This document shows positions 1 to 50,024 of a DNA stretch of 50,024 bases, in pieces. Position 1 is the first letter of the stretch. Every line of letters begins with the position of its first letter. Source of the DNA: Stenotrophomonas sp. 278 (GTDB taxonomy: Bacteria; Pseudomonadota; Gammaproteobacteria; Xanthomonadales; Xanthomonadaceae); assembly GCF_003935715.1 (NCBI RefSeq), contig NZ_RHPP01000014.1, positions 1 to 50,024 on the forward strand, in the 5' to 3' direction. The translations under genes and the position numbers were made by a program. The notes below the pieces were generated by a model, which saw nothing but the letters and a program-made list of their open reading frames with translations, ran no database searches and had not been told where the DNA came from.

Positions 1-24
1 CCGTGAATCCATCCATGGAGGCTA

Positions 25-49
25 CTCGGACGCCATCCATGGCGCCGAG
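25..49. repeat. Imperfect palindrome at window edge
   Basis: An inverted repeat with arms CTCGG/CCGAG around GCCAT/ATGGC lies downstream of fumC. It has no T-run on either side, so it is not an obvious intrinsic terminator. A second, degenerate SMAG-like palindrome (AGCCGGGC aa AGCCCGGC) follows at about 123-141. Nothing else is visible in positions 1-179. Confidence 0.4.
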
Positions 50-179
50 TGTCCCGCAAACCCACCCCGGCACGCCCAAACACGTAGACCGGCAGCCAAG
101 AGCTGTTCGCCCAAATGCATGAAGCCGGGCAAAGCCCGGCCCCACGCAACACATCGCAATCGCAGGGCGCGTTAAGCGA

Positions 180-1622
180 TCAACCGCCACCGCCCGAACC
201 GCCGCCGGCGTGGATGCCGCCAGCGGTCAGTGCGGCAGGATCCAGCAGGCGGCGCAGCTCCGCTTCGCTGAGGCCGCTGTCTTCCTTGGCCACGTCCAGC
301 ACCGGGCGCTGCTCCTTGTAGGCGCGTTTGGCAATTGCGGCCGCCTTTTCGTAACCGATGATCGGGTTCAGCGCGGTCACCAGGATCGGGTTGCGGCCCA
401 GGGCTTCGCGCACGCGATCCTCGCGCACTTTCAGGCCTGCGATCGCGGTGTCCGCCAGCAGGCGCGAGATGTTGGACAGCAGACCGATACCATCCAGCAG
501 GTTCGCCGCCACCAGCGGCAGGGTCACGTTCAACTGGAAGTTGCCGGTCTGCCCCGCCACCGTGATCGCGGTGTGGTGGCCGATCACCTGTGCGCACACC
601 ATCACCGTGGCTTCCGGAATCACCGGATTGACTTTGCCCGGCATGATCGAGCTGCCCGGCTGCAGCGCCGGCAGCTCAATCTCGCCCAGGCCCGCCAGCG
701 GACCGGCATTCATCCAGCGCAGGTCGTTGGCGATCTTGATCAGTGCCACCGCCAGCGCGTTGAGCTGACCCGAAAGCTCCACCGCATCGTCCTGCGCGGC
801 CAGCCCTTCAAATTTGTTTTCGGCGCTGTCAAACCGCACGCCGGTCTGCTGCTTCAGGCGTTTTGCCACGCGCTCGCCGAACCGCGGGTCCGCATTGATC
901 CCGGTGCCGATGGCGGTGCCGCCGAGCGGAAGGCGGCGCAGGCGTTTGAGTGCGTCTTCCAGCCGCTCCTGCGCCGAAGCCAGCTGCGCCGACCAGGCAC
1001 CGAACTCCTGCTCGAAGGTCAGTGGCATCGCATCCATAAGATGCGTACGGCCGGTCTTGACCACCTTGCGCAGGCTGCGCCCCTTCTTGTCGATGGTCCT
1101 GCGCAGGTGCACCAGCGCCGGCAGCAGCTGTTCGTGCACGCCGAGCAGCGCGGACACCCGCAACGCGGTGGGAATCACGTCGTTGGAGCTCTGGCCCTGG
1201 TTGACGTGGTCGTTCGGGTGCACCGCGGTCTTGCCGGCCTTGCCTGCCCGGTTGGCCAAGGTGGCGATCACCTCGTTGGCATTCATGTTCGACGAGGTGC
1301 CCGAGCCGGTCTGGTACACGTCAATCGGGAAATGCGCGTCGTGGTCGCCCGCGGCCACTTCGCTTGCCGCCGCTTCGATGGCCTTGCCGATGTTCTTCGG
1401 CAGGTGGCCCAGTTCGGCGTTGACCGCCGCCGCTGCGCCCTTCACCAGGCCCAGGGCGCGGATGAAGCCGCGCGGCATGCGCTGGCCGGAGACCGGGAAG
1501 TTTTCCACCGCACGCTGGGTCTGTGCGCCCCACAAGGCGTCTGCAGGCACCTGCAGTTCACCCATGCTGTCGTGCTCGACGCGGAACGCCTGCAGGGGCC
1601 GTTTTGTTGCAGCTTTGCTCAT
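180..1622 (-). CDS. fumC: Class II fumarate hydratase FumC
   Basis: The 480-residue protein reversibly hydrates fumarate to L-malate in the cytosolic TCA cycle. This is the iron-free, oxygen-stable class II enzyme. The superfamily signature GSSIMPGKVNP is present about two thirds along. TGSGTSSNMNANEV, NQGQSSND and the catalytic-region KTGRTHLMDAMPLT also mark it as FumC rather than aspartase. The start is preceded by GGAG about 10 nt upstream. It is divergent from purB, another member of the same fold superfamily that also releases fumarate. The C-terminus ends in an unusual run of glycine and serine (GGGSGGGG) beyond the usual end of the family. An oxygen-sensitive class I fumarase is encoded at 24493-26010, so the two enzymes are probably used under different redox or iron conditions (inference). 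Confidence 0.97.
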   Translation of the reverse strand: MSKAATKRPLQAFRVEHDSMGELQVPADALWGAQTQRAVENFPVSGQRMPRGFIRALGLVKGAAAAVNAELGHLPKNIGKAIEAAASEVAAGDHDAHFPIDVYQTGSGTSSNMNANEVIATLANRAGKAGKTAVHPNDHVNQGQSSNDVIPTALRVSALLGVHEQLLPALVHLRRTIDKKGRSLRKVVKTGRTHLMDAMPLTFEQEFGAWSAQLASAQERLEDALKRLRRLPLGGTAIGTGINADPRFGERVAKRLKQQTGVRFDSAENKFEGLAAQDDAVELSGQLNALAVALIKIANDLRWMNAGPLAGLGEIELPALQPGSSIMPGKVNPVIPEATVMVCAQVIGHHTAITVAGQTGNFQLNVTLPLVAANLLDGIGLLSNISRLLADTAIAGLKVREDRVREALGRNPILVTALNPIIGYEKAAAIAKRAYKEQRPVLDVAKEDSGLSEAELRRLLDPAALTAGGIHAGGGSGGGG

Positions 1623-1630
1623 TTCGTTGA

Positions 1631-3190
<1,560 letters not shown>

Positions 3191-3218
3191 GCCTTGCGGC
3201 CCCTGTGAAACCCCGGAC

Positions 3219-3247
3219 GGGGCATCGGTTCATCCGGTGCCCCTTTT
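3219..3247 (+). terminator. Intrinsic terminator after purB
   Basis: A 10-bp stem (GGGGCATCGG pairing with CCGGTGCCCC, one GU pair) has a 5-nt loop and is followed by TTTT. It begins 29 bp after the purB stop codon. Confidence 0.85.
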
Positions 3248-3261
3248 CGTTGTGGATCGCC

Positions 3262-3334
3262 TGGGCCGGCCAACGGCCGGCGCTACCGTGTTGAACCGCA
3301 CGCCTCGGTAGCGCCGGCCGTTGGCCGGCCCAGG
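3262..3334. repeat. Inverted pair of SMAG palindromes
   Basis: Two copies of the GCCGGCC/GGCCGGC palindrome face each other, ending in CTAC at 3283-3286 and starting with GTAG at 3308-3311. They form a BIME-like pair between the purB terminator and roxA. Confidence 0.85.
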
Positions 3335-3421
3335 CGGTATCGGGCGCGTGACAGATCAGCGCAGGTGCACACACCGCCGAACCAGCGGACAATAGCCGGG
3401 TACCCTGCAAGGATTTCCCCC

Positions 3422-4822
3422 ATGGCTGTGCGCAAGACCAAAACTCCCGTCATCGAAGTCCAGGCCCGTCCCGGCTTGCCGCTGGGCATGCCTGCCGCCA
3501 CCTTCCTGCGCGACTACTGGCAGAAGCGGCCGCTGCTGATCCGCCAGGCCTTTCCGGACTTTGAAACGCCCGTGCAGCCCGAGGACCTGGCTGGCCTGGC
3601 CTGTGAGGAAACCGCGCTGGCGCGGGTGATCAGCCATGACCGCGCCACCGACGGCTGGACCGTGCGTACCGGTCCCTTCCAGGAAGAAGATTTCCCCGGC
3701 ATGCCCGACCACGACTGGACCCTGCTGGTCCAGGACGTCGACAAGTGGGACCCCGATGTGCGTGCCCTCATCCAGCACTTCGACTTCCTGCCGCGCTGGC
3801 GCATGGACGACGTGATGATCAGCTTCGCCGCCACCGGCGGCTCCGTCGGGGCCCATGTCGACCAGTACGACGTGTTCCTGCTGCAGGCCTACGGCCACCG
3901 CCGCTGGCAGATCGACGCCAGCGAGTCAATCAACGGCAAGCGGCCGCCACTGGACTTCCGCGATGACGTCGACATCAAGCTGCTCAAGCGCTTCAAGGTC
4001 ACCCATGACTGGGTGCTGGCTCCCGGCGACATGCTGTACCTGCCGCCCAACGTGCCGCACAACGGGGTCGCCGAAGACCCCTGCCTGACCTTCTCGTTCG
4101 GCATGCGCGCCCCGGCCGCCGCCGAACTGATCAGCGACTATCTGGACACGCTGATCATGGATGCCAGCGAGGACATCCGCTATCACGACCCCGATCTCAA
4201 GGTGCCGGAAGATCCCAACGAGATCGATACCGTCGCCATGAACCGGGTCGTGGCCGCGCTCAATGCCATCCGCATGAACGACCCCGACCGCCTGGGCGAC
4301 TGGTTCGGCCGCTTCATCACCACCTACCGCGCCGCGGGCGAGGTCACCGCCAATGGTGAGCCGCTGCCGCGTGAAGAGATCGAGTCCGCCCTCGCTGGCG
4401 GCTTCGTGCTCGGGCGCCACCCTTGGGCCCGGCTGGCCTGGCGTCGCGCCAGCCGCGGGGCCAGCCTGTACTGCAGCGGGCTGGAATTTGCCCTGTCGGT
4501 GAAGGACGCCCAGTCCCTGGCCGCGCTGGAACAGCTGGATGCCGGCAGCTATGGCAAGCTCTCCGCCAAGGGCCGCGCTGCCGTGCAGGACCTGGTCGCC
4601 GGCGGCTACTACCAGTTGATCGACCCCAGCGCCTTCGACGAAGAAGACGACATCGAAGAGGGCTACGAGATCGTTGACGCCACCGAGACCGTCGAAGTGA
4701 TGGAAGACGCCGACCTGGAAGCCGACGTCCACGAGGTCACCATTCACGAGGACGGCGTCGAAGTGATTGTCGAGTTCGACGACAGCGACGACAGCAACGA
4801 CACCGACGAGCCGCGCCGCTGA
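3422..4822 (+). CDS. roxA: Ribosomal protein uL16 arginine hydroxylase, RoxA/YcfD family
   Basis: This is a JmjC-type 2-oxoglutarate and Fe(II) oxygenase. E. coli YcfD (RoxA) hydroxylates an arginine of ribosomal protein uL16. The iron triad is visible as H145-x-D147 (GAHVDQYDVF) and H213 (NVPHNGVAED), and the N-terminus FLRDYWQKRPLLIRQAF is characteristic. The ATG at 3422 has AAGGA 8 nt upstream and is preferred over an in-frame ATG at 3365. At 466 residues it is roughly 90 longer than E. coli YcfD. The extra length is a C-terminal tail from about residue 405 that is extremely rich in Asp and Glu and unlikely to be part of the catalytic fold. It overlaps no gene but sits one base before the next ORF, so the two are surely co-transcribed. 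Confidence 0.9.
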   Translation: MAVRKTKTPVIEVQARPGLPLGMPAATFLRDYWQKRPLLIRQAFPDFETPVQPEDLAGLACEETALARVISHDRATDGWTVRTGPFQEEDFPGMPDHDWTLLVQDVDKWDPDVRALIQHFDFLPRWRMDDVMISFAATGGSVGAHVDQYDVFLLQAYGHRRWQIDASESINGKRPPLDFRDDVDIKLLKRFKVTHDWVLAPGDMLYLPPNVPHNGVAEDPCLTFSFGMRAPAAAELISDYLDTLIMDASEDIRYHDPDLKVPEDPNEIDTVAMNRVVAALNAIRMNDPDRLGDWFGRFITTYRAAGEVTANGEPLPREEIESALAGGFVLGRHPWARLAWRRASRGASLYCSGLEFALSVKDAQSLAALEQLDAGSYGKLSAKGRAAVQDLVAGGYYQLIDPSAFDEEDDIEEGYEIVDATETVEVMEDADLEADVHEVTIHEDGVEVIVEFDDSDDSNDTDEPRR

Positions 4823-4823
4823 C

Positions 4824-5351
4824 ATGGACCACCCCGGCGAGCCCCTGCTGCCCGACCTGGCCCGCCTGCTGAGCGGGGCCGCCACCGTCGACACGGCCGA
4901 CCAGGCCGTGTCGATCACGACGGCAATCGCGCAGCGGGCCCGCCGCCAACTGTGGATCCACAGCCGCCTGCTCGACCCCGGCCTGCTGGACGCCCCGCCG
5001 GTGCTGGAGGCGCTGCGCCGCTTCGCCACCGCGCGTCACGACAAGCAGGTCTGCATCATCGTCCACGACGCCAGCGCCGTCGCCGCCGCCGGTTCACCCC
5101 TGCTGGGGCTGATCCAGCGCCTGCCCACCGTGTTCCGGGTCCGCCAGGTCACCGACCCGATCGACCGGGCGGTGGCCTCAGCCTGCCTGCTCAATGATGT
5201 GGGCGACTACTACTTTCGTCTGAGCGGGCATCGGCTCGACGGCGAAGCCGGCCTCGCGCAGCCGGCACGTTCGCGGCCGTTGCAGGACGGTTTGCAGCGC
5301 GTATGGGAACGTTCGCGTGATTGCACCGAGTTGCGCGCGCTCGGCCTGTAG
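4824..5351 (+). CDS. Small PLD-like (DUF7931-type) protein of unknown function
   Basis: A 175-residue cytosolic protein starts one base after the roxA stop. It has no signal peptide or membrane segment. The core has an alternating strand/helix pattern, RRQLWIHSRLLDPGLLD followed by a helix and VCIIVHD, and then YYFRLSGHRLDGEAG. This resembles the phospholipase-D-like fold called DUF7931, which I recall beside roxA homologues in related bacteria, sometimes fused to an acetyltransferase. The HxKx4D catalytic signature of true PLD enzymes is absent, so an enzymatic role is doubtful. Tight coupling to roxA suggests a shared job in ribosome modification or translation, but that is inference only. 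Confidence 0.65.
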   Translation: MDHPGEPLLPDLARLLSGAATVDTADQAVSITTAIAQRARRQLWIHSRLLDPGLLDAPPVLEALRRFATARHDKQVCIIVHDASAVAAAGSPLLGLIQRLPTVFRVRQVTDPIDRAVASACLLNDVGDYYFRLSGHRLDGEAGLAQPARSRPLQDGLQRVWERSRDCTELRALGL

Positions 5352-5438
5352 TCGCGAAGGAGGGGCTGAACCTGTCTGGGAATGACACCGCAAGCCCCGG
5401 AAAGTCCCGTTTGCTGCCCCTTCCTGTCCTGATGGGGG

Positions 5439-5444
5439 TACAAT
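5439..5444 (+). promoter_or_regulatory. Candidate -10 box for the sucA operon
   Basis: TACAAT lies about 94 bp before the proposed GTG start of sucA, in a 186-bp gap after the previous gene. No convincing -35 element is visible at the right spacing. It would give an untranslated leader of roughly 85-90 nt. Confidence 0.35.
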
Positions 5445-5537
5445 TTGGTGGTTAGATACCGCCCGCGCAGGGCTATTCACATTTGTCCTGCCGGATCATC
5501 GAAGACTTACCCCCACAAGCGAATCCGACCCTCCATC

Positions 5538-8369
5538 GTGGACAATCTACTGAAGCAGTTTGCGCAGTCATCGCAGCTCGCCGGCGGCAACGCCTCCTAT
5601 GTCGAGGATCTGTACGAGCAGTACCTCGTTTCTCCGGACAGTGTCGATCCCAAATGGAAGACCTACTTCGACGGCTTCAAGGGCCGCGAAGCCGGTGACA
5701 TTCCGCACTCGGCCGTCATCGCCCACATTGCCGACGCCGCCAAGGACGCCCTCAAGGGTGGTACCGGCGCTGGCGCAGGCGACGAACGCGAGCGCAATGT
5801 CGGTCGCCTGATCACGGCCTACCGCTCGCGCGGCCACCTGGACGCCAAGCTCGACCCGCTGGGTCTGGCCCAGGCCGTGAACTCGCCCGATCTGGGCCTG
5901 CCCTTCCACAGCCTGTCCGAAGGCGACCTCAACGCCGAGTTCAGCACCGGCGGTGTCGGTGGTCAGCCGCGCATGAAGCTGCGCGACCTGCTGGCGCGCC
6001 TGAAGGCGACCTATACCGGCTCGATCGGTGCAGAGTTCATGCACATCTCCGAGGTCGAGCAGCGCCAGTGGATCTACCAGCGCCTCGAACTCGCCGGTGG
6101 CAACTACAACCTGGATGCGGACACCAAGCGCCGCACCCTGGAGCGCCTGACCGCCGCTGAAGGCCTGGAACGCTACCTGCACACCAAGTATGTCGGCCAG
6201 AAGCGCTTCTCGCTGGAAGGTGGCGACGCGCTGATCCCGATGATGGACACCATCATCCGTGACGCCGGCAAGGACGGGGTCAAGGACGTGGTGATCGGCA
6301 TGGCCCACCGCGGCCGTCTGAACGTGCTGGTCAACACCCTTGGCAAGAACCCGCGCAAGCTGTTCGACGAATTCGAAGGCAAGTTCGAGCACGACGAGCA
6401 TGCTTCGGCCGGTGACGTGAAGTACCACATGGGCTTCTCGGCCGACGTCGCCACCGATGGCGGCCCGGTGCACCTGGCGCTGGCGTTCAACCCGTCGCAC
6501 CTGGAAATCGCCGACCCGGTCGTGGCCGGTTCCGTGCGTTCGCGCCAGGAGCGCCGCAAGGACACCGCACGCAAGCAGGTCATGCCGATCCTCATCCACG
6601 GCGACGCGGCCTTTTCCGGCCAGGGCGTGGTCATGGAGCTGTTCCAGATGTCGCAGGCCCGCGGCTTCGCCGTGGGCGGGACCGTGCACATCGTGGTCAA
6701 CAACCAGGTCGGTTTCACCACCTCCAATCCGCTGGACACCCGCTCCACCCGTTACGCGACCGACGTGGCCAAGATGATTGCCGCGCCGGTGCTGCACGTG
6801 AACGGCGACGATCCGGAAGCCGTGGTGTTCGCGGCCAAGCTGGCGTTTGATTTCCGCCAGAAGTTCGCCAAGGACGTGGTCATCGACCTGATGTGCTACC
6901 GCCGCTGGGGCCACAACGAAGCCGACGAACCGGCGATCACCCAGCCGCTGATGTACCAGGTCATCCGCAAGCACCAGACCACCCGCGAGCTGTACGCCGC
7001 GCAGCTGGAACAGGCTGGCGTCATCGCCGCCGGTGCCGGCAAGGCGATGGTCGATGCCTACCGCGAGAAGCTGGACGCCGGTGAAGTGACCACCGAGCTG
7101 GCCAAGGTCGAGAAGACCCCGCCGACCAGTCCGCTGTTCGTCGACTGGCCGAAGCTGCTGGAAGGCAAGCTGTCCGATCCGGTCTCCACCAAGGTGGACA
7201 TGGGCAAGCTCAAGCAGCTGGCTGAAATGATCAACACCGTGCCGGCCGAAGTGGAACTGCACTCGCGCGTGGCCAAGGTGTACGACGACCGTCGCAAGAT
7301 GGCCGCCGGCGAGATCCCGGGCGACTGGGGCTTCGCGGAAAACCTCGCCTACGCCACCCTGCTCGACGAAGGCCGTGCCATGCGCCTGGTCGGCCAGGAC
7401 GTGGGCCGTGGCACCTTCACCCATCGCCACGCGATCCTGCACGACCAGAAGACCGACAACTACTACCTGCCGCTGCGGCAGCTGGTGGATTCGCCGGAGA
7501 AGGTCGCGGTGATCGACTCGCTGCTCAGCGAAGAAGCGGTGATGGCCTTTGAATACGGCTTCTCCACCACCGATCCCAACACCCTGTGCATCTGGGAAGG
7601 CCAGTTCGGCGACTTCGCCAATGGTGCCCAGGTGGTCATCGACCAGTTCATCGCTGCCGGCGAAGCCAAGTGGGGCCGCATTTCCGGCCTGACCCTGCTG
7701 CTGCCGCACGGCTATGAAGGGCAAGGTCCGGAACACAGCTCGGCGCGCCTGGAGCGTTTCCTGCAGCTGTGCGCGCTGGAGAACATGCTGGTGGTGGTGC
7801 CCTCCACCCCGGCCCAGGCCTTCCACATGCTGCGTCGCCAGCTGTGCATGACCACCCGCAAGCCGCTGGTGGTGATGTCGCCGAAGTCGCTGCTGCGCCA
7901 CAAGCTGGCCGTGTCGACCCTGGACGAACTGGCCAACGGCGAGTTCCAGCACCTGATCGGCGACGCCAATGCGGACGCCAAAAAGGTCAAGCGCGTGGTG
8001 CTGTGCTCGGGCAAGGTCTACTACGACCTGCTCGAAGACCAGACCAAGCGTGGCCAGGACGACGTTGCCATCATCCGCGTGGAACAGCTGTATCCGTTCC
8101 CGCGCGCGCTGCTGGCCGCCGAACTGAAGAAGTACGGCAACGCCACCGACGTGGTGTGGACGCAGGAGGAACCGCAGAACCAGGGTGCGTGGTACCAGAT
8201 CCGCCACCACCTGCAGTTCTGCCTGGCCGATGGCCAGAACCTGCACTACGCCGGTCGCGCACGTTCGGCTTCGCCGGCCGCCGGTCACATGGCTGACCAC
8301 ATCATCGAACAGCAGAAGCTGGTCGCCGATGCCCTGGTCAACCCGTTCAACGACGTTGTCGCTGAATAA
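5538..8369 (+). CDS. sucA: 2-oxoglutarate dehydrogenase E1 component SucA
   Basis: The 943-residue thiamine-diphosphate enzyme decarboxylates 2-oxoglutarate and passes succinyl to the lipoyl arm of SucB. The TPP motif starts at HGDAAFSGQG (about residue 354) and ends at VVNNQVGF. GMAHRGRLNVLVNTLGK and YRRWGHNEADEPAITQP are E1o hallmarks. The open frame extends to 5445. A GTG at 5538 giving MDNLLKQFAQSSQL is preferred, because family members begin at this point and the upstream residues look random. No strong Shine-Dalgarno precedes it. It is first in the sucA-sucB-lpd operon, 42 nt before sucB. Confidence 0.96.
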   Translation: MDNLLKQFAQSSQLAGGNASYVEDLYEQYLVSPDSVDPKWKTYFDGFKGREAGDIPHSAVIAHIADAAKDALKGGTGAGAGDERERNVGRLITAYRSRGHLDAKLDPLGLAQAVNSPDLGLPFHSLSEGDLNAEFSTGGVGGQPRMKLRDLLARLKATYTGSIGAEFMHISEVEQRQWIYQRLELAGGNYNLDADTKRRTLERLTAAEGLERYLHTKYVGQKRFSLEGGDALIPMMDTIIRDAGKDGVKDVVIGMAHRGRLNVLVNTLGKNPRKLFDEFEGKFEHDEHASAGDVKYHMGFSADVATDGGPVHLALAFNPSHLEIADPVVAGSVRSRQERRKDTARKQVMPILIHGDAAFSGQGVVMELFQMSQARGFAVGGTVHIVVNNQVGFTTSNPLDTRSTRYATDVAKMIAAPVLHVNGDDPEAVVFAAKLAFDFRQKFAKDVVIDLMCYRRWGHNEADEPAITQPLMYQVIRKHQTTRELYAAQLEQAGVIAAGAGKAMVDAYREKLDAGEVTTELAKVEKTPPTSPLFVDWPKLLEGKLSDPVSTKVDMGKLKQLAEMINTVPAEVELHSRVAKVYDDRRKMAAGEIPGDWGFAENLAYATLLDEGRAMRLVGQDVGRGTFTHRHAILHDQKTDNYYLPLRQLVDSPEKVAVIDSLLSEEAVMAFEYGFSTTDPNTLCIWEGQFGDFANGAQVVIDQFIAAGEAKWGRISGLTLLLPHGYEGQGPEHSSARLERFLQLCALENMLVVVPSTPAQAFHMLRRQLCMTTRKPLVVMSPKSLLRHKLAVSTLDELANGEFQHLIGDANADAKKVKRVVLCSGKVYYDLLEDQTKRGQDDVAIIRVEQLYPFPRALLAAELKKYGNATDVVWTQEEPQNQGAWYQIRHHLQFCLADGQNLHYAGRARSASPAAGHMADHIIEQQKLVADALVNPFNDVVAE

Positions 8370-8411
8370 CCCCCACTCATTTCTAGAAAAGACAAATCAG
8401 GAAGCTCCCGC

Positions 8412-9608
8412 ATGGCCACCGAAGTCAAAGCCCCGGTACTGCCCGAATCCGTCGCCGACGGCACCATCGCCACCTGGCACAAGAAAGTCGGCGATGCCGT
8501 CAAGCGCGATGAAAACCTGCTGGATCTGGAAACCGACAAGGTCGTTCTGGAAGTGCCGTCGCCGGTCGATGGCGTGCTGAAGGAAATCAAGTTCGAAGTG
8601 GGTGCCACCGTGACCTCCAGCCAGGTCGTGGCGATCATCGAGGAAGGCGCGGTTGCCGAAGCCCCGGCTCCGGCGGCCGAAGCGCCGAAGGCTGAAGCCC
8701 CGAAGGCCGCTGCTCCGGCTGCTGCTGCCGCTCCGGCTCCGGCCGCCAAGTCGGCCGCTGATGCCCTGCCCCCGGGTGCCCGCTTCACCGCCATCACCGA
8801 AGGCGTGAACCCGGCCGACGTCGACGGCACCGGCCGTCGCGGCGCGGTGACCAAGGAAGACATCGTCAACTTCGCCCGTAACGGCGGTGCCGGCAAGGCC
8901 GGTGGCGCACGTCCGGAAGAACGCGTGCCGATGACCCGCATCCGCAAGCGCATTGCCGAACGCCTGATGGAGTCCAAGAACTCCACCGCCATGCTGACCA
9001 CCTTCAACGAAGTCGACCTGAGCAAGGTGTCGGCCGCGCGCAAGGAACTGCAGGACGAGTTCGTCAAGGCACACGGCATCAAGCTGGGCTTCATGAGCTT
9101 CTTCGTGAAGGCCGCCGCCAACGCGCTGCAGCGCTTCCCGCTGGTCAACGCCTCGATCGATGGTGACGACATCATCTATCACGGCTACGCCGACGTCTCG
9201 ATCGCCGTGTCCACCGAAAAGGGTCTGGTGACCCCGGTGCTGCGCAACGTCGAGCGCATGTCCTTCGCCGACATCGAAAAGACCATTGCCGAGTACGCCA
9301 AGAAGGCGCGCGACGGCAAGCTGGGCCTGGACGAACTGCAGGGCGGCACCTTCACCGTGACCAACGGCGGCACCTTCGGTTCGCTGCTGTCCACCCCGAT
9401 CATCAACCCGCCGCAGAGCGCCATCCTGGGCATGCACGCCATCAAGGAGCGTCCGATCGCCCAGAACGGCCAGGTCGTGATCGCGCCGATGATGTACCTG
9501 GCGCTGTCCTACGACCACCGCATCATCGACGGCAAGGACTCGGTGCAGTTCCTGGTGGACATCAAGAACCAGCTGGAAAACCCGGGCCGCATGCTGTTCG
9601 GCCTGTAA
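8412..9608 (+). CDS. sucB: Dihydrolipoyllysine succinyltransferase SucB (E2)
   Basis: The 398-residue E2 core of the 2-oxoglutarate dehydrogenase complex transfers succinyl to CoA. One N-terminal lipoyl domain carries the lipoylated lysine in [10 protein letters not shown] (K43). It is followed by an Ala/Pro/Glu-rich swinging linker at about 80-115 and a peripheral-subunit-binding domain around 118-150 ([13 protein letters not shown] to TKEDIVNF). The C-terminal catalytic acyltransferase domain has the active-site motif SYDHRIIDG with H369 and D373. AGGAAG precedes the ATG. It lies between the E1 and E3 genes in the same operon. A stem-loop without a T-run separates it from lpd. Confidence 0.97.
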
Positions 9609-9618
9609 GACCTTCCCG

Positions 9619-9643
9619 CCCCTCCGTGCTTCGCGCGGAGGGG
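9619..9643 (+). other. sucB-lpd intercistronic stem-loop
   Basis: CCCCTCCG pairs with CGGAGGGG around a 9-nt loop in the 63-nt gap between sucB and lpd. No U-run follows, so it is more likely an RNA-processing or stability element, or a leaky attenuator, than a terminator. Confidence 0.5.
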
Positions 9644-9671
9644 TTCTGGTAAAAGCAACAAGGAACTATCA

Positions 9672-11108
9672 ATGGCTGAACAATTCGACGTTGTCGTCAT
9701 CGGTGCCGGCCCGGCCGGCTACCATGCCGCCATCCGTGCCGCCCAGCTGGGCCTGAAGACCGCCTGCATCGACGCCGCTCTGGGCAAGGACGGCAAGCCG
9801 GCCCTGGGTGGCACCTGCCTGCGCGTGGGCTGCATTCCGTCCAAGGCGCTGCTGGACTCCTCGCGCCAGTACTGGAACATGGGCCACATCTTTGGCGACC
9901 ACGGCATCAGCTTCAAGGACGCCAAGATCGACGTCGAAGCGATGGTGGGCCGCAAGGACAAGATCGTAAAGCAGTTCACCGGCGGCATCGGCATGCTGTT
10001 CAAGGCCAACAAGGTGACCCCGTACTACGGTTTCGGTGAGCTGCAGCCGGGCAAGATCGTCAAGGTCACCCAGCACGACGGCACCGTCGTGGAACTGGCC
10101 GGCACCAACATCATCATCGCGGCCGGTTCGGACTCGATCGAACTGCCGTTCGCCAAGTTCGACGGCGAAACCATCGTCGACAACGTCGGCGGCCTGGACT
10201 TCACCGAAGTGCCGGCGCGTCTGGCCGTCATCGGTGCCGGCGTGATCGGTCTGGAACTGGGCAGCGTGTGGAAGCGCCTGGGTTCGGAAGTAACCATCCT
10301 GGAAGCGCTGCCGGACTTCCTGGCCGCGGCTGACGCCGAAGTGGCCAAGGTCGCCGCCAAGGAATTCAAGAAGCAGGGCCTGGACATCCGCCTGGGTGCC
10401 AAGGTCTCCAAGGCCGAAGTCACCGGCAAGGGCAAGAAGAAGGAAGTCGCCCTGACCTACGCTGACGCCGAAGGCGAGAAGAACCTCACCGTCGACAAGC
10501 TGCTGGTCGCCGTGGGCCGTCGCGCCGCCACCAAGGGCCTGCTGGCCGAAGGTACCGGCGTGAAGATCAACGAACGCGGCCAGATCGAAGTGGACGCCCA
10601 CTGCCACACCGGCGTGGACGGCATCTGGGCGGTCGGCGACTGCGTGCGCGGCCCGATGCTGGCGCACAAGGGCTTCGAGGAAGGCATCGCGGTGGCTGAG
10701 CTGATCGCCGGCCTGCCGGGTCACGTCAACTTCGACACCATTCCGTGGGTGATCTACACCGAACCGGAACTGGCCTGGGTCGGCAAGACCGAGCAGCAGC
10801 TGAAGGACGAAGGCATTCCGTACAAGGCCGGCAGCTTCCCGTTCGCCGCCAACGGCCGTGCCGTCGCCATGATCGAGCCGGCCGGCTTCGTGAAGGTGCT
10901 GGCACACGCCGAAACCGACCGAATCCTCGGCATGCACCTGGTCGGTGCCAACGTTTCCGAGCTGGTGCACGAAGGTGTGCTGACCATGGAGTTCAGCGGC
11001 TCGGCCGACGACCTGGCCCGCATCTGCCACGCGCACCCGTCGCTGTCGGAAGTGGTCCACGACGCCGCCATGGCCGTCAGCAAGCGCGCCATCCACAAGG
11101 CCAATTGA
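9672..11108 (+). CDS. lpdA: Dihydrolipoyl dehydrogenase (E3)
   Basis: The 478-residue FAD flavoprotein reoxidises dihydrolipoamide for the 2-oxo acid dehydrogenase complexes, reducing NAD. The FAD dinucleotide motif DVVVIGAGPAGYHAA is at the N-terminus. The redox disulfide is C49-x4-C54 in GGTCLRVGCIPSK, a second Rossmann motif is AVIGAGVIGLELGSVW, and the dimer-interface histidine is in CHAHPSLSEVVHDA near the C-terminus. It is the last gene of the sucA-sucB-lpd operon and is followed by a strong terminator. It could also serve the orphan fused E1 at 15.8-18.1 kb (inference). Confidence 0.97.
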   Translation: MAEQFDVVVIGAGPAGYHAAIRAAQLGLKTACIDAALGKDGKPALGGTCLRVGCIPSKALLDSSRQYWNMGHIFGDHGISFKDAKIDVEAMVGRKDKIVKQFTGGIGMLFKANKVTPYYGFGELQPGKIVKVTQHDGTVVELAGTNIIIAAGSDSIELPFAKFDGETIVDNVGGLDFTEVPARLAVIGAGVIGLELGSVWKRLGSEVTILEALPDFLAAADAEVAKVAAKEFKKQGLDIRLGAKVSKAEVTGKGKKKEVALTYADAEGEKNLTVDKLLVAVGRRAATKGLLAEGTGVKINERGQIEVDAHCHTGVDGIWAVGDCVRGPMLAHKGFEEGIAVAELIAGLPGHVNFDTIPWVIYTEPELAWVGKTEQQLKDEGIPYKAGSFPFAANGRAVAMIEPAGFVKVLAHAETDRILGMHLVGANVSELVHEGVLTMEFSGSADDLARICHAHPSLSEVVHDAAMAVSKRAIHKAN

Positions 11109-11130
11109 TCGGCCTTGATGTGAGGTAACG

Positions 11131-11157
11131 AAAAACCCCGCCTCGGCGGGGTTTTTT
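11131..11157 (+). terminator. Intrinsic terminator after lpd
   Basis: AAAAACCCCGCC pairs with GGCGGGGTTTTTT around a short TCG-type loop, 22 bp after the lpd stop. The A-run and T-run flanks are symmetrical, so it could also act on leftward transcripts. Confidence 0.93.
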
Positions 11158-11170
11158 GTGGGTCATGCAC

Positions 11171-11220
11171 GTGCCGACCAACGGTCGGCACCTACCGGTA
11201 GCGCACGACCGTTGGTCGTG
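11171..11220. repeat. Pair of SMAG palindromes (CGACC/GGTCG subtype)
   Basis: Two GTAG-class palindromes lie head to head just after the lpd terminator. One is GTGCCGACC aac GGTCGGCAC ending in CTAC, the other is GTAG then GCACGACC gtt GGTCGTGC. Their stems differ, so they are different SMAG subtypes. Confidence 0.8.
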
Positions 11221-11228
11221 CGGCGCAA

Positions 11229-11441
11229 TCACACCATCGCGCGTCCGCCACCCAGCATCCGCGCCGGCAGCATGAACAAAGCGCGCAGGAACGCGAACAA
11301 CGCCGAGAACGTGATCCCGACCAGCCGGAACGGCAGGCTCAGCAGCCACACGAACGGCCAGGCCAGCAGGGCCAGTATCGCCAGCGGCCAGCACAGCACG
11401 AACAGCAGGCACCACACACCGAGCGCGAACAGGGTCTTCAT
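11229..11441 (-). CDS. Small hydrophobic membrane protein, unknown
   Basis: The 70-residue protein is almost entirely hydrophobic. The first 45 or so residues (FALGVWCLLFVLCWPLAI, then a second segment) can form two transmembrane helices, and the short C-terminal tail is basic (RALFMLPARMLGGGR). The ATG at 11441 has AAGGAG 8 nt upstream, which makes translation believable even though I do not recognise a family. It stands between the lpd terminator region and dnaB on the same strand as dnaB, but SMAG palindromes separate it from dnaB. Confidence 0.7.
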   Translation of the reverse strand: MKTLFALGVWCLLFVLCWPLAILALLAWPFVWLLSLPFRLVGITFSALFAFLRALFMLPARMLGGGRAMV

Positions 11442-11548
11442 GACGGGGGCTCCTTGCGCGGCGGCTTGCCGCGTGGGGATACCTTGGCTGTCGAACATGC
11501 CAGCGGCAATCGGTTTCCGACGAAACCCCGGATGCTCCGACGAAACCG

Positions 11549-11620
11549 GTAGCGCCGGCCGTTGGCCGGCCCTCATGAACCCATCCGGATGCGCGGGGGC
11601 CGGCCAACGGCCGGCGCTAC
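11549..11620. repeat. Inverted SMAG pair downstream of dnaB
   Basis: GTAG-GCCGGCC-gtt-GGCCGGC (11549-11572) faces its mirror copy (11599-11620, ending CTAC). The pair begins 20 bp past the dnaB stop codon, where no classical terminator is visible. Confidence 0.85.
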
Positions 11621-11639
11621 CGCCGTAACGCCTTCGACG

Positions 11640-13064
11640 TTACTCGAACGAACCCACCGAATCGTGCGACAGGTTGTCGAAACGGGTGTACTCGCCGAAG
11701 AACTTCAGCTTGCACGAGCCGGTCGGGCCGCCTCGGTGCTTGCCGATGATGATCTCGGCCAGGCCCTTGTCCGGCGAGTTTTCCTTGTTGTAGTAGTCGT
11801 CGCGGTAGATGAACACGATCATGTCCGCGTCCTGCTCGATTGCGCCCGATTCACGAAGGTCAGCCATCACCGGGCGCTTGTCGGTTCGCGTTTCCAGCGA
11901 GCGGTTCAGCTGCGACAGCGCAATGACCGGCACGTTCAGCTCTTTCGCAAGACCCTTCAACGAACGCGAAATTTCCGAGATTTCGGTCGCGCGGTTTTCG
12001 CTGTTGCCGGGCACGCTCATCAGCTGCAGGTAGTCGATCACGACCAGGCCCAGGTCGTGCTCGCGCTTGAGGCGGCGGCACTTGGAGCGCAGCACCTCCG
12101 GCGAAACGCCCGGGGTGTCGTCGATGAAGATCTTGGTTTCCTTCAGCATCCGGATCGCGCCGGTGACGCGGCTCCAGTCCTCGTCTTCCAGCTGACCGGT
12201 ACGCAGGCGCTGGGCGTTGATGCGGCCGTTGGAGGAAATCAGACGCATCGCCAGCTGCGACGCCGACATTTCCATCGAGAACACCGCCACGCCCTTCTTC
12301 GACTTGATTGCCGCGTATTCGGCGATGTTCAGCGCGAAGGTGGTCTTGCCCATGGCTGGGCGCGCAGCCAGGATGATCAGGTCGGTGGGCTGCAGGCCCG
12401 CGGTCATCGCGTCAAAATCGGCGTAGCCGGTCGGCAGACCGGTGATGTTGCCGCCGTTCTCGAAGCGGTTGCGCAGTTCTTCAAAGGCATCTTTCAGCGC
12501 GCCCGGCATGGCCACGAAATCGGTACGACCGCGTGCGCCCTGCTCGGCAATGGCGAACACCGACTTTTCCGCAGCCGACAACAGTTCGGAACTGTCGCGC
12601 CCTTCCGGCTGGAAACCGTCGTTGACGATGTCCGTACCCACCTGGATCAGCTGGCGCAGCACGGCCTTGTCGCGCACGATTTCCGCGTACGCGCCGATGT
12701 TGGCCGCCGATGGCGTGGTGCTGGCCAGTTCGATCAGGTACGCGCCGTCGCCGACCAGCTCCAGCTTGCCCTGCGATTCAAACCACTCGCCCAGGGTGAC
12801 CGCGTCGAACGGGCGGTCACGCTCGGACAGCTCGCGGATCGCCCGGTAGATCATCTGGTGGTCACGACGGTAGAAATCCGTCTCGTTGAGCTGGTCGTTG
12901 ACCCGGTCGTAGCTTTCCGGGGCCAGCATCAGCCCGCCCAGCACCGCCTGCTCGGCTTCGATCGAATGCGGCGGCACGCGCAGCTGATCGATGCGCGATT
13001 CGTCGCGCTCGAAACGGTCGCCGCGTTCTTTGCGGTCGTTACGGAAGCCGGAGCGGGCAGACAT
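11640..13064 (-). CDS. dnaB: Replicative DNA helicase DnaB
   Basis: The 474-residue protein is the hexameric 5'-3' helicase that unwinds DNA at the replication fork and interacts with primase and the clamp-loader. The N-terminal domain (VPPHSIEAEQAVLGGLML) is followed by the RecA-like motor with Walker A ARPAMGKTT (K240) and the DnaB motif LVVIDYLQLM. An early charged segment of about 25 residues (RKERGDRFERDE) precedes the conserved start. AGGA lies upstream of the ATG. It is a single-gene unit bounded by SMAG pairs. Confidence 0.97.
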   Translation of the reverse strand: MSARSGFRNDRKERGDRFERDESRIDQLRVPPHSIEAEQAVLGGLMLAPESYDRVNDQLNETDFYRRDHQMIYRAIRELSERDRPFDAVTLGEWFESQGKLELVGDGAYLIELASTTPSAANIGAYAEIVRDKAVLRQLIQVGTDIVNDGFQPEGRDSSELLSAAEKSVFAIAEQGARGRTDFVAMPGALKDAFEELRNRFENGGNITGLPTGYADFDAMTAGLQPTDLIILAARPAMGKTTFALNIAEYAAIKSKKGVAVFSMEMSASQLAMRLISSNGRINAQRLRTGQLEDEDWSRVTGAIRMLKETKIFIDDTPGVSPEVLRSKCRRLKREHDLGLVVIDYLQLMSVPGNSENRATEISEISRSLKGLAKELNVPVIALSQLNRSLETRTDKRPVMADLRESGAIEQDADMIVFIYRDDYYNKENSPDKGLAEIIIGKHRGGPTGSCKLKFFGEYTRFDNLSHDSVGSFE

Positions 13065-13173
13065 GTAGGACGGGGTTCCTGCGGCGTGGAGCGTGCTACA
13101 TGGTACCGCCTACGGCCCGGTACAACCCTGTGGATAAACCGTGGATGATCTGGGGGCAATCTGCGGCGACGGT

Positions 13174-13198
13174 GTCACGACCAACGGTCGTGACCTAC
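13174..13198. repeat. SMAG palindrome overlapping the chrR-like stop codon
   Basis: GTCACGACC aac GGTCGTGAC ends in CTAC. Read on the minus strand its GTAG begins the element, and its TAG (13195-13197) is the stop codon of the adjoining reductase gene. Confidence 0.85.
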
Positions 13199-13746
13199 CG
13201 GTGCGTGGCGATGAACGCCAGGAACTTGTCGGTGAATCCCTGCAGGAAGCCACGGGTGCTGTCGTTGCCGATCTCGCCGTCGGCGTCGATCAGGCCCTCC
13301 TTGAAGTGCAGGAACACCTCCGGCTGGCCCAGCACCGGCATGTCCAGGTAGGCGAGCACGTTGCGCAGATGCTGCTGGGCCAGCGCGGTGCCGATCACGC
13401 CGATCGAGGCCCCCACCACGGCGGCCGGCTTGCCGGCGAAGGCGCTGTCGCCGTACGGGCGCGACCCCAGGTCGATGGCGTTCTTCAGCACACCGGGGAT
13501 CGAGCGGTTGTATTCGGGGGTGACGAACAGGACCGCGTCGGCGCTGCGGATCTGGTCTTTCAGGCGCACGCCTTCGGCCGGGTAGTGCTTGTCGAAGTCC
13601 TGGTTGTACAGCGGCAGGTCACCGATCTGCACGTAGTCGAAGCTGGCCTTGCTGCCGGCGAGTTTCTCCAGCGCGTGGGCCAGGGCGAGATTGTGCGAGC
13701 CGGTGCGCAGGCTGCCGACGAGGACGGCGATCTTGGGGGTGGCCAT
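13195..13746 (-). CDS. NADPH-dependent FMN reductase, ChrR/YieF type
   Basis: The 183-residue flavodoxin-like reductase belongs to the family of E. coli YieF/ChrR, which reduces quinones and, incidentally, chromate. The FMN phosphate loop is GSLRTGSHN at residues 11-19, followed by the conserved TPEYNRSIPGVLKNAIDLGSR block that binds flavin and forms the dimer. AGGAG is placed ahead of the ATG. The stop codon TAG is supplied by the SMAG palindrome at its 3' end. Assignment to the family is firm; the physiological substrate, likely quinones under oxidative stress, is inferred. Confidence 0.88.
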   Translation of the reverse strand: MATPKIAVLVGSLRTGSHNLALAHALEKLAGSKASFDYVQIGDLPLYNQDFDKHYPAEGVRLKDQIRSADAVLFVTPEYNRSIPGVLKNAIDLGSRPYGDSAFAGKPAAVVGASIGVIGTALAQQHLRNVLAYLDMPVLGQPEVFLHFKEGLIDADGEIGNDSTRGFLQGFTDKFLAFIATHR

Positions 13747-13775
13747 GGGGGGCTCCTGTCGAGGGAATCCCCAGC

Positions 13776-13845
13776 GTAGAGCCCCGCCCTGCGTGGCTGC
13801 GTGAACGTGTCAGGCACCCCGAAGCCACGCAGGGCGTGGCTCTAC
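13776..13845. repeat. SMAG pair (GCCACGC subtype) at the asnB 3' end
   Basis: A degenerate GTAG unit (from 13776) faces a good one, AGCCACGC agg GCGTGGCT ending in CTAC (13823-13845). The TAG of the second element, read on the minus strand, is the asnB stop codon. Confidence 0.8.
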
Positions 13846-15779
13846 GCAACCTCGGCCCTCGCATGCTTCCAGTGCGCCTGCCAGGCCTGGAACATCAGCA
13901 CATTCCACAGATGCGTGTGCCATTTGCGCTCGCCCTGCTGGAATTTCTGCCACAACGGGGCCACCGCGTTCACCTGGAAGACGCCCTCGCCCGCCAACCG
14001 CGACGGATCCAGCAGATCATCGGCCCAGCCGCGCAGGTCGCCCTTCAACCACGCACTCACCGGCGCGCCAAAGCCGCGCTTGGGTCGATGCACCATGTCG
14101 TGTGGCACGTAACGGCCCAGCACCCGCTTCAGCAGGTACTTGCTGACCCCATCGCGCTGCTTGAGATGCAACGGCAGCGACCAGGCGAATTCGGCCACCC
14201 GCCAGTCCAGCAGCGGCGCACGCGCTTCCAGGCTGACCGCCATGCTGGTGCGGTCGACCTTGCACAGCAGGTCATCGGGCAGATAGGTGCTGAAATCGGC
14301 CAGCATCATCGCGTCGGCCGGCGAGCCGGCCCCGTGCAGCGGGTCGGCCAGGTCATAGAAGCTGCCTGCCCCCTTGGCCCCGATCACCGCGGCAACCGGG
14401 TCGCGCCAGCGCGAAATGCGGTTGCGGTACACATCACCGATGCCGCGCGCGCCGGTTTCGGCCAGCAATGCGGCCAGACCACCGGTACGCGAGGCTTCCC
14501 CCTGGGTGTGCGCATGCGCCGCCATCCAGCGCCGCAGCGGGGCGGGCACGCGGCCGAGCAGGTTCCAGTTGCGCAGGGCGCGCTGGTAACGACTGTAGCC
14601 GAAGAACAACTCATCGCCGCCATCACCCGACAGCGCCACCGTCACCGAGCCGCGCGCCAGCTTCGCTACCAGCGCGGTCGGCACCTGCGAGGCGTCGGCA
14701 AACGGCTCGTCGAAAATCGAAGGCAGCTGCGGCACCACTGCCAGCGCATCCGCGCCGCGGACATACAGTTCGGTGTGGTCGGTGCCGAGGTGTCCGGCCA
14801 GTGCCTTCGCCAGCGGCGCTTCGTCGTGGTCGGAGCCCTCAAAACCAATGCTGAAGCTGTGGATCGGCGTGGACGACTGCGCCTGCATCAGCGAGGCCAC
14901 CACCGAGGAATCCGTGCCGCCGGACAGGAACACGCCCACCGGCACGTCGGCCACCATCCGCAGCGCCACTGCATCGCGCAGCAGGCCGTCGAGCTGGAAT
15001 TCGGCATCGTCGTCGCTGCCGGCAAACGGCGCGGCCAAGGCATGCTGCATGCGCTCGCGCGCGTTCCAGAACGGCACCTGCTGCTGATCCGGTCGATGCG
15101 CATGCGCGCCGGCCGCCACCGCGGTCGCATCCAGGCGCAGCACCCGTCCCGGCATCAGTTTGAAACAGCGCTCATGGATGCAGTGCGGGGCCGGGATGTA
15201 GTCCAGTCGCATCAGCAGGGTCAGCGCGTCACGGTCGACGTCGTTGTCGAACTGCGGGTGCTGCCACAGCGCCTTCAGTTCCGAACCGAACACCAGGGTG
15301 TCGCCGGCCCAGCCGTAATACAGCGGCTTCTTGCCGACCCGGTCACGCGCCAGCCACAGGCACTGCTCAGCGCGGTCCCACAAGGCAATGGCGAACATGC
15401 CGTTGGCGCGCTGCAGAGTTTCGTCCACGCCCCAGGCCACGAAGGCGGCCAGCAGCACCTCGGTGTCCGAATGACCGCGGAAGCTGTGGCCGAGCGCTTC
15501 CAGTTCGGCGCGCAGCGCGGCGAAGTTGTACACCTCGCCGTTGTAGGCCAGCACATATCGGCCGTCCACCGACGCCATCGGCTGATGGCCAAGCGGCGAC
15601 AGATCCAGGATGCTCAGCCGGCGATGCGCCAGGGCGATGCCGGCAGCGGCATCGGCCCAGACGCCGCGATCATCCGGCCCACGGTGCAGGAGGGCGTCGC
15701 CCATCTGCCCCGCCCCGTGTTCAAGTGCGGCCTGTTCCGTTACCGGAGCCGCCAACAGCATGCCTGCCAATCCACACAT
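13842..15779 (-). CDS. asnB: Glutamine-hydrolysing asparagine synthase AsnB-type
   Basis: The 645-residue enzyme is predicted to transfer glutamine-derived ammonia to an acyl-adenylate, classically aspartate. The N-terminal nucleophile is Cys2 (MCGLAGML), with the glutaminase motifs LLHRGPDDRGVW and YNGEVYNF. The PP-loop ATP pyrophosphatase motif SGGTDSS is at about residues 286-292, and FGYSRYQRAL follows. It is longer than E. coli AsnB (554), as in the branch found in polysaccharide and secondary-metabolite clusters. It starts 3 nt after the stop of a fused E1 dehydrogenase, so the two are one operon. Because of that partner, its acceptor may not be free aspartate (inference). Confidence 0.9.
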   Translation of the reverse strand: MCGLAGMLLAAPVTEQAALEHGAGQMGDALLHRGPDDRGVWADAAAGIALAHRRLSILDLSPLGHQPMASVDGRYVLAYNGEVYNFAALRAELEALGHSFRGHSDTEVLLAAFVAWGVDETLQRANGMFAIALWDRAEQCLWLARDRVGKKPLYYGWAGDTLVFGSELKALWQHPQFDNDVDRDALTLLMRLDYIPAPHCIHERCFKLMPGRVLRLDATAVAAGAHAHRPDQQQVPFWNARERMQHALAAPFAGSDDDAEFQLDGLLRDAVALRMVADVPVGVFLSGGTDSSVVASLMQAQSSTPIHSFSIGFEGSDHDEAPLAKALAGHLGTDHTELYVRGADALAVVPQLPSIFDEPFADASQVPTALVAKLARGSVTVALSGDGGDELFFGYSRYQRALRNWNLLGRVPAPLRRWMAAHAHTQGEASRTGGLAALLAETGARGIGDVYRNRISRWRDPVAAVIGAKGAGSFYDLADPLHGAGSPADAMMLADFSTYLPDDLLCKVDRTSMAVSLEARAPLLDWRVAEFAWSLPLHLKQRDGVSKYLLKRVLGRYVPHDMVHRPKRGFGAPVSAWLKGDLRGWADDLLDPSRLAGEGVFQVNAVAPLWQKFQQGERKWHTHLWNVLMFQAWQAHWKHARAEVA

Positions 15780-15782
15780 CAG

Positions 15783-18062
15783 TCAGTGTTCCTGCGCCAA
15801 CACCCGCGCGGCGCTTACCAGTGCATTGTCGCTTGGAAGCACGCACATTGCTGCCCCTGCCAGCGGAGTATAGGTGTCGGCCCCGCTGACCCGCTGCATC
15901 GGCAGGTGCCCCAATCCGGCCTCGACCAGCGCGGTCATCACGCCCTCGCCTACCCCCGCGCTGTGCCGGCCCTCGTCGACCACCAGCACCCGCTGCGCGT
16001 CGGCGGCCTGTGCGGCGATGAAGCCGGTGTTGAGCGGCACCAGCCAGCGCAGGTCCACCACCCGCACCTGCCAGCCGAGTTCCTCTCCAATGCGTGCAGC
16101 GGCGCGCAGGCTCATCGGCACCCCGTTGCCGTAGGTGAAGATCACCAGGTCACTGGCCCCGGGCTGGTACACCCGGCCCTCGCCCAGCACCAGCGCCTGG
16201 TCCGGAGCGGGGTACGGAAACAGCCATTGGCCATCGCCCGGCTCATGCAGGTCCTTGATCATGTACAGCGCAATGGGTTCCAGAAACACCGCGACGCGAC
16301 CATCCACCTGGGCCAGCGCGGCCAGGGTGCGCAGCATCATCGCCGCATCATCGCCACGGGAAGGACAGCCGACCACCAGCCCCGGAATGTCACGCAGCGC
16401 GGCAATCGAATTGTCGTTATGGAAGTGGCCGCCAAAGCCCTTCTGGTACCCCAGCCCGGCAATGCGCACCAGCATCGGGTTGCGGTATTGATTGTTGGAG
16501 AAGAACTGCAGCGAACAGGCCTCACCGCGCAGCTGGTCGGCGGCGTTGTGCAGGTAGGCCAGGTACTGGATCTCCGGAACCGGCAACATGCCCAGGTTGG
16601 CCAGCCCCTGTGCCATGCCCAATATCATCGTTTCATCCAGCAGCGTGTTGAACACCCGGCGCGGCCCGAAGGCCTTCAGCAAGCCCTTGCTGACCGTGTA
16701 CACGCCGCCTTTCTGTGCCACGTCCTCGCCGAACAGCAGCGCCGCGGGATACTTGCACAGCAGGTCATGCAGGGCCTGGTTGATCTGCACGGCCAGGTGT
16801 CGTGGCGGCTGCAGTTCCGGCAGCTGCGCCGCACCGCCGAAGGCCAGCTCGCGCTCTTCGGCTGCTGCCGGCCGGGTTGCTTCGGCATGCACGGCGGCCG
16901 GTGTGTAGGGAGCCAGCGGCGCGACAATCTCCTCCAGCGTTTCCAGCTTGGGCCGTGCACCGGCCGCTTCGGCGGCGGCAAAACAGCGCGCGCGGATCGC
17001 TTCGTAGCGCTCCAGCACCTGGTCGGCGCTGAGCCACCCTGACTGCAGCGCGATCTGCGCCGAGCGCAACAGCGGATCGGCGGCTTCAGCTGCGCACAAC
17101 TCGCTCAGCGGACGCCATTCGATCTCGAAATCGGTGCCGGCATGGCCCATCAGGCGCGTGGTGCGCAGGTGCAGGAAGGTCGGCCGCCGGGTGTAGCGAC
17201 AGTGCTCCAGCGCGCGTTCCACCTGGCCGTGGCCCTCGGCCAGGTCCAGGCCGTCGGCATGGAAATAGTCCAGGCCCGGGCGGTGGCGGAAGCTGTCGGC
17301 GATCCAGCCGGTCGGGGTCTTCACCGAAATGCCGATGCCGTTGTCCTCACAGACGAACAGGATCGGCGCGGGCAGGCGCTGGTAGGCCGCCCAGGCGGCG
17401 GTGTTGAAGGCGGTCTGCGCGGTGGCATGGTTGGCCGACGCATCACCGAAGGAGCAGATCACCACGCTGTCTTCGGGGATGGGTAATGCATGCCCGATAC
17501 GTCGGGCGCTCTCGATCGCCAACGCGGTGCCCAGCGCCTTGGGCAGATGCGAGGCAATGGTCGAGGTCTGCGGCAACACCCATAGCGGCTTGCTGCCCCA
17601 CACCTTGTGGCGGCCACCGCTGGCCGGATCGTCGCGGCTGGCAGCGAATGAGAGTGCGGCGTCCATGACCGGGTCCATGCCCGGCAGCTGGCGGAAGCGT
17701 TCGGCCATGAACGCCCCCGAGCGATAGTGCAGGAACGCCGGGTCGGTGTGACGGGCCAGCCGCGCAACCAGTGCGTTGCCCTCATGGCCGGATGACCCGA
17801 TGGTGTAGAAGACCTTGTTCTGCACGCGCAGCACGCGCGCCATCAGGTCCAGATGGCGGCTGATGAGCTGGGATTCGAACAAGGCATCGAAGCCGGCTGC
17901 ATCCAGTGAACTGCCCGGCAGGATCGGTGCGTCCGATGCCGGGCGCGCAGTCGGCTGTCCCTGCCAGTGGCGGACGAACTCGATGAAATTGGTGTCGCAG
18001 ATTTCAGCGCGGTTGAGGCCCTTCATGCGGGCCGGAATCGGATCGGGAACCACGGCAAACAT
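15783..18062 (-). CDS. Fused 2-oxo acid dehydrogenase E1 alpha-beta, substrate unknown
   Basis: The 759-residue protein joins both subunits of an E1 thiamine-diphosphate dehydrogenase in one chain. The alpha half (about 1-400) has the TPP motif SFGDASANHAT ending in CEDNGIGIS. The beta half (from about 440) has LLFGEDVAQKGGVYTVSKGL, the conserved glutamate in LLDETMILG, and the histidine in GGHFHNDNS. Closest in pattern are branched-chain 2-oxoisovalerate dehydrogenases. Classical GDG is GDA here. GGAGGG precedes the ATG. No E2 or E3 gene adjoins it; it is followed after 3 nt by asnB. It might borrow the E2/E3 of another complex or act as a free TPP enzyme (inference). Confidence 0.85.
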   Translation of the reverse strand: MFAVVPDPIPARMKGLNRAEICDTNFIEFVRHWQGQPTARPASDAPILPGSSLDAAGFDALFESQLISRHLDLMARVLRVQNKVFYTIGSSGHEGNALVARLARHTDPAFLHYRSGAFMAERFRQLPGMDPVMDAALSFAASRDDPASGGRHKVWGSKPLWVLPQTSTIASHLPKALGTALAIESARRIGHALPIPEDSVVICSFGDASANHATAQTAFNTAAWAAYQRLPAPILFVCEDNGIGISVKTPTGWIADSFRHRPGLDYFHADGLDLAEGHGQVERALEHCRYTRRPTFLHLRTTRLMGHAGTDFEIEWRPLSELCAAEAADPLLRSAQIALQSGWLSADQVLERYEAIRARCFAAAEAAGARPKLETLEEIVAPLAPYTPAAVHAEATRPAAAEERELAFGGAAQLPELQPPRHLAVQINQALHDLLCKYPAALLFGEDVAQKGGVYTVSKGLLKAFGPRRVFNTLLDETMILGMAQGLANLGMLPVPEIQYLAYLHNAADQLRGEACSLQFFSNNQYRNPMLVRIAGLGYQKGFGGHFHNDNSIAALRDIPGLVVGCPSRGDDAAMMLRTLAALAQVDGRVAVFLEPIALYMIKDLHEPGDGQWLFPYPAPDQALVLGEGRVYQPGASDLVIFTYGNGVPMSLRAAARIGEELGWQVRVVDLRWLVPLNTGFIAAQAADAQRVLVVDEGRHSAGVGEGVMTALVEAGLGHLPMQRVSGADTYTPLAGAAMCVLPSDNALVSAARVLAQEH

Positions 18063-18152
18063 CCATCACCCTCCGTGACGTGTTGCGGACGCAGACGACC
18101 TTTGGCCGCATCAGGCCATACGCGCTTCGGGTTTGCCAAGAGCAGGCGCAAC

Positions 18153-18187
18153 AAAAAAGGCCGGGGACTTTCGCCCCCGGCCTTTTT
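18153..18187 (-). terminator. Bidirectional-looking terminator
   Basis: A perfect stem GGCCGGGG/CCCCGGCC around ACTTTCGC-type loop sequence is flanked by AAAAAA and TTTTT. It lies 58 bp past the stop of the minus-strand glycine-zipper gene and upstream of the E1 gene, so it insulates the E1-asnB operon. Confidence 0.9.
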
Positions 18188-18216
18188 CGGTTCGATCATT
18201 GATACGTGTCTGCCGT

Positions 18217-18240
18217 GTAGTGCCGGGCCATGCCCGGCAA
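18217..18240 (+). repeat. SMAG palindrome (TGCCGGGC subtype)
   Basis: GTAG is followed by TGCCGGGC cat GCCCGGCA. It sits between the glycine-zipper stop codon and the terminator. Confidence 0.75.
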
Positions 18241-18244
18241 CCCG

Positions 18245-19060
18245 TCACTGCGTGACGGACGCGGTCTGGGTGACCAGCTGGCCATCCACCACCGGCAGGC
18301 GGTCGCTGGCCGGCTTGTTGTCCATCTTGACGGTCTTTTCGACGCCGTCGTAACGGTAGGTCACGTTGTAACCGGTGACCGCATCGGTGGTGCCCATGGC
18401 AATGCGGTTACCCGGCTTGCTGGCCATGCGCATGGTGCCGGTGGTGCCGTCCTCGTTGCGGTAGGTGACGTTGTAGCCGGTCACGCGGGTCGACTCGGAG
18501 GTGGCGGTTTCGGTGTGGCACTGGCGCTCGGTGCGGTTGACCACGCGGCCACCGACGTGGCGCTTGTCCACCTGGTTGCCGATCAGACCACCGGCCACGG
18601 CACCAGCCGCGGTGGCAGCCTTCTTGCCGTTGCCGCCGCCGACCTGGTTACCCAGCAGGCCGCCGATGACCGCGCCGGCCACGGTGCCGCCGACATTGCC
18701 GTCGCGCTCGGGCAGGCGTTCCTGCACCACCACGTCCTGGCAGACCTCATGCGGGGTCTGGGTCGTGGAGGTTTCGCGCACCGGCTCGGTGCCGATCACG
18801 GTGGCGTAGGCTTTTTCCTTTTTGGTCAGCGGATCGACCTTGACCACGTCGGCGTATTCCAGCCCGCGCGGCGCATCCACCGGCACAGCATCAGAAGCGG
18901 TACCGTCGTTGGCCAGCGGCGTGGTGTCCAGGGTCGGTCGGGTCTGCGAGGCGGTCACCGCATCAGCGGAATCACCGCTTTTCATGAAGGCCGCAGTGGC
19001 GATACCGCCCACCAGCAGCGCACCGGCAGCGACCAGAGCAGTAGTAGTTGTGCTTTTCAT
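18245..19060 (-). CDS. Glycine-zipper 2TM domain envelope protein
   Basis: The 271-residue protein begins with a hydrophobic export or anchor segment (TTALVAAGALLVGGIATAAF). In the middle is a glycine-zipper membrane domain, GGTVAGAVIGGLLGNQVGGG and AGAVAGGLIGNQV, as in 17-kDa surface antigen and SlyB-like proteins. The C-terminal third carries two near copies of VTGYNVTYR about 40 residues apart, each followed by an acidic-basic stretch, which suggests a duplicated beta unit. There is no lipobox cysteine. The ATG at 19060 with AGGGAG upstream is chosen over an upstream ATG at 19135. It is probably an inner- or outer-membrane structural protein; its precise role is unknown. Confidence 0.8.
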   Translation of the reverse strand: MKSTTTTALVAAGALLVGGIATAAFMKSGDSADAVTASQTRPTLDTTPLANDGTASDAVPVDAPRGLEYADVVKVDPLTKKEKAYATVIGTEPVRETSTTQTPHEVCQDVVVQERLPERDGNVGGTVAGAVIGGLLGNQVGGGNGKKAATAAGAVAGGLIGNQVDKRHVGGRVVNRTERQCHTETATSESTRVTGYNVTYRNEDGTTGTMRMASKPGNRIAMGTTDAVTGYNVTYRYDGVEKTVKMDNKPASDRLPVVDGQLVTQTASVTQ

Positions 19061-19221
19061 TTCCGACTCCCTGCGGACGATCCGCAACGTTCTTGGCGAG
19101 GATTCCAGCATGCAACACCTGAACGGAATCTCCACATGACGCTTACAGCCCTATCACCCATTCAGGTTCTGTCGTTCCTTGGCCCATGATAGCGTTTACA
19201 GCATTCCTGGAGGACACCGTG

Positions 19222-19446
19222 ATGGCCAATCCGCTGCTGCTGCCGATCGTCAACTGGGCGCGTCGGCTGCGCTACCCCACCCTGTTCAAGATCACCGCCG
19301 CGCTGTTCGCGCTGACGTTGTTCATTCCCGATCCGGTGCCCTTCGTGGACGAGATCCTGTTCGCGCTGGGCACCCTGCTGCTGGCCAACTGGAAGCGGCG
19401 CAGCGACGACCTGCCGCCCACCCTGCCGACGCCGCCCCGCGCGTGA
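19222..19446 (+). CDS. Small membrane protein, DUF6116-like
   Basis: The 74-residue protein has one clear hydrophobic hairpin: FKITAALFALTLFIPDPVPF is followed by EILFALGTLLLANW. The basic flanks and proline-rich tail suggest two short membrane segments with cytosolic ends. It resembles small xanthomonad proteins that I recall as DUF6116. GGAGG lies 10 nt before the ATG. Its TGA stop overlaps the GTG start of tatD (GTGA), so translation of the two is coupled. Function unknown. Confidence 0.75.
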   Translation: MANPLLLPIVNWARRLRYPTLFKITAALFALTLFIPDPVPFVDEILFALGTLLLANWKRRSDDLPPTLPTPPRA

Positions 19447-20207
19447 TCCTGTTCGACAGCCACTGTCATCTGGATGCGGATGAATTCGATGCTGACCGCG
19501 CCGAGGTGATTGCGCGCGCGCAGGCTGCGGGGGTGCGCGCGCAGGTGCTGCCGGCGGTAACGGCGGCGAGCTGGCCCAAGCTGCGCGACAGCTGCGGACT
19601 CGCCGAGGGGCTTCATCCGGCTTACGGCCTGCACCCGATGTTCCTCGACCAGCATCGCCCGGAGCACCTTGAGCAGCTGCGCGAGTGGATCACCCGAGAA
19701 CGGCCCTGCGCGGTGGGCGAATGCGGGTTGGATTTCTTCGTCGAAGGACTGGATGCCGGACAGCAGCAGTTCTACTTCGTCGAGCAGCTCAAGATCGCGC
19801 GCGACTTTGACCTGCCGGTGATCGTGCACGCGCGGCGTGCGGTGGAAGCGGTGATTGCCGCCATCAAGCAGGTGGGCGGGCTGCGCGGCGTGGTGCACAG
19901 TTTCCCTGGCAGTCCCGAGCAGGCCGATCAGCTGCACAAGCTGGGCTTCCTGCTGGGGCTGGGTGGGCCGCTGACCTATGACCGGGCGCAGCGGCTGCGG
20001 CGGCTGGTCGCGCAGATGCCGCTGGAACAGCTGCTGCTGGAGACGGATGCACCGGATCAACCGGATGCCAGCATTCGCGGGGAACGGAATGAGCCGGCGC
20101 GGTTGGCGGTGATTGTGGAAACGGTGGCGGAACTGCGCGGTGAGTCGGCGGAGGTGATCGCAACGCAGACCACCGCCAACGCAAAGCGGCTGTTCTCAAT
20201 CCCGTAG
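19443..20207 (+). CDS. TatD-family metal-dependent hydrolase
   Basis: The 254-residue TIM-barrel hydrolase belongs to the TatD family, whose members are metal-dependent DNases or related phosphoesterases. Metal ligands visible are FDSHCHLD at the N-terminus, the glutamate in GECGLDF, the histidine in VIVHARRA and the aspartate in LLETDAPDQP. The GTG at 19443 overlaps the upstream stop codon and gives an N-terminus starting directly at the HxH strand, as is usual. The stop codon TAG comes from the GTAG of an abutting SMAG half-palindrome. It is close in sequence style to E. coli YjjV. Confidence 0.9.
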   Translation: MILFDSHCHLDADEFDADRAEVIARAQAAGVRAQVLPAVTAASWPKLRDSCGLAEGLHPAYGLHPMFLDQHRPEHLEQLREWITRERPCAVGECGLDFFVEGLDAGQQQFYFVEQLKIARDFDLPVIVHARRAVEAVIAAIKQVGGLRGVVHSFPGSPEQADQLHKLGFLLGLGGPLTYDRAQRLRRLVAQMPLEQLLLETDAPDQPDASIRGERNEPARLAVIVETVAELRGESAEVIATQTTANAKRLFSIP

Positions 20208-20222
20208 AGCCACGCAGGGGCG
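20204..20222 (+). repeat. Degenerate SMAG unit supplying the tatD stop codon
   Basis: GTAGAGCCACGCAGGG is the left arm and loop of the GCCACGC SMAG subtype; the right arm is missing. The TAG of GTAG (20205-20207) ends tatD. Confidence 0.65.
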
Positions 20223-20243
20223 GCGATTGCATCGGGTCGATCG

Positions 20244-21035
20244 TCAGCCCCGCTTCTTCAGAAGCATCTCCAGAGCCTTGCCCACCGCCGCAAACGCGAA
20301 CGCACCGGTGATGTGCGTCGCCGCGCCCAGGCCGGCACCGCAGTCGAGCTTCAGCGCGGCATCGGCACCCAGCTGCGGTCGCAGCCCGCACACGCTGCCA
20401 TCGGCCTGCGGATACTTCACGTTTTCCAGCGAGTAGATCGCCGGCACACCGAAATAGCGCGAGGCGTTCTTGGGGAAGTTGAAGTCGCTGCGCAGCTTTT
20501 TGCGGATCAAGGCCAGCATGGCGTCATGCTCGGTGCGCGAGACGTCGCGCACCCGCACCAGGGTCGGATCGGTACGACCGCCGGCGGCGCCCACCGTCAG
20601 AATCGGAAGCTTGCGTCGACGGCACCAGGCGATGGTTTCCACCTTCACCCGGAAGCTGTCGCAGGCGTCGATCACCAGATCGAAGCCGCGGTCCAGCAGT
20701 TCTTCCATGTTGCCCACGGTCAGGAACGCGGCGACCGGGTCGACCTCGATGTCCGGATTGATCGCGCGGCAGCGCTCGGCCATCGCCTCGGCCTTGTTGC
20801 GACCGTACATGCCGGCCAGCGCCGGCAGCTGCCGGTTGGTGTTGGACACGCAGATGTCATCGGCGTCGATCAGCGTCAGGTGGCCCACCGCGGTACGCGC
20901 CAAGGCCTCCACGACCCAGGAGCCCACCCCGCCCATGCCGACCACCGCCACCCGGCGGCGCGACAGGTGATCCACGGTGCCTACCCCATACAGCCGGTCG
21001 ATGCCGGCGAAGCGCTCACGCAATACGTCATTCAT
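20244..21035 (-). CDS. tcdA: tRNA threonylcarbamoyladenosine dehydratase TcdA (CsdL)
   Basis: The 263-residue E1-like (ThiF/MoeB fold) enzyme uses ATP to dehydrate and cyclise t6A37 of tRNA to ct6A. The nucleotide-binding glycine motif is AVVGMGGVGSWVVEALAR, followed by the E1-family arginine-bearing DADDICVSNTNRQL, and a C-terminal GAAGGRTDPTLV block as in E. coli TcdA (268 residues). The ATG at 21035 is chosen for family length. A TAAAAT box lies only 7 nt upstream of it and there is no Shine-Dalgarno, so the mRNA may be leaderless. It converges with tatD. Confidence 0.92.
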   Translation of the reverse strand: MNDVLRERFAGIDRLYGVGTVDHLSRRRVAVVGMGGVGSWVVEALARTAVGHLTLIDADDICVSNTNRQLPALAGMYGRNKAEAMAERCRAINPDIEVDPVAAFLTVGNMEELLDRGFDLVIDACDSFRVKVETIAWCRRRKLPILTVGAAGGRTDPTLVRVRDVSRTEHDAMLALIRKKLRSDFNFPKNASRYFGVPAIYSLENVKYPQADGSVCGLRPQLGADAALKLDCGAGLGAATHITGAFAFAAVGKALEMLLKKRG

Positions 21036-21042
21036 GGGGCAC

Positions 21043-21048
21043 ATTTTA
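21043..21048 (-). promoter_or_regulatory. Candidate tcdA -10 box TAAAAT
   Basis: TAAAAT read on the minus strand ends 7 nt before the tcdA ATG, which would place the transcription start at or next to the A of ATG. Confidence 0.4.
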
Positions 21049-21184
21049 GACGTCCGGGTGCGCTGATTCATCTGCCAGCCACGAATTCCTACCGGGATTG
21101 GCGTCCTGTTCACACTGCGCAGGACAGGATCGCCCCATGCGCACCAGACGCATGCAACCACCCGATCTGGCCAGGAGAATACCC

Positions 21185-21679
21185 ATGAAGATCCAACTCA
21201 TTGCTGCCGCTGCCGTGGCCACCGTCGCACTGGCCGGCTGTGCCACCTCGCCGGGCTATGGCGGTGGCGGTTATAACAACGGCGGCTACAACAACGGCTA
21301 CGGCAACAGCGGTGGCTACAACCAGTCGCGCTGCGCCGACTGCGGCATTGTGACCCGCATCAACACCGTGGCCTCCGGCCGCACCGCTCCCGCCGCCACC
21401 GGCGCGATCCTGGGCGGCATCGTCGGTGCCGTGGCCGGCCACGAAATTTCCGACCATACCGGCGGCAGCCGCGGTAACAAGAATGTGGCCGCCGCAGCAG
21501 GTGCAGTCGGCGGCGCGCTTGCCGGTAACCAGATCCAGAAGAATGTCACCAGCGACACCTTCGACATTACCGTGCGCATGGACGACGGTCGCACCATCGT
21601 GGTCAACCAGCGTGACCTCGGGGGTATTCGCGAGAATACCTACGTTCGCGTGGTCAACGGCCGGGTGATTCTGCGCTGA
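21185..21679 (+). CDS. Glycine-zipper outer-membrane lipoprotein, SlyB/17-kDa type
   Basis: The 164-residue lipoprotein has a signal peptide ending in the lipobox LAGC, followed by a low-complexity linker with repeated GGYNNG units. Two cysteines (CADCG) come next. The glycine-zipper 2TM domain is ATGAILGGIVGAVAGHE and AGAVGGALAGNQIQ, with a C-terminal beta domain (FDITVRMDDGRTIVV). AGGAG precedes the ATG at 21185. This family sits in the outer membrane and is often induced by envelope stress. It is a single-gene unit sharing a bidirectional terminator with the cold-shock gene. Confidence 0.87.
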   Translation: MKIQLIAAAAVATVALAGCATSPGYGGGGYNNGGYNNGYGNSGGYNQSRCADCGIVTRINTVASGRTAPAATGAILGGIVGAVAGHEISDHTGGSRGNKNVAAAAGAVGGALAGNQIQKNVTSDTFDITVRMDDGRTIVVNQRDLGGIRENTYVRVVNGRVILR

Positions 21680-21704
21680 GCCGCTGCTGCCCCGACCGGC
21701 TACA

Positions 21705-21734
21705 AAGAAGGCCCGCTTGCGCGGGCCTTCTTTT
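21705..21734. terminator. Bidirectional terminator between lipoprotein and csp genes
   Basis: AAGAAGGCCCGC pairs with GCGGGCCTTCTT around TTGC and is flanked by A-rich and TTTT tracts. It serves the plus-strand lipoprotein gene and the minus-strand cold-shock gene, which converge here. Confidence 0.9.
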
Positions 21735-21758
21735 CATCCTCGTCGCGGTGACGCGCCC

Positions 21759-21968
21759 TCAGACGGGCTGCACCTTGTCAGCCTGCAGGCCCTTCTGGCC
21801 CTGCACGACTTCGAAGGTCACCGACTGGCCTTCCTTGAGGCTCTTGAAACCCTGGGTTTCAATCGCACGGAAGTGCACAAACACGTCTTCGCCGTTCTGG
21901 CGGCTGATGAAGCCAAAGCCCTTGGCATCATTGAACCACTTCACGGTACCGTTCTCACGCTCAGCCAT
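21759..21968 (-). CDS. cspA: Cold-shock protein, CspA family
   Basis: The 69-residue single cold-shock domain binds single-stranded RNA and DNA and acts as an RNA chaperone. RNP1 is KGFGFIS and RNP2 is VFVHF, at their usual spacing after GTVKWFND. The length is typical. It lies behind an AT-rich stretch (about 22100-22200), very different from the rest of the window, that could hold the promoter and a long leader as in other csp genes. Whether this paralogue is actually cold-induced cannot be told from the sequence. Confidence 0.95.
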
Positions 21969-22099
21969 CTCACTTACTCCCTGGGGATCTCTGCTATGTC
22001 GTTGGATACGCCTGGTTGGGCGGCTGACAGCAAGGGGGGAAGCGAGGTGCGTAGATGCATCTGGACGGATCTAGCATCATCAGGCCACGATCCACGGTG

Positions 22100-22202
22100 A
22101 CCTTGCCAAGCTCAGCGCCTGCAACTTAACCCGAGCAAAATCAAAAAGCAACATACCAAAATCGAATAAGTCAACCCTATTTCCAAAACCGTACGGTACA
22201 GA
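22100..22202. promoter_or_regulatory. AT-rich divergent promoter region
   Basis: About 100 bp with clearly raised A+T separate the cold-shock gene (leftward, with some 130 bp of leader) from the DUF456 gene (rightward). TTGACT on the minus strand (22169-22174) is a plausible -35 for csp, but I cannot find a matching -10 at standard spacing. Confidence 0.4.
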
Positions 22203-22688
22203 ATGGACCCTTCATTCATCTTTTATCTGCTAGCCGTCGTCCTGGTGCTGGTGGGCATCGCCGGAATCATCCTGCCCGCCCTGCCCGGGATCCCGCTGGT
22301 GTTCGCGGGGCTGCTGGTCGCCGCGTGGACTGACGGCTTCCGCCATGTGGGCTGGGTCCCGTTGACGGTGCTCGGGCTGCTGACCCTGACCTCCTTCGCG
22401 GTGGACATCCTCGCCACGGTCGTGGGGGCCAAACGGGTCCAGGCCAGCAGCAAGGCGCTGTGGGGCACCTTCATCGGCAGCATCGTCGGGCTGTTCTTCA
22501 TGCCGATCGGGCTGTTCGCCGGACCGCTGCTGGGGGCGCTGGCCGGTGAGTACTGGCACACACGCGAACTGGGCCGCTCGACCAAGGTCGGCCTGGCCAC
22601 CTGGATGGGAATCCTGCTCGGGGTGGCGCTGAAACTGGCGATCGTGATCGCGATGCTGGGCATCTTTGCGTTCTCGTGGTTCTTCTGA
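22203..22688 (+). CDS. DUF456 integral membrane protein
   Basis: The 161-residue inner-membrane protein has about five hydrophobic helices and the DUF456 pattern: an N-terminal LVLVGIAGIILPALPGIPLV, a central VGAKRVQASSKALWGTFIG and a late GEYWHTRELGRSTKVG loop. Glycine-rich helices suggest tight packing. No function is established for the family. It is a monocistronic gene with an AT-rich upstream region and a SMAG pair downstream. Confidence 0.9.
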   Translation: MDPSFIFYLLAVVLVLVGIAGIILPALPGIPLVFAGLLVAAWTDGFRHVGWVPLTVLGLLTLTSFAVDILATVVGAKRVQASSKALWGTFIGSIVGLFFMPIGLFAGPLLGALAGEYWHTRELGRSTKVGLATWMGILLGVALKLAIVIAMLGIFAFSWFF

Positions 22689-22720
22689 CCGGCTCCCCCT
22701 CGCGACTGGGGTCTGACCCG

Positions 22721-22794
22721 TAGAGCCGGGCTTGCCCGGCTGCTGTTGGCGGGAAACATCAGGCGAAGCGCAGCCGGGCAAGCCCGGCTCTACG
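22721..22794. repeat. Inverted SMAG pair (GCCGGGC subtype)
   Basis: GTAGAGCCGGGC tt GCCCGGCT faces AGCCGGGC aa GCCCGGCTCTAC, with a 30-bp spacer. It lies between the DUF456 gene and pldA. Confidence 0.9.
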
Positions 22795-22855
22795 ACCACA
22801 TCGCCATAACTGGTGCAGAATGTGCCGGTTTCCCATTGCCGTGCGGCCTGCCCCC

Positions 22856-24019
22856 ATGACCACACCATTCCCTCGCTCCGCGTTGTTCTGCGCATTAGCC
22901 CTGGCTTGCGCCAGCACGGCAGCCGCGCAGGAAGTCGCTCCCACCCCGGCCACGCCCGAAGCCTGCGCGCTGGTGGGCTCCGATGCCGCCCGCCTGGCCT
23001 GCTATGACACCCTGTTCCGGCGCGGAGTGCAGACCACCCAGGAAGCCGATGCGGCCGCCATCGCCGCGCAGCAGGCGCGCCGCGAGGAACGCCAGGCCGC
23101 GCGCGAGGCCCAGGCCGACGCGCCTACCGGTGAGAAGGTCAAGCATCGACTCGGCGAGCTGTTCCAGAACGACGGCCATGAGCAGGCCCTGGCCAACGCC
23201 GGCAAGGGCTCGCTGCTGGACAGCCGCTGGGAACTGGCGCAGGACTCCAAGCTGGGGGCGTTCCAGCTGCGCGCCTACAAACCGGTGTACCTGCTGCCGG
23301 CGTTCTGGACCAGCGACAAGAACCAGACCCCGCAGTCGCCCAACCCCGACAACACCGTCACCACGCCGCAGCAGCTGGACAGCAACGAACTGAAGTTCCA
23401 GCTCAGCTTCAAGACCAAGGTCTGGGAGAACGTGTTCGGCGACAACGGCGACTTGTGGGCCGGTTATACGCAGAGCTCGCGATGGCAGGCCTACAACGCC
23501 GACAACTCGCGCCCGTTCCGCGAGACCAATTACGAGCCGGAAGTGATGATGATGTTCCGCACCGGCTATTCCATCGGTGGCTGGCACGGGCGCATGGCCG
23601 GCCTGAGCCTGACCCACCAGTCCAACGGACGTGCCGACCCGCTGTCGCGCAGCTGGAACCGGGTGATCCTCAATGTCGGCCTGGACCGCGAGAACTGGGC
23701 ACTGGTGCTGCGCCCTTGGTACCGCCTGCCGGAGGACCGCGAAGATGACAACAATCCGGACATCGAGGACTACATGGGCCGTGGCGACGCGGTGCTGACC
23801 TGGAACCGCAACGGTCATGAGGTTTCACTGCTGGCGCGGCATTCGCTGCGCGGTGGCGACCGCTCGCACGGCGCACTGCAGCTGGACTATGGCTTCCCGA
23901 TCAGCAACCTGCTGCGCGGACATATCCAGGTGTTCGATGGCTATGGCGAAAGCATGATCGACTACAACCACAAGGCGACCTACGTGGGCGTGGGCGTCTC
24001 GCTGCTGGAGTGGTACTGA
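22856..24019 (+). CDS. pldA: Outer-membrane phospholipase A (PldA)
   Basis: The 387-residue outer-membrane beta-barrel hydrolyses phospholipids that have flipped to the outer leaflet. A cleavable signal peptide ends at about STAAAQ. A helical, Arg/Glu-rich periplasmic segment of about 60 residues (residues 60-120) precedes the barrel and is longer than in E. coli. Catalytic residues fit the family: H254 and S256 in HQSNGR and N268 in SRSWNRV, with the same spacing as E. coli H142/S144/N156. YTQSSRWQAYN and NYEPE are further hallmarks. The ATG at 22856 is chosen for the signal peptide. Its TGA overlaps the next gene's ATG. Confidence 0.94.
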   Translation: MTTPFPRSALFCALALACASTAAAQEVAPTPATPEACALVGSDAARLACYDTLFRRGVQTTQEADAAAIAAQQARREERQAAREAQADAPTGEKVKHRLGELFQNDGHEQALANAGKGSLLDSRWELAQDSKLGAFQLRAYKPVYLLPAFWTSDKNQTPQSPNPDNTVTTPQQLDSNELKFQLSFKTKVWENVFGDNGDLWAGYTQSSRWQAYNADNSRPFRETNYEPEVMMMFRTGYSIGGWHGRMAGLSLTHQSNGRADPLSRSWNRVILNVGLDRENWALVLRPWYRLPEDREDDNNPDIEDYMGRGDAVLTWNRNGHEVSLLARHSLRGGDRSHGALQLDYGFPISNLLRGHIQVFDGYGESMIDYNHKATYVGVGVSLLEWY

Positions 24020-24360
24020 TGACGGTGACGATCTGGCACAACCCGCGCTGCGGCAATTCGCGGGGTGCCTTGGAACATATCCGCGCCGCGGGTATCGAAC
24101 CGGTGATCCGCGATTATCTGACCGATGTGCCCAGCGAAGCGGAACTGCGCAAGGTGCTGAAGGAATCCGGGCTGCGGGTGATCGAGCTGGTACGGCGCAA
24201 GGAGGCCGTGTTTGACGAACTGGGCTTGGACGGCGCGGATGACGCCACCCTGCTGGCGGCGATGCGCAAGCATCCGATTCTGATCAACCGGCCGGTAGTG
24301 ATCACGCCGAAGGGCACCAACCTGTGCCGGCCGCCGGAGAAGGCGCTGGCGTTGTTGTGA
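24019..24360 (+). CDS. ArsC-family (arsenate reductase-like) thioredoxin-fold protein
   Basis: The 113-residue protein has the ArsC motif NPRCGNSRGAL with the nucleophile C11 and the arginine-bearing HPILINRPVV, as in glutaredoxin-coupled arsenate reductases. Such genes outside ars operons are often annotated arsC without arsenic evidence, and no ars regulator or pump is nearby. The start ATG shares its A with the TGA of pldA (TGATG), so it is translationally coupled to an outer-membrane phospholipase. The functional link between the two is unknown. Arsenate reduction or a thiol-redox role are both possible. Confidence 0.85.
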   Translation: MTVTIWHNPRCGNSRGALEHIRAAGIEPVIRDYLTDVPSEAELRKVLKESGLRVIELVRRKEAVFDELGLDGADDATLLAAMRKHPILINRPVVITPKGTNLCRPPEKALALL

Positions 24361-24373
24361 CGCCATATCCGCC

Positions 24374-24484
24374 GTAGAGCCACGCCCTGCGTGGCTTCGA
24401 CCAAGTCCGGCACCGCGAAGCCACGCAGGGCGTGGCTCTACATCTGCATTGGATACCGCGAAGCCACGCAGGGCGTGGCTCTAC
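24374..24484. repeat. Three-unit SMAG array (GCCACGC subtype)
   Basis: One GTAG-first unit is followed by two CTAC-last units of AGCCACGC agg GCGTGGCTCTAC, spaced about 20 bp apart. The array lies between the convergent arsC-like gene and class I fumarase. Confidence 0.9.
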
Positions 24485-24492
24485 GTCGGGGA

Positions 24493-26010
24493 TTACGCTA
24501 CGACCACCGGAATTCCTGCAATGCGGGCCTGCCACTCGCGCGGGCCGGTGGTGTGCACCGACTCGCCGGTGGAATCGACCGCCACGGTGACCGGCATGTC
24601 CTGCACGGTGAACTCGTAAATTGCTTCCATGCCGAGGTCGGCGAAGCCCACCACCTTGGCCGCCTTGATCGCCTTGGAAACCAGGTAGGCCGAACCACCC
24701 ACCGCCATCAGGTAGGCGGACTTGTTGTCACGGATCGCCTCGATCGCCGCCGGACCGCGCTCGGCCTTGCCGACCATGCCCAGCAGGCCGGTCTGTTCCA
24801 GCACCTGGCGGGTGAACTTGTCCATGCGCGTGGCCGTGGTCGGGCCAGCCGGACCCACCACTTCGTCACGCACCGGATCCACCGGGCCGACGTAGTAGAT
24901 GAAGCGGCCCTTAAGGTCGACCGGCAGCGGCTCGCCCTTGTTGAGCATGTCGACCATGCGCTTGTGCGCGGCGTCGCGGCCGGTCAGCAGCTTGCCGTTG
25001 AGCAGCAGGGTCTGGCCCGGCTTCCAGCTGGCCACGTCCTCCGGAGTGATCGTATCCAGGTCCACGCGGGTGCCCTTGGACGCGTCATAGGTGATCTGCG
25101 GCCAGTCTTCCAGCGACGGCGGGTCCAGCATGACCGGGCCACTGCCATCCAGGGTGAAGTGCGCATGGCGGGTCGCCGCGCAGTTCGGAATCATCGCCAC
25201 CGGCAGGTTCGCGGCGTGGGTCGGGAAGTCCTTGACCTTGATGTCGAGAACCGTGGTCAGGCCACCCAGGCCCTGTGCGCCGATGCCCAGCGCGTTGACC
25301 TTGTCGTACAGCTCCAGGCGCAGTTCTTCGGCGCGGTTGGACGCACCACGCGCCTTCAGTTCGTTGATGTCGATCGGCTCCATCAGCGATTCCTTGGCCA
25401 GCAGCATCGCCTTTTCAGCCGTGCCGCCAATGCCGATGCCCAGCATGCCCGGCGGGCACCAGCCCGCGCCCATGGTCGGCACCGTCTTCAGCACCCAGTC
25501 CACGATGGAATCGGACGGATTGAGCATGGCGAACTTGCTCTTGGCTTCCGAACCACCGCCCTTGGCGGCCACGATCACCTCGACAGTGTCGCCCGGCACG
25601 ATCTTGACGTTGACCACGCCCGGGGTGTTGTCCTTGGTGTTGATGCGCTTGCCCGCCGGATCGGCCAGCACCGAGGCGCGCAGCTTGTTGTCCGGGTGGT
25701 TGTAGGCGCGGCGCACGCCTTCGTTGGCCATGTCTTCCACGCCCATGGTGGCGTCGTCCCAGCGCACGTTCATGCCGATTTCCAGGAACACGGTGACGAT
25801 GCCGGTGTCCTGGCAGATCGGCCGGTGGCCTTCGGCGCACATGCGCGAGTTGATCAGGATCTGCGCCATCGCTTCCTTCGCTGCCGGCGATTCCTCGCGC
25901 TCGTAGGCGGCGGCAAGGCTCTTGATGTAATCGACCGGGTGGTAGTACGAGATGTACTGCAGCGCGTCGGCGATGGACTGGATGAGGTCTTCCTGCTTGA
26001 TCGATGTCAC
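24493..26010 (-). CDS. fumA: Class I (4Fe-4S) fumarate hydratase
   Basis: The 505-residue iron-sulfur fumarase has both N- and C-terminal domains fused, as in E. coli FumA/FumB. The cluster cysteines are expected in CAEGHRPICQDTG, in the CAATRHAHF block and in GAGWCPPGMLGIGIGG. The GTG at 26010 gives (M)TSIKQEDLIQSIADALQ, where the family normally begins; an upstream ATG would add 39 unrelated residues. A TAAAAT box sits 42 bp upstream. It is oxygen- and iron-sensitive in known homologues and complements the class II enzyme at 180-1622. Confidence 0.95.
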   Translation of the reverse strand: MTSIKQEDLIQSIADALQYISYYHPVDYIKSLAAAYEREESPAAKEAMAQILINSRMCAEGHRPICQDTGIVTVFLEIGMNVRWDDATMGVEDMANEGVRRAYNHPDNKLRASVLADPAGKRINTKDNTPGVVNVKIVPGDTVEVIVAAKGGGSEAKSKFAMLNPSDSIVDWVLKTVPTMGAGWCPPGMLGIGIGGTAEKAMLLAKESLMEPIDINELKARGASNRAEELRLELYDKVNALGIGAQGLGGLTTVLDIKVKDFPTHAANLPVAMIPNCAATRHAHFTLDGSGPVMLDPPSLEDWPQITYDASKGTRVDLDTITPEDVASWKPGQTLLLNGKLLTGRDAAHKRMVDMLNKGEPLPVDLKGRFIYYVGPVDPVRDEVVGPAGPTTATRMDKFTRQVLEQTGLLGMVGKAERGPAAIEAIRDNKSAYLMAVGGSAYLVSKAIKAAKVVGFADLGMEAIYEFTVQDMPVTVAVDSTGESVHTTGPREWQARIAGIPVVVA

Positions 26011-26051
26011 GTAATGCTCGCTTGCTCGGGGCTGGCGGGGGTAAGCCGACC

Positions 26052-26057
26052 ATTTTA
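26052..26057 (-). promoter_or_regulatory. Candidate fumarase -10 box TAAAAT
   Basis: TAAAAT on the minus strand would give a leader of about 35 nt to the GTG start. No clear -35 is visible. Confidence 0.4.
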
Positions 26058-26154
26058 CCCGTCCGGCCCGGCGGAGTTGGGAATGACTCCCGACAACCGG
26101 CACCTTCGGTACGGGTTGCCCGCGCATCCCACCTTAACCCCGCGTCGTTGGCGC

Positions 26155-26177
26155 GCCCCCTTCAACAAGAAGGGGGC
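26155..26177. repeat. Perfect 9-bp hairpin, GCCCCCTTC/GAAGGGGGC
   Basis: Nine base pairs close an AACAA loop. There is no following T-run on either strand, so it is not a standard terminator, and it does not carry the SMAG GTAG head. Confidence 0.6.
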
Positions 26178-26351
26178 TCTCCCCCAGACGCAGACCGGTA
26201 GCGCCGGCAACGAGCGGCAACCCCGCGAGTAACGTCGCATCGCGACGGCCCCGAAGGGGTGCCCGGCATTGACGGGCATACCGTTGGTCGGGCGGCGGCG
26301 CACCGCGCCGGGTCGGTCCACAACCGTTCAATCACGGCGCGCACAGGCACA

Positions 26352-28217
26352 ATGACGCCCATGCCAGCCCCTACCCCTGCGAAAAACCCCAGCCTGCGCG
26401 AGCGCTTCCAGGCGCTACGCAACCTGCCGCCGTTCCTGCGCCAGATCTGGCAGGCCAGCCCCTGGCTGGCCACTGCGAGCCTCGGCCTGCGGGTGATCCG
26501 CGCCCTGCTGCCGGTGGCCATGCTGTACGTGGGCAAGCTGATCATCGACGCGGCGCTGCTGCTGAGCCGGCATGAAGCAGGCTTCCCACCGTTCAGCGAG
26601 GCACTCTCCAGTGGCCTGCTCAACCCGCTGCTGGTGCTGCTGGCGCTGGAGTTCGGGCTGGCCATTGCCTCGGACCTGCTGGGCCGCATCGTCAGCTACG
26701 CCGACACCCTGCTCTCGGAGCTGTTCACCAACGCCACCAGCGTGCGCCTGATGGAACACGCCGCCGAGCTGGACCTGGAGGACTTCGAGGACCCCGACCT
26801 GCAGGACAAGCTCGACCGCGCCCGGCGCCAGACCATGGGCCGGATGAACCTGATGAGCCAGCTGTTCGGCCAGGTCCAGGACGCGATCACCGTGGCCAGC
26901 CTGGCCGTGGGCCTGCTGGTGTATGCGCCCTGGTTGATCCTGCTGCTGGCGGTGGCACTGGTGCCGGCGTTCATCGGCGAATCGCACTTCAATGCGGCCG
27001 GCTACAGCCTCAACTTCCAGTGGACGCCCGAGCGCCGCCAGCTCGACTACCTGCGCCAGATCGGGGCCAGCGTGGAAACGGCGAAGGAAGTGAAGATCTT
27101 CAACCTGCATCGGTTCCTGATCGACCGCTACCGCTTCCTGGCCGACAAGTTTTTCCAGGCCAACCGCCGGCTGGCACGCAAACGCGCCTTCTGGGGCACC
27201 CTGCTCGCTGCGCTGGGCACGCTGGGTTACTACACCGCCTATGCCTACATCGCCTGGCGCACCGTGCGCGGCGACTTCTCGATCGGCGACCTGACTTTCC
27301 TGGCCGGCAGCTTCCTGCGCCTGCGCCAACTGCTGGAAGGCCTGCTGATCGGCTTCTCGCAGGTGGCCAGCCAGGCGCTGTACCTGGATGACCTGTTCTC
27401 GTTCTTCCAGATCCAGCCGGAAATCCATTCGCGCACCGACGCGGTGCCGGTGCCGCAGCCGATCACCCAGGGCTTCGTGTTCGAGAACGTGGGCTTCCGC
27501 TATCCCGAAGCCGAGCGCTGGGCCGTACGCCACCTCAGCTTCGAGCTGCGCGCCGGCGAAGTGCTGGCGCTGGTCGGCGAGAACGGAGCCGGCAAGACCA
27601 CGCTGGTGAAGCTGCTGGCGCGCCTGTACGACCCCGACGAAGGCCGCATCCTGCTCGACGGCCGTGATCTGCGCGACTACGACCTGGACGACCTGCGCGC
27701 CAACATGGGGGTCATCTTCCAGGACTTCGTGCGCTACAACCTGACGGCCGGGGAGAACATCGGTGTCGGCCTCGTCGGGGCGATGGACGACCAGACCCGG
27801 ATCCGCGACGCCGCCCGCCGCGGCATGGCCGACGAGGTCATTGCCGACCTGCCCGAAGGCTACGACCAGCTGATCGGGCGACGTTTCAAACAGGGCGTGG
27901 ATCTTTCCGGTGGCCAGTGGCAGAAGATCGCCATTGCCCGCGCCTATATGCGCGATGCGCAGGTGATGATTCTGGATGAGCCTACGGCTGCGTTGGACGC
28001 GCGGGCGGAATTCGAGGTATTCCAGCGATTCAAGGAGCTGTCTGACAATCGAACAGCCGTGCTGATTTCGCACCGGTTCTCGTCGGTCCGCATGGCGGAC
28101 CGGATTCTGGTGCTGGCCGAGGGGCGACTGGAGGCCAGTGGGACGCATGCGGAACTGATGGTTCAGGGTGGGCGCTATGCGGAGCTGTTCGAGTTGCAGG
28201 CGGCGGGGTATCGCTGA
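26352..28217 (+). CDS. ABC exporter half-transporter (permease fused to ATPase)
   Basis: The 621-residue protein is a type IV exporter half with an N-terminal membrane domain of about six helices (residues 40-330) fused to a nucleotide-binding domain. Walker A is GENGAGKTT (K415), the signature is LSGGQWQKIAIARA (S519), Walker B is VMILDEPTAALD (D542, E543) and the switch histidine is in LISHRFSSVR. QWQ in place of QRQ is a feature of one bacterial exporter branch. Members form homo- or heterodimers; only one half is encoded here. No substrate can be named. ATG at 26352 is preferred, 9 bp before another in-frame ATG. Confidence 0.9.
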   Translation: MTPMPAPTPAKNPSLRERFQALRNLPPFLRQIWQASPWLATASLGLRVIRALLPVAMLYVGKLIIDAALLLSRHEAGFPPFSEALSSGLLNPLLVLLALEFGLAIASDLLGRIVSYADTLLSELFTNATSVRLMEHAAELDLEDFEDPDLQDKLDRARRQTMGRMNLMSQLFGQVQDAITVASLAVGLLVYAPWLILLLAVALVPAFIGESHFNAAGYSLNFQWTPERRQLDYLRQIGASVETAKEVKIFNLHRFLIDRYRFLADKFFQANRRLARKRAFWGTLLAALGTLGYYTAYAYIAWRTVRGDFSIGDLTFLAGSFLRLRQLLEGLLIGFSQVASQALYLDDLFSFFQIQPEIHSRTDAVPVPQPITQGFVFENVGFRYPEAERWAVRHLSFELRAGEVLALVGENGAGKTTLVKLLARLYDPDEGRILLDGRDLRDYDLDDLRANMGVIFQDFVRYNLTAGENIGVGLVGAMDDQTRIRDAARRGMADEVIADLPEGYDQLIGRRFKQGVDLSGGQWQKIAIARAYMRDAQVMILDEPTAALDARAEFEVFQRFKELSDNRTAVLISHRFSSVRMADRILVLAEGRLEASGTHAELMVQGGRYAELFELQAAGYR

Positions 28218-28281
28218 GGCAGCGTGGAGCGCCGCGATACCGTCTCGAATTGCGCGTCCTGCATGGGAACGCCGTGGTCCC

Positions 28282-28400
28282 GTAGAGCGGGGCTTGCCCC
28301 GCTTGCCGGATGCGCCGGAAAGCTTCAGCGGGGCAAGCCCCGCTCTACGTCGCTGGCCGGATGTGCCGGGAAAGCTTCAGCGGGGCAAGCCCCGCTCTAC
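28282..28400. repeat. Three-unit SMAG array (GCGGGGC subtype)
   Basis: One GTAG-first and two CTAC-last units with stem AGCGGGGC/GCCCCGCT repeat at about 50-bp spacing. They fill the region between the ABC exporter and the fpr promoter. Confidence 0.9.
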
Positions 28401-28444
28401 GGGTCGGTCGGACAGCGCCGGAACAGCCCCTTGCGGGCCAGTCA

Positions 28445-28461
28445 ATGAGAATTTATCTCAT
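28445..28461. promoter_or_regulatory. Fur-box-like palindrome in the fpr promoter
   Basis: ATGAGA and TCTCAT are perfect inverted arms around ATTTA. Read as 7-1-7 it is TGAGAAT-t-TATCTCA, one step away from the gammaproteobacterial Fur consensus TGATAAT-n-ATTATCA, and similar to TGAGAAT forms seen in xanthomonads. It lies just before TAGAAT (28468-28473), where a -35 element would be, so a bound repressor would block RNA polymerase. Confidence 0.5.
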
Positions 28462-28467
28462 CTGCGC

Positions 28468-28473
28468 TAGAAT
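28468..28473 (+). promoter_or_regulatory. Candidate fpr -10 box TAGAAT
   Basis: TAGAAT is 31 bp before the fpr ATG, giving a leader of about 25 nt. Its -35 region is occupied by the Fur-like palindrome. Confidence 0.45.
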
Positions 28474-28504
28474 AGCGGGGACGAATCAGATCAGACCCAC
28501 CCCC

Positions 28505-29284
28505 ATGTCTTCCGCTTTTGGTGCCGAAACGGTGCTTGAAGTCCGTCACTGGACGGACGCCTACTTCAGCTTCACCACCACCCGCGACAGCGGTTTCCGC
28601 TTTGAGAACGGTCAGTTCGTGATGATCGGCCTGGAAACCGAGGCGCGACCGCTGCTGCGTGCCTATTCCATCGCCAGCGCCAACTGGGAAGAGAACCTGG
28701 AGTTCTTCAGCATCAAGGTGCAGGACGGTCCGCTGACCTCGCGCCTGCAGCACATCAAGCCGGGCGACAAGGTCCTGGTGGGCAAGAAGCCGACCGGCAC
28801 CCTGCTGATCAGCGACCTGCATCCGGGCAAGCACCTGTACCTGCTGGGTACCGGCACCGGGCTGGCTCCGTGGCTGTCGGTCATCAAAGACCCGGAAACC
28901 TACGAGCGCTTCGACAAGGTGATCCTCACCCATGGCGTGCGCTTCGAGAAGGACCTGGCCTACCGCGACCTGTTCGAAAAGGAACTGCGCGAGCACGAGT
29001 TCCTGGGCGAGATGATCGGCGACAAGCTGCTCTACTACCCCGCCGTCACCCGCGAGCCGTTCCCCAACCAGGGCCGCCTGACCTCGCTGCTGGAAAGCGG
29101 TGAAATGCAGCGCACCCTGGGCCTGCCGGAGCTCAACCCGGAGAATGACCGCGCAATGATCTGCGGCAGCCCGCAGATGCTGGCCGACCTGCGCCAGGTG
29201 CTGGACGCACGCGGTTTCCAGACCTCACCCCGCATTGGCACGCCGGGGCATTACGTGTTCGAGCGCGCGTTCGTCGAGAAATAA
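28505..29284 (+). CDS. fpr: Ferredoxin/flavodoxin-NADP reductase
   Basis: The 259-residue FAD enzyme shuttles electrons between NADPH and ferredoxin or flavodoxin. The FAD motif is LLRAYSIASANWEENLEFFS (RxYS-type), the NADP-binding pyrophosphate motif is LLGTGTGLAPWLSVI, and the NADP ribose region is MICGSPQML. It ends FVEK, the short tail of bacterial subclass-I FPRs. The ATG at 28505 follows the family N-terminus. In pseudomonads Fpr also reduces Bfd to release iron from bacterioferritin, which would fit the Fur-like operator upstream, but neither bfd nor bfr is in this window. Confidence 0.93.
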   Translation: MSSAFGAETVLEVRHWTDAYFSFTTTRDSGFRFENGQFVMIGLETEARPLLRAYSIASANWEENLEFFSIKVQDGPLTSRLQHIKPGDKVLVGKKPTGTLLISDLHPGKHLYLLGTGTGLAPWLSVIKDPETYERFDKVILTHGVRFEKDLAYRDLFEKELREHEFLGEMIGDKLLYYPAVTREPFPNQGRLTSLLESGEMQRTLGLPELNPENDRAMICGSPQMLADLRQVLDARGFQTSPRIGTPGHYVFERAFVEK

Positions 29285-29306
29285 ACGCCGATTCGTTGAC
29301 CCAACC

Positions 29307-29374
29307 GTAGAGCCACGCCCTGCGTGGCTGCGACCCCGTCTGACACCTCGCAGCCACGCAGGGCGTGGCTCTAC
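29307..29374. repeat. Inverted SMAG pair (GCCACGC subtype)
   Basis: GTAGAGCCACGC cct GCGTGGCT faces AGCCACGC agg GCGTGGCTCTAC. It sits between the convergent fpr and glutathione peroxidase genes, where no classical terminator is visible. Confidence 0.9.
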
Positions 29375-29402
29375 GGGGTTCGATCAGCCAGTGTGGCCCC
29401 GG

Positions 29403-29885
29403 TTACGCCAGCGCTTTTTCAATATCGCCGCGCAGGCTTTCCGGCTTGTCAGTGGGCGCATAGCGCTGCAGCACCTGCCCATCACGCCCGACCAGGAACT
29501 TGCTGAAGTTCCATTTGATCCCCTTGGTGCCCAGCAGCCCCGTCTTCTCGGCCTTCAGCCACTGCCACAGCGGGTGCGCCTTGTCGCCGTTGACGTCGAT
29601 CTTCTCCGACAGCGGGAAATCCACTTCATAGGTCAGCGAACAGAAATTCCGGATCTCCTCGGCGTTGCCCGGCTCCTGATGGCCGAACTGGTCACAGGGG
29701 AAGCCCACCACCACCAGCCCGCGCGGACCGTACTCACGCCACAGGGCCTCCAGGCCCTCGTACTGGGGGGTGAAGCCGCATTTGCTGGCCACGTTCACCA
29801 GCAGCAGCACTTTGCCCTTGTACTGGTCCAGCGCCTGGGGGTGACCATCCAGGTCCACATACGAGAAATCGAAGGCGGTGGTCAT
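29403..29885 (-). CDS. Glutathione peroxidase family thiol peroxidase
   Basis: The 160-residue enzyme reduces peroxides with thiol donors. The peroxidatic cysteine is C36 in NVASKCGFTPQ, so it is the Cys rather than the Sec form. The catalytic Gln is in VGFPCDQFGHQEPG and the Trp is in IKWNFSKFLV. The usual Asn of FPCNQF is Asp here. No signal peptide is present, so it is cytosolic. It could use thioredoxin rather than glutathione, as many bacterial members do. The ATG at 29885 is the family start; an extended upstream frame is not credible. It is a single-gene unit. Confidence 0.92.
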   Translation of the reverse strand: MTTAFDFSYVDLDGHPQALDQYKGKVLLLVNVASKCGFTPQYEGLEALWREYGPRGLVVVGFPCDQFGHQEPGNAEEIRNFCSLTYEVDFPLSEKIDVNGDKAHPLWQWLKAEKTGLLGTKGIKWNFSKFLVGRDGQVLQRYAPTDKPESLRGDIEKALA

Positions 29886-30003
29886 GGCGCGTCTCCAGTA
29901 GGCATGCCCCATTGTACCCCCCTGTCGCACATGCCTTTTGACACAAGCCGACCCGGTTTCCCCCGGGTTACCCTCGGGCACTTGTCTGACCGGAGATTTC
30001 CCC

Positions 30004-32169
30004 TTGACCACCCGTCTTGCCCTCGCTGTCGCCGTGACCCTCGGCCTGGCCCTGCCCGCCTACTCCGCCGTGGCTGCCGCCCCGGCCGCCACCGCCGCCC
30101 AGCAGGCCAACCCGTTCTTCGCCGACAGCCCGCTGCCGCTGCACTTCCCGCAGTTCGACAAGATCAAGGACAGCGACTTCGCTCCCGCCTTCGACGCCGG
30201 CATGGCCCAGCAGCTGAAGGAAGTCGAGGCCATCGCCAACAACAAGGCCAAGCCGACCTTCGACAACACCATCATCGCCCTGGAAAAGAGCGGTGACACC
30301 CTGGACCGCGCCACCACCGTGTTCTTCTCGCTGGTCGGTGCCGACACCAACGACACCCGCAAGAAGCTGCAGGCGGATTACTCGGCGAAGTTCGCCGCGC
30401 ACAGCGACGCCATCGCGCTGAACGGCAAGCTGTTCGCCCGCATCCAGGCGCTGTATGACACCCGCACCCAGCTGGGTCTGGACGCCGAAGGCGTGCGCCT
30501 GGTCGAGAAGTACTACGAAAGCTATGTCCGCGCCGGTGCCAAGCTCAACGACGCCGACAAGGCCAAGCTGAAGGAAATGAACGCCGAACTGGCGAACCTG
30601 GGTACCAAGTTCAGCCAGAACGTCCAGAACGAAGTGAACGCCTCGGCCGTGGTGGTCGACGACGTCAAACAGCTTGATGGCCTGTCGGCCGAGCAGATCG
30701 CCGCCGCCGCCGAAGCCGCCAAGGCACGCAAGCTGGACGGCAAGTACGTCATCGCCCTGCTCAACACCACTGGCCAGCCGCCGCTGACCAACCTGACCAA
30801 CCGTGACCTGCGCAAGAAGATCTATGAAGCGTCGATCACCCGTGGCAGCCGCGGTGGCGAGTTCGACAACACGGCCCTGGTCTCGCGCATCATGACCCTG
30901 CGTGCGGAGAAGGCCAAGATGATGGGCTTCCCCAACTTCGCCGCCTACAACCTGACCAACCAGACCGCCAAGACCCCCGAGGCGGTCAATGCCATGCTGG
31001 GCCAGCTGGCTCCGGCCGCGGTGGCCAACGCCAAGCGCGAAGCTGCCGACCTGCAGGCGATGATCGACAAGGAACAGAAGGCCGCCGGCAAGCCGACCTT
31101 CCAGCTGGAAGCGTGGGACTGGGCGTTCTACAGCGAGAAGGTGCGCCAGGCCAAGTACAACTTCGACGAATCCCAGCTCAAGCCGTACTTCGAAATGAAG
31201 AATGTGCTGGAAAACGGCGTGTTCTTCGCCGCCAACCAGGAATTCGGCCTGACCTTCAAGCAGCGCACCGACCTGCCGGTGTATCACGAAGACGTCACCG
31301 TGTATGACGTGTTCGATGCCGACGGCAGCCAGCTGGCGATCTTCATCTTCGACCCGTACGCACGCGCTTCCAAGCGTGGCGGTGCGTGGATGAACTCGTA
31401 TGTGTCGCAGTCCGAGCTGACCGGCTTCAAGCCGGTGGTGGCCAACCACCTCAACATTCCCAAGCCGCCGGCCGGCCAGCCGACCCTGCTGACCTGGGAC
31501 GAAGTGACCACCACCTTCCACGAATTCGGCCACGCCCTGCACGGCATGTTCTCGAACGTGAAGTACCCCTACTTCTCCGGCACCTCGGTGCCGCGTGACT
31601 TCGTCGAGTTCCCCTCGCAGGTCAACGAGATGTGGGCCGACAATCCGCTGATCCTGAAGAACTACGCCAAGCACTACCAGAACAGCACCGCCATGCCGCA
31701 GGCACTGCTGGACAAGGTGATTGCCGCGGCCAAGTTCAACCAGGGCTTCGCCACCACCGAATACCTGGGTGCCGCCATGCTGGACCAGCGCTGGCACCAG
31801 ATCAGTGCGGCGCAGGTGCCGGCCGCCAAGGGCGTGATGGACTTCGAACGTGCCGCGCTCGAGAAGGACGGCATCTACTTCGCCCCGGTGCCGCCGCGCT
31901 ACCGCACCCCGTACTTCAGCCACATCATGGGCGGCTACTCGGCCGGCTACTACGCCTACATCTGGTCGGAAGTGCTGGATGCCAACACCCAGAAGTGGTT
32001 CCGCGACAACGGCGGCCTGAGCCGCAAGAACGGCGACCACTTCCGCCAGACCCTGCTGTCCAAGGGCGGCAGCGTGGACGCGATGCAGCTGTTCCGCGAT
32101 TTCGCCGGGCATGAACCGCAGATCGAGCCGCTGCTTGAGAAGCGTGGTTTGACTTCGGAAACGAAGTAA
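30004..32169 (+). CDS. dcp: Secreted M3 peptidyl-dipeptidase, Dcp type
   Basis: The 721-residue zinc metallopeptidase belongs to family M3. The zinc motif HEFGH (H506, E507, H510) lies in TTFHEFGHALHGMF, with EMWADNPLIL following for the third ligand region. An N-terminal signal peptide (LALAVAVTLGLALPAYSAVA) implies periplasmic or extracellular action, as in xanthomonad Dcp. The start is proposed at a TTG (30004) that has GGAG 8 nt upstream; the in-frame ATG at 29938 would put a hydrophilic stretch before the signal peptide. A strong terminator follows. Confidence 0.92.
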   Translation: MTTRLALAVAVTLGLALPAYSAVAAAPAATAAQQANPFFADSPLPLHFPQFDKIKDSDFAPAFDAGMAQQLKEVEAIANNKAKPTFDNTIIALEKSGDTLDRATTVFFSLVGADTNDTRKKLQADYSAKFAAHSDAIALNGKLFARIQALYDTRTQLGLDAEGVRLVEKYYESYVRAGAKLNDADKAKLKEMNAELANLGTKFSQNVQNEVNASAVVVDDVKQLDGLSAEQIAAAAEAAKARKLDGKYVIALLNTTGQPPLTNLTNRDLRKKIYEASITRGSRGGEFDNTALVSRIMTLRAEKAKMMGFPNFAAYNLTNQTAKTPEAVNAMLGQLAPAAVANAKREAADLQAMIDKEQKAAGKPTFQLEAWDWAFYSEKVRQAKYNFDESQLKPYFEMKNVLENGVFFAANQEFGLTFKQRTDLPVYHEDVTVYDVFDADGSQLAIFIFDPYARASKRGGAWMNSYVSQSELTGFKPVVANHLNIPKPPAGQPTLLTWDEVTTTFHEFGHALHGMFSNVKYPYFSGTSVPRDFVEFPSQVNEMWADNPLILKNYAKHYQNSTAMPQALLDKVIAAAKFNQGFATTEYLGAAMLDQRWHQISAAQVPAAKGVMDFERAALEKDGIYFAPVPPRYRTPYFSHIMGGYSAGYYAYIWSEVLDANTQKWFRDNGGLSRKNGDHFRQTLLSKGGSVDAMQLFRDFAGHEPQIEPLLEKRGLTSETK

Positions 32170-32175
32170 CCCTTG

Positions 32176-32204
32176 AAACCGCCCGGTGACCCCGGGCGGT
32201 TTTT
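32176..32204 (+). terminator. Intrinsic terminator after dcp
   Basis: AAACCGCCCGG pairs with CCGGGCGGTTT around a short loop and is followed by TTTTT. It starts 7 bp after the stop codon. Confidence 0.93.
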
Positions 32205-32320
32205 CTTATGGGCGTCGCCGCGTTCGCCCCACTCTTTCAGAGAATCATCATCGATTGCGCGCTTCGCGACATCTAGCATCGCGCGGACCCGCTGACGGGT
32301 CTTGGAGTTGGAGGTCGATC

Positions 32321-32767
32321 GTGTGGTTCACGCCCCTGCGGAGAATATGCCCGCTTGCATTTTTGATGGTCTCGCCACTCGCAGCAAAAGCGATGTGTTG
32401 CCCCGGCGATGTAAATGTCATCAAGTCATCAGGTAGCGGGCTTGGACAGACGCAACCATTGGCTACCGACCAGAGCTTGGATCCGCTATGGAATGTGCAC
32501 GCCTTTGAGCGTGATTCGATCAGCTACTTCCAGATCAGCGATATAGCCGAAGGCCTGCTCTTCATCATTGCAAAATCTGGAGACGTGTTCTGGCTTTTGC
32601 CAGCAGGCACCATCGACACTCAAGTTGCCCTACCGTCTGACCACCAACCTCAACGCCCAACGCTGGACGCGAAAGAAGTGTTCAGGCATCCGGACTTCAC
32701 GCTACTAGTAAGTGGCACCGGAAAGGCGGCAGTCTGGCGGGTCGAGAATCACCCCACCAGGCCCTGA
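32321..32767 (+). CDS. Small secreted or periplasmic protein, unknown
   Basis: The 148-residue protein starts at a GTG with a good GGAGG 6 nt upstream. The first 25 residues (RRICPLAFLMVSPLAAKA) look like a signal peptide, with processing likely near AKA. Two adjacent cysteines (MCCPGDV) follow immediately. The rest is mixed beta-like sequence (ISYFQISDIAEGLLFIIAK, FTLLVSGTGKAAVWRV) with no motif I can assign. Base composition is lower in G+C than its neighbours. It converges with the MASE1 gene, with 8 bp between stop codons. I do not recognise the family. Confidence 0.65.
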   Translation: MWFTPLRRICPLAFLMVSPLAAKAMCCPGDVNVIKSSGSGLGQTQPLATDQSLDPLWNVHAFERDSISYFQISDIAEGLLFIIAKSGDVFWLLPAGTIDTQVALPSDHQPQRPTLDAKEVFRHPDFTLLVSGTGKAAVWRVENHPTRP

Positions 32768-32775
32768 CATGTCCA

Positions 32776-34296
32776 CTACTCTCTAAAGAACATTCGGATT
32801 CGATTACGGCGGCACTGTACCGTGCCGCCGTAAGCCTGCGTGCGGCCGCTAAGTCGCCCAATCGCCATCGTCACGGTACTCCGTGACAAACACCGGCGCG
32901 AGTCCAGCGTCCCCACAGTCACGACTATTCCCCGGCTGGCTCCCACTTGGCCGCAGCGCGCTCGGATCTTTAGCTGGCCAGGTTCATTCTCCAGCAGCAA
33001 GGATACGGCCTCGGTCAAGGCGCGATACGCCGTCAATTGAAGGTCCAAGCTGAGACGACAGGGGTCTCCCACCAGGAATGGCTGAGCCATGCGATCCGTC
33101 TGCTCCCACGCGTCCCCGATTCCACCTACCTGTAGTGCAAGGTAGAGTCCAACATGCTCCATTGTGGTCGGATACACCATATTGGCCTGCTCACGGAACT
33201 GACGTGAATGCACCGTGGCAACATTCAACAGGCTGTTCGCGACCTCGTGGTGGCCCTTGGCCCTCATCCATTCCACAGTGTCGCTAAGCGCCACATCGAG
33301 CTTGTCGCCAATGCTCCGCAGGCTGACCACGCGATTCCGCAGCTCGCGCTCGCTTGTGCAATGCGAGGATCTTGCGTTCAAGATCGCCTCACGCTTCGCC
33401 CTTGCTTGAACTACGTACTGGCGATAGTGGTGAGTAATCCGTGATCCAAGCGCCAGCAGTGCGGTACCTGCAACTGCAACGAGCAGCTGGATCCTGAAAG
33501 AATCAAGATCGAATGATTCTGGCAACCCGGTGACAGGCGTGCTGATTCGGACGAATATGCTCATGATCGGCATTCCAATCGCAGCACCCCACCAGCCCTG
33601 CAGGCAGGTCAACGCAATAAGCGGCATCGCCATGAGCAACTGAATGATGGCCCTCTCAGTTGTGGATTCCTTCGGCAAGACGACCGAAAGGGCACCAAGT
33701 GTCAGAAGGGAAATAGCTGCGTAGGTCGTAGGAAGGCCTCGCCACGACTTCCTATCGATCTCTTCACGTCTAACCCAAAGCAGTGCCAGGGGTGAGATGG
33801 TCAGGATCGCCATGTATTGGCCGATCACATTGCGAGACGCAACCGTCGCGAACCCACCCGCTGGCGGTGACGGCCACAGCGCATGTGCCAAGGCCAGATT
33901 CCCGACACCGACCAACGTCGCCACGGCGAGTGCCACGATGAGCAACCACGTGTCTGTTTTACTGGCAATCGAACGGCGATGTACATAAACAATGATCGCG
34001 GCAACGGGAAACTGATAGGCCGACGAGATCACCACCCAATCCAAGCCATACTTTTCCATCAAGGGGATTCGAAGGTGCGCGAAGTACGCGTACTCTCCCA
34101 GCAGCAGATACGGCCACATGCTCGGACGGCACACCAGCAACGCTGCAACACGAATACCGGCAGGAAGGAAAAGCTGCTCCAGCGACACCTGCCGCGAAGC
34201 CCAGCACGCCGCCGCGTAAAGCGCGGCAACCAGTAACCCTTCCGGCAGCTCCAGCAACCGCGCTTGAAATCCCCGTACCAGCTTGCTGTCCGACAT
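32776..34296 (-). CDS. MASE1-domain membrane sensor with degenerate kinase-like end
   Basis: The 506-residue protein has a MASE1-type N-terminal sensor of about eight membrane helices (residues 15-300; LFLPAGIRVAALL and the later WGAAIGMPIMSI are typical). A helical linker HYRQYVVQARAKREAIL joins it to a roughly 200-residue cytosolic part. In other proteins MASE1 precedes a GGDEF or histidine kinase domain. Here there is no GGDEF, and only a trace of an ATPase N-box (AYRALTEAVSLLLE) without the usual asparagine, and no G-box. It may be a scaffold or a dead kinase. Codon and base use are less GC-rich than its neighbours. AGGAGG precedes the ATG. Confidence 0.72.
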   Translation of the reverse strand: MSDSKLVRGFQARLLELPEGLLVAALYAAACWASRQVSLEQLFLPAGIRVAALLVCRPSMWPYLLLGEYAYFAHLRIPLMEKYGLDWVVISSAYQFPVAAIIVYVHRRSIASKTDTWLLIVALAVATLVGVGNLALAHALWPSPPAGGFATVASRNVIGQYMAILTISPLALLWVRREEIDRKSWRGLPTTYAAISLLTLGALSVVLPKESTTERAIIQLLMAMPLIALTCLQGWWGAAIGMPIMSIFVRISTPVTGLPESFDLDSFRIQLLVAVAGTALLALGSRITHHYRQYVVQARAKREAILNARSSHCTSERELRNRVVSLRSIGDKLDVALSDTVEWMRAKGHHEVANSLLNVATVHSRQFREQANMVYPTTMEHVGLYLALQVGGIGDAWEQTDRMAQPFLVGDPCRLSLDLQLTAYRALTEAVSLLLENEPGQLKIRARCGQVGASRGIVVTVGTLDSRRCLSRSTVTMAIGRLSGRTQAYGGTVQCRRNRIRMFFRE

Positions 34297-34602
34297 CCCT
34301 ACCCTCCTTAGGTGGGCCGTTGTCGCAATCCGTCTGCGACGCCTGCCTGTTGCGAGGGCGCGAAAGTAGCGGGTGCGTTGCGGGGGAGCAATGCGATTTA
34401 TGGGGATTGCGGCAAAGTTGAAAAAGTTCCTATGTGGTGGTCAAGCGTGGTTTAGAGTTCGTGGGGATCAAGCCCGCCGTGTCGGGGGGCGAGGATGTCG
34501 TAACGGACACACGCGCGATTCCGATTTGGGTCCATGCGTTGAAGCGGTGATCGTCGTTATCGGCAGTCGTCTTGCGACCGACTCTAGTTCCACACAATCC
34601 TG
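34297..34602. other. Intergenic stretch of 306 bp
   Basis: Between the MASE1 gene and cfa I see no convincing gene or palindrome. A possible 76-residue plus-strand ORF starts at 34391 with a GGAG nearby and runs 19 bp into the cfa end, but its composition looks random. Confidence 0.5.
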
Positions 34603-35721
34603 CTATCGGGGGGCTATGTAGCCGCCTGACACACCATTGGGTGAAAGGACGAGCTGCCACAGCTGTGCGTGGCGGCAGCGGAAGCTGGCCATGGAACCCG
34701 CCAGATAGAAGCGCCACATGCGCTTGAAGCGTTCGTCGTAACGCTGCGGGTCGAGGCGCGGCCATGCGGCTTCGATGTTCGCCCGCCAGGCCTGCAGGGT
34801 GCGGTCGTAGTCCGCACCGAAGCTGTGCCAGTCTTCCAGCACGAACAGTCCTTCATTGGCGACGGTGATCTGCGCGGCGGAGGGCAGCATCGAATTGGGA
34901 AAGATGTAGCGCGCGATCCACGGGTCGGTGCGGTGGCGCGAGATGTTGCTGCCGATCGTGTGCAGCAGGAACAGGCCGTCCGGTTTCAGGCAACGGCGAG
35001 CTGTCTCGAAGTACGTGCGGTAGTTCTTGTCGCCCACATGCTCGAACATGCCCACCGAAAGAATGGCGTCGAAAGACTCGTCGAGCTCGCGGTAATCCTG
35101 CAGACGGATCTCCACCGGCAGGCCGGCGCAGCGTTGCCGCGCGAACTCGGCCTGTTCCTGGGAAATGGTGATGCCCACGCCGGACACGCCGTAGCGGGTG
35201 GCTGCATATTCCAGCGCTTCGCCCCAGCCGCAGCCGATGTCGAGTACGCGCTGGCCCGGGCGCAGCCGCAGCTTGCGGCAGATCAGGTCGAGCTTGGCTT
35301 CCTGCGCGCTGTCCAGGTCGACCGCATCGGCCCAGTAGCCGCAGCTGTAAACCAGCCGGCGGCCGAGCATGGCCTGGTAGAGGTCGTTGCCGAGGTCGTA
35401 ATGGCGCTTGCCCACTTCCAGACCGCCGCTGCCGGCCTGCAGATTGAACAGCCGTGCTTTCAACGCATCGGCCAGTTCGCGCCAGCCGTGCACGCGTTCG
35501 TCCAGATGCGCCTGCATCAGGTGCAGCAGGAAGCCGTCCAGCGAGACGGCCTCCCACTGCCCGTCCATGTAGCTTTCGCCCAGGCCGAGAGAGCCGTGGG
35601 CGATCACCCGCGAATAGAAGTGTTCGTCGTGGACCTGCAGGTCATGCGGGCGGTGGCCGCCCACGATGACATCCGCTTCGAGCAGCAGTTCGGCAACCCG
35701 ATGCTGCAGCCCGACGTCCAC
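34603..35721 (-). CDS. cfa: Cyclopropane-fatty-acyl-phospholipid synthase
   Basis: The 372-residue SAM-dependent enzyme adds a methylene bridge to unsaturated acyl chains in membrane phospholipids. The N-terminal lipid-binding domain (GSLGLGESYMDGQWE) is followed by the SAM Rossmann fold with VLDIGCGWGEALEYAA, then SVGMFEHVGDKNYRTYF, which holds the conserved active-site HVG. LHTIGSN and WIARYIFPNSMLPS are further Cfa marks. The length agrees with E. coli Cfa (382). The start is 13 nt after the stop of the DUF3298 lipoprotein gene, so both are probably one transcript. Confidence 0.95.
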   Translation of the reverse strand: MDVGLQHRVAELLLEADVIVGGHRPHDLQVHDEHFYSRVIAHGSLGLGESYMDGQWEAVSLDGFLLHLMQAHLDERVHGWRELADALKARLFNLQAGSGGLEVGKRHYDLGNDLYQAMLGRRLVYSCGYWADAVDLDSAQEAKLDLICRKLRLRPGQRVLDIGCGWGEALEYAATRYGVSGVGITISQEQAEFARQRCAGLPVEIRLQDYRELDESFDAILSVGMFEHVGDKNYRTYFETARRCLKPDGLFLLHTIGSNISRHRTDPWIARYIFPNSMLPSAAQITVANEGLFVLEDWHSFGADYDRTLQAWRANIEAAWPRLDPQRYDERFKRMWRFYLAGSMASFRCRHAQLWQLVLSPNGVSGGYIAPR

Positions 35722-35734
35722 GCACGCCTCCGCC

Positions 35735-36598
35735 TCAGCCTTGCGCGAACAGCCCGGCGAACGCCGGTGCCACGTGCGGAACCAGCAGGCTCGCCGGCAC
35801 GTCCACGGTCTGGGTGCCGTCCGAGTACGGCCCCACCTGGTATGGCGGGAACACGAAACGCAACGCGGTGATGTGGCCCTGCGGGTCGGTCACCGGCTGG
35901 AACTGGCTGAAGTTGTCAGCGCTGGCCCCGGTGCCGTCGGCGATCATGCGGCTGGCGCTGCGCAGGGATTCCTGCAGCTGGCCCGGCTCCATGTCTTCGG
36001 CGCTCAGGCGGGTGGCCACGCGCTCACGCAGCTGGTCGGCCACGTAGTCGCTCACCGCCGCCCAGCCCTTCGTATCGGGAATGAGCGATTCGGCGGTCAG
36101 CAGTTTCTGCTGGTCCGGCAGCCACACGAAACGCGCCACCAGCGGCTCGCCGTGCGCGCCACCGGTGTAACGGCTGCCGTCGGCACTGACTACCACCAGT
36201 TGGGGCGTTTCCAGCAGCTTCTCGAAAGTCAGTGACAGCTCATACGGCATGGTCGGGGTGTCGTTACCCAGCCCGTCGACCGCCTGCTGCAGCTCGCCGC
36301 GTGCGGCGGTCGCATAGTCCGACAGCGCCTTGGCCAGGCCCGGATACTGGCTTACGTCCTGCGGATAGGTAATACCGACCACCGCCTTGGGGGTGTTCTC
36401 GATCACATCGCGCAGCTCGACGGGGGCCTCGGGGGCCGCCGGAGCATCCATGTTTTCCGGCAGCGTGGCCGTGGCTCCCTCTGCCGGTGTCTGCGTGGGC
36501 GTTTCAGCGTCGCGCTTGCAGCCCGCCACCAGCACCAGACCCAGTGCCAGCGCCCAGCCGCCGTAACCCAATGCCCGGCGGTTTCCTGCGATCTTCAT
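35735..36598 (-). CDS. DUF3298 (RsiV-like) envelope lipoprotein
   Basis: The 287-residue protein has a lipoprotein signal peptide with the lipobox LVAGC, then a proline-rich linker. The C-terminal two thirds carry the DUF4163/DUF3298 pattern (ITYPQDVSQYPGLAKALSDY and YTGGAHGEPL), the domain of the anti-sigma factor RsiV and of PdaC. RsiV-type domains bind lysozyme, so a periplasmic peptidoglycan-related role is possible but unproven. Two starts are plausible: ATG at 36598 (AAGGGG upstream), used here, and ATG at 36625 (AGAAGGA upstream). It precedes cfa by 13 nt. Confidence 0.8.
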   Translation of the reverse strand: MKIAGNRRALGYGGWALALGLVLVAGCKRDAETPTQTPAEGATATLPENMDAPAAPEAPVELRDVIENTPKAVVGITYPQDVSQYPGLAKALSDYATAARGELQQAVDGLGNDTPTMPYELSLTFEKLLETPQLVVVSADGSRYTGGAHGEPLVARFVWLPDQQKLLTAESLIPDTKGWAAVSDYVADQLRERVATRLSAEDMEPGQLQESLRSASRMIADGTGASADNFSQFQPVTDPQGHITALRFVFPPYQVGPYSDGTQTVDVPASLLVPHVAPAFAGLFAQG

Positions 36599-36662
36599 TG
36601 CAATCCCCTTGTTGAATCCCCGCATGATGATCCTTCTTCCGTGAAGCACAACTCATCGTTGT

Positions 36663-36968
36663 TCAGCCGAGCAGCAGGTCCTGGTACTCGTCATGGTGCC
36701 GGTCCAGAAACGCCTCGGCATACTCGCAGGCCGGTATCACCTTGTAGCCCTGCTCGCGGGCGAACCGCAGCGCCACCTTGGTCAGCTCGCCGGCAATGCC
36801 GCGCCCGCCGATCTCCTCGGGCACGCCGGTATGGACGATGGTCATCCGCTTGCGCTTGATCTGGTAGTCGAGCACCGCCTCATACCCCCTGACCCGGGCC
36901 TTGAACCGGTGGTGGACCTGGTCGTGTTCGACCTCGTAAGCCAATCCGGGCGGGGTTACAGAAGCCAT
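36663..36968 (-). CDS. Short GNAT-family (YjdJ-type) N-acetyltransferase
   Basis: The 101-residue protein is a compact GNAT relative of the YjdJ group. The acetyl-CoA loop is GGRGIAGELTKVALRFA and the final block is IPACEYAEAFLDRH, both standard for this group. Full GNAT domains are about 150 residues, so this is the short single-domain form. AGGAG lies 9 nt upstream of the ATG at 36968. Its substrate is unknown. Confidence 0.85.
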   Translation of the reverse strand: MASVTPPGLAYEVEHDQVHHRFKARVRGYEAVLDYQIKRKRMTIVHTGVPEEIGGRGIAGELTKVALRFAREQGYKVIPACEYAEAFLDRHHDEYQDLLLG

Positions 36969-37180
36969 GGGCGACGTCTCCTGCGGCAACAGCGGGGATA
37001 GTGCGGAGCCGGCCGCCACGGCCGCGTGAAGCCTGAATCGGGGCAGTTGTGGACGTTGAGCGTCATATCCGCCCCTAAAGTCCGCCCGGCTCAAGCCGAT
37101 ACAGGGAACTGACAGGTCGCAAAAGCTGGCACGAGCCTTGCGATATCTGCCTGCCCTCTCCGTGTCATAAGGAGTCGTAC

Positions 37181-37357
37181 ATGGACCACGTACCTGCACC
37201 CTCGCTGCCCGCCGACGCCGACAGCTCGCTGCTGGAAGGCCTGTTCCAGCTGGCCCTCAATGGCCAGACCCAAGGGTCGGAATTCGACCTGATCGACCAT
37301 GAGGTCTACACCCGGCTGCTCAGCGCCTACGGTGTCGACGGCCGCATCGCGGCGTGA
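37181..37357 (+). CDS. Small 58-residue protein, unknown
   Basis: A short ORF (MDHVPAPSLPADADSS... ending GVDGRIAA) has an excellent AAGGAG 6 nt before its ATG. It is acidic, soluble and leucine-rich in the middle (LLEGLFQLALNG), and resembles no family I can name. It lies alone between divergent and convergent neighbours and ends 9 bp before a SMAG pair. The ribosome binding site is the main reason to accept it. Its single domain could be a helix hairpin (inference). Confidence 0.6.
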   Translation: MDHVPAPSLPADADSSLLEGLFQLALNGQTQGSEFDLIDHEVYTRLLSAYGVDGRIAA

Positions 37358-37365
37358 TGGTGGCG

Positions 37366-37446
37366 GGTCACGACCAACGGTCGTGACCTACCCGATCGGC
37401 ATCCCCGATCGGCATCCCCGGTAGGTCACGACCGTTGGTCGTGACC
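37366..37446. repeat. SMAG pair with a 13-bp tandem repeat in the spacer
   Basis: GGTCACGACC aac GGTCGTGACCTAC faces GTAGGTCACGACC gtt GGTCGTGACC. The spacer contains two direct copies of CCCGATCGGCATC. The element lies between the small ORF and the rhomboid gene. Confidence 0.88.
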
Positions 37447-37457
37447 TCGCCCTGCGA

Positions 37458-38084
37458 TCAACCGCCCATCAGGTTGAAACGCGGGTTGCTCAGCTCACGC
37501 AGGAAGTGCTGGAAAATCTCCGGGCGCATCGCCAGCATGAACAGCACACCGAACGCGGCACCGGCGAGGTGCGCGCTGTGGTTGATGCGGTCACCGCCGC
37601 GGCGGTCCATCCAGATGCTGTAACCCACGTAGAAGGCGGCATAGATGATCGCCGGCGCGGGAATGAAGAACACGAAAATGATGCTCCACGGGCTCAGCAG
37701 GATGAAGGCGAACAGCACCGCCGACACCGCGCCCGACGCGCCCAGGCTGAGGTAGTTCGGGTTCTTCTGGTTCTTCAGGTAACTGGGCAGGATCGACACC
37801 AGCAGCGCACCCAGGTAGAACGCCGGGTACGTCAGGTAGCTGCCGGTCAGACCCAGCATCACCCGTTCGATCTGCCCGCCGAAGAAGAACAAGGTGATCA
37901 TGTTGAACGCCAGGTGCGCCAGATCCGCATGGATGAATCCATACGTGATCAGGCGGTCGTACTGGCGTTTGCGGTCCACCGCCGGCGGCCACAGGATCAG
38001 GCGGTCGGCGAGTGCACGGTTTTTGAACGCCATCCACGACACCAGGACGGTGATGGCGATCAACAGCAGGTTCACGGGGGTCAT
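37458..38084 (-). CDS. Rhomboid-family intramembrane serine protease
   Basis: The 208-residue membrane protease is predicted to cut single-pass substrates inside the membrane. The catalytic serine is S117 in LSLGASGAVSAV and the catalytic histidine is most likely H172 in HSAHLAGAAFG. HADLAHLAFNM provides the oxyanion-region H and N. About six hydrophobic helices are visible. It starts 8 nt after the stop of a peptide symporter gene, so they form an operon. The ATG at 38084 is used; an in-frame ATG at 38141 lies within the upstream gene. Confidence 0.9.
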   Translation of the reverse strand: MTPVNLLLIAITVLVSWMAFKNRALADRLILWPPAVDRKRQYDRLITYGFIHADLAHLAFNMITLFFFGGQIERVMLGLTGSYLTYPAFYLGALLVSILPSYLKNQKNPNYLSLGASGAVSAVLFAFILLSPWSIIFVFFIPAPAIIYAAFYVGYSIWMDRRGGDRINHSAHLAGAAFGVLFMLAMRPEIFQHFLRELSNPRFNLMGG

Positions 38085-38092
38085 CGGGGTAC

Positions 38093-39655
38093 TCAGGCAG
38101 CGCGGTAGTTGTCGACCATACGATAACGCTTGGCATACCAACCGAAGGCCAACGCCGCGACAAAGGCGAAGCCGGCGAAGAAGAACATCAGGAACGCGGC
38201 CTCGCTCAGGCCGGTACTGGCGATCTTGTGGGTCACCGTCTCATTGCGCACGGCGGCGTTGGACAGCAGCACCCACAGGTTGCCGATGGTAGTGGTCAGG
38301 TTCCAGAAGCTCATCACCACGCCCTTCATGGCCTGCGGGGCCTGGCTGTAGGCAAACTCCAGCCCGGTGGCCGACACCAGGACCTCACCGAAGGTCAGCA
38401 GTGCATACGGCAGCACCTGCCAGAAGATGGACATGGCGTCGCCACCGTCCATCATCACCTGGATGCCACCCACCACCACCCAGGCCAGACCGCTGAAGGC
38501 GATGCCCGCGGTCATGCGGCGCAGCGCGGTCGGCTCGAAGCCGAAGCGGCGCAGGGCCGGGTACAGCACCAGGTTGTTGAACGGAATCAGGATCATCACC
38601 AGCAGCGGGTTCAGTGCCTGCATCTGCGAGGCGGTGAACCAGGACGGCATGCTCATCTGCTGGCCCTGCAGCACCCACGTGGAGGCCTTCTGGTCGAACA
38701 GCGAGAAGAACGGCGTGGTCAGCGCGAAGATCACCAGCACGCGCAGCACCGAGCGCACGCCTTCCACGGCTTCGGCCGGGTGCGACGCGCGGGCGCGATC
38801 GAGCTGGATCCAGGTGCCACCGCCCACACCCGCCAGCACCAGCACCAGCGCGATGCACAGGCAGATCACGATGCCCAGGGTGCCCACCAGGCCCATCGAG
38901 GCTACCGCCAGCACCAGGCCCAGCACCGCCAGGGTCAGGCCCGGACGGCCTTTGCCCGGCACCTGGGCGGTCAGCGCGGTACGCACCACGTTGCCGAACG
39001 AATGCGGGTCTTTCGGCGGCAGCGGCACCAGCACATAGCGCTTGCGGCCCAGCCAGAACACGAAGGTGGCGACGAACATCAGGATGCCGGGAATACCGAA
39101 CGCCCACTGCGGGCCGAGGTTCTTCAGCGCCAGTGGGATCAGCAGCGAGGCGAACAGCGAGCCGAAGTTGATGATCCAGTAGAAGGCGTCAAACACCACC
39201 TTGGCCAGGTGCTTGTTGCTCTGGTCGAACTGGTCGCCCATGAACGAGGCCACCAGCGGCTTGATCCCGCCCGCACCCAGTGCGATCAGGCCCAGGCCCA
39301 GGAAGAAGCCTTCGCGACTGTTCTCGAACACCGCCAGGCAGGCGTGGCCGGCGCAGTAGACCAGGCTGAACCACAGAATGGTGTGGTATTTGCCGAAGAA
39401 CTTGTCAGCCAGCCAGCCGCCCAGCAGCGGGAAGAAGTACACGCCGATCATGAAGCTGTGCATGATGTCCTTGGCCTCGCCCGCCCGTCCTTCGGCGGTG
39501 ATCTCCTGCAGCAGCAGCGAGGTGATCAGGAACTGCACCAGGATGTTGCGCATCCCATAGAAGCTGAACCGCTCGCAGGCCTCGTTGCCAATGATGTACG
39601 GAATCTGCCCTGGCATTTTTCCCTTGCCAGCGCTGGCGGCTGCATGCGTGCTCAT
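38093..39655 (-). CDS. POT-family proton-coupled oligopeptide symporter
   Basis: The 520-residue inner-membrane protein is an MFS-fold peptide importer of the POT/PTR family. The proton-coupling motif ExxERFxFYG is NEACERFSFYGMRN near residue 25. ALGAGGIKPLVASFMGDQF and FDAFYWIINFGSLFASLL are the PTR2 signature blocks. About 14 helices are visible. A longer open frame reaches 39886, but the ATG at 39655 starts right before the conserved region. It heads a two-gene operon with a rhomboid protease, a pairing whose reason is unclear. Confidence 0.93.
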   Translation of the reverse strand: MSTHAAASAGKGKMPGQIPYIIGNEACERFSFYGMRNILVQFLITSLLLQEITAEGRAGEAKDIMHSFMIGVYFFPLLGGWLADKFFGKYHTILWFSLVYCAGHACLAVFENSREGFFLGLGLIALGAGGIKPLVASFMGDQFDQSNKHLAKVVFDAFYWIINFGSLFASLLIPLALKNLGPQWAFGIPGILMFVATFVFWLGRKRYVLVPLPPKDPHSFGNVVRTALTAQVPGKGRPGLTLAVLGLVLAVASMGLVGTLGIVICLCIALVLVLAGVGGGTWIQLDRARASHPAEAVEGVRSVLRVLVIFALTTPFFSLFDQKASTWVLQGQQMSMPSWFTASQMQALNPLLVMILIPFNNLVLYPALRRFGFEPTALRRMTAGIAFSGLAWVVVGGIQVMMDGGDAMSIFWQVLPYALLTFGEVLVSATGLEFAYSQAPQAMKGVVMSFWNLTTTIGNLWVLLSNAAVRNETVTHKIASTGLSEAAFLMFFFAGFAFVAALAFGWYAKRYRMVDNYRAA

Positions 39656-39794
39656 TCGATGGGGCTGTCCTGCGTGTATAAAGGGTGAAAGGGTACCGGA
39701 AGGGCCGCAGCGGCGCACGTTGCGCCCGGACGTGACAGCCGGCCGTATCCATGGCAGGCCTCCTGTGGCCGGGGTCACGGCGCGTCGACGACAG

Positions 39795-40646
39795 ATGCGT
39801 AAACTTATCGTTATGCCCCCCCTCCCCTCGGTTGGACCGGGACGCTGGCCCTGCTGGCTCCTGCTGATGCTGCTGGTTGCGCCCACCGCCCTGGCCCATG
39901 CCCGTCAGGGTGAAGCCGCGCCGCGCCTGCTCAAGGTGGCTACGCTGGAACTGCCGGTGCAGGACGACACCCAGTGGCAGCAGCGCCGCGACCAGGTCCT
40001 GCAGGTGCTGGAGGCGCTCCAGCCCGATGTCATCGCGGTGCAGCGCGTGCAGCAGGACAAGAGCCGCCACAATCCGGCCTGCTGGCTGGCGGTGCGCCTG
40101 CGCTACAGCTGCGACTTCGTTACCGCCGATCCGCCGAGCCAGCCGCTGCGCCAGGGCAGCGCCATGCTCAGCCGGCTGGAGGTGGTCGAGGACGGGGTGA
40201 CCCTGCTGCACCCGCCCGGGCGCTACAGCGCGGCGGGGATGCTGCGGGTGAAGCAAGGCCAGGACCTGATCAACGTCTATGTGGCCCGGCTGTGGCCGGA
40301 GCCGGACGAAGCGGCGATTCGTCGCCACCAGACCAGTGACCTGATGACCTGGATCGGGGCCACCGCCGATGGCCTGCCCTCGCTGATTGCCGGGGCCTAT
40401 GCGGCCAGCACGCATGAGCTGGTGAGCAGTTCGCCCGGGTTCCAGCCGGCACGGAAGAATCCGGGTGAGCGGGTCGAGCCGCCGTCGGTCGCGGGCAGCG
40501 CGACGCGGGCGCATGGACTGGATGTGCTGTTCCAGGTGAAGCATTTCAGCGGGGTGAGCCTGGAGGCGGTGAAGCTTGATTCGGACGGCGAGCCGGTGCG
40601 CCTTGGGGTAATGGCCACGCTGCAACTGCAGGACGCTGCTCTATAA
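39795..40646 (+). CDS. EEP-fold protein lacking catalytic residues, secreted
   Basis: The 283-residue protein has a signal peptide (LLLMLLVAPTALAHA) and the outline of an endonuclease/exonuclease/phosphatase domain. The strand that normally ends in QE reads IAVQRVQQ (R84 where Glu is expected). The GDFN block reads IAGAYAAS (A201, A203 instead of Asp, Asn), and the final SDH reads SDG (G265). All three metal or catalytic sites I can align are therefore lost. It may be a binding protein rather than a nuclease. Start 39795 is used; a second ATG at 39813 is equally possible. It is divergent from the POT gene. Confidence 0.62.
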   Translation: MRKLIVMPPLPSVGPGRWPCWLLLMLLVAPTALAHARQGEAAPRLLKVATLELPVQDDTQWQQRRDQVLQVLEALQPDVIAVQRVQQDKSRHNPACWLAVRLRYSCDFVTADPPSQPLRQGSAMLSRLEVVEDGVTLLHPPGRYSAAGMLRVKQGQDLINVYVARLWPEPDEAAIRRHQTSDLMTWIGATADGLPSLIAGAYAASTHELVSSSPGFQPARKNPGERVEPPSVAGSATRAHGLDVLFQVKHFSGVSLEAVKLDSDGEPVRLGVMATLQLQDAAL

Positions 40647-40647
40647 C

Positions 40648-40713
40648 GTAGAGCCGGGCTTGCCCGGCGGCCCGCCGACCCCGCCGAAAGCAGCCGGGCA
40701 AGCCCGGCTCTAC
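40648..40713. repeat. Inverted SMAG pair (GCCGGGC subtype)
   Basis: GTAGAGCCGGGC tt GCCCGGC faces AGCCGGGC aa GCCCGGCTCTAC. It starts at once after the EEP-like gene's TAA, between two convergent genes. Confidence 0.9.
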
Positions 40714-40757
40714 GGTTGGTCGCACGGCGCAGGCACCGCGCGCAGGTGCCACACACA

Positions 40758-40785
40758 AAAACGGCCGGGCGATTCCCGGCCGTTT
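40758..40785 (-). terminator. Terminator of the superoxide dismutase gene
   Basis: Read on the minus strand, ACGGCCGGG pairs with CCCGGCCGT around a 5-nt loop and is followed by TTTT. It starts about 20 bp after the sod stop codon. Confidence 0.9.
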
Positions 40786-40805
40786 GGCGTCACACGTACC
40801 TGCGA

Positions 40806-41417
40806 TCAGGCGATCGCTTCCTGGTAGCGGCGCTCCACTTCGTTCCAGTCGACCACGTTGAAGAACGCGCCGATGTATTCCGGGCGACGGTTCTGGTACT
40901 TCAGGTAGTAGGCGTGTTCCCACACGTCCAGCGCCAGGATCGGGGTGTTGCCGTCCATCAGCGGGCTGTCCTGGTTGGCGCTGCTTTCCACCACCACCTT
41001 CTTGTCCGGGGTGACGCTCAGCCAGGCCCAGCCACTGCCGAAGCGGGTCAGTGCGGCCTTGGTGAAGGCTTCCTTGAACTTTTCGAAACCGCCCAGCTGG
41101 GCGTCGATGGCCTTGGCCACGTCGCCGACCGGATTGCCACCGGCATTGGGAGCCATCACGGTCCAGAACAGGGTGTGGTTGGCGTGACCGCCACCGTTGT
41201 TGCGGACCACGCCCTGCAGGTTTTCCGGCAGCGACTTGGTCTTCTTGACCAGCTCTTCCACCGGCAGGTCGGCGTATTCGGTGCCCTCCAGCGCGGCATT
41301 GACGTTGTTGATGTAGGTCTGGTGATGCTTGGTGTGATGGATTTCCATCGTGGCCGCATCAATGTGCGGCTCAAGTGCGTCGTAGGCGTAGGACAGCTTG
41401 GGGAGGGTGTAGGCCAT
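40806..41417 (-). CDS. sodA: Superoxide dismutase, Mn-type
   Basis: The 203-residue enzyme dismutates superoxide in the cytosol. Metal ligands fall in [11 protein letters not shown] (first His), [11 protein letters not shown] (second His) and [15 protein letters not shown] (Asp and His). The outer-sphere glutamine in ANQDSPL, and Gly rather than Gln in GGHANH, point to Mn rather than Fe. The ATG at 41417 with AGGAG upstream is used. It is monocistronic and is divergent from the secreted RNase gene. Confidence 0.95.
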
Positions 41418-41607
41418 GTGATTCTCCTGGTAGCTCACTCACCCGGTGCGTTCCGGGCGTTGCGTGTCGATGATGGGGATGGTCCGCCAGCTTACCAAGG
41501 GGCATGTAAACAAATCTGAGTTCCAGGTGGTGCGCTTGTTATGCAGCGGTGACGAAGCGCTCACGCCGCGCGTTACATTAGTGCCGGTTCCCCTTCTGCT
41601 CTTCTCC

Positions 41608-42060
41608 ATGCGCAAGCCACTCCTGCTGCTGGTCGCGATCGTGCTGCTGATCGGCGGCCTGTTCGCCATCAAGGAATCCCAGCGTCCGCCGCCGCCACAG
41701 TTCGCGCCATCACTGACCGGTGAAGCAGCGCCGCCCGACACTGGCTCGCCTGCGCGCGCCAATGACCCGCTTCCGCCGTTCCTGCCCCCGGAAGCGCGCC
41801 GGACCATCGCCCTTATCCAGCGCGGCGGCCCCTATCCGCACCGCCAGGACGGCAGCGTGTTCGGCAACCGCGAGCAGCGCCTGCCCGAACGACCGCGTGG
41901 CTATTACCGTGAATTCACCGTGGAAACGCCCGGGGCTCCCAATCGCGGCGCGCGCCGCATCGTGACCGGCGGCAACCCACCCACCGGCTGGTTCTACACC
42001 GATGACCACTATGAAACCTTCCGCAGTTTTGACGTCCCCCCGGCCGGGAGCTGGCAATGA
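41608..42060 (+). CDS. Exported barnase/RNase Sa-type ribonuclease
   Basis: The 150-residue protein has an N-terminal hydrophobic export or anchor segment (LLLLVAIVLLIGGLFAI) and a proline-rich linker. The mature domain fits microbial ribonucleases: catalytic Glu in YREFTVETP, Arg in RGARRIVTGG and the general-acid His in TDDHYETFRSF. DGSVFGNREQRLP is the matching substrate loop. Microbial N1/T1 RNases are toxic to the producer unless exported or inhibited; the inhibitor gene overlaps it by 4 nt. The ATG at 41608 gives the shortest sensible export signal. Confidence 0.9.
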   Translation: MRKPLLLLVAIVLLIGGLFAIKESQRPPPPQFAPSLTGEAAPPDTGSPARANDPLPPFLPPEARRTIALIQRGGPYPHRQDGSVFGNREQRLPERPRGYYREFTVETPGAPNRGARRIVTGGNPPTGWFYTDDHYETFRSFDVPPAGSWQ

Positions 42061-42488
42061 CTCATGATCCGTTCGACCTGGGGTTGCATGACCTCAACAA
42101 TGCTGGCGTGTACGCCATTGGCAACGACGATGTCGGCCCGCTGTCGGCGGCGATGCGTGACGCCGGGCTGAAAGTGCTGCGCGTGGACCTCGACGGATGT
42201 GCCGACAAACGCACCCTGCTCGCCCGCCTCGCCGCACAGCTGGATTTTCCGCAGGGAACGGGCGGCAACTGGGATGCGTTGTCGGACAACCTGCGTGACC
42301 TGGCCTGGCAGAAATCGCCGGGCGGCTATGCGTTGTTTCTGAGCGACGCCGATGGCCTGCGCGATGCCGGTGCGGCCGAATTCGAGACACTGCTGGATGT
42401 GCTGGATGAAGCCAGCCAGAGCTGGGCGCAGCAGGACGTGCCGTTCTGGGCGTTCGTGGCGTTGAAGGACGTGCCCGCGGCGGAATGA
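42057..42488 (+). CDS. Barstar-family ribonuclease inhibitor
   Basis: The 143-residue cytosolic protein is a predicted inhibitor of the upstream RNase. The barstar core is VDLDGCADKRTLLARLAAQL followed by GGNWDALSDNLRDL, where the acidic helix that fills a barnase active site is expected. An N-terminal extension of about 40 residues sits ahead of the core. Its ATG overlaps the RNase stop (ATGA), which would couple synthesis of toxin and inhibitor. It converges with the transmembrane repetitive protein gene. Confidence 0.9.
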   Translation: MTHDPFDLGLHDLNNAGVYAIGNDDVGPLSAAMRDAGLKVLRVDLDGCADKRTLLARLAAQLDFPQGTGGNWDALSDNLRDLAWQKSPGGYALFLSDADGLRDAGAAEFETLLDVLDEASQSWAQQDVPFWAFVALKDVPAAE

Positions 42489-42494
42489 TTCCGC

Positions 42495-42519
42495 GCCACG
42501 ACCAACGGTCGTGGCCTAC
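42495..42519. repeat. SMAG palindrome giving a stop codon
   Basis: GCCACGACC aac GGTCGTGGC ends in CTAC. Its minus-strand TAG (42516-42518) is the stop codon of the transmembrane repetitive protein gene. Confidence 0.85.
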
Positions 42520-44546
42520 CGGCTTCCGTTGTCTTCCTGGAACTCTTTCTTGAACGGCACATCCGGCGGTGGCCGCGCCACCGCTGGCTGATCCTGCATG
42601 TTCGGGTCGGTCAAGCCGCAGCCGCCACCGAACTGCAGGACTGAAATCACGCAGGAAATCTTCGAGTTGGTGCCGGGAATCGGGATCTCCATGGTCTGGA
42701 TGCCCCGGCGCACCCACTCGGCCAGCAACGACTCGTTCGGGGCCCAGTACTTGTCGAACGAGGTCGGCGTGTAATCATATGGCGGGCGCTTGAGCCAGGT
42801 GCCGGACTGGGCGATGCGCTCGCGGCTCCAACCATCGTTCGCGCCGCCGGGAGCGCCACGTTCGCTGTTGCCGCTGCCGTCCTGGTTCGGCACGCGCACG
42901 CTGCCGTCGGCGTTGAACAGCCCATCGCCGGTGCGACCGGTGCCCTGGTTGGCCTGAGCGGTGCTGCCCGGAGCGTTGCGTGAGGCTGCGCCCCAGTCGT
43001 CGCCGCGGGCGGGTGTGGACCAGTCGCCTGGATTGGGAGCCGGGCGTGCGGCGGGGGTGGCCGAAGGCGACGGGGTCGCTGATGCGGCGCTGCGCGCGGG
43101 CGACTGCGACGATGCTGCGGGGGACGTGGACGTAGAGCCGGGCTCTGCCCGGCTGGCCGACGGCGACGGCGCGGACGACAGCGGGGCAGAGCCCCGCTCT
43201 ACAACAGCGGGTGTCGGTGTCGTTGAAGACGCGGATGCGGGTGTCGTCGAAGACGCCGGTGTCGGGGGTGTCGGGGTTGCCGACGGTGCCGGCGTCGCCG
43301 CCTGCACCGGACGCGGCGGCGCGTTGGGAACGGTGCGCTCGCGCACCGCCACCTCGGGACTGCGGGTCGGCGGACGCACCGTAACCTCGCGCGACGGCAA
43401 CTGCGGAATGGTCACATCCACTACCGGCACCGAAGTCACTTCGCGCTCCCGCACCTGTACGTCGCGTTGCGGCAGGGTCACTTCCACGCGCGGCATCGGA
43501 ACGGGAACTGCGGGTGTCGGTGCGGTCACCACGGTGACTTCGCGCTCGCGCACGGTGATCTCTCGCGGACGCAGCTGCGGCTCGATGGGGCGCAGCTGCG
43601 GCGTGGTCGGGGTGACCTGCGGAGCTTCCACGGTTGTGACCGTGCGTTCGCGGACGGTCACTGTCGGGACGTCGCGCGGCACCACCCGCACCTCGGTGCG
43701 CGGCACGGTCGTCGGCGGCACCACGAAGTCGGTGGTGGCTTCGGCCACGTCGGTGGCCTGGATCGGCTGCTCCACGACCGGCACCGGCGTGGGCGGCGTC
43801 GCTTGCGGTTCGGGTGGCGGCGCGGCCGCGACCGGGGTTGGCGGCACGACTTCGGCTGGGACCGGCGTCGGTGGCGATGGTTCGCTCGCCGTAGTAGAGC
43901 CGGGCTCTGCCCGGCTGGCCGTTGGCGGTGTGTCGGCGGGCTGGGGTTGGCTGGCTTCGTTCAGCGGGGCAGAGCCCCGCTCTACATTCGCGCGGGCAGA
44001 CACCGCGTTGGCCGGGCGCGCAGCGACCGCAGCGTTCGGTTGCGCCGCCCCAGCGTTGCTCGGCTGTGCTGCCTCCGCATCGCCAGGTTGCCCGCCACCG
44101 CCATCCTCGGCCGGCGTGCCCTGCCCAATGAAGTCCACCCGCATGCGCCCGCCGTCACCGCCCTGCTCCGGCTCGACCGGCGGACGGATCACTGCCACCC
44201 ACACCAGCAGCAGCGCGAACATCACATGCAACAACACGCTGATCGCCGCGGATGTCCAGCGCATCCAGCGCTGGTCGCGCGGGGCCGGATCCCAGGTCTG
44301 CCACGCCAGACGGCGCAGGGCCTGCGGGAAGCTCAACGCGGGCAAGCGCCCGGGCGACCCCGGCAGCGGACGCTGCATCAGCTGGGCAACCATCTCGGTG
44401 GCCCTTACTGAGTAAGGCACAGGCTTCAGCGCGCGCAACCATAGACCCCAGCCGTACGGCAGGCCGGTGGTTTTTTCCAGAATGCGCTTGTCCGGCTGCC
44501 GTGACAGCAGCCAAGCAAGGATGTCGTCAGCCCGGCGCAGAGGCAC
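42516..44546 (-). CDS. Proline-rich transmembrane repetitive protein
   Basis: The 676-residue protein has a cytosolic N-terminus (about 95 residues), one transmembrane helix (99-120, SVLLHVMFALLLVWVAVI), and a very long Pro/Ala/Thr/Ser-rich periplasmic span to about 575. A small C-terminal domain has two cysteines (SKISCV, GGGCGL). The architecture is like TonB-type proteins. Recurrent motifs VREREV/VRERTV between residues 280 and 420 look like repeated short strands. Two stretches (188-218 and 449-472) are direct translations of SMAG palindrome pairs lying in frame. It starts 9 nt after nfuA. Annotated in xanthomonads as transmembrane repetitive protein; function unknown. Confidence 0.8.
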   Translation of the reverse strand: MPLRRADDILAWLLSRQPDKRILEKTTGLPYGWGLWLRALKPVPYSVRATEMVAQLMQRPLPGSPGRLPALSFPQALRRLAWQTWDPAPRDQRWMRWTSAAISVLLHVMFALLLVWVAVIRPPVEPEQGGDGGRMRVDFIGQGTPAEDGGGGQPGDAEAAQPSNAGAAQPNAAVAARPANAVSARANVERGSAPLNEASQPQPADTPPTASRAEPGSTTASEPSPPTPVPAEVVPPTPVAAAPPPEPQATPPTPVPVVEQPIQATDVAEATTDFVVPPTTVPRTEVRVVPRDVPTVTVRERTVTTVEAPQVTPTTPQLRPIEPQLRPREITVREREVTVVTAPTPAVPVPMPRVEVTLPQRDVQVREREVTSVPVVDVTIPQLPSREVTVRPPTRSPEVAVRERTVPNAPPRPVQAATPAPSATPTPPTPASSTTPASASSTTPTPAVVERGSAPLSSAPSPSASRAEPGSTSTSPAASSQSPARSAASATPSPSATPAARPAPNPGDWSTPARGDDWGAASRNAPGSTAQANQGTGRTGDGLFNADGSVRVPNQDGSGNSERGAPGGANDGWSRERIAQSGTWLKRPPYDYTPTSFDKYWAPNESLLAEWVRRGIQTMEIPIPGTNSKISCVISVLQFGGGCGLTDPNMQDQPAVARPPPDVPFKKEFQEDNGSR
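43132..43202. repeat. SMAG pair inside a coding sequence, copy 1
   Basis: GTAG-led AGCCGGGC tct GCCCGGCT faces AGCGGGGC aga GCCCCGCTCTAC. On the minus strand both arms are read in frame as VERGSAPL and SRAEPGST (residues 449-472 of the host protein). Confidence 0.92.
43894..43985. repeat. SMAG pair inside a coding sequence, copy 2
   Basis: The same two arms appear as in copy 1 with a longer spacer. It is read in frame as VERGSAPL and SRAEPGST (residues 188-218). The identical arms but different spacer suggest independent drift or insertion. Confidence 0.92.
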
Positions 44547-44555
44547 GCAGCGGAA

Positions 44556-45155
44556 TCAGGCTGCCGTACCGCGGGGAATATACGGGGCATGACCGCTGTC
44601 GTGGTCGGTCGCGTCACGCACGGCGGTGATGCCGGGCACGCGGCCCATCAGCGTTTTCTCAATGCCCTGCTTCAAGGTGACATCGGCCATGCCACAGCCC
44701 TGGCAGCCGCCGCCGAAGCGCAGCAGCACCACGCCATCGGCCGAGACTTCCTGCACGGCCACGCGGCCGCCATGCGAGGCCAGCTGTGGGTTGACCTCGT
44801 TTTCCACCACCCAGTGGACGCGTTCGACCAGCGAGGCCGATTCAGCGGGGGCTTCACCCTTGATCTTCGGGGCCTTGATGGTCAGCTGCTGACTGCCGGC
44901 GGCGTTGCTGACGAAGTCGATCTCGGCTCCGTCCAGCCAGCCGACGCTGTCGGAGGCCACGTAGAGCGTGAATCCGTCGCAGTCCACGGCCCATTCGTCG
45001 CCAAGCAGGTCGGTCGGTTCGGCGAACTCCAGGCGCGCGTCGGCGCGCGGGGTGCCCGCGTCAACGGCACTCAGGCGCACGCCCATTCCGGGCACGGCTT
45101 CGCGCTCGATGAGTTTGCGGAAATAGGTCTGGGCAGTGTCAGAGATCTGGATCAT
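44556..45155 (-). CDS. nfuA: Fe-S biogenesis protein NfuA
   Basis: The 199-residue carrier delivers 4Fe-4S clusters to apoproteins. An A-type-like N-terminal domain that lacks the usual cysteines ([16 protein letters not shown]) is fused to a C-terminal Nfu domain with the cluster motif [10 protein letters not shown] (C151, C154), as in E. coli NfuA (191 residues). A TAGAAT box lies only 6 nt upstream of the ATG and no Shine-Dalgarno is visible, so the transcript may be leaderless. The class I fumarase of this window is a plausible client (inference). The next gene starts 9 nt later. Confidence 0.95.
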
Positions 45156-45161
45156 CCGGCT

Positions 45162-45167
45162 ATTCTA
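45162..45167 (-). promoter_or_regulatory. Candidate nfuA -10 box TAGAAT
   Basis: TAGAAT read leftward ends 6 nt before the nfuA ATG, which would place the start of transcription at the ATG itself. Confidence 0.4.
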
Positions 45168-45197
45168 GCGGCTTACATGTTATGCGCTCATTCGGTT

Positions 45198-45203
45198 TAT
45201 ACA
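45198..45203 (+). promoter_or_regulatory. Candidate phhB -10 box TATACA
   Basis: TATACA lies 44 bp before the phhB ATG. TTACAT at 45173-45178 is a weak -35 with 19-bp spacing. Confidence 0.35.
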
Positions 45204-45246
45204 CTGTCCGGCGCATTGTTCAGGCATACAGATGGTGGAGGATTCC

Positions 45247-45588
45247 ATGACCGACCTGATTCCCCTGGCCCAGGCCCATTGCGTGCCCCGTCGGGGCAGC
45301 GACCACAAGCTGGGTCAGGCCCGCATTGCCGAGCTGCTGCCGCAGGTTCCGGGCTGGGAGCTGGCCGAACAGGGCCAGGCCCTGACCCGTACGTTTACGT
45401 TCAAGGACTACTACCGGACCATGGCCTTCGTGAATGCCCTGGCCTGGGTGGCCCACGCCGAGGACCATCACCCCGACCTGGGCGTGCACTACGACCGCGC
45501 GGTGGTGCGCTTTTCCACCCACGATGTGGGCGGATTGAGCGAGAACGACTTCATCTGTGCAGCCAAGGCTTCGGCCCTTACGGAGTAA
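45247..45588 (+). CDS. phhB: Pterin-4a-carbinolamine dehydratase
   Basis: The 113-residue enzyme dehydrates 4a-hydroxytetrahydrobiopterin to recycle the pterin cofactor of phenylalanine hydroxylase. The active-site motif [17 protein letters not shown] is complete, and [11 protein letters not shown] and the closing [14 protein letters not shown] are typical. The N-terminal [11 protein letters not shown] is common in proteobacterial members. GGAGG precedes the ATG at 45247. No phhA is in the window. It is followed after 5 nt by a lipoprotein gene, so the two are probably co-transcribed. Confidence 0.93.
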
Positions 45589-45593
45589 TTCGC

Positions 45594-46010
45594 ATGAAAA
45601 TGGTCCATGCCGCCCTGTCGGGCGTTTCGTTGTTGGTGCTGACCGCGTGCTCGGGCTCCTCGGAGCCGGCGGCTCCGGTGGCCGCCCCGACCGAAGTGGC
45701 CGCGGTCAAGACTCCGCCGCCGCAGTACCCCATCGAGCTGGCCTGCCAGAACATCGGCGGAACCAGCACCCTGAAGGTGGTGATCGGCCCTGACGGTAAA
45801 CCAAGCGAAGTGACGCTGGCCACCAGCAGTGGCAACAGCGCGCTGGACGAGCAGGCGCGCACCGCGGTGCAGGGCTGGCAGTTCAAGGCCGCGACCCGGG
45901 CGGGCCAGCCGGTGTCGAGCAGGATCCAGGTACCGGTGACGTTCAATCCGCCGCAGCCCAAGCCGGATGAGTGCTTTGCCATTGAGGAACGGCTGCGTCG
46001 CGGCGGTTGA
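45594..46010 (+). CDS. Lipoprotein with a TonB C-terminal-like domain
   Basis: The 138-residue protein has a lipoprotein signal (LVLTAC) and a short Ala/Pro linker. The C-terminal domain follows the TonB-C pattern: TPPPQYPIELACQNIGGTSTLKVVIGPDG, then ALDEQARTAVQGWQFKAAT and a final IQVPVTF. Normal TonB needs an inner-membrane helix that meets ExbB/ExbD; here a lipid anchor replaces it, so classical energy transduction is unlikely. GGAG lies upstream of the ATG. The two extra cysteines (ELAC, DEC) could form a disulfide. Confidence 0.82.
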   Translation: MKMVHAALSGVSLLVLTACSGSSEPAAPVAAPTEVAAVKTPPPQYPIELACQNIGGTSTLKVVIGPDGKPSEVTLATSSGNSALDEQARTAVQGWQFKAATRAGQPVSSRIQVPVTFNPPQPKPDECFAIEERLRRGG

Positions 46011-46048
46011 TTGGACACGTTGACAGTCCGGACTGATCGGCACCGCAC

Positions 46049-46070
46049 AGCCGGGCAAGCCCGGCTCTAC
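46049..46070. repeat. SMAG palindrome (GCCGGGC subtype)
   Basis: AGCCGGGC aa GCCCGGCTCTAC is a single unit just upstream of zupT. Confidence 0.85.
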
Positions 46071-46086
46071 AAGGACGCTTCGCTGC

Positions 46087-46896
46087 ATGCCTGATTTTTC
46101 CGCTGAGAATGTAATCACGGCCCTGCTGGTCACCCTCGCCGCTGGTCTGGCCACCGGATTGGGCAGCCTGATGGTGCTGTTCTCGCGCCGCCCCAACCCC
46201 CGCCTGCTGGCGTTCGGGCTGGCCTTCGCCGGCGGCGCGATGGTGTTCGTGTCGCTGACCGAGATCCTCAACAAGGCGATTGATTCGTTCACCCAGGCCT
46301 ATGACGCGCGGCTGGGCTTCGCCTATGGCACGGCGGCATTCCTGGGCGGCGTGCTGCTGATCGTGCTGATCGACCACCTGATCCCCAACCCGCACGACAG
46401 CCTGGACAAGCAGGACCCGATGTACCGCGACAACAACCGCGCCTACATCAAGCGCGTGGGTCTGTTGACGGCCGTGGCGATCACCGCGCACAACTTCCCG
46501 GAAGGGCTGGCCACCTTCTTCGCCACGCTGGAAAGCCCCTCGGTGGGCATGCCGCTGGCGTTCGCGATTGCGATCCACAACATTCCCGAAGGCATCGCGA
46601 TTGCGGTGCCGGTGTACTTCGCCACGCAGAACAAGGGGTACGCCTTCCTGGCCAGCCTGGCCTCGGGCCTGGCCGAGCCGATCGGCGCGATCATCGGCTA
46701 TGCGGTGCTTTCGAACGTGCTGACCCACGCCACCTTCGGCTGGGTGTTCGGTCTGATTTCCGGGGTGATGGTGTTCCTGGCCCTGGACGAACTGCTGCCG
46801 GCAGCCAAGCGCTACGCCAAGGGTCACGAAACCGTCTACGGTCTGGTGGCCGGCATGGGCAGCCTGGCGATCAGCCTGGTGTTGTTCAAGTGGTGA
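46087..46896 (+). CDS. zupT: ZIP-family zinc transporter ZupT
   Basis: The 269-residue inner-membrane importer for Zn(II) and related metals has about eight helices. Metal-binding motifs are HNFPEG (H135, E139) and HNIPEG (H164, E168). The histidine/aspartate loop PNPHDSLDKQDP lies between helices, as in ZupT. The start ATG at 46087 has no strong Shine-Dalgarno, and a SMAG unit is immediately upstream. It could also carry Fe(II) or Mn(II). No Zur-like site is evident by eye. Confidence 0.94.
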   Translation: MPDFSAENVITALLVTLAAGLATGLGSLMVLFSRRPNPRLLAFGLAFAGGAMVFVSLTEILNKAIDSFTQAYDARLGFAYGTAAFLGGVLLIVLIDHLIPNPHDSLDKQDPMYRDNNRAYIKRVGLLTAVAITAHNFPEGLATFFATLESPSVGMPLAFAIAIHNIPEGIAIAVPVYFATQNKGYAFLASLASGLAEPIGAIIGYAVLSNVLTHATFGWVFGLISGVMVFLALDELLPAAKRYAKGHETVYGLVAGMGSLAISLVLFKW

Positions 46897-46929
46897 TTCG
46901 CCGCCATGTGATTGCACACGCTGCGTGAC

Positions 46930-46951
46930 GCCGGGCGACGCCCGGCTCTAC
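46930..46951. repeat. SMAG palindrome between zupT and rluC
   Basis: GCCGGGC gac GCCCGGCTCTAC is one unit in the 74-bp gap between convergent genes. Confidence 0.8.
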
Positions 46952-46970
46952 GGATCCGTGCAATCAGGGA

Positions 46971-47948
46971 TCAGCCGAGGCGATTGAGAGCCTCGGCCAG
47001 TTCTTCGGCCAGCGGGGCGTTGAGGACGTAGGGGGTCTTGCCGCTGTCCAGGGCGAACTCCAGCGAGGCGGCGTGCAGGAACAGGCGTTTGAGGCCGATC
47101 TGCTCGCGAAGCCGCTTGTTGACGTCCGGTTCGCCGTATTTGTCGTCACCGGCGACCGGATGCCCCAGATGCTGGGCGTGTACGCGGATCTGGTGGGTAC
47201 GGCCGGTTTCGATCCGCACCTCGCAGTACGAATGTCCACCCCGGCGCTCCAGCACCTTGAAGTGGCTGATCGACTCCTTGCCGATCGCGTTCACCTGTAC
47301 GTGGCGCTCGCCGCCCTGGCGCAGGCCCACGTGCAGCGGCGCGTCCACCGTCATGGTGCCGTCCGGCATGCGCCCCACCAGCAGGGTCAGGTAGCGCTTG
47401 CGGATGCCCGCGCCGTGGTCTTCACGCAGCAGCGCCTGCAGTTCGCTCAGCGCCGAGCGCTTCTTGGCCACCACCAGCAGGCCCGAGGTGTCCCGGTCCA
47501 GCCGGTGCACCAGTTCCAGCGTCTTGCCCGGGCGCAGCGCGCGCAGCGTCTCGATCGCGCCGAAGCTGATCCCGCTGCCCCCGTGACTGGCGACCCCCGA
47601 AGGCTTGTTCAGGGCCAGCAGCCGGTCGTCCTCAAAGACTATCGCCGCCTCCAGGCGCTTCATGAACGCCTCCGGCGGTGTCGCTTTGTCTCCTTCCTCG
47701 GTGAGACGCACCGGCGGCACCCGGACTTCATCCCCCGCTTCCAGCTTGCGCTCGGCCTTGGCGCGGCCGCCGTTCACCCGCACCTGGCCGCTGCGCACCA
47801 GCTTGTATACCAGGCTGCGCGGAGCCCCTTTCAGCTGGCCCAGCAGGAAGTTGTCCAGGCGTTGCCCGGCGCGGTCGGACGGAACTGTGATCATGCGCAC
47901 GCTGGTCTTGGTGTCAGCGGACTTTGGGGACGGCTCGGAGACGGTCAT
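46971..47948 (-). CDS. rluC: 23S rRNA pseudouridine synthase RluC
   Basis: The 325-residue enzyme isomerises uridines at 955, 2504 and 2580 of 23S rRNA in E. coli numbering. An N-terminal S4 RNA-binding domain (LDNFLLGQLKGAPRSLVYKL) is followed by the catalytic domain with HRLDRDTSGLLV, catalytic D151. IRVHAQHLGHPVAGDDKYG is the RluA-class signature. It is divergent from rne, as in many gammaproteobacteria, with a shared 403-bp region. The ATG at 47948 follows AAAAGG. Confidence 0.95.
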   Translation of the reverse strand: MTVSEPSPKSADTKTSVRMITVPSDRAGQRLDNFLLGQLKGAPRSLVYKLVRSGQVRVNGGRAKAERKLEAGDEVRVPPVRLTEEGDKATPPEAFMKRLEAAIVFEDDRLLALNKPSGVASHGGSGISFGAIETLRALRPGKTLELVHRLDRDTSGLLVVAKKRSALSELQALLREDHGAGIRKRYLTLLVGRMPDGTMTVDAPLHVGLRQGGERHVQVNAIGKESISHFKVLERRGGHSYCEVRIETGRTHQIRVHAQHLGHPVAGDDKYGEPDVNKRLREQIGLKRLFLHAASLEFALDSGKTPYVLNAPLAEELAEALNRLG

Positions 47949-48351
47949 TGGCCTTTTATTCTGTTACACTCGGCGGGCGAGATAAGGGATTGATTTCGTT
48001 GGAAGTTGTTCTGGGCCAGAAGCCCGGCTTCCTTCGATTCCGGCACAGTGCGCAGCCACCGCCCCCGGGGCGGCCATGTTAGCGGCTCACCGGCGGTCCC
48101 GGCCATCGCCGGATGCCTGACAAGCGTCTGCGCTGAAAAAATGACCCTGTGGCGCTCCAGCCTGGCTGACAGCTGCCTCCGGCCCGCAACACCCAAACCA
48201 AAAAAATGTAGCGCTCCCGCGGCCTGCCGTGGTGTTGAAGCGCTGGAAGCCCAAGCCGCCCTCCCCGCGCCTGCGCGATGGGCGAGCAAGCGTGACCAGA
48301 AGCGAAACCCCATGGCGTTCCGCGCGGTAGCAGCGCGCGAGGAACGCAACA
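47949..48351 (+). promoter_or_regulatory. rne leader and divergent rluC/rne promoter region
   Basis: This 403-bp gap has no protein gene. An extended -10 TGTTACACT at 47962-47970 would start a leader of about 375 nt. E. coli rne likewise has a long autoregulated leader. Immediately before the ATG a hairpin at 48315-48347 pairs the ribosome binding site. An upstream reading frame beginning at 48312 overlaps the rne start out of frame. Confidence 0.6.
48315..48347 (+). promoter_or_regulatory. Hairpin sequestering the rne ribosome binding site
   Basis: GCGTTCC (48315-48321) pairs with GGAACGC (48341-48347). After one G-A mismatch four more pairs close a 9-nt loop. The Shine-Dalgarno GAGG (48339-48342) is inside the 3' arm, 9 nt before the rne ATG. 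Confidence 0.6.
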
Positions 48352-50024
48352 ATGAAGCGAATGCTGATCAATGCCACGCAGGCTGAAGAGCTGCGGGTAG
48401 CCATCGTGGATGGCCAGACGCTGTACGACATCGACATCGAACAGCCGTCCAAGGAACAGAAGAAGTCGAACATCTACAAGGGCCGCATCACCCGCCTGGA
48501 GCCCTCGCTGGAAGCAGCGTTTGTTGAATACGGCGGCGACCGTCACGGCTTCCTGCCGCTGAAGGAAATTTCCCGCGATTACTTCCAGGCCGGGGTCGAC
48601 CACAACAAGGCGACCATCCGCGAACTGCTGCGTGAAGGCCAGGAAGTCGTTGTCCAGGTGGACAAGGAAGAGCGTGGCAACAAGGGTGCCGCCCTGACCA
48701 CGTTCATTTCGCTGGCCGGCCGCTACATGGTGCTGATGCCCAACTCGCCCACCGCCGGTGGCGTGTCGCGTCGCATCGAGGGCGAAGACCGCGCCGCCCT
48801 GAAGGACGCGCTGGACAAGCTGAACATCCCCGACGACATGGGCGTGATCATCCGCACCGCCGGTGTCGGCCGTGACGCCGAAGAACTGCAGTGGGACCTG
48901 GACTACCTACTGCAGGTCTGGAAGGCCATCGCCGAAGCCGCGCTGACCAAGCCGGCTCCGTTCCTGATCTACCAGGAATCGCGCCTGATCGTGCGCGCCC
49001 TGCGTGACTACCTGCGCGCCGATGTCGGCGAGATCCTGGTCGATACCGAGGAACTGTACGAAACCGCGCGCGAATTCATGCAGCAGGTGATGCCGCAGAC
49101 CCTGCGCAAGCTCAAGCACTACAAGGACGACATTCCGCTGTTCAACCGCTTCCAGATCGAATCGCAGATCGAAGGCGCGTATGAACGCAACGTCCGCCTG
49201 CCGTCCGGCGGCTCGATCGTGGTCGACCAGACCGAAGCCCTGACCGCCATCGACGTCAACTCCTCGCGCGCCACCAAGGGCAGCGACATCGAGGACACCG
49301 CCTTCCAGACCAACCTGGAAGCGGCCGAAGAAGTCGCCCGCCAGCTGCGTCTGCGCGACCTCGGCGGCCTGGTGGTGATCGACTTCATCGACATGTCGTC
49401 CAACAAGCACCAGCGCGAAGTGGAAAACCGCCTGCAGAACGCGCTGAAGTACGACCGCGCGCGCGTGCAGCTGGGCCGCATCTCGCGCTTCGGCCTGATG
49501 GAAATGAGCCGCCAGCGCCTGCGTCCGAGCCTGGGCGAATCCAGCCAGATCATCTGCCCCCGCTGCGACGGCCACGGCCGCATGCGCAGCGTGGAATCGT
49601 TGTCGCTGTCGATCATCCGCGTGGCGGAAGAACACGCCATGAAGGAAAACACCGGGCAGGTGCTGGTCCAGGCCCCGGTGGAAATCGCCAACTACCTGCT
49701 CAACGAAAAGCGCAGCGCGCTGCGTGAAATCGAACAGCGCCACGACGCGCCCATCGTGATCGTCGCCGACGAGCAGCTGCACACCCCGCACTACGAAGTC
49801 ACGCGCCTGCGTGAAAACGAGCTGGGCGAAGAAAGCGGCAAGCCGAGCTACCAGCGCGGTACCCCGCGCAAGCTGCCGGTGCACGCGCTGACCAAGGCCC
49901 AGCTGAACATCCCGGCGGCCCCTGCAGTGACCCACGTCAAGCACAGCGCCCCGGCTCCGGTGCGCGAAGTGGCCGAAGTGGAAGCCGCTCCGGCCCCGGC
50001 TCCGGTCGCTCCGGCCCCCGTGGC
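48352..50024 (+). CDS. rne: Ribonuclease E (5' part; runs off the window)
   Basis: Only the first 557 codons are inside the window, and the frame is open to the end. RNase E is the essential endonuclease for mRNA decay and rRNA and tRNA maturation and the scaffold of the degradosome. The S1 RNA-binding domain lies at about 35-125 ([23 protein letters not shown]). Catalytic aspartates are D301 (TAIDVNS) and D344 (VVIDFID), matching E. coli D303 and D346. The zinc-link cysteines are C402 and C405 (CPRCDGHGR). From about residue 535 an Ala/Pro-rich region begins, which is the disordered scaffold domain. The start [10 protein letters not shown] is the conserved N-terminus. Confidence 0.97.

What the first reader, a model, noticed from the sequence alone, without database searches (positions are those of the whole stretch)
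43132..43985. Two SMAG palindrome pairs translated inside one gene
The transmembrane repetitive protein contains two SMAG pairs in the same frame, each read as VERGSAPL then SRAEPGST. Neither introduces a stop because the GTAG is read as GTA-G on that strand. REP-type elements are normally intergenic. They sit in a Pro/Ala-rich, probably disordered span, so insertion may have been tolerated or even used to lengthen the protein. This is a candidate for protein growth by REP capture.
Basis: partly seen in the sequence, partly recalled or inferred. Interest (0 to 1): 0.75.

Follow-up and report, generated by a model that had tools for sequence, protein, structure and literature searches.

The report
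Mobile palindromes translated inside a gene
Two pairs of a short mobile DNA palindrome, normally found between genes, sit in frame inside a bacterial membrane-protein gene and lengthen its floppy linkers; relatives without them indicate that they were inserted, a well-documented example of a phenomenon already known in bacteria.

Summary
The minus-strand ORF 42516-44546 (676 aa) holds two inverted SMAG (GTAG-REP) pairs, 43132-43202 (71 bp) and 43894-43985 (92 bp). Each reads VERGSAPL...SRAEPGST with no stop. Chance is excluded: the same 24-mers are a genome-wide repeat, and of 85 complete orthologues in the genus only 3, one fully supported clade, carry them. The five sister species have shorter linkers there, although four of the five hold this repeat elsewhere. 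One carrier, G052, lacks exactly one arm (39 bp, in frame). So the pairs were inserted on one stem and lengthened two low-confidence, probably disordered linkers. The genome has at least two more supported in-frame cases (HrpA, an ABC-F ATPase) and one likely case. New here: the 5' arms are 24/24 identical in three species at both sites, although 42% of comparable codons vary; arms elsewhere in the window that are shared with G052 are equally static, so the constraint or homogenisation probably acts on DNA, not on the peptide. In-frame REPs in genes, including S. maltophilia, are already in print (PMC3733652; Rickettsia RPEs), with the flexible-linker argument. New member of a known kind; translation itself is not shown.

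The parts
42516..44546 (-). Host gene, 676 aa, GTG start 9 bases after the stop of an NfuA-like gene; one confidently predicted long helix (residues 90-120, presumed TM), Pro/Ala/Val-rich repetitive middle, conserved C-terminal region
   Evidence: no Pfam or NCBIfam match
43962..43985 (-). Pair A, 5' arm (CGGGGC-type SMAG), read VERGSAPL, residues 188-195
43918..43961 (-). Pair A spacer, 44 nt (23 nt in the G077 orthologue)
43894..43917 (-). Pair A, 3' arm (CCGGGC-type SMAG, inverted), read SRAEPGST, residues 211-218; absent in G052, 2 mismatches in G077
43179..43202 (-). Pair B, 5' arm (CGGGGC-type SMAG), read VERGSAPL, residues 449-456
43156..43178 (-). Pair B spacer, 23 nt (35 nt in G077)
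43132..43155 (-). Pair B, 3' arm (CCGGGC-type SMAG, inverted), read SRAEPGST, residues 465-472
42496..42519 (-). A third GTAG palindrome of another type (GTAGGCCACGACCGTTGGTCGTGG); its GTAG supplies the TAG stop codon of the host gene; the same element stands in G052
44556..45155 (-). Upstream neighbour, NifU-domain protein (NfuA-like), probably co-transcribed (inferred from the 9-base gap)
   Evidence: Pfam PF01106, E 6.4e-20

Best explanation
SMAG pairs (two GTAG-REP palindromes, tail to tail, the REPIN-like arrangement) were inserted in frame into two low-complexity linkers of a membrane-anchored protein in the common ancestor of three Stenotrophomonas species, and have been translated and tolerated since. 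SHOWN: repeat identity, presence in one clade only, longer linkers in carriers, an open frame in three diverged species, and absence of one arm in one carrier. INFERRED: that this absence is a loss; mobilisation by a RAYT transposase; the disorder of the linkers as the reason for tolerance; and a shared source for the two pairs, probably one capture followed by intragenic copying or two insertions of the same parent pair. A forward arm is stop-free in two of three frames and an inverted arm in all three, so many in-frame insertions survive if the linker does not matter. The DNA of the arms, not their peptide, then stays fixed, as it does for SMAG arms elsewhere in the window.
For: 3 of 85 complete orthologues carry arms. 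One clade, SH-aLRT 100, 0 of 500 shuffles as low (quick method). Gaps in the five sisters. Linker A is 121/107/101 residues in carriers against at most 88 in 65 measured non-carriers; linker B is 102/88/83 against a median of 57 in 64, next-highest values 89 and 65. Arm A3' absent from G052 by a 13-residue in-frame gap. The repeat is abundant in this genome and absent from reversed controls. Parallel cases: HrpA, where the linker is 33 residues in G000 and G052, which have the element, and 21-26 in 10 of 10 other species; an ABC-F gene with the element in 2 of 12 species. Shared source of the pairs: both are heterotypic with the same polarity, while 9 of 10 other pairs of this subtype in the fetched stretches are homotypic; spacers G077-A and G000-B match 15/23, reached by 290 of 10,591 linker windows. 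All four arms lie in segments with pLDDT under 50.
Against: The empty sites are not base-precise, so the insertion unit and any target duplication cannot be read. In the ABC-F gene the carriers are not clean gaps: G000 is only about 2 residues longer there than most others. No RAYT flanked by this SMAG subtype was found: 3 Y1_Tnp matches in G000, two flanked by other GTAG types. Translation is inferred from the open frame and from conserved regions on both sides, not observed. Low pLDDT may partly reflect the alignment of only 25 sequences.
Confidence: 0.88

Rival explanations
1. Codon-choice coincidence: a Pro/Ala/Ser-rich linker happened to produce palindromes that resemble SMAG.
For: The linkers are low-complexity and G+C rich, and one unrelated weak GTAG hairpin does occur in a non-carrier gene (G089).
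Against: Four arms matching a pattern that has 76 exact copies in the genome and 0 in reversed controls, using rarer codons: GTA is 11 of 171 Val codons and TCT 15 of 103 TCN codons in the three carrier genes, arms included. None of 82 other complete orthologues was judged to have an arm.
Confidence: 0.01
2. The arms are kept for a function of the mRNA or DNA hairpin (translation pausing, RNase protection, protein binding), not merely tolerated.
For: Each pair folds to about -54 (B) and -50 kcal/mol (A) as RNA, z -7.2 and -6.2 against shuffles. 5' arms are 24/24 identical in three species at two sites; amino-acid-matched resampling gives p about 1.5e-4 for 0 of 16 variable codons.
Against: One arm is missing in G052 and worn in G077, which removes or weakens the long hairpin. 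Nine arms elsewhere in the window that are visibly shared with G052 are equally static (1 mismatch in 216 sites against 132 in 1736 flank sites; chosen by eye), so nothing specific to this gene is needed. A palindrome pair folds well by construction.
Confidence: 0.12
3. The encoded peptides VERGSAPL and SRAEPGST have a selected function in the protein.
For: The peptide is unchanged in all six 5' arms.
Against: Synonymous sites in the 5' arms are also frozen, which selection on peptide does not explain. Spacers change length freely (44/23 and 23/23/35 nt) and A3' is missing or altered (SQAEPGAT in G077). HrpA reads the same repeat in another frame (AAGQSPAL).
Confidence: 0.04
4. The two pairs are fully independent insertions at two sites (a variant of the best explanation, not exclusive of its other steps).
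For: The flanks of A and B differ outside the arms, and spacer similarity is modest (15/23).
Against: Same unusual heterotypic make-up, same polarity and same phase.
Confidence: 0.4

Closest known systems
SMAG / GTAG-REP elements of Stenotrophomonas (PMC2613905, passages seen; PMC3733652, section 15, part 1 of section 17 and passages seen; Rocco 2010 known only from a reference-list entry)
   Same: GTAG end, short palindrome, single or in pairs with 5-80 bp spacers, many copies; PMC3733652 reports intragenic GTAG REPs, names S. maltophilia tRNA pseudouridine synthase genes, suggests that flexible linkers make insertions neutral, and notes that GTAG ends often supply a TAG stop to flanking ORFs, as at 42516-42519 here.
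   Different: Different host gene, as far as the text seen shows; here the insertion is placed on a tree of 85 orthologues with an arm-less allele, and the arm DNA is shown to be more static than comparable codons.
REPINs (Bertels and Rainey 2011, PMC3116915, passages seen)
   Same: Two REPs inverted around a short spacer.
   Different: The passages seen describe extragenic elements; mobility as a unit was not tested here, and the pairs here are heterotypic.
Rickettsia palindromic elements, RPE (reviewed in PMC2229807, passages seen)
   Same: Palindromic repeats read in frame inside conserved protein genes; guanylate kinase with an insert is translated and active according to that review.
   Different: Longer (105-146 bp in that review) and in a different bacterial class; sequences were not compared here.

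Membership tests
SMAG / GTAG REP | GTAG at one end followed by a short palindrome | tested here: met
SMAG / GTAG REP | High copy number across the genome | tested here: met
   193 pattern matches, 76 exact copies
SMAG / GTAG REP | Extragenic location | tested here: not met
   All four arms lie inside the ORF; PMC3733652 already accepts intragenic members, so this does not exclude membership
SMAG / GTAG REP | Association with a RAYT (Y1 tyrosine transposase) | tested here: inconclusive
   3 PF01797 matches in G000; two have other GTAG types on both sides, the third has one distant element of another type, none has this subtype; draft genome of 337 contigs
REPIN | Two REPs in inverted orientation with a short spacer | tested here: met
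   the commonest spacers of tail-to-tail pairs are 19-20 nt, here 23 and 44
REPIN | Duplicates and moves as a unit | not testable with these tools
   Movement cannot be seen from single genomes
Rickettsia palindromic element | In-frame palindromic insert in a protein gene | tested here: met
Rickettsia palindromic element | RPE sequence itself | not tested
   No RPE sequence was compared; length and host differ (PMC2229807 passages)

The most novel reading that the evidence does not exclude
The REP population writes and holds protein sequence: once inside a gene, SMAG arms are kept identical to the genome-wide DNA consensus across species (by recurrent gene conversion with other copies, or by selection for the DNA hairpin), so that a stretch of protein evolves in concert with a selfish repeat instead of with its own gene.
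Probability: 0.25. Interest if true: 0.68.

Novelty: new member of a known kind. Interest (0 to 1): 0.42.

Why it matters
It gives a tree-supported case of a bacterial protein lengthened by capture of REP pairs, with natural alleles (pair intact, arm missing, arm worn) that make the neutral-linker idea testable. The frozen DNA of the arms inside a fast-diverging gene also makes a testable question of whether REP copies are homogenised across the genome.

Tried and rejected
Tried without result: Pfam and NCBIfam on the host protein, 0 families. A first SMAG pattern with the wrong symmetry gave 0 matches. A codon-usage caller for intragenic elements gave 2 candidates of 147 and missed the finding's own gene, whose linkers score low; it was replaced by ORF length plus GC3 read by eye, followed by ORF listings of four loci (L042 was judged spurious) and family searches of three, so other in-gene elements may have been missed. 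Promoter and terminator scan: 0 sites, and it covers only sigma-70-like consensus. G028, whose gene runs off a contig end at residue 187, was checked as a possible fourth carrier: the retained sequence already resembles that of G057 past the place of pair A and has no arm.

Rejected: chance palindromes; assembly artefact (arms recur in three separately assembled genomes, one of them in 2 contigs); selection on the peptide as the main cause.

Counts and limits: genomes G016, G067 and G070 were not fetched, G021 gave no gene, and G028 and G054 were partial; this leaves 85 of 91. In one search five non-carriers showed weak matches (four of 5 mismatches without GTAG, one unrelated GTAG hairpin, G089), counted as no SMAG. 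In one search only nine elements visibly shared with G052 were measured, chosen by eye; flanks of paired elements overlap, and I labelled them intergenic in the script without a gene map (one search shows that frames of 43 to 554 codons cover them, which at this G+C content does not decide it), so its p-value is indicative only and I write 'outside the host gene'. The linker regexes matched 68 and 67 of 87 genes. One search listed only the first part of 193 places; the census rests on 79 stretches around those plus the window, one listed place (C110) being skipped as non-palindromic. In the ABC-F comparison orthology rests on best DNA match only.

Full report
WHAT IS THERE. The minus-strand ORF 42516-44546 codes for 676 residues and starts 9 bases after an NfuA-like gene (NifU domain). 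It has a confidently predicted helix at residues 90-120, taken as a TM helix, a long low-confidence middle, and a conserved C-terminal part; no Pfam or NCBIfam family matches. The ORF holds two inverted SMAG pairs, 43132-43202 and 43894-43985. On the coding strand both read VERGSAPL - spacer - SRAEPGST. In the three carriers the six 5' arms are in phase 0 and the five 3' arms found are in phase 2. The stop codon of the gene, TAG at 42516-42518, is itself supplied by the GTAG of a third palindrome of another type at 42496-42519.

NOT CHANCE. GTAGAGC(N13)GCTG has 193 matches in the window's genome against 6 for the reversed control. The exact arm pattern has 76 copies here, occurs in 22 of 91 genomes of the genus, and has no reversed-control match in any of the 91.

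INSERTION. The gene has a match in 91 of 91 genomes of the genus. From 88 genomes, 87 genes were extracted, 85 complete; arms are present in 3 of 85: G000 (window), G052, and G077. The G077 stretch is contained letter for letter in L001, Stenotrophomonas sp. PS02289. Of the 34 loci of the independent scan, 33 gave a gene and only L001 carries the peptide. In a tree of the 85 proteins the carriers are one clade, SH-aLRT 100; the sister group G057, G029, G006, G004, G005 has none. Four of these five sisters have 36 to 76 exact copies of the repeat elsewhere, G057 has 0. At both sites the sisters show gaps, and carriers have longer linkers: A 121/107/101 against at most 88 in 65 non-carriers; B 102/88/83 against a median of 57 in 64, with one at 89 and the next at 65. 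The gaps lie in low-complexity sequence that also varies otherwise, so they are not base-precise. G052 lacks arm A3' by a 13-residue (39-base) in-frame gap, while G077 keeps it in worn form, so loss in G052 is the simpler reading.

TWO PAIRS, ONE SOURCE? Both pairs combine a CGGGGC-type 5' arm with a CCGGGC-type 3' arm in the same polarity. In the fetched stretches of this genome, 10 other tail-to-tail pairs of the subtype were found, 9 homotypic and 1 heterotypic (one of the 10, in L185, overlaps another). Spacers G077-A and G000-B are both 23 nt with 15 identical; 290 of 10,591 linker windows do as well. This favours one capture plus copying, or one parent pair, but does not prove it.

DNA, NOT PEPTIDE, IS HELD. 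Of 481 codons with the same residue in the three carriers outside the arms (Met and Trp left out), 202 vary (42%); of the 16 codons of the two 5' arms, none. Amino-acid-matched resampling gives about 1.5e-4; codons are treated as independent, so this is approximate. The 3' arms are less static: of six expected, one is missing, one has 2 mismatches, one has 1, three are exact. Elsewhere in the window, nine GTAG arms visibly shared with G052 show 1 mismatch in 216 sites against 132 in 1736 flank sites (chosen by eye, of several GTAG types, and not checked against a gene map). In the ABC-F gene too, the printed arm is the same in G000 and G077; in HrpA, G000 differs from G052 by one base. Thus in-gene arms behave like arms elsewhere. 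Homogenisation among copies, or constraint on the DNA or RNA hairpin, would both do this; I cannot separate them. By my reading of the printed alignments, 3 of 10 multi-element GTAG groups outside the host gene are kept in G052 (11172, 22720, 37368); five are replaced or changed and two (24374, 28282) were not aligned. So the repeat set turns over quickly between these two genomes.

NOT ALONE. Among 147 distinct GTAGAGC-type elements in the fetched stretches and the window, at least 7 lie in frame inside genes: the four here, one in HrpA, one in an ABC-F ATPase and one in an XVIPCD (type IV effector domain) protein. In HrpA the linker is 33 residues in G000 and G052, which have the element, and 21-26 in 10 of 10 other species. 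In the ABC-F gene the element is seen in G000 and G077 and not in the other 10 of 12, G052 included; here G000 is only about 2 residues longer than most, so it looks more like a replacement than a clean insertion. The XVIPCD case rests on a long ORF and a downstream domain only; no orthologues were compared. The ABC-F protein is below the curated cut-off of each of the 25 NCBIfam models shown of 190, so no resistance role is claimed.

MECHANISM. Shown: insertion by descent, open frame, an arm-less allele. Inferred: movement by RAYT. G000 has three Y1_Tnp genes, two with other GTAG types on both sides, none with this subtype. Inferred: tolerance by disorder (all four arms in segments with pLDDT under 50, from a 25-sequence alignment). 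As RNA, the pairs can form long hairpins of about -54 (B) and -50 kcal/mol (A); the effect on translation is unknown. Start-to-start spacings of the direct repeats are 762 and 783 bases, both multiples of three, so recombination between the pairs would delete or duplicate the middle of the protein in frame; none of the three carriers shows it.

KNOWN OR NEW. PMC3733652 (section 15, part 1 of 2 of section 17, and passages) reports GTAG REPs inside genes in several species including S. maltophilia, says that dimeric or grouped inserts encode 20-30 residues, and suggests neutrality in flexible linkers. Rickettsia RPEs are the classic precedent (PMC2229807, passages). Searches for this gene's name and peptides in the library gave nothing, but the supplement listing intragenic REPs was not open to me. 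I therefore file it as a new member of a known kind.

Noticed in passing
L178 (G000:C111, element at 91516-91539): A single SMAG lies in frame in the HrpA helicase gene, read AAGQSPAL; the linker is 33 residues in G000 and G052 and 21-26 in 10 of 10 other species.
   Followed up: yes
L038 (G000:C7, element at 8426-8449): A SMAG arm lies in frame in the second ATPase domain of an ABC-F protein, read GSGAEPRST, in G000 and G077 but not in G052, which is at odds with the tree of the main gene.
   Followed up: partly
L062 (G000:C45, element at 8527-8550): A SMAG read VEPGSARL lies in a Gln/Pro-rich stretch of an 853-aa ORF with a C-terminal XVIPCD type IV effector domain.
   Followed up: partly
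window 42496-42519: The GTAG end of a third palindrome, of another type, supplies the TAG stop codon of the same host gene, and the element is unchanged in G052.
   Followed up: partly
window 42526-46947: Window and G052 are 89-96% identical in the other ten aligned blocks over 300 bases but 86% here; the stretch may have been exchanged with another lineage or evolve faster.
   Followed up: no
window 3263-3331, 11549-11620, 13776-13845, 29307-29374, 40648-40713: At these places outside the host gene G052 has different GTAG-type palindromes or other sequence instead of the window's pair, as if one repeat type had replaced another.
   Followed up: partly
window 42057-42488: A barstar-domain protein (PF01337) is encoded convergently, next to the 3' end of the host gene.
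   Followed up: no
G030, G056: These two genomes hold 191 and 127 exact copies of this SMAG subtype, the highest counts of the 91, yet none in this gene.
   Followed up: no
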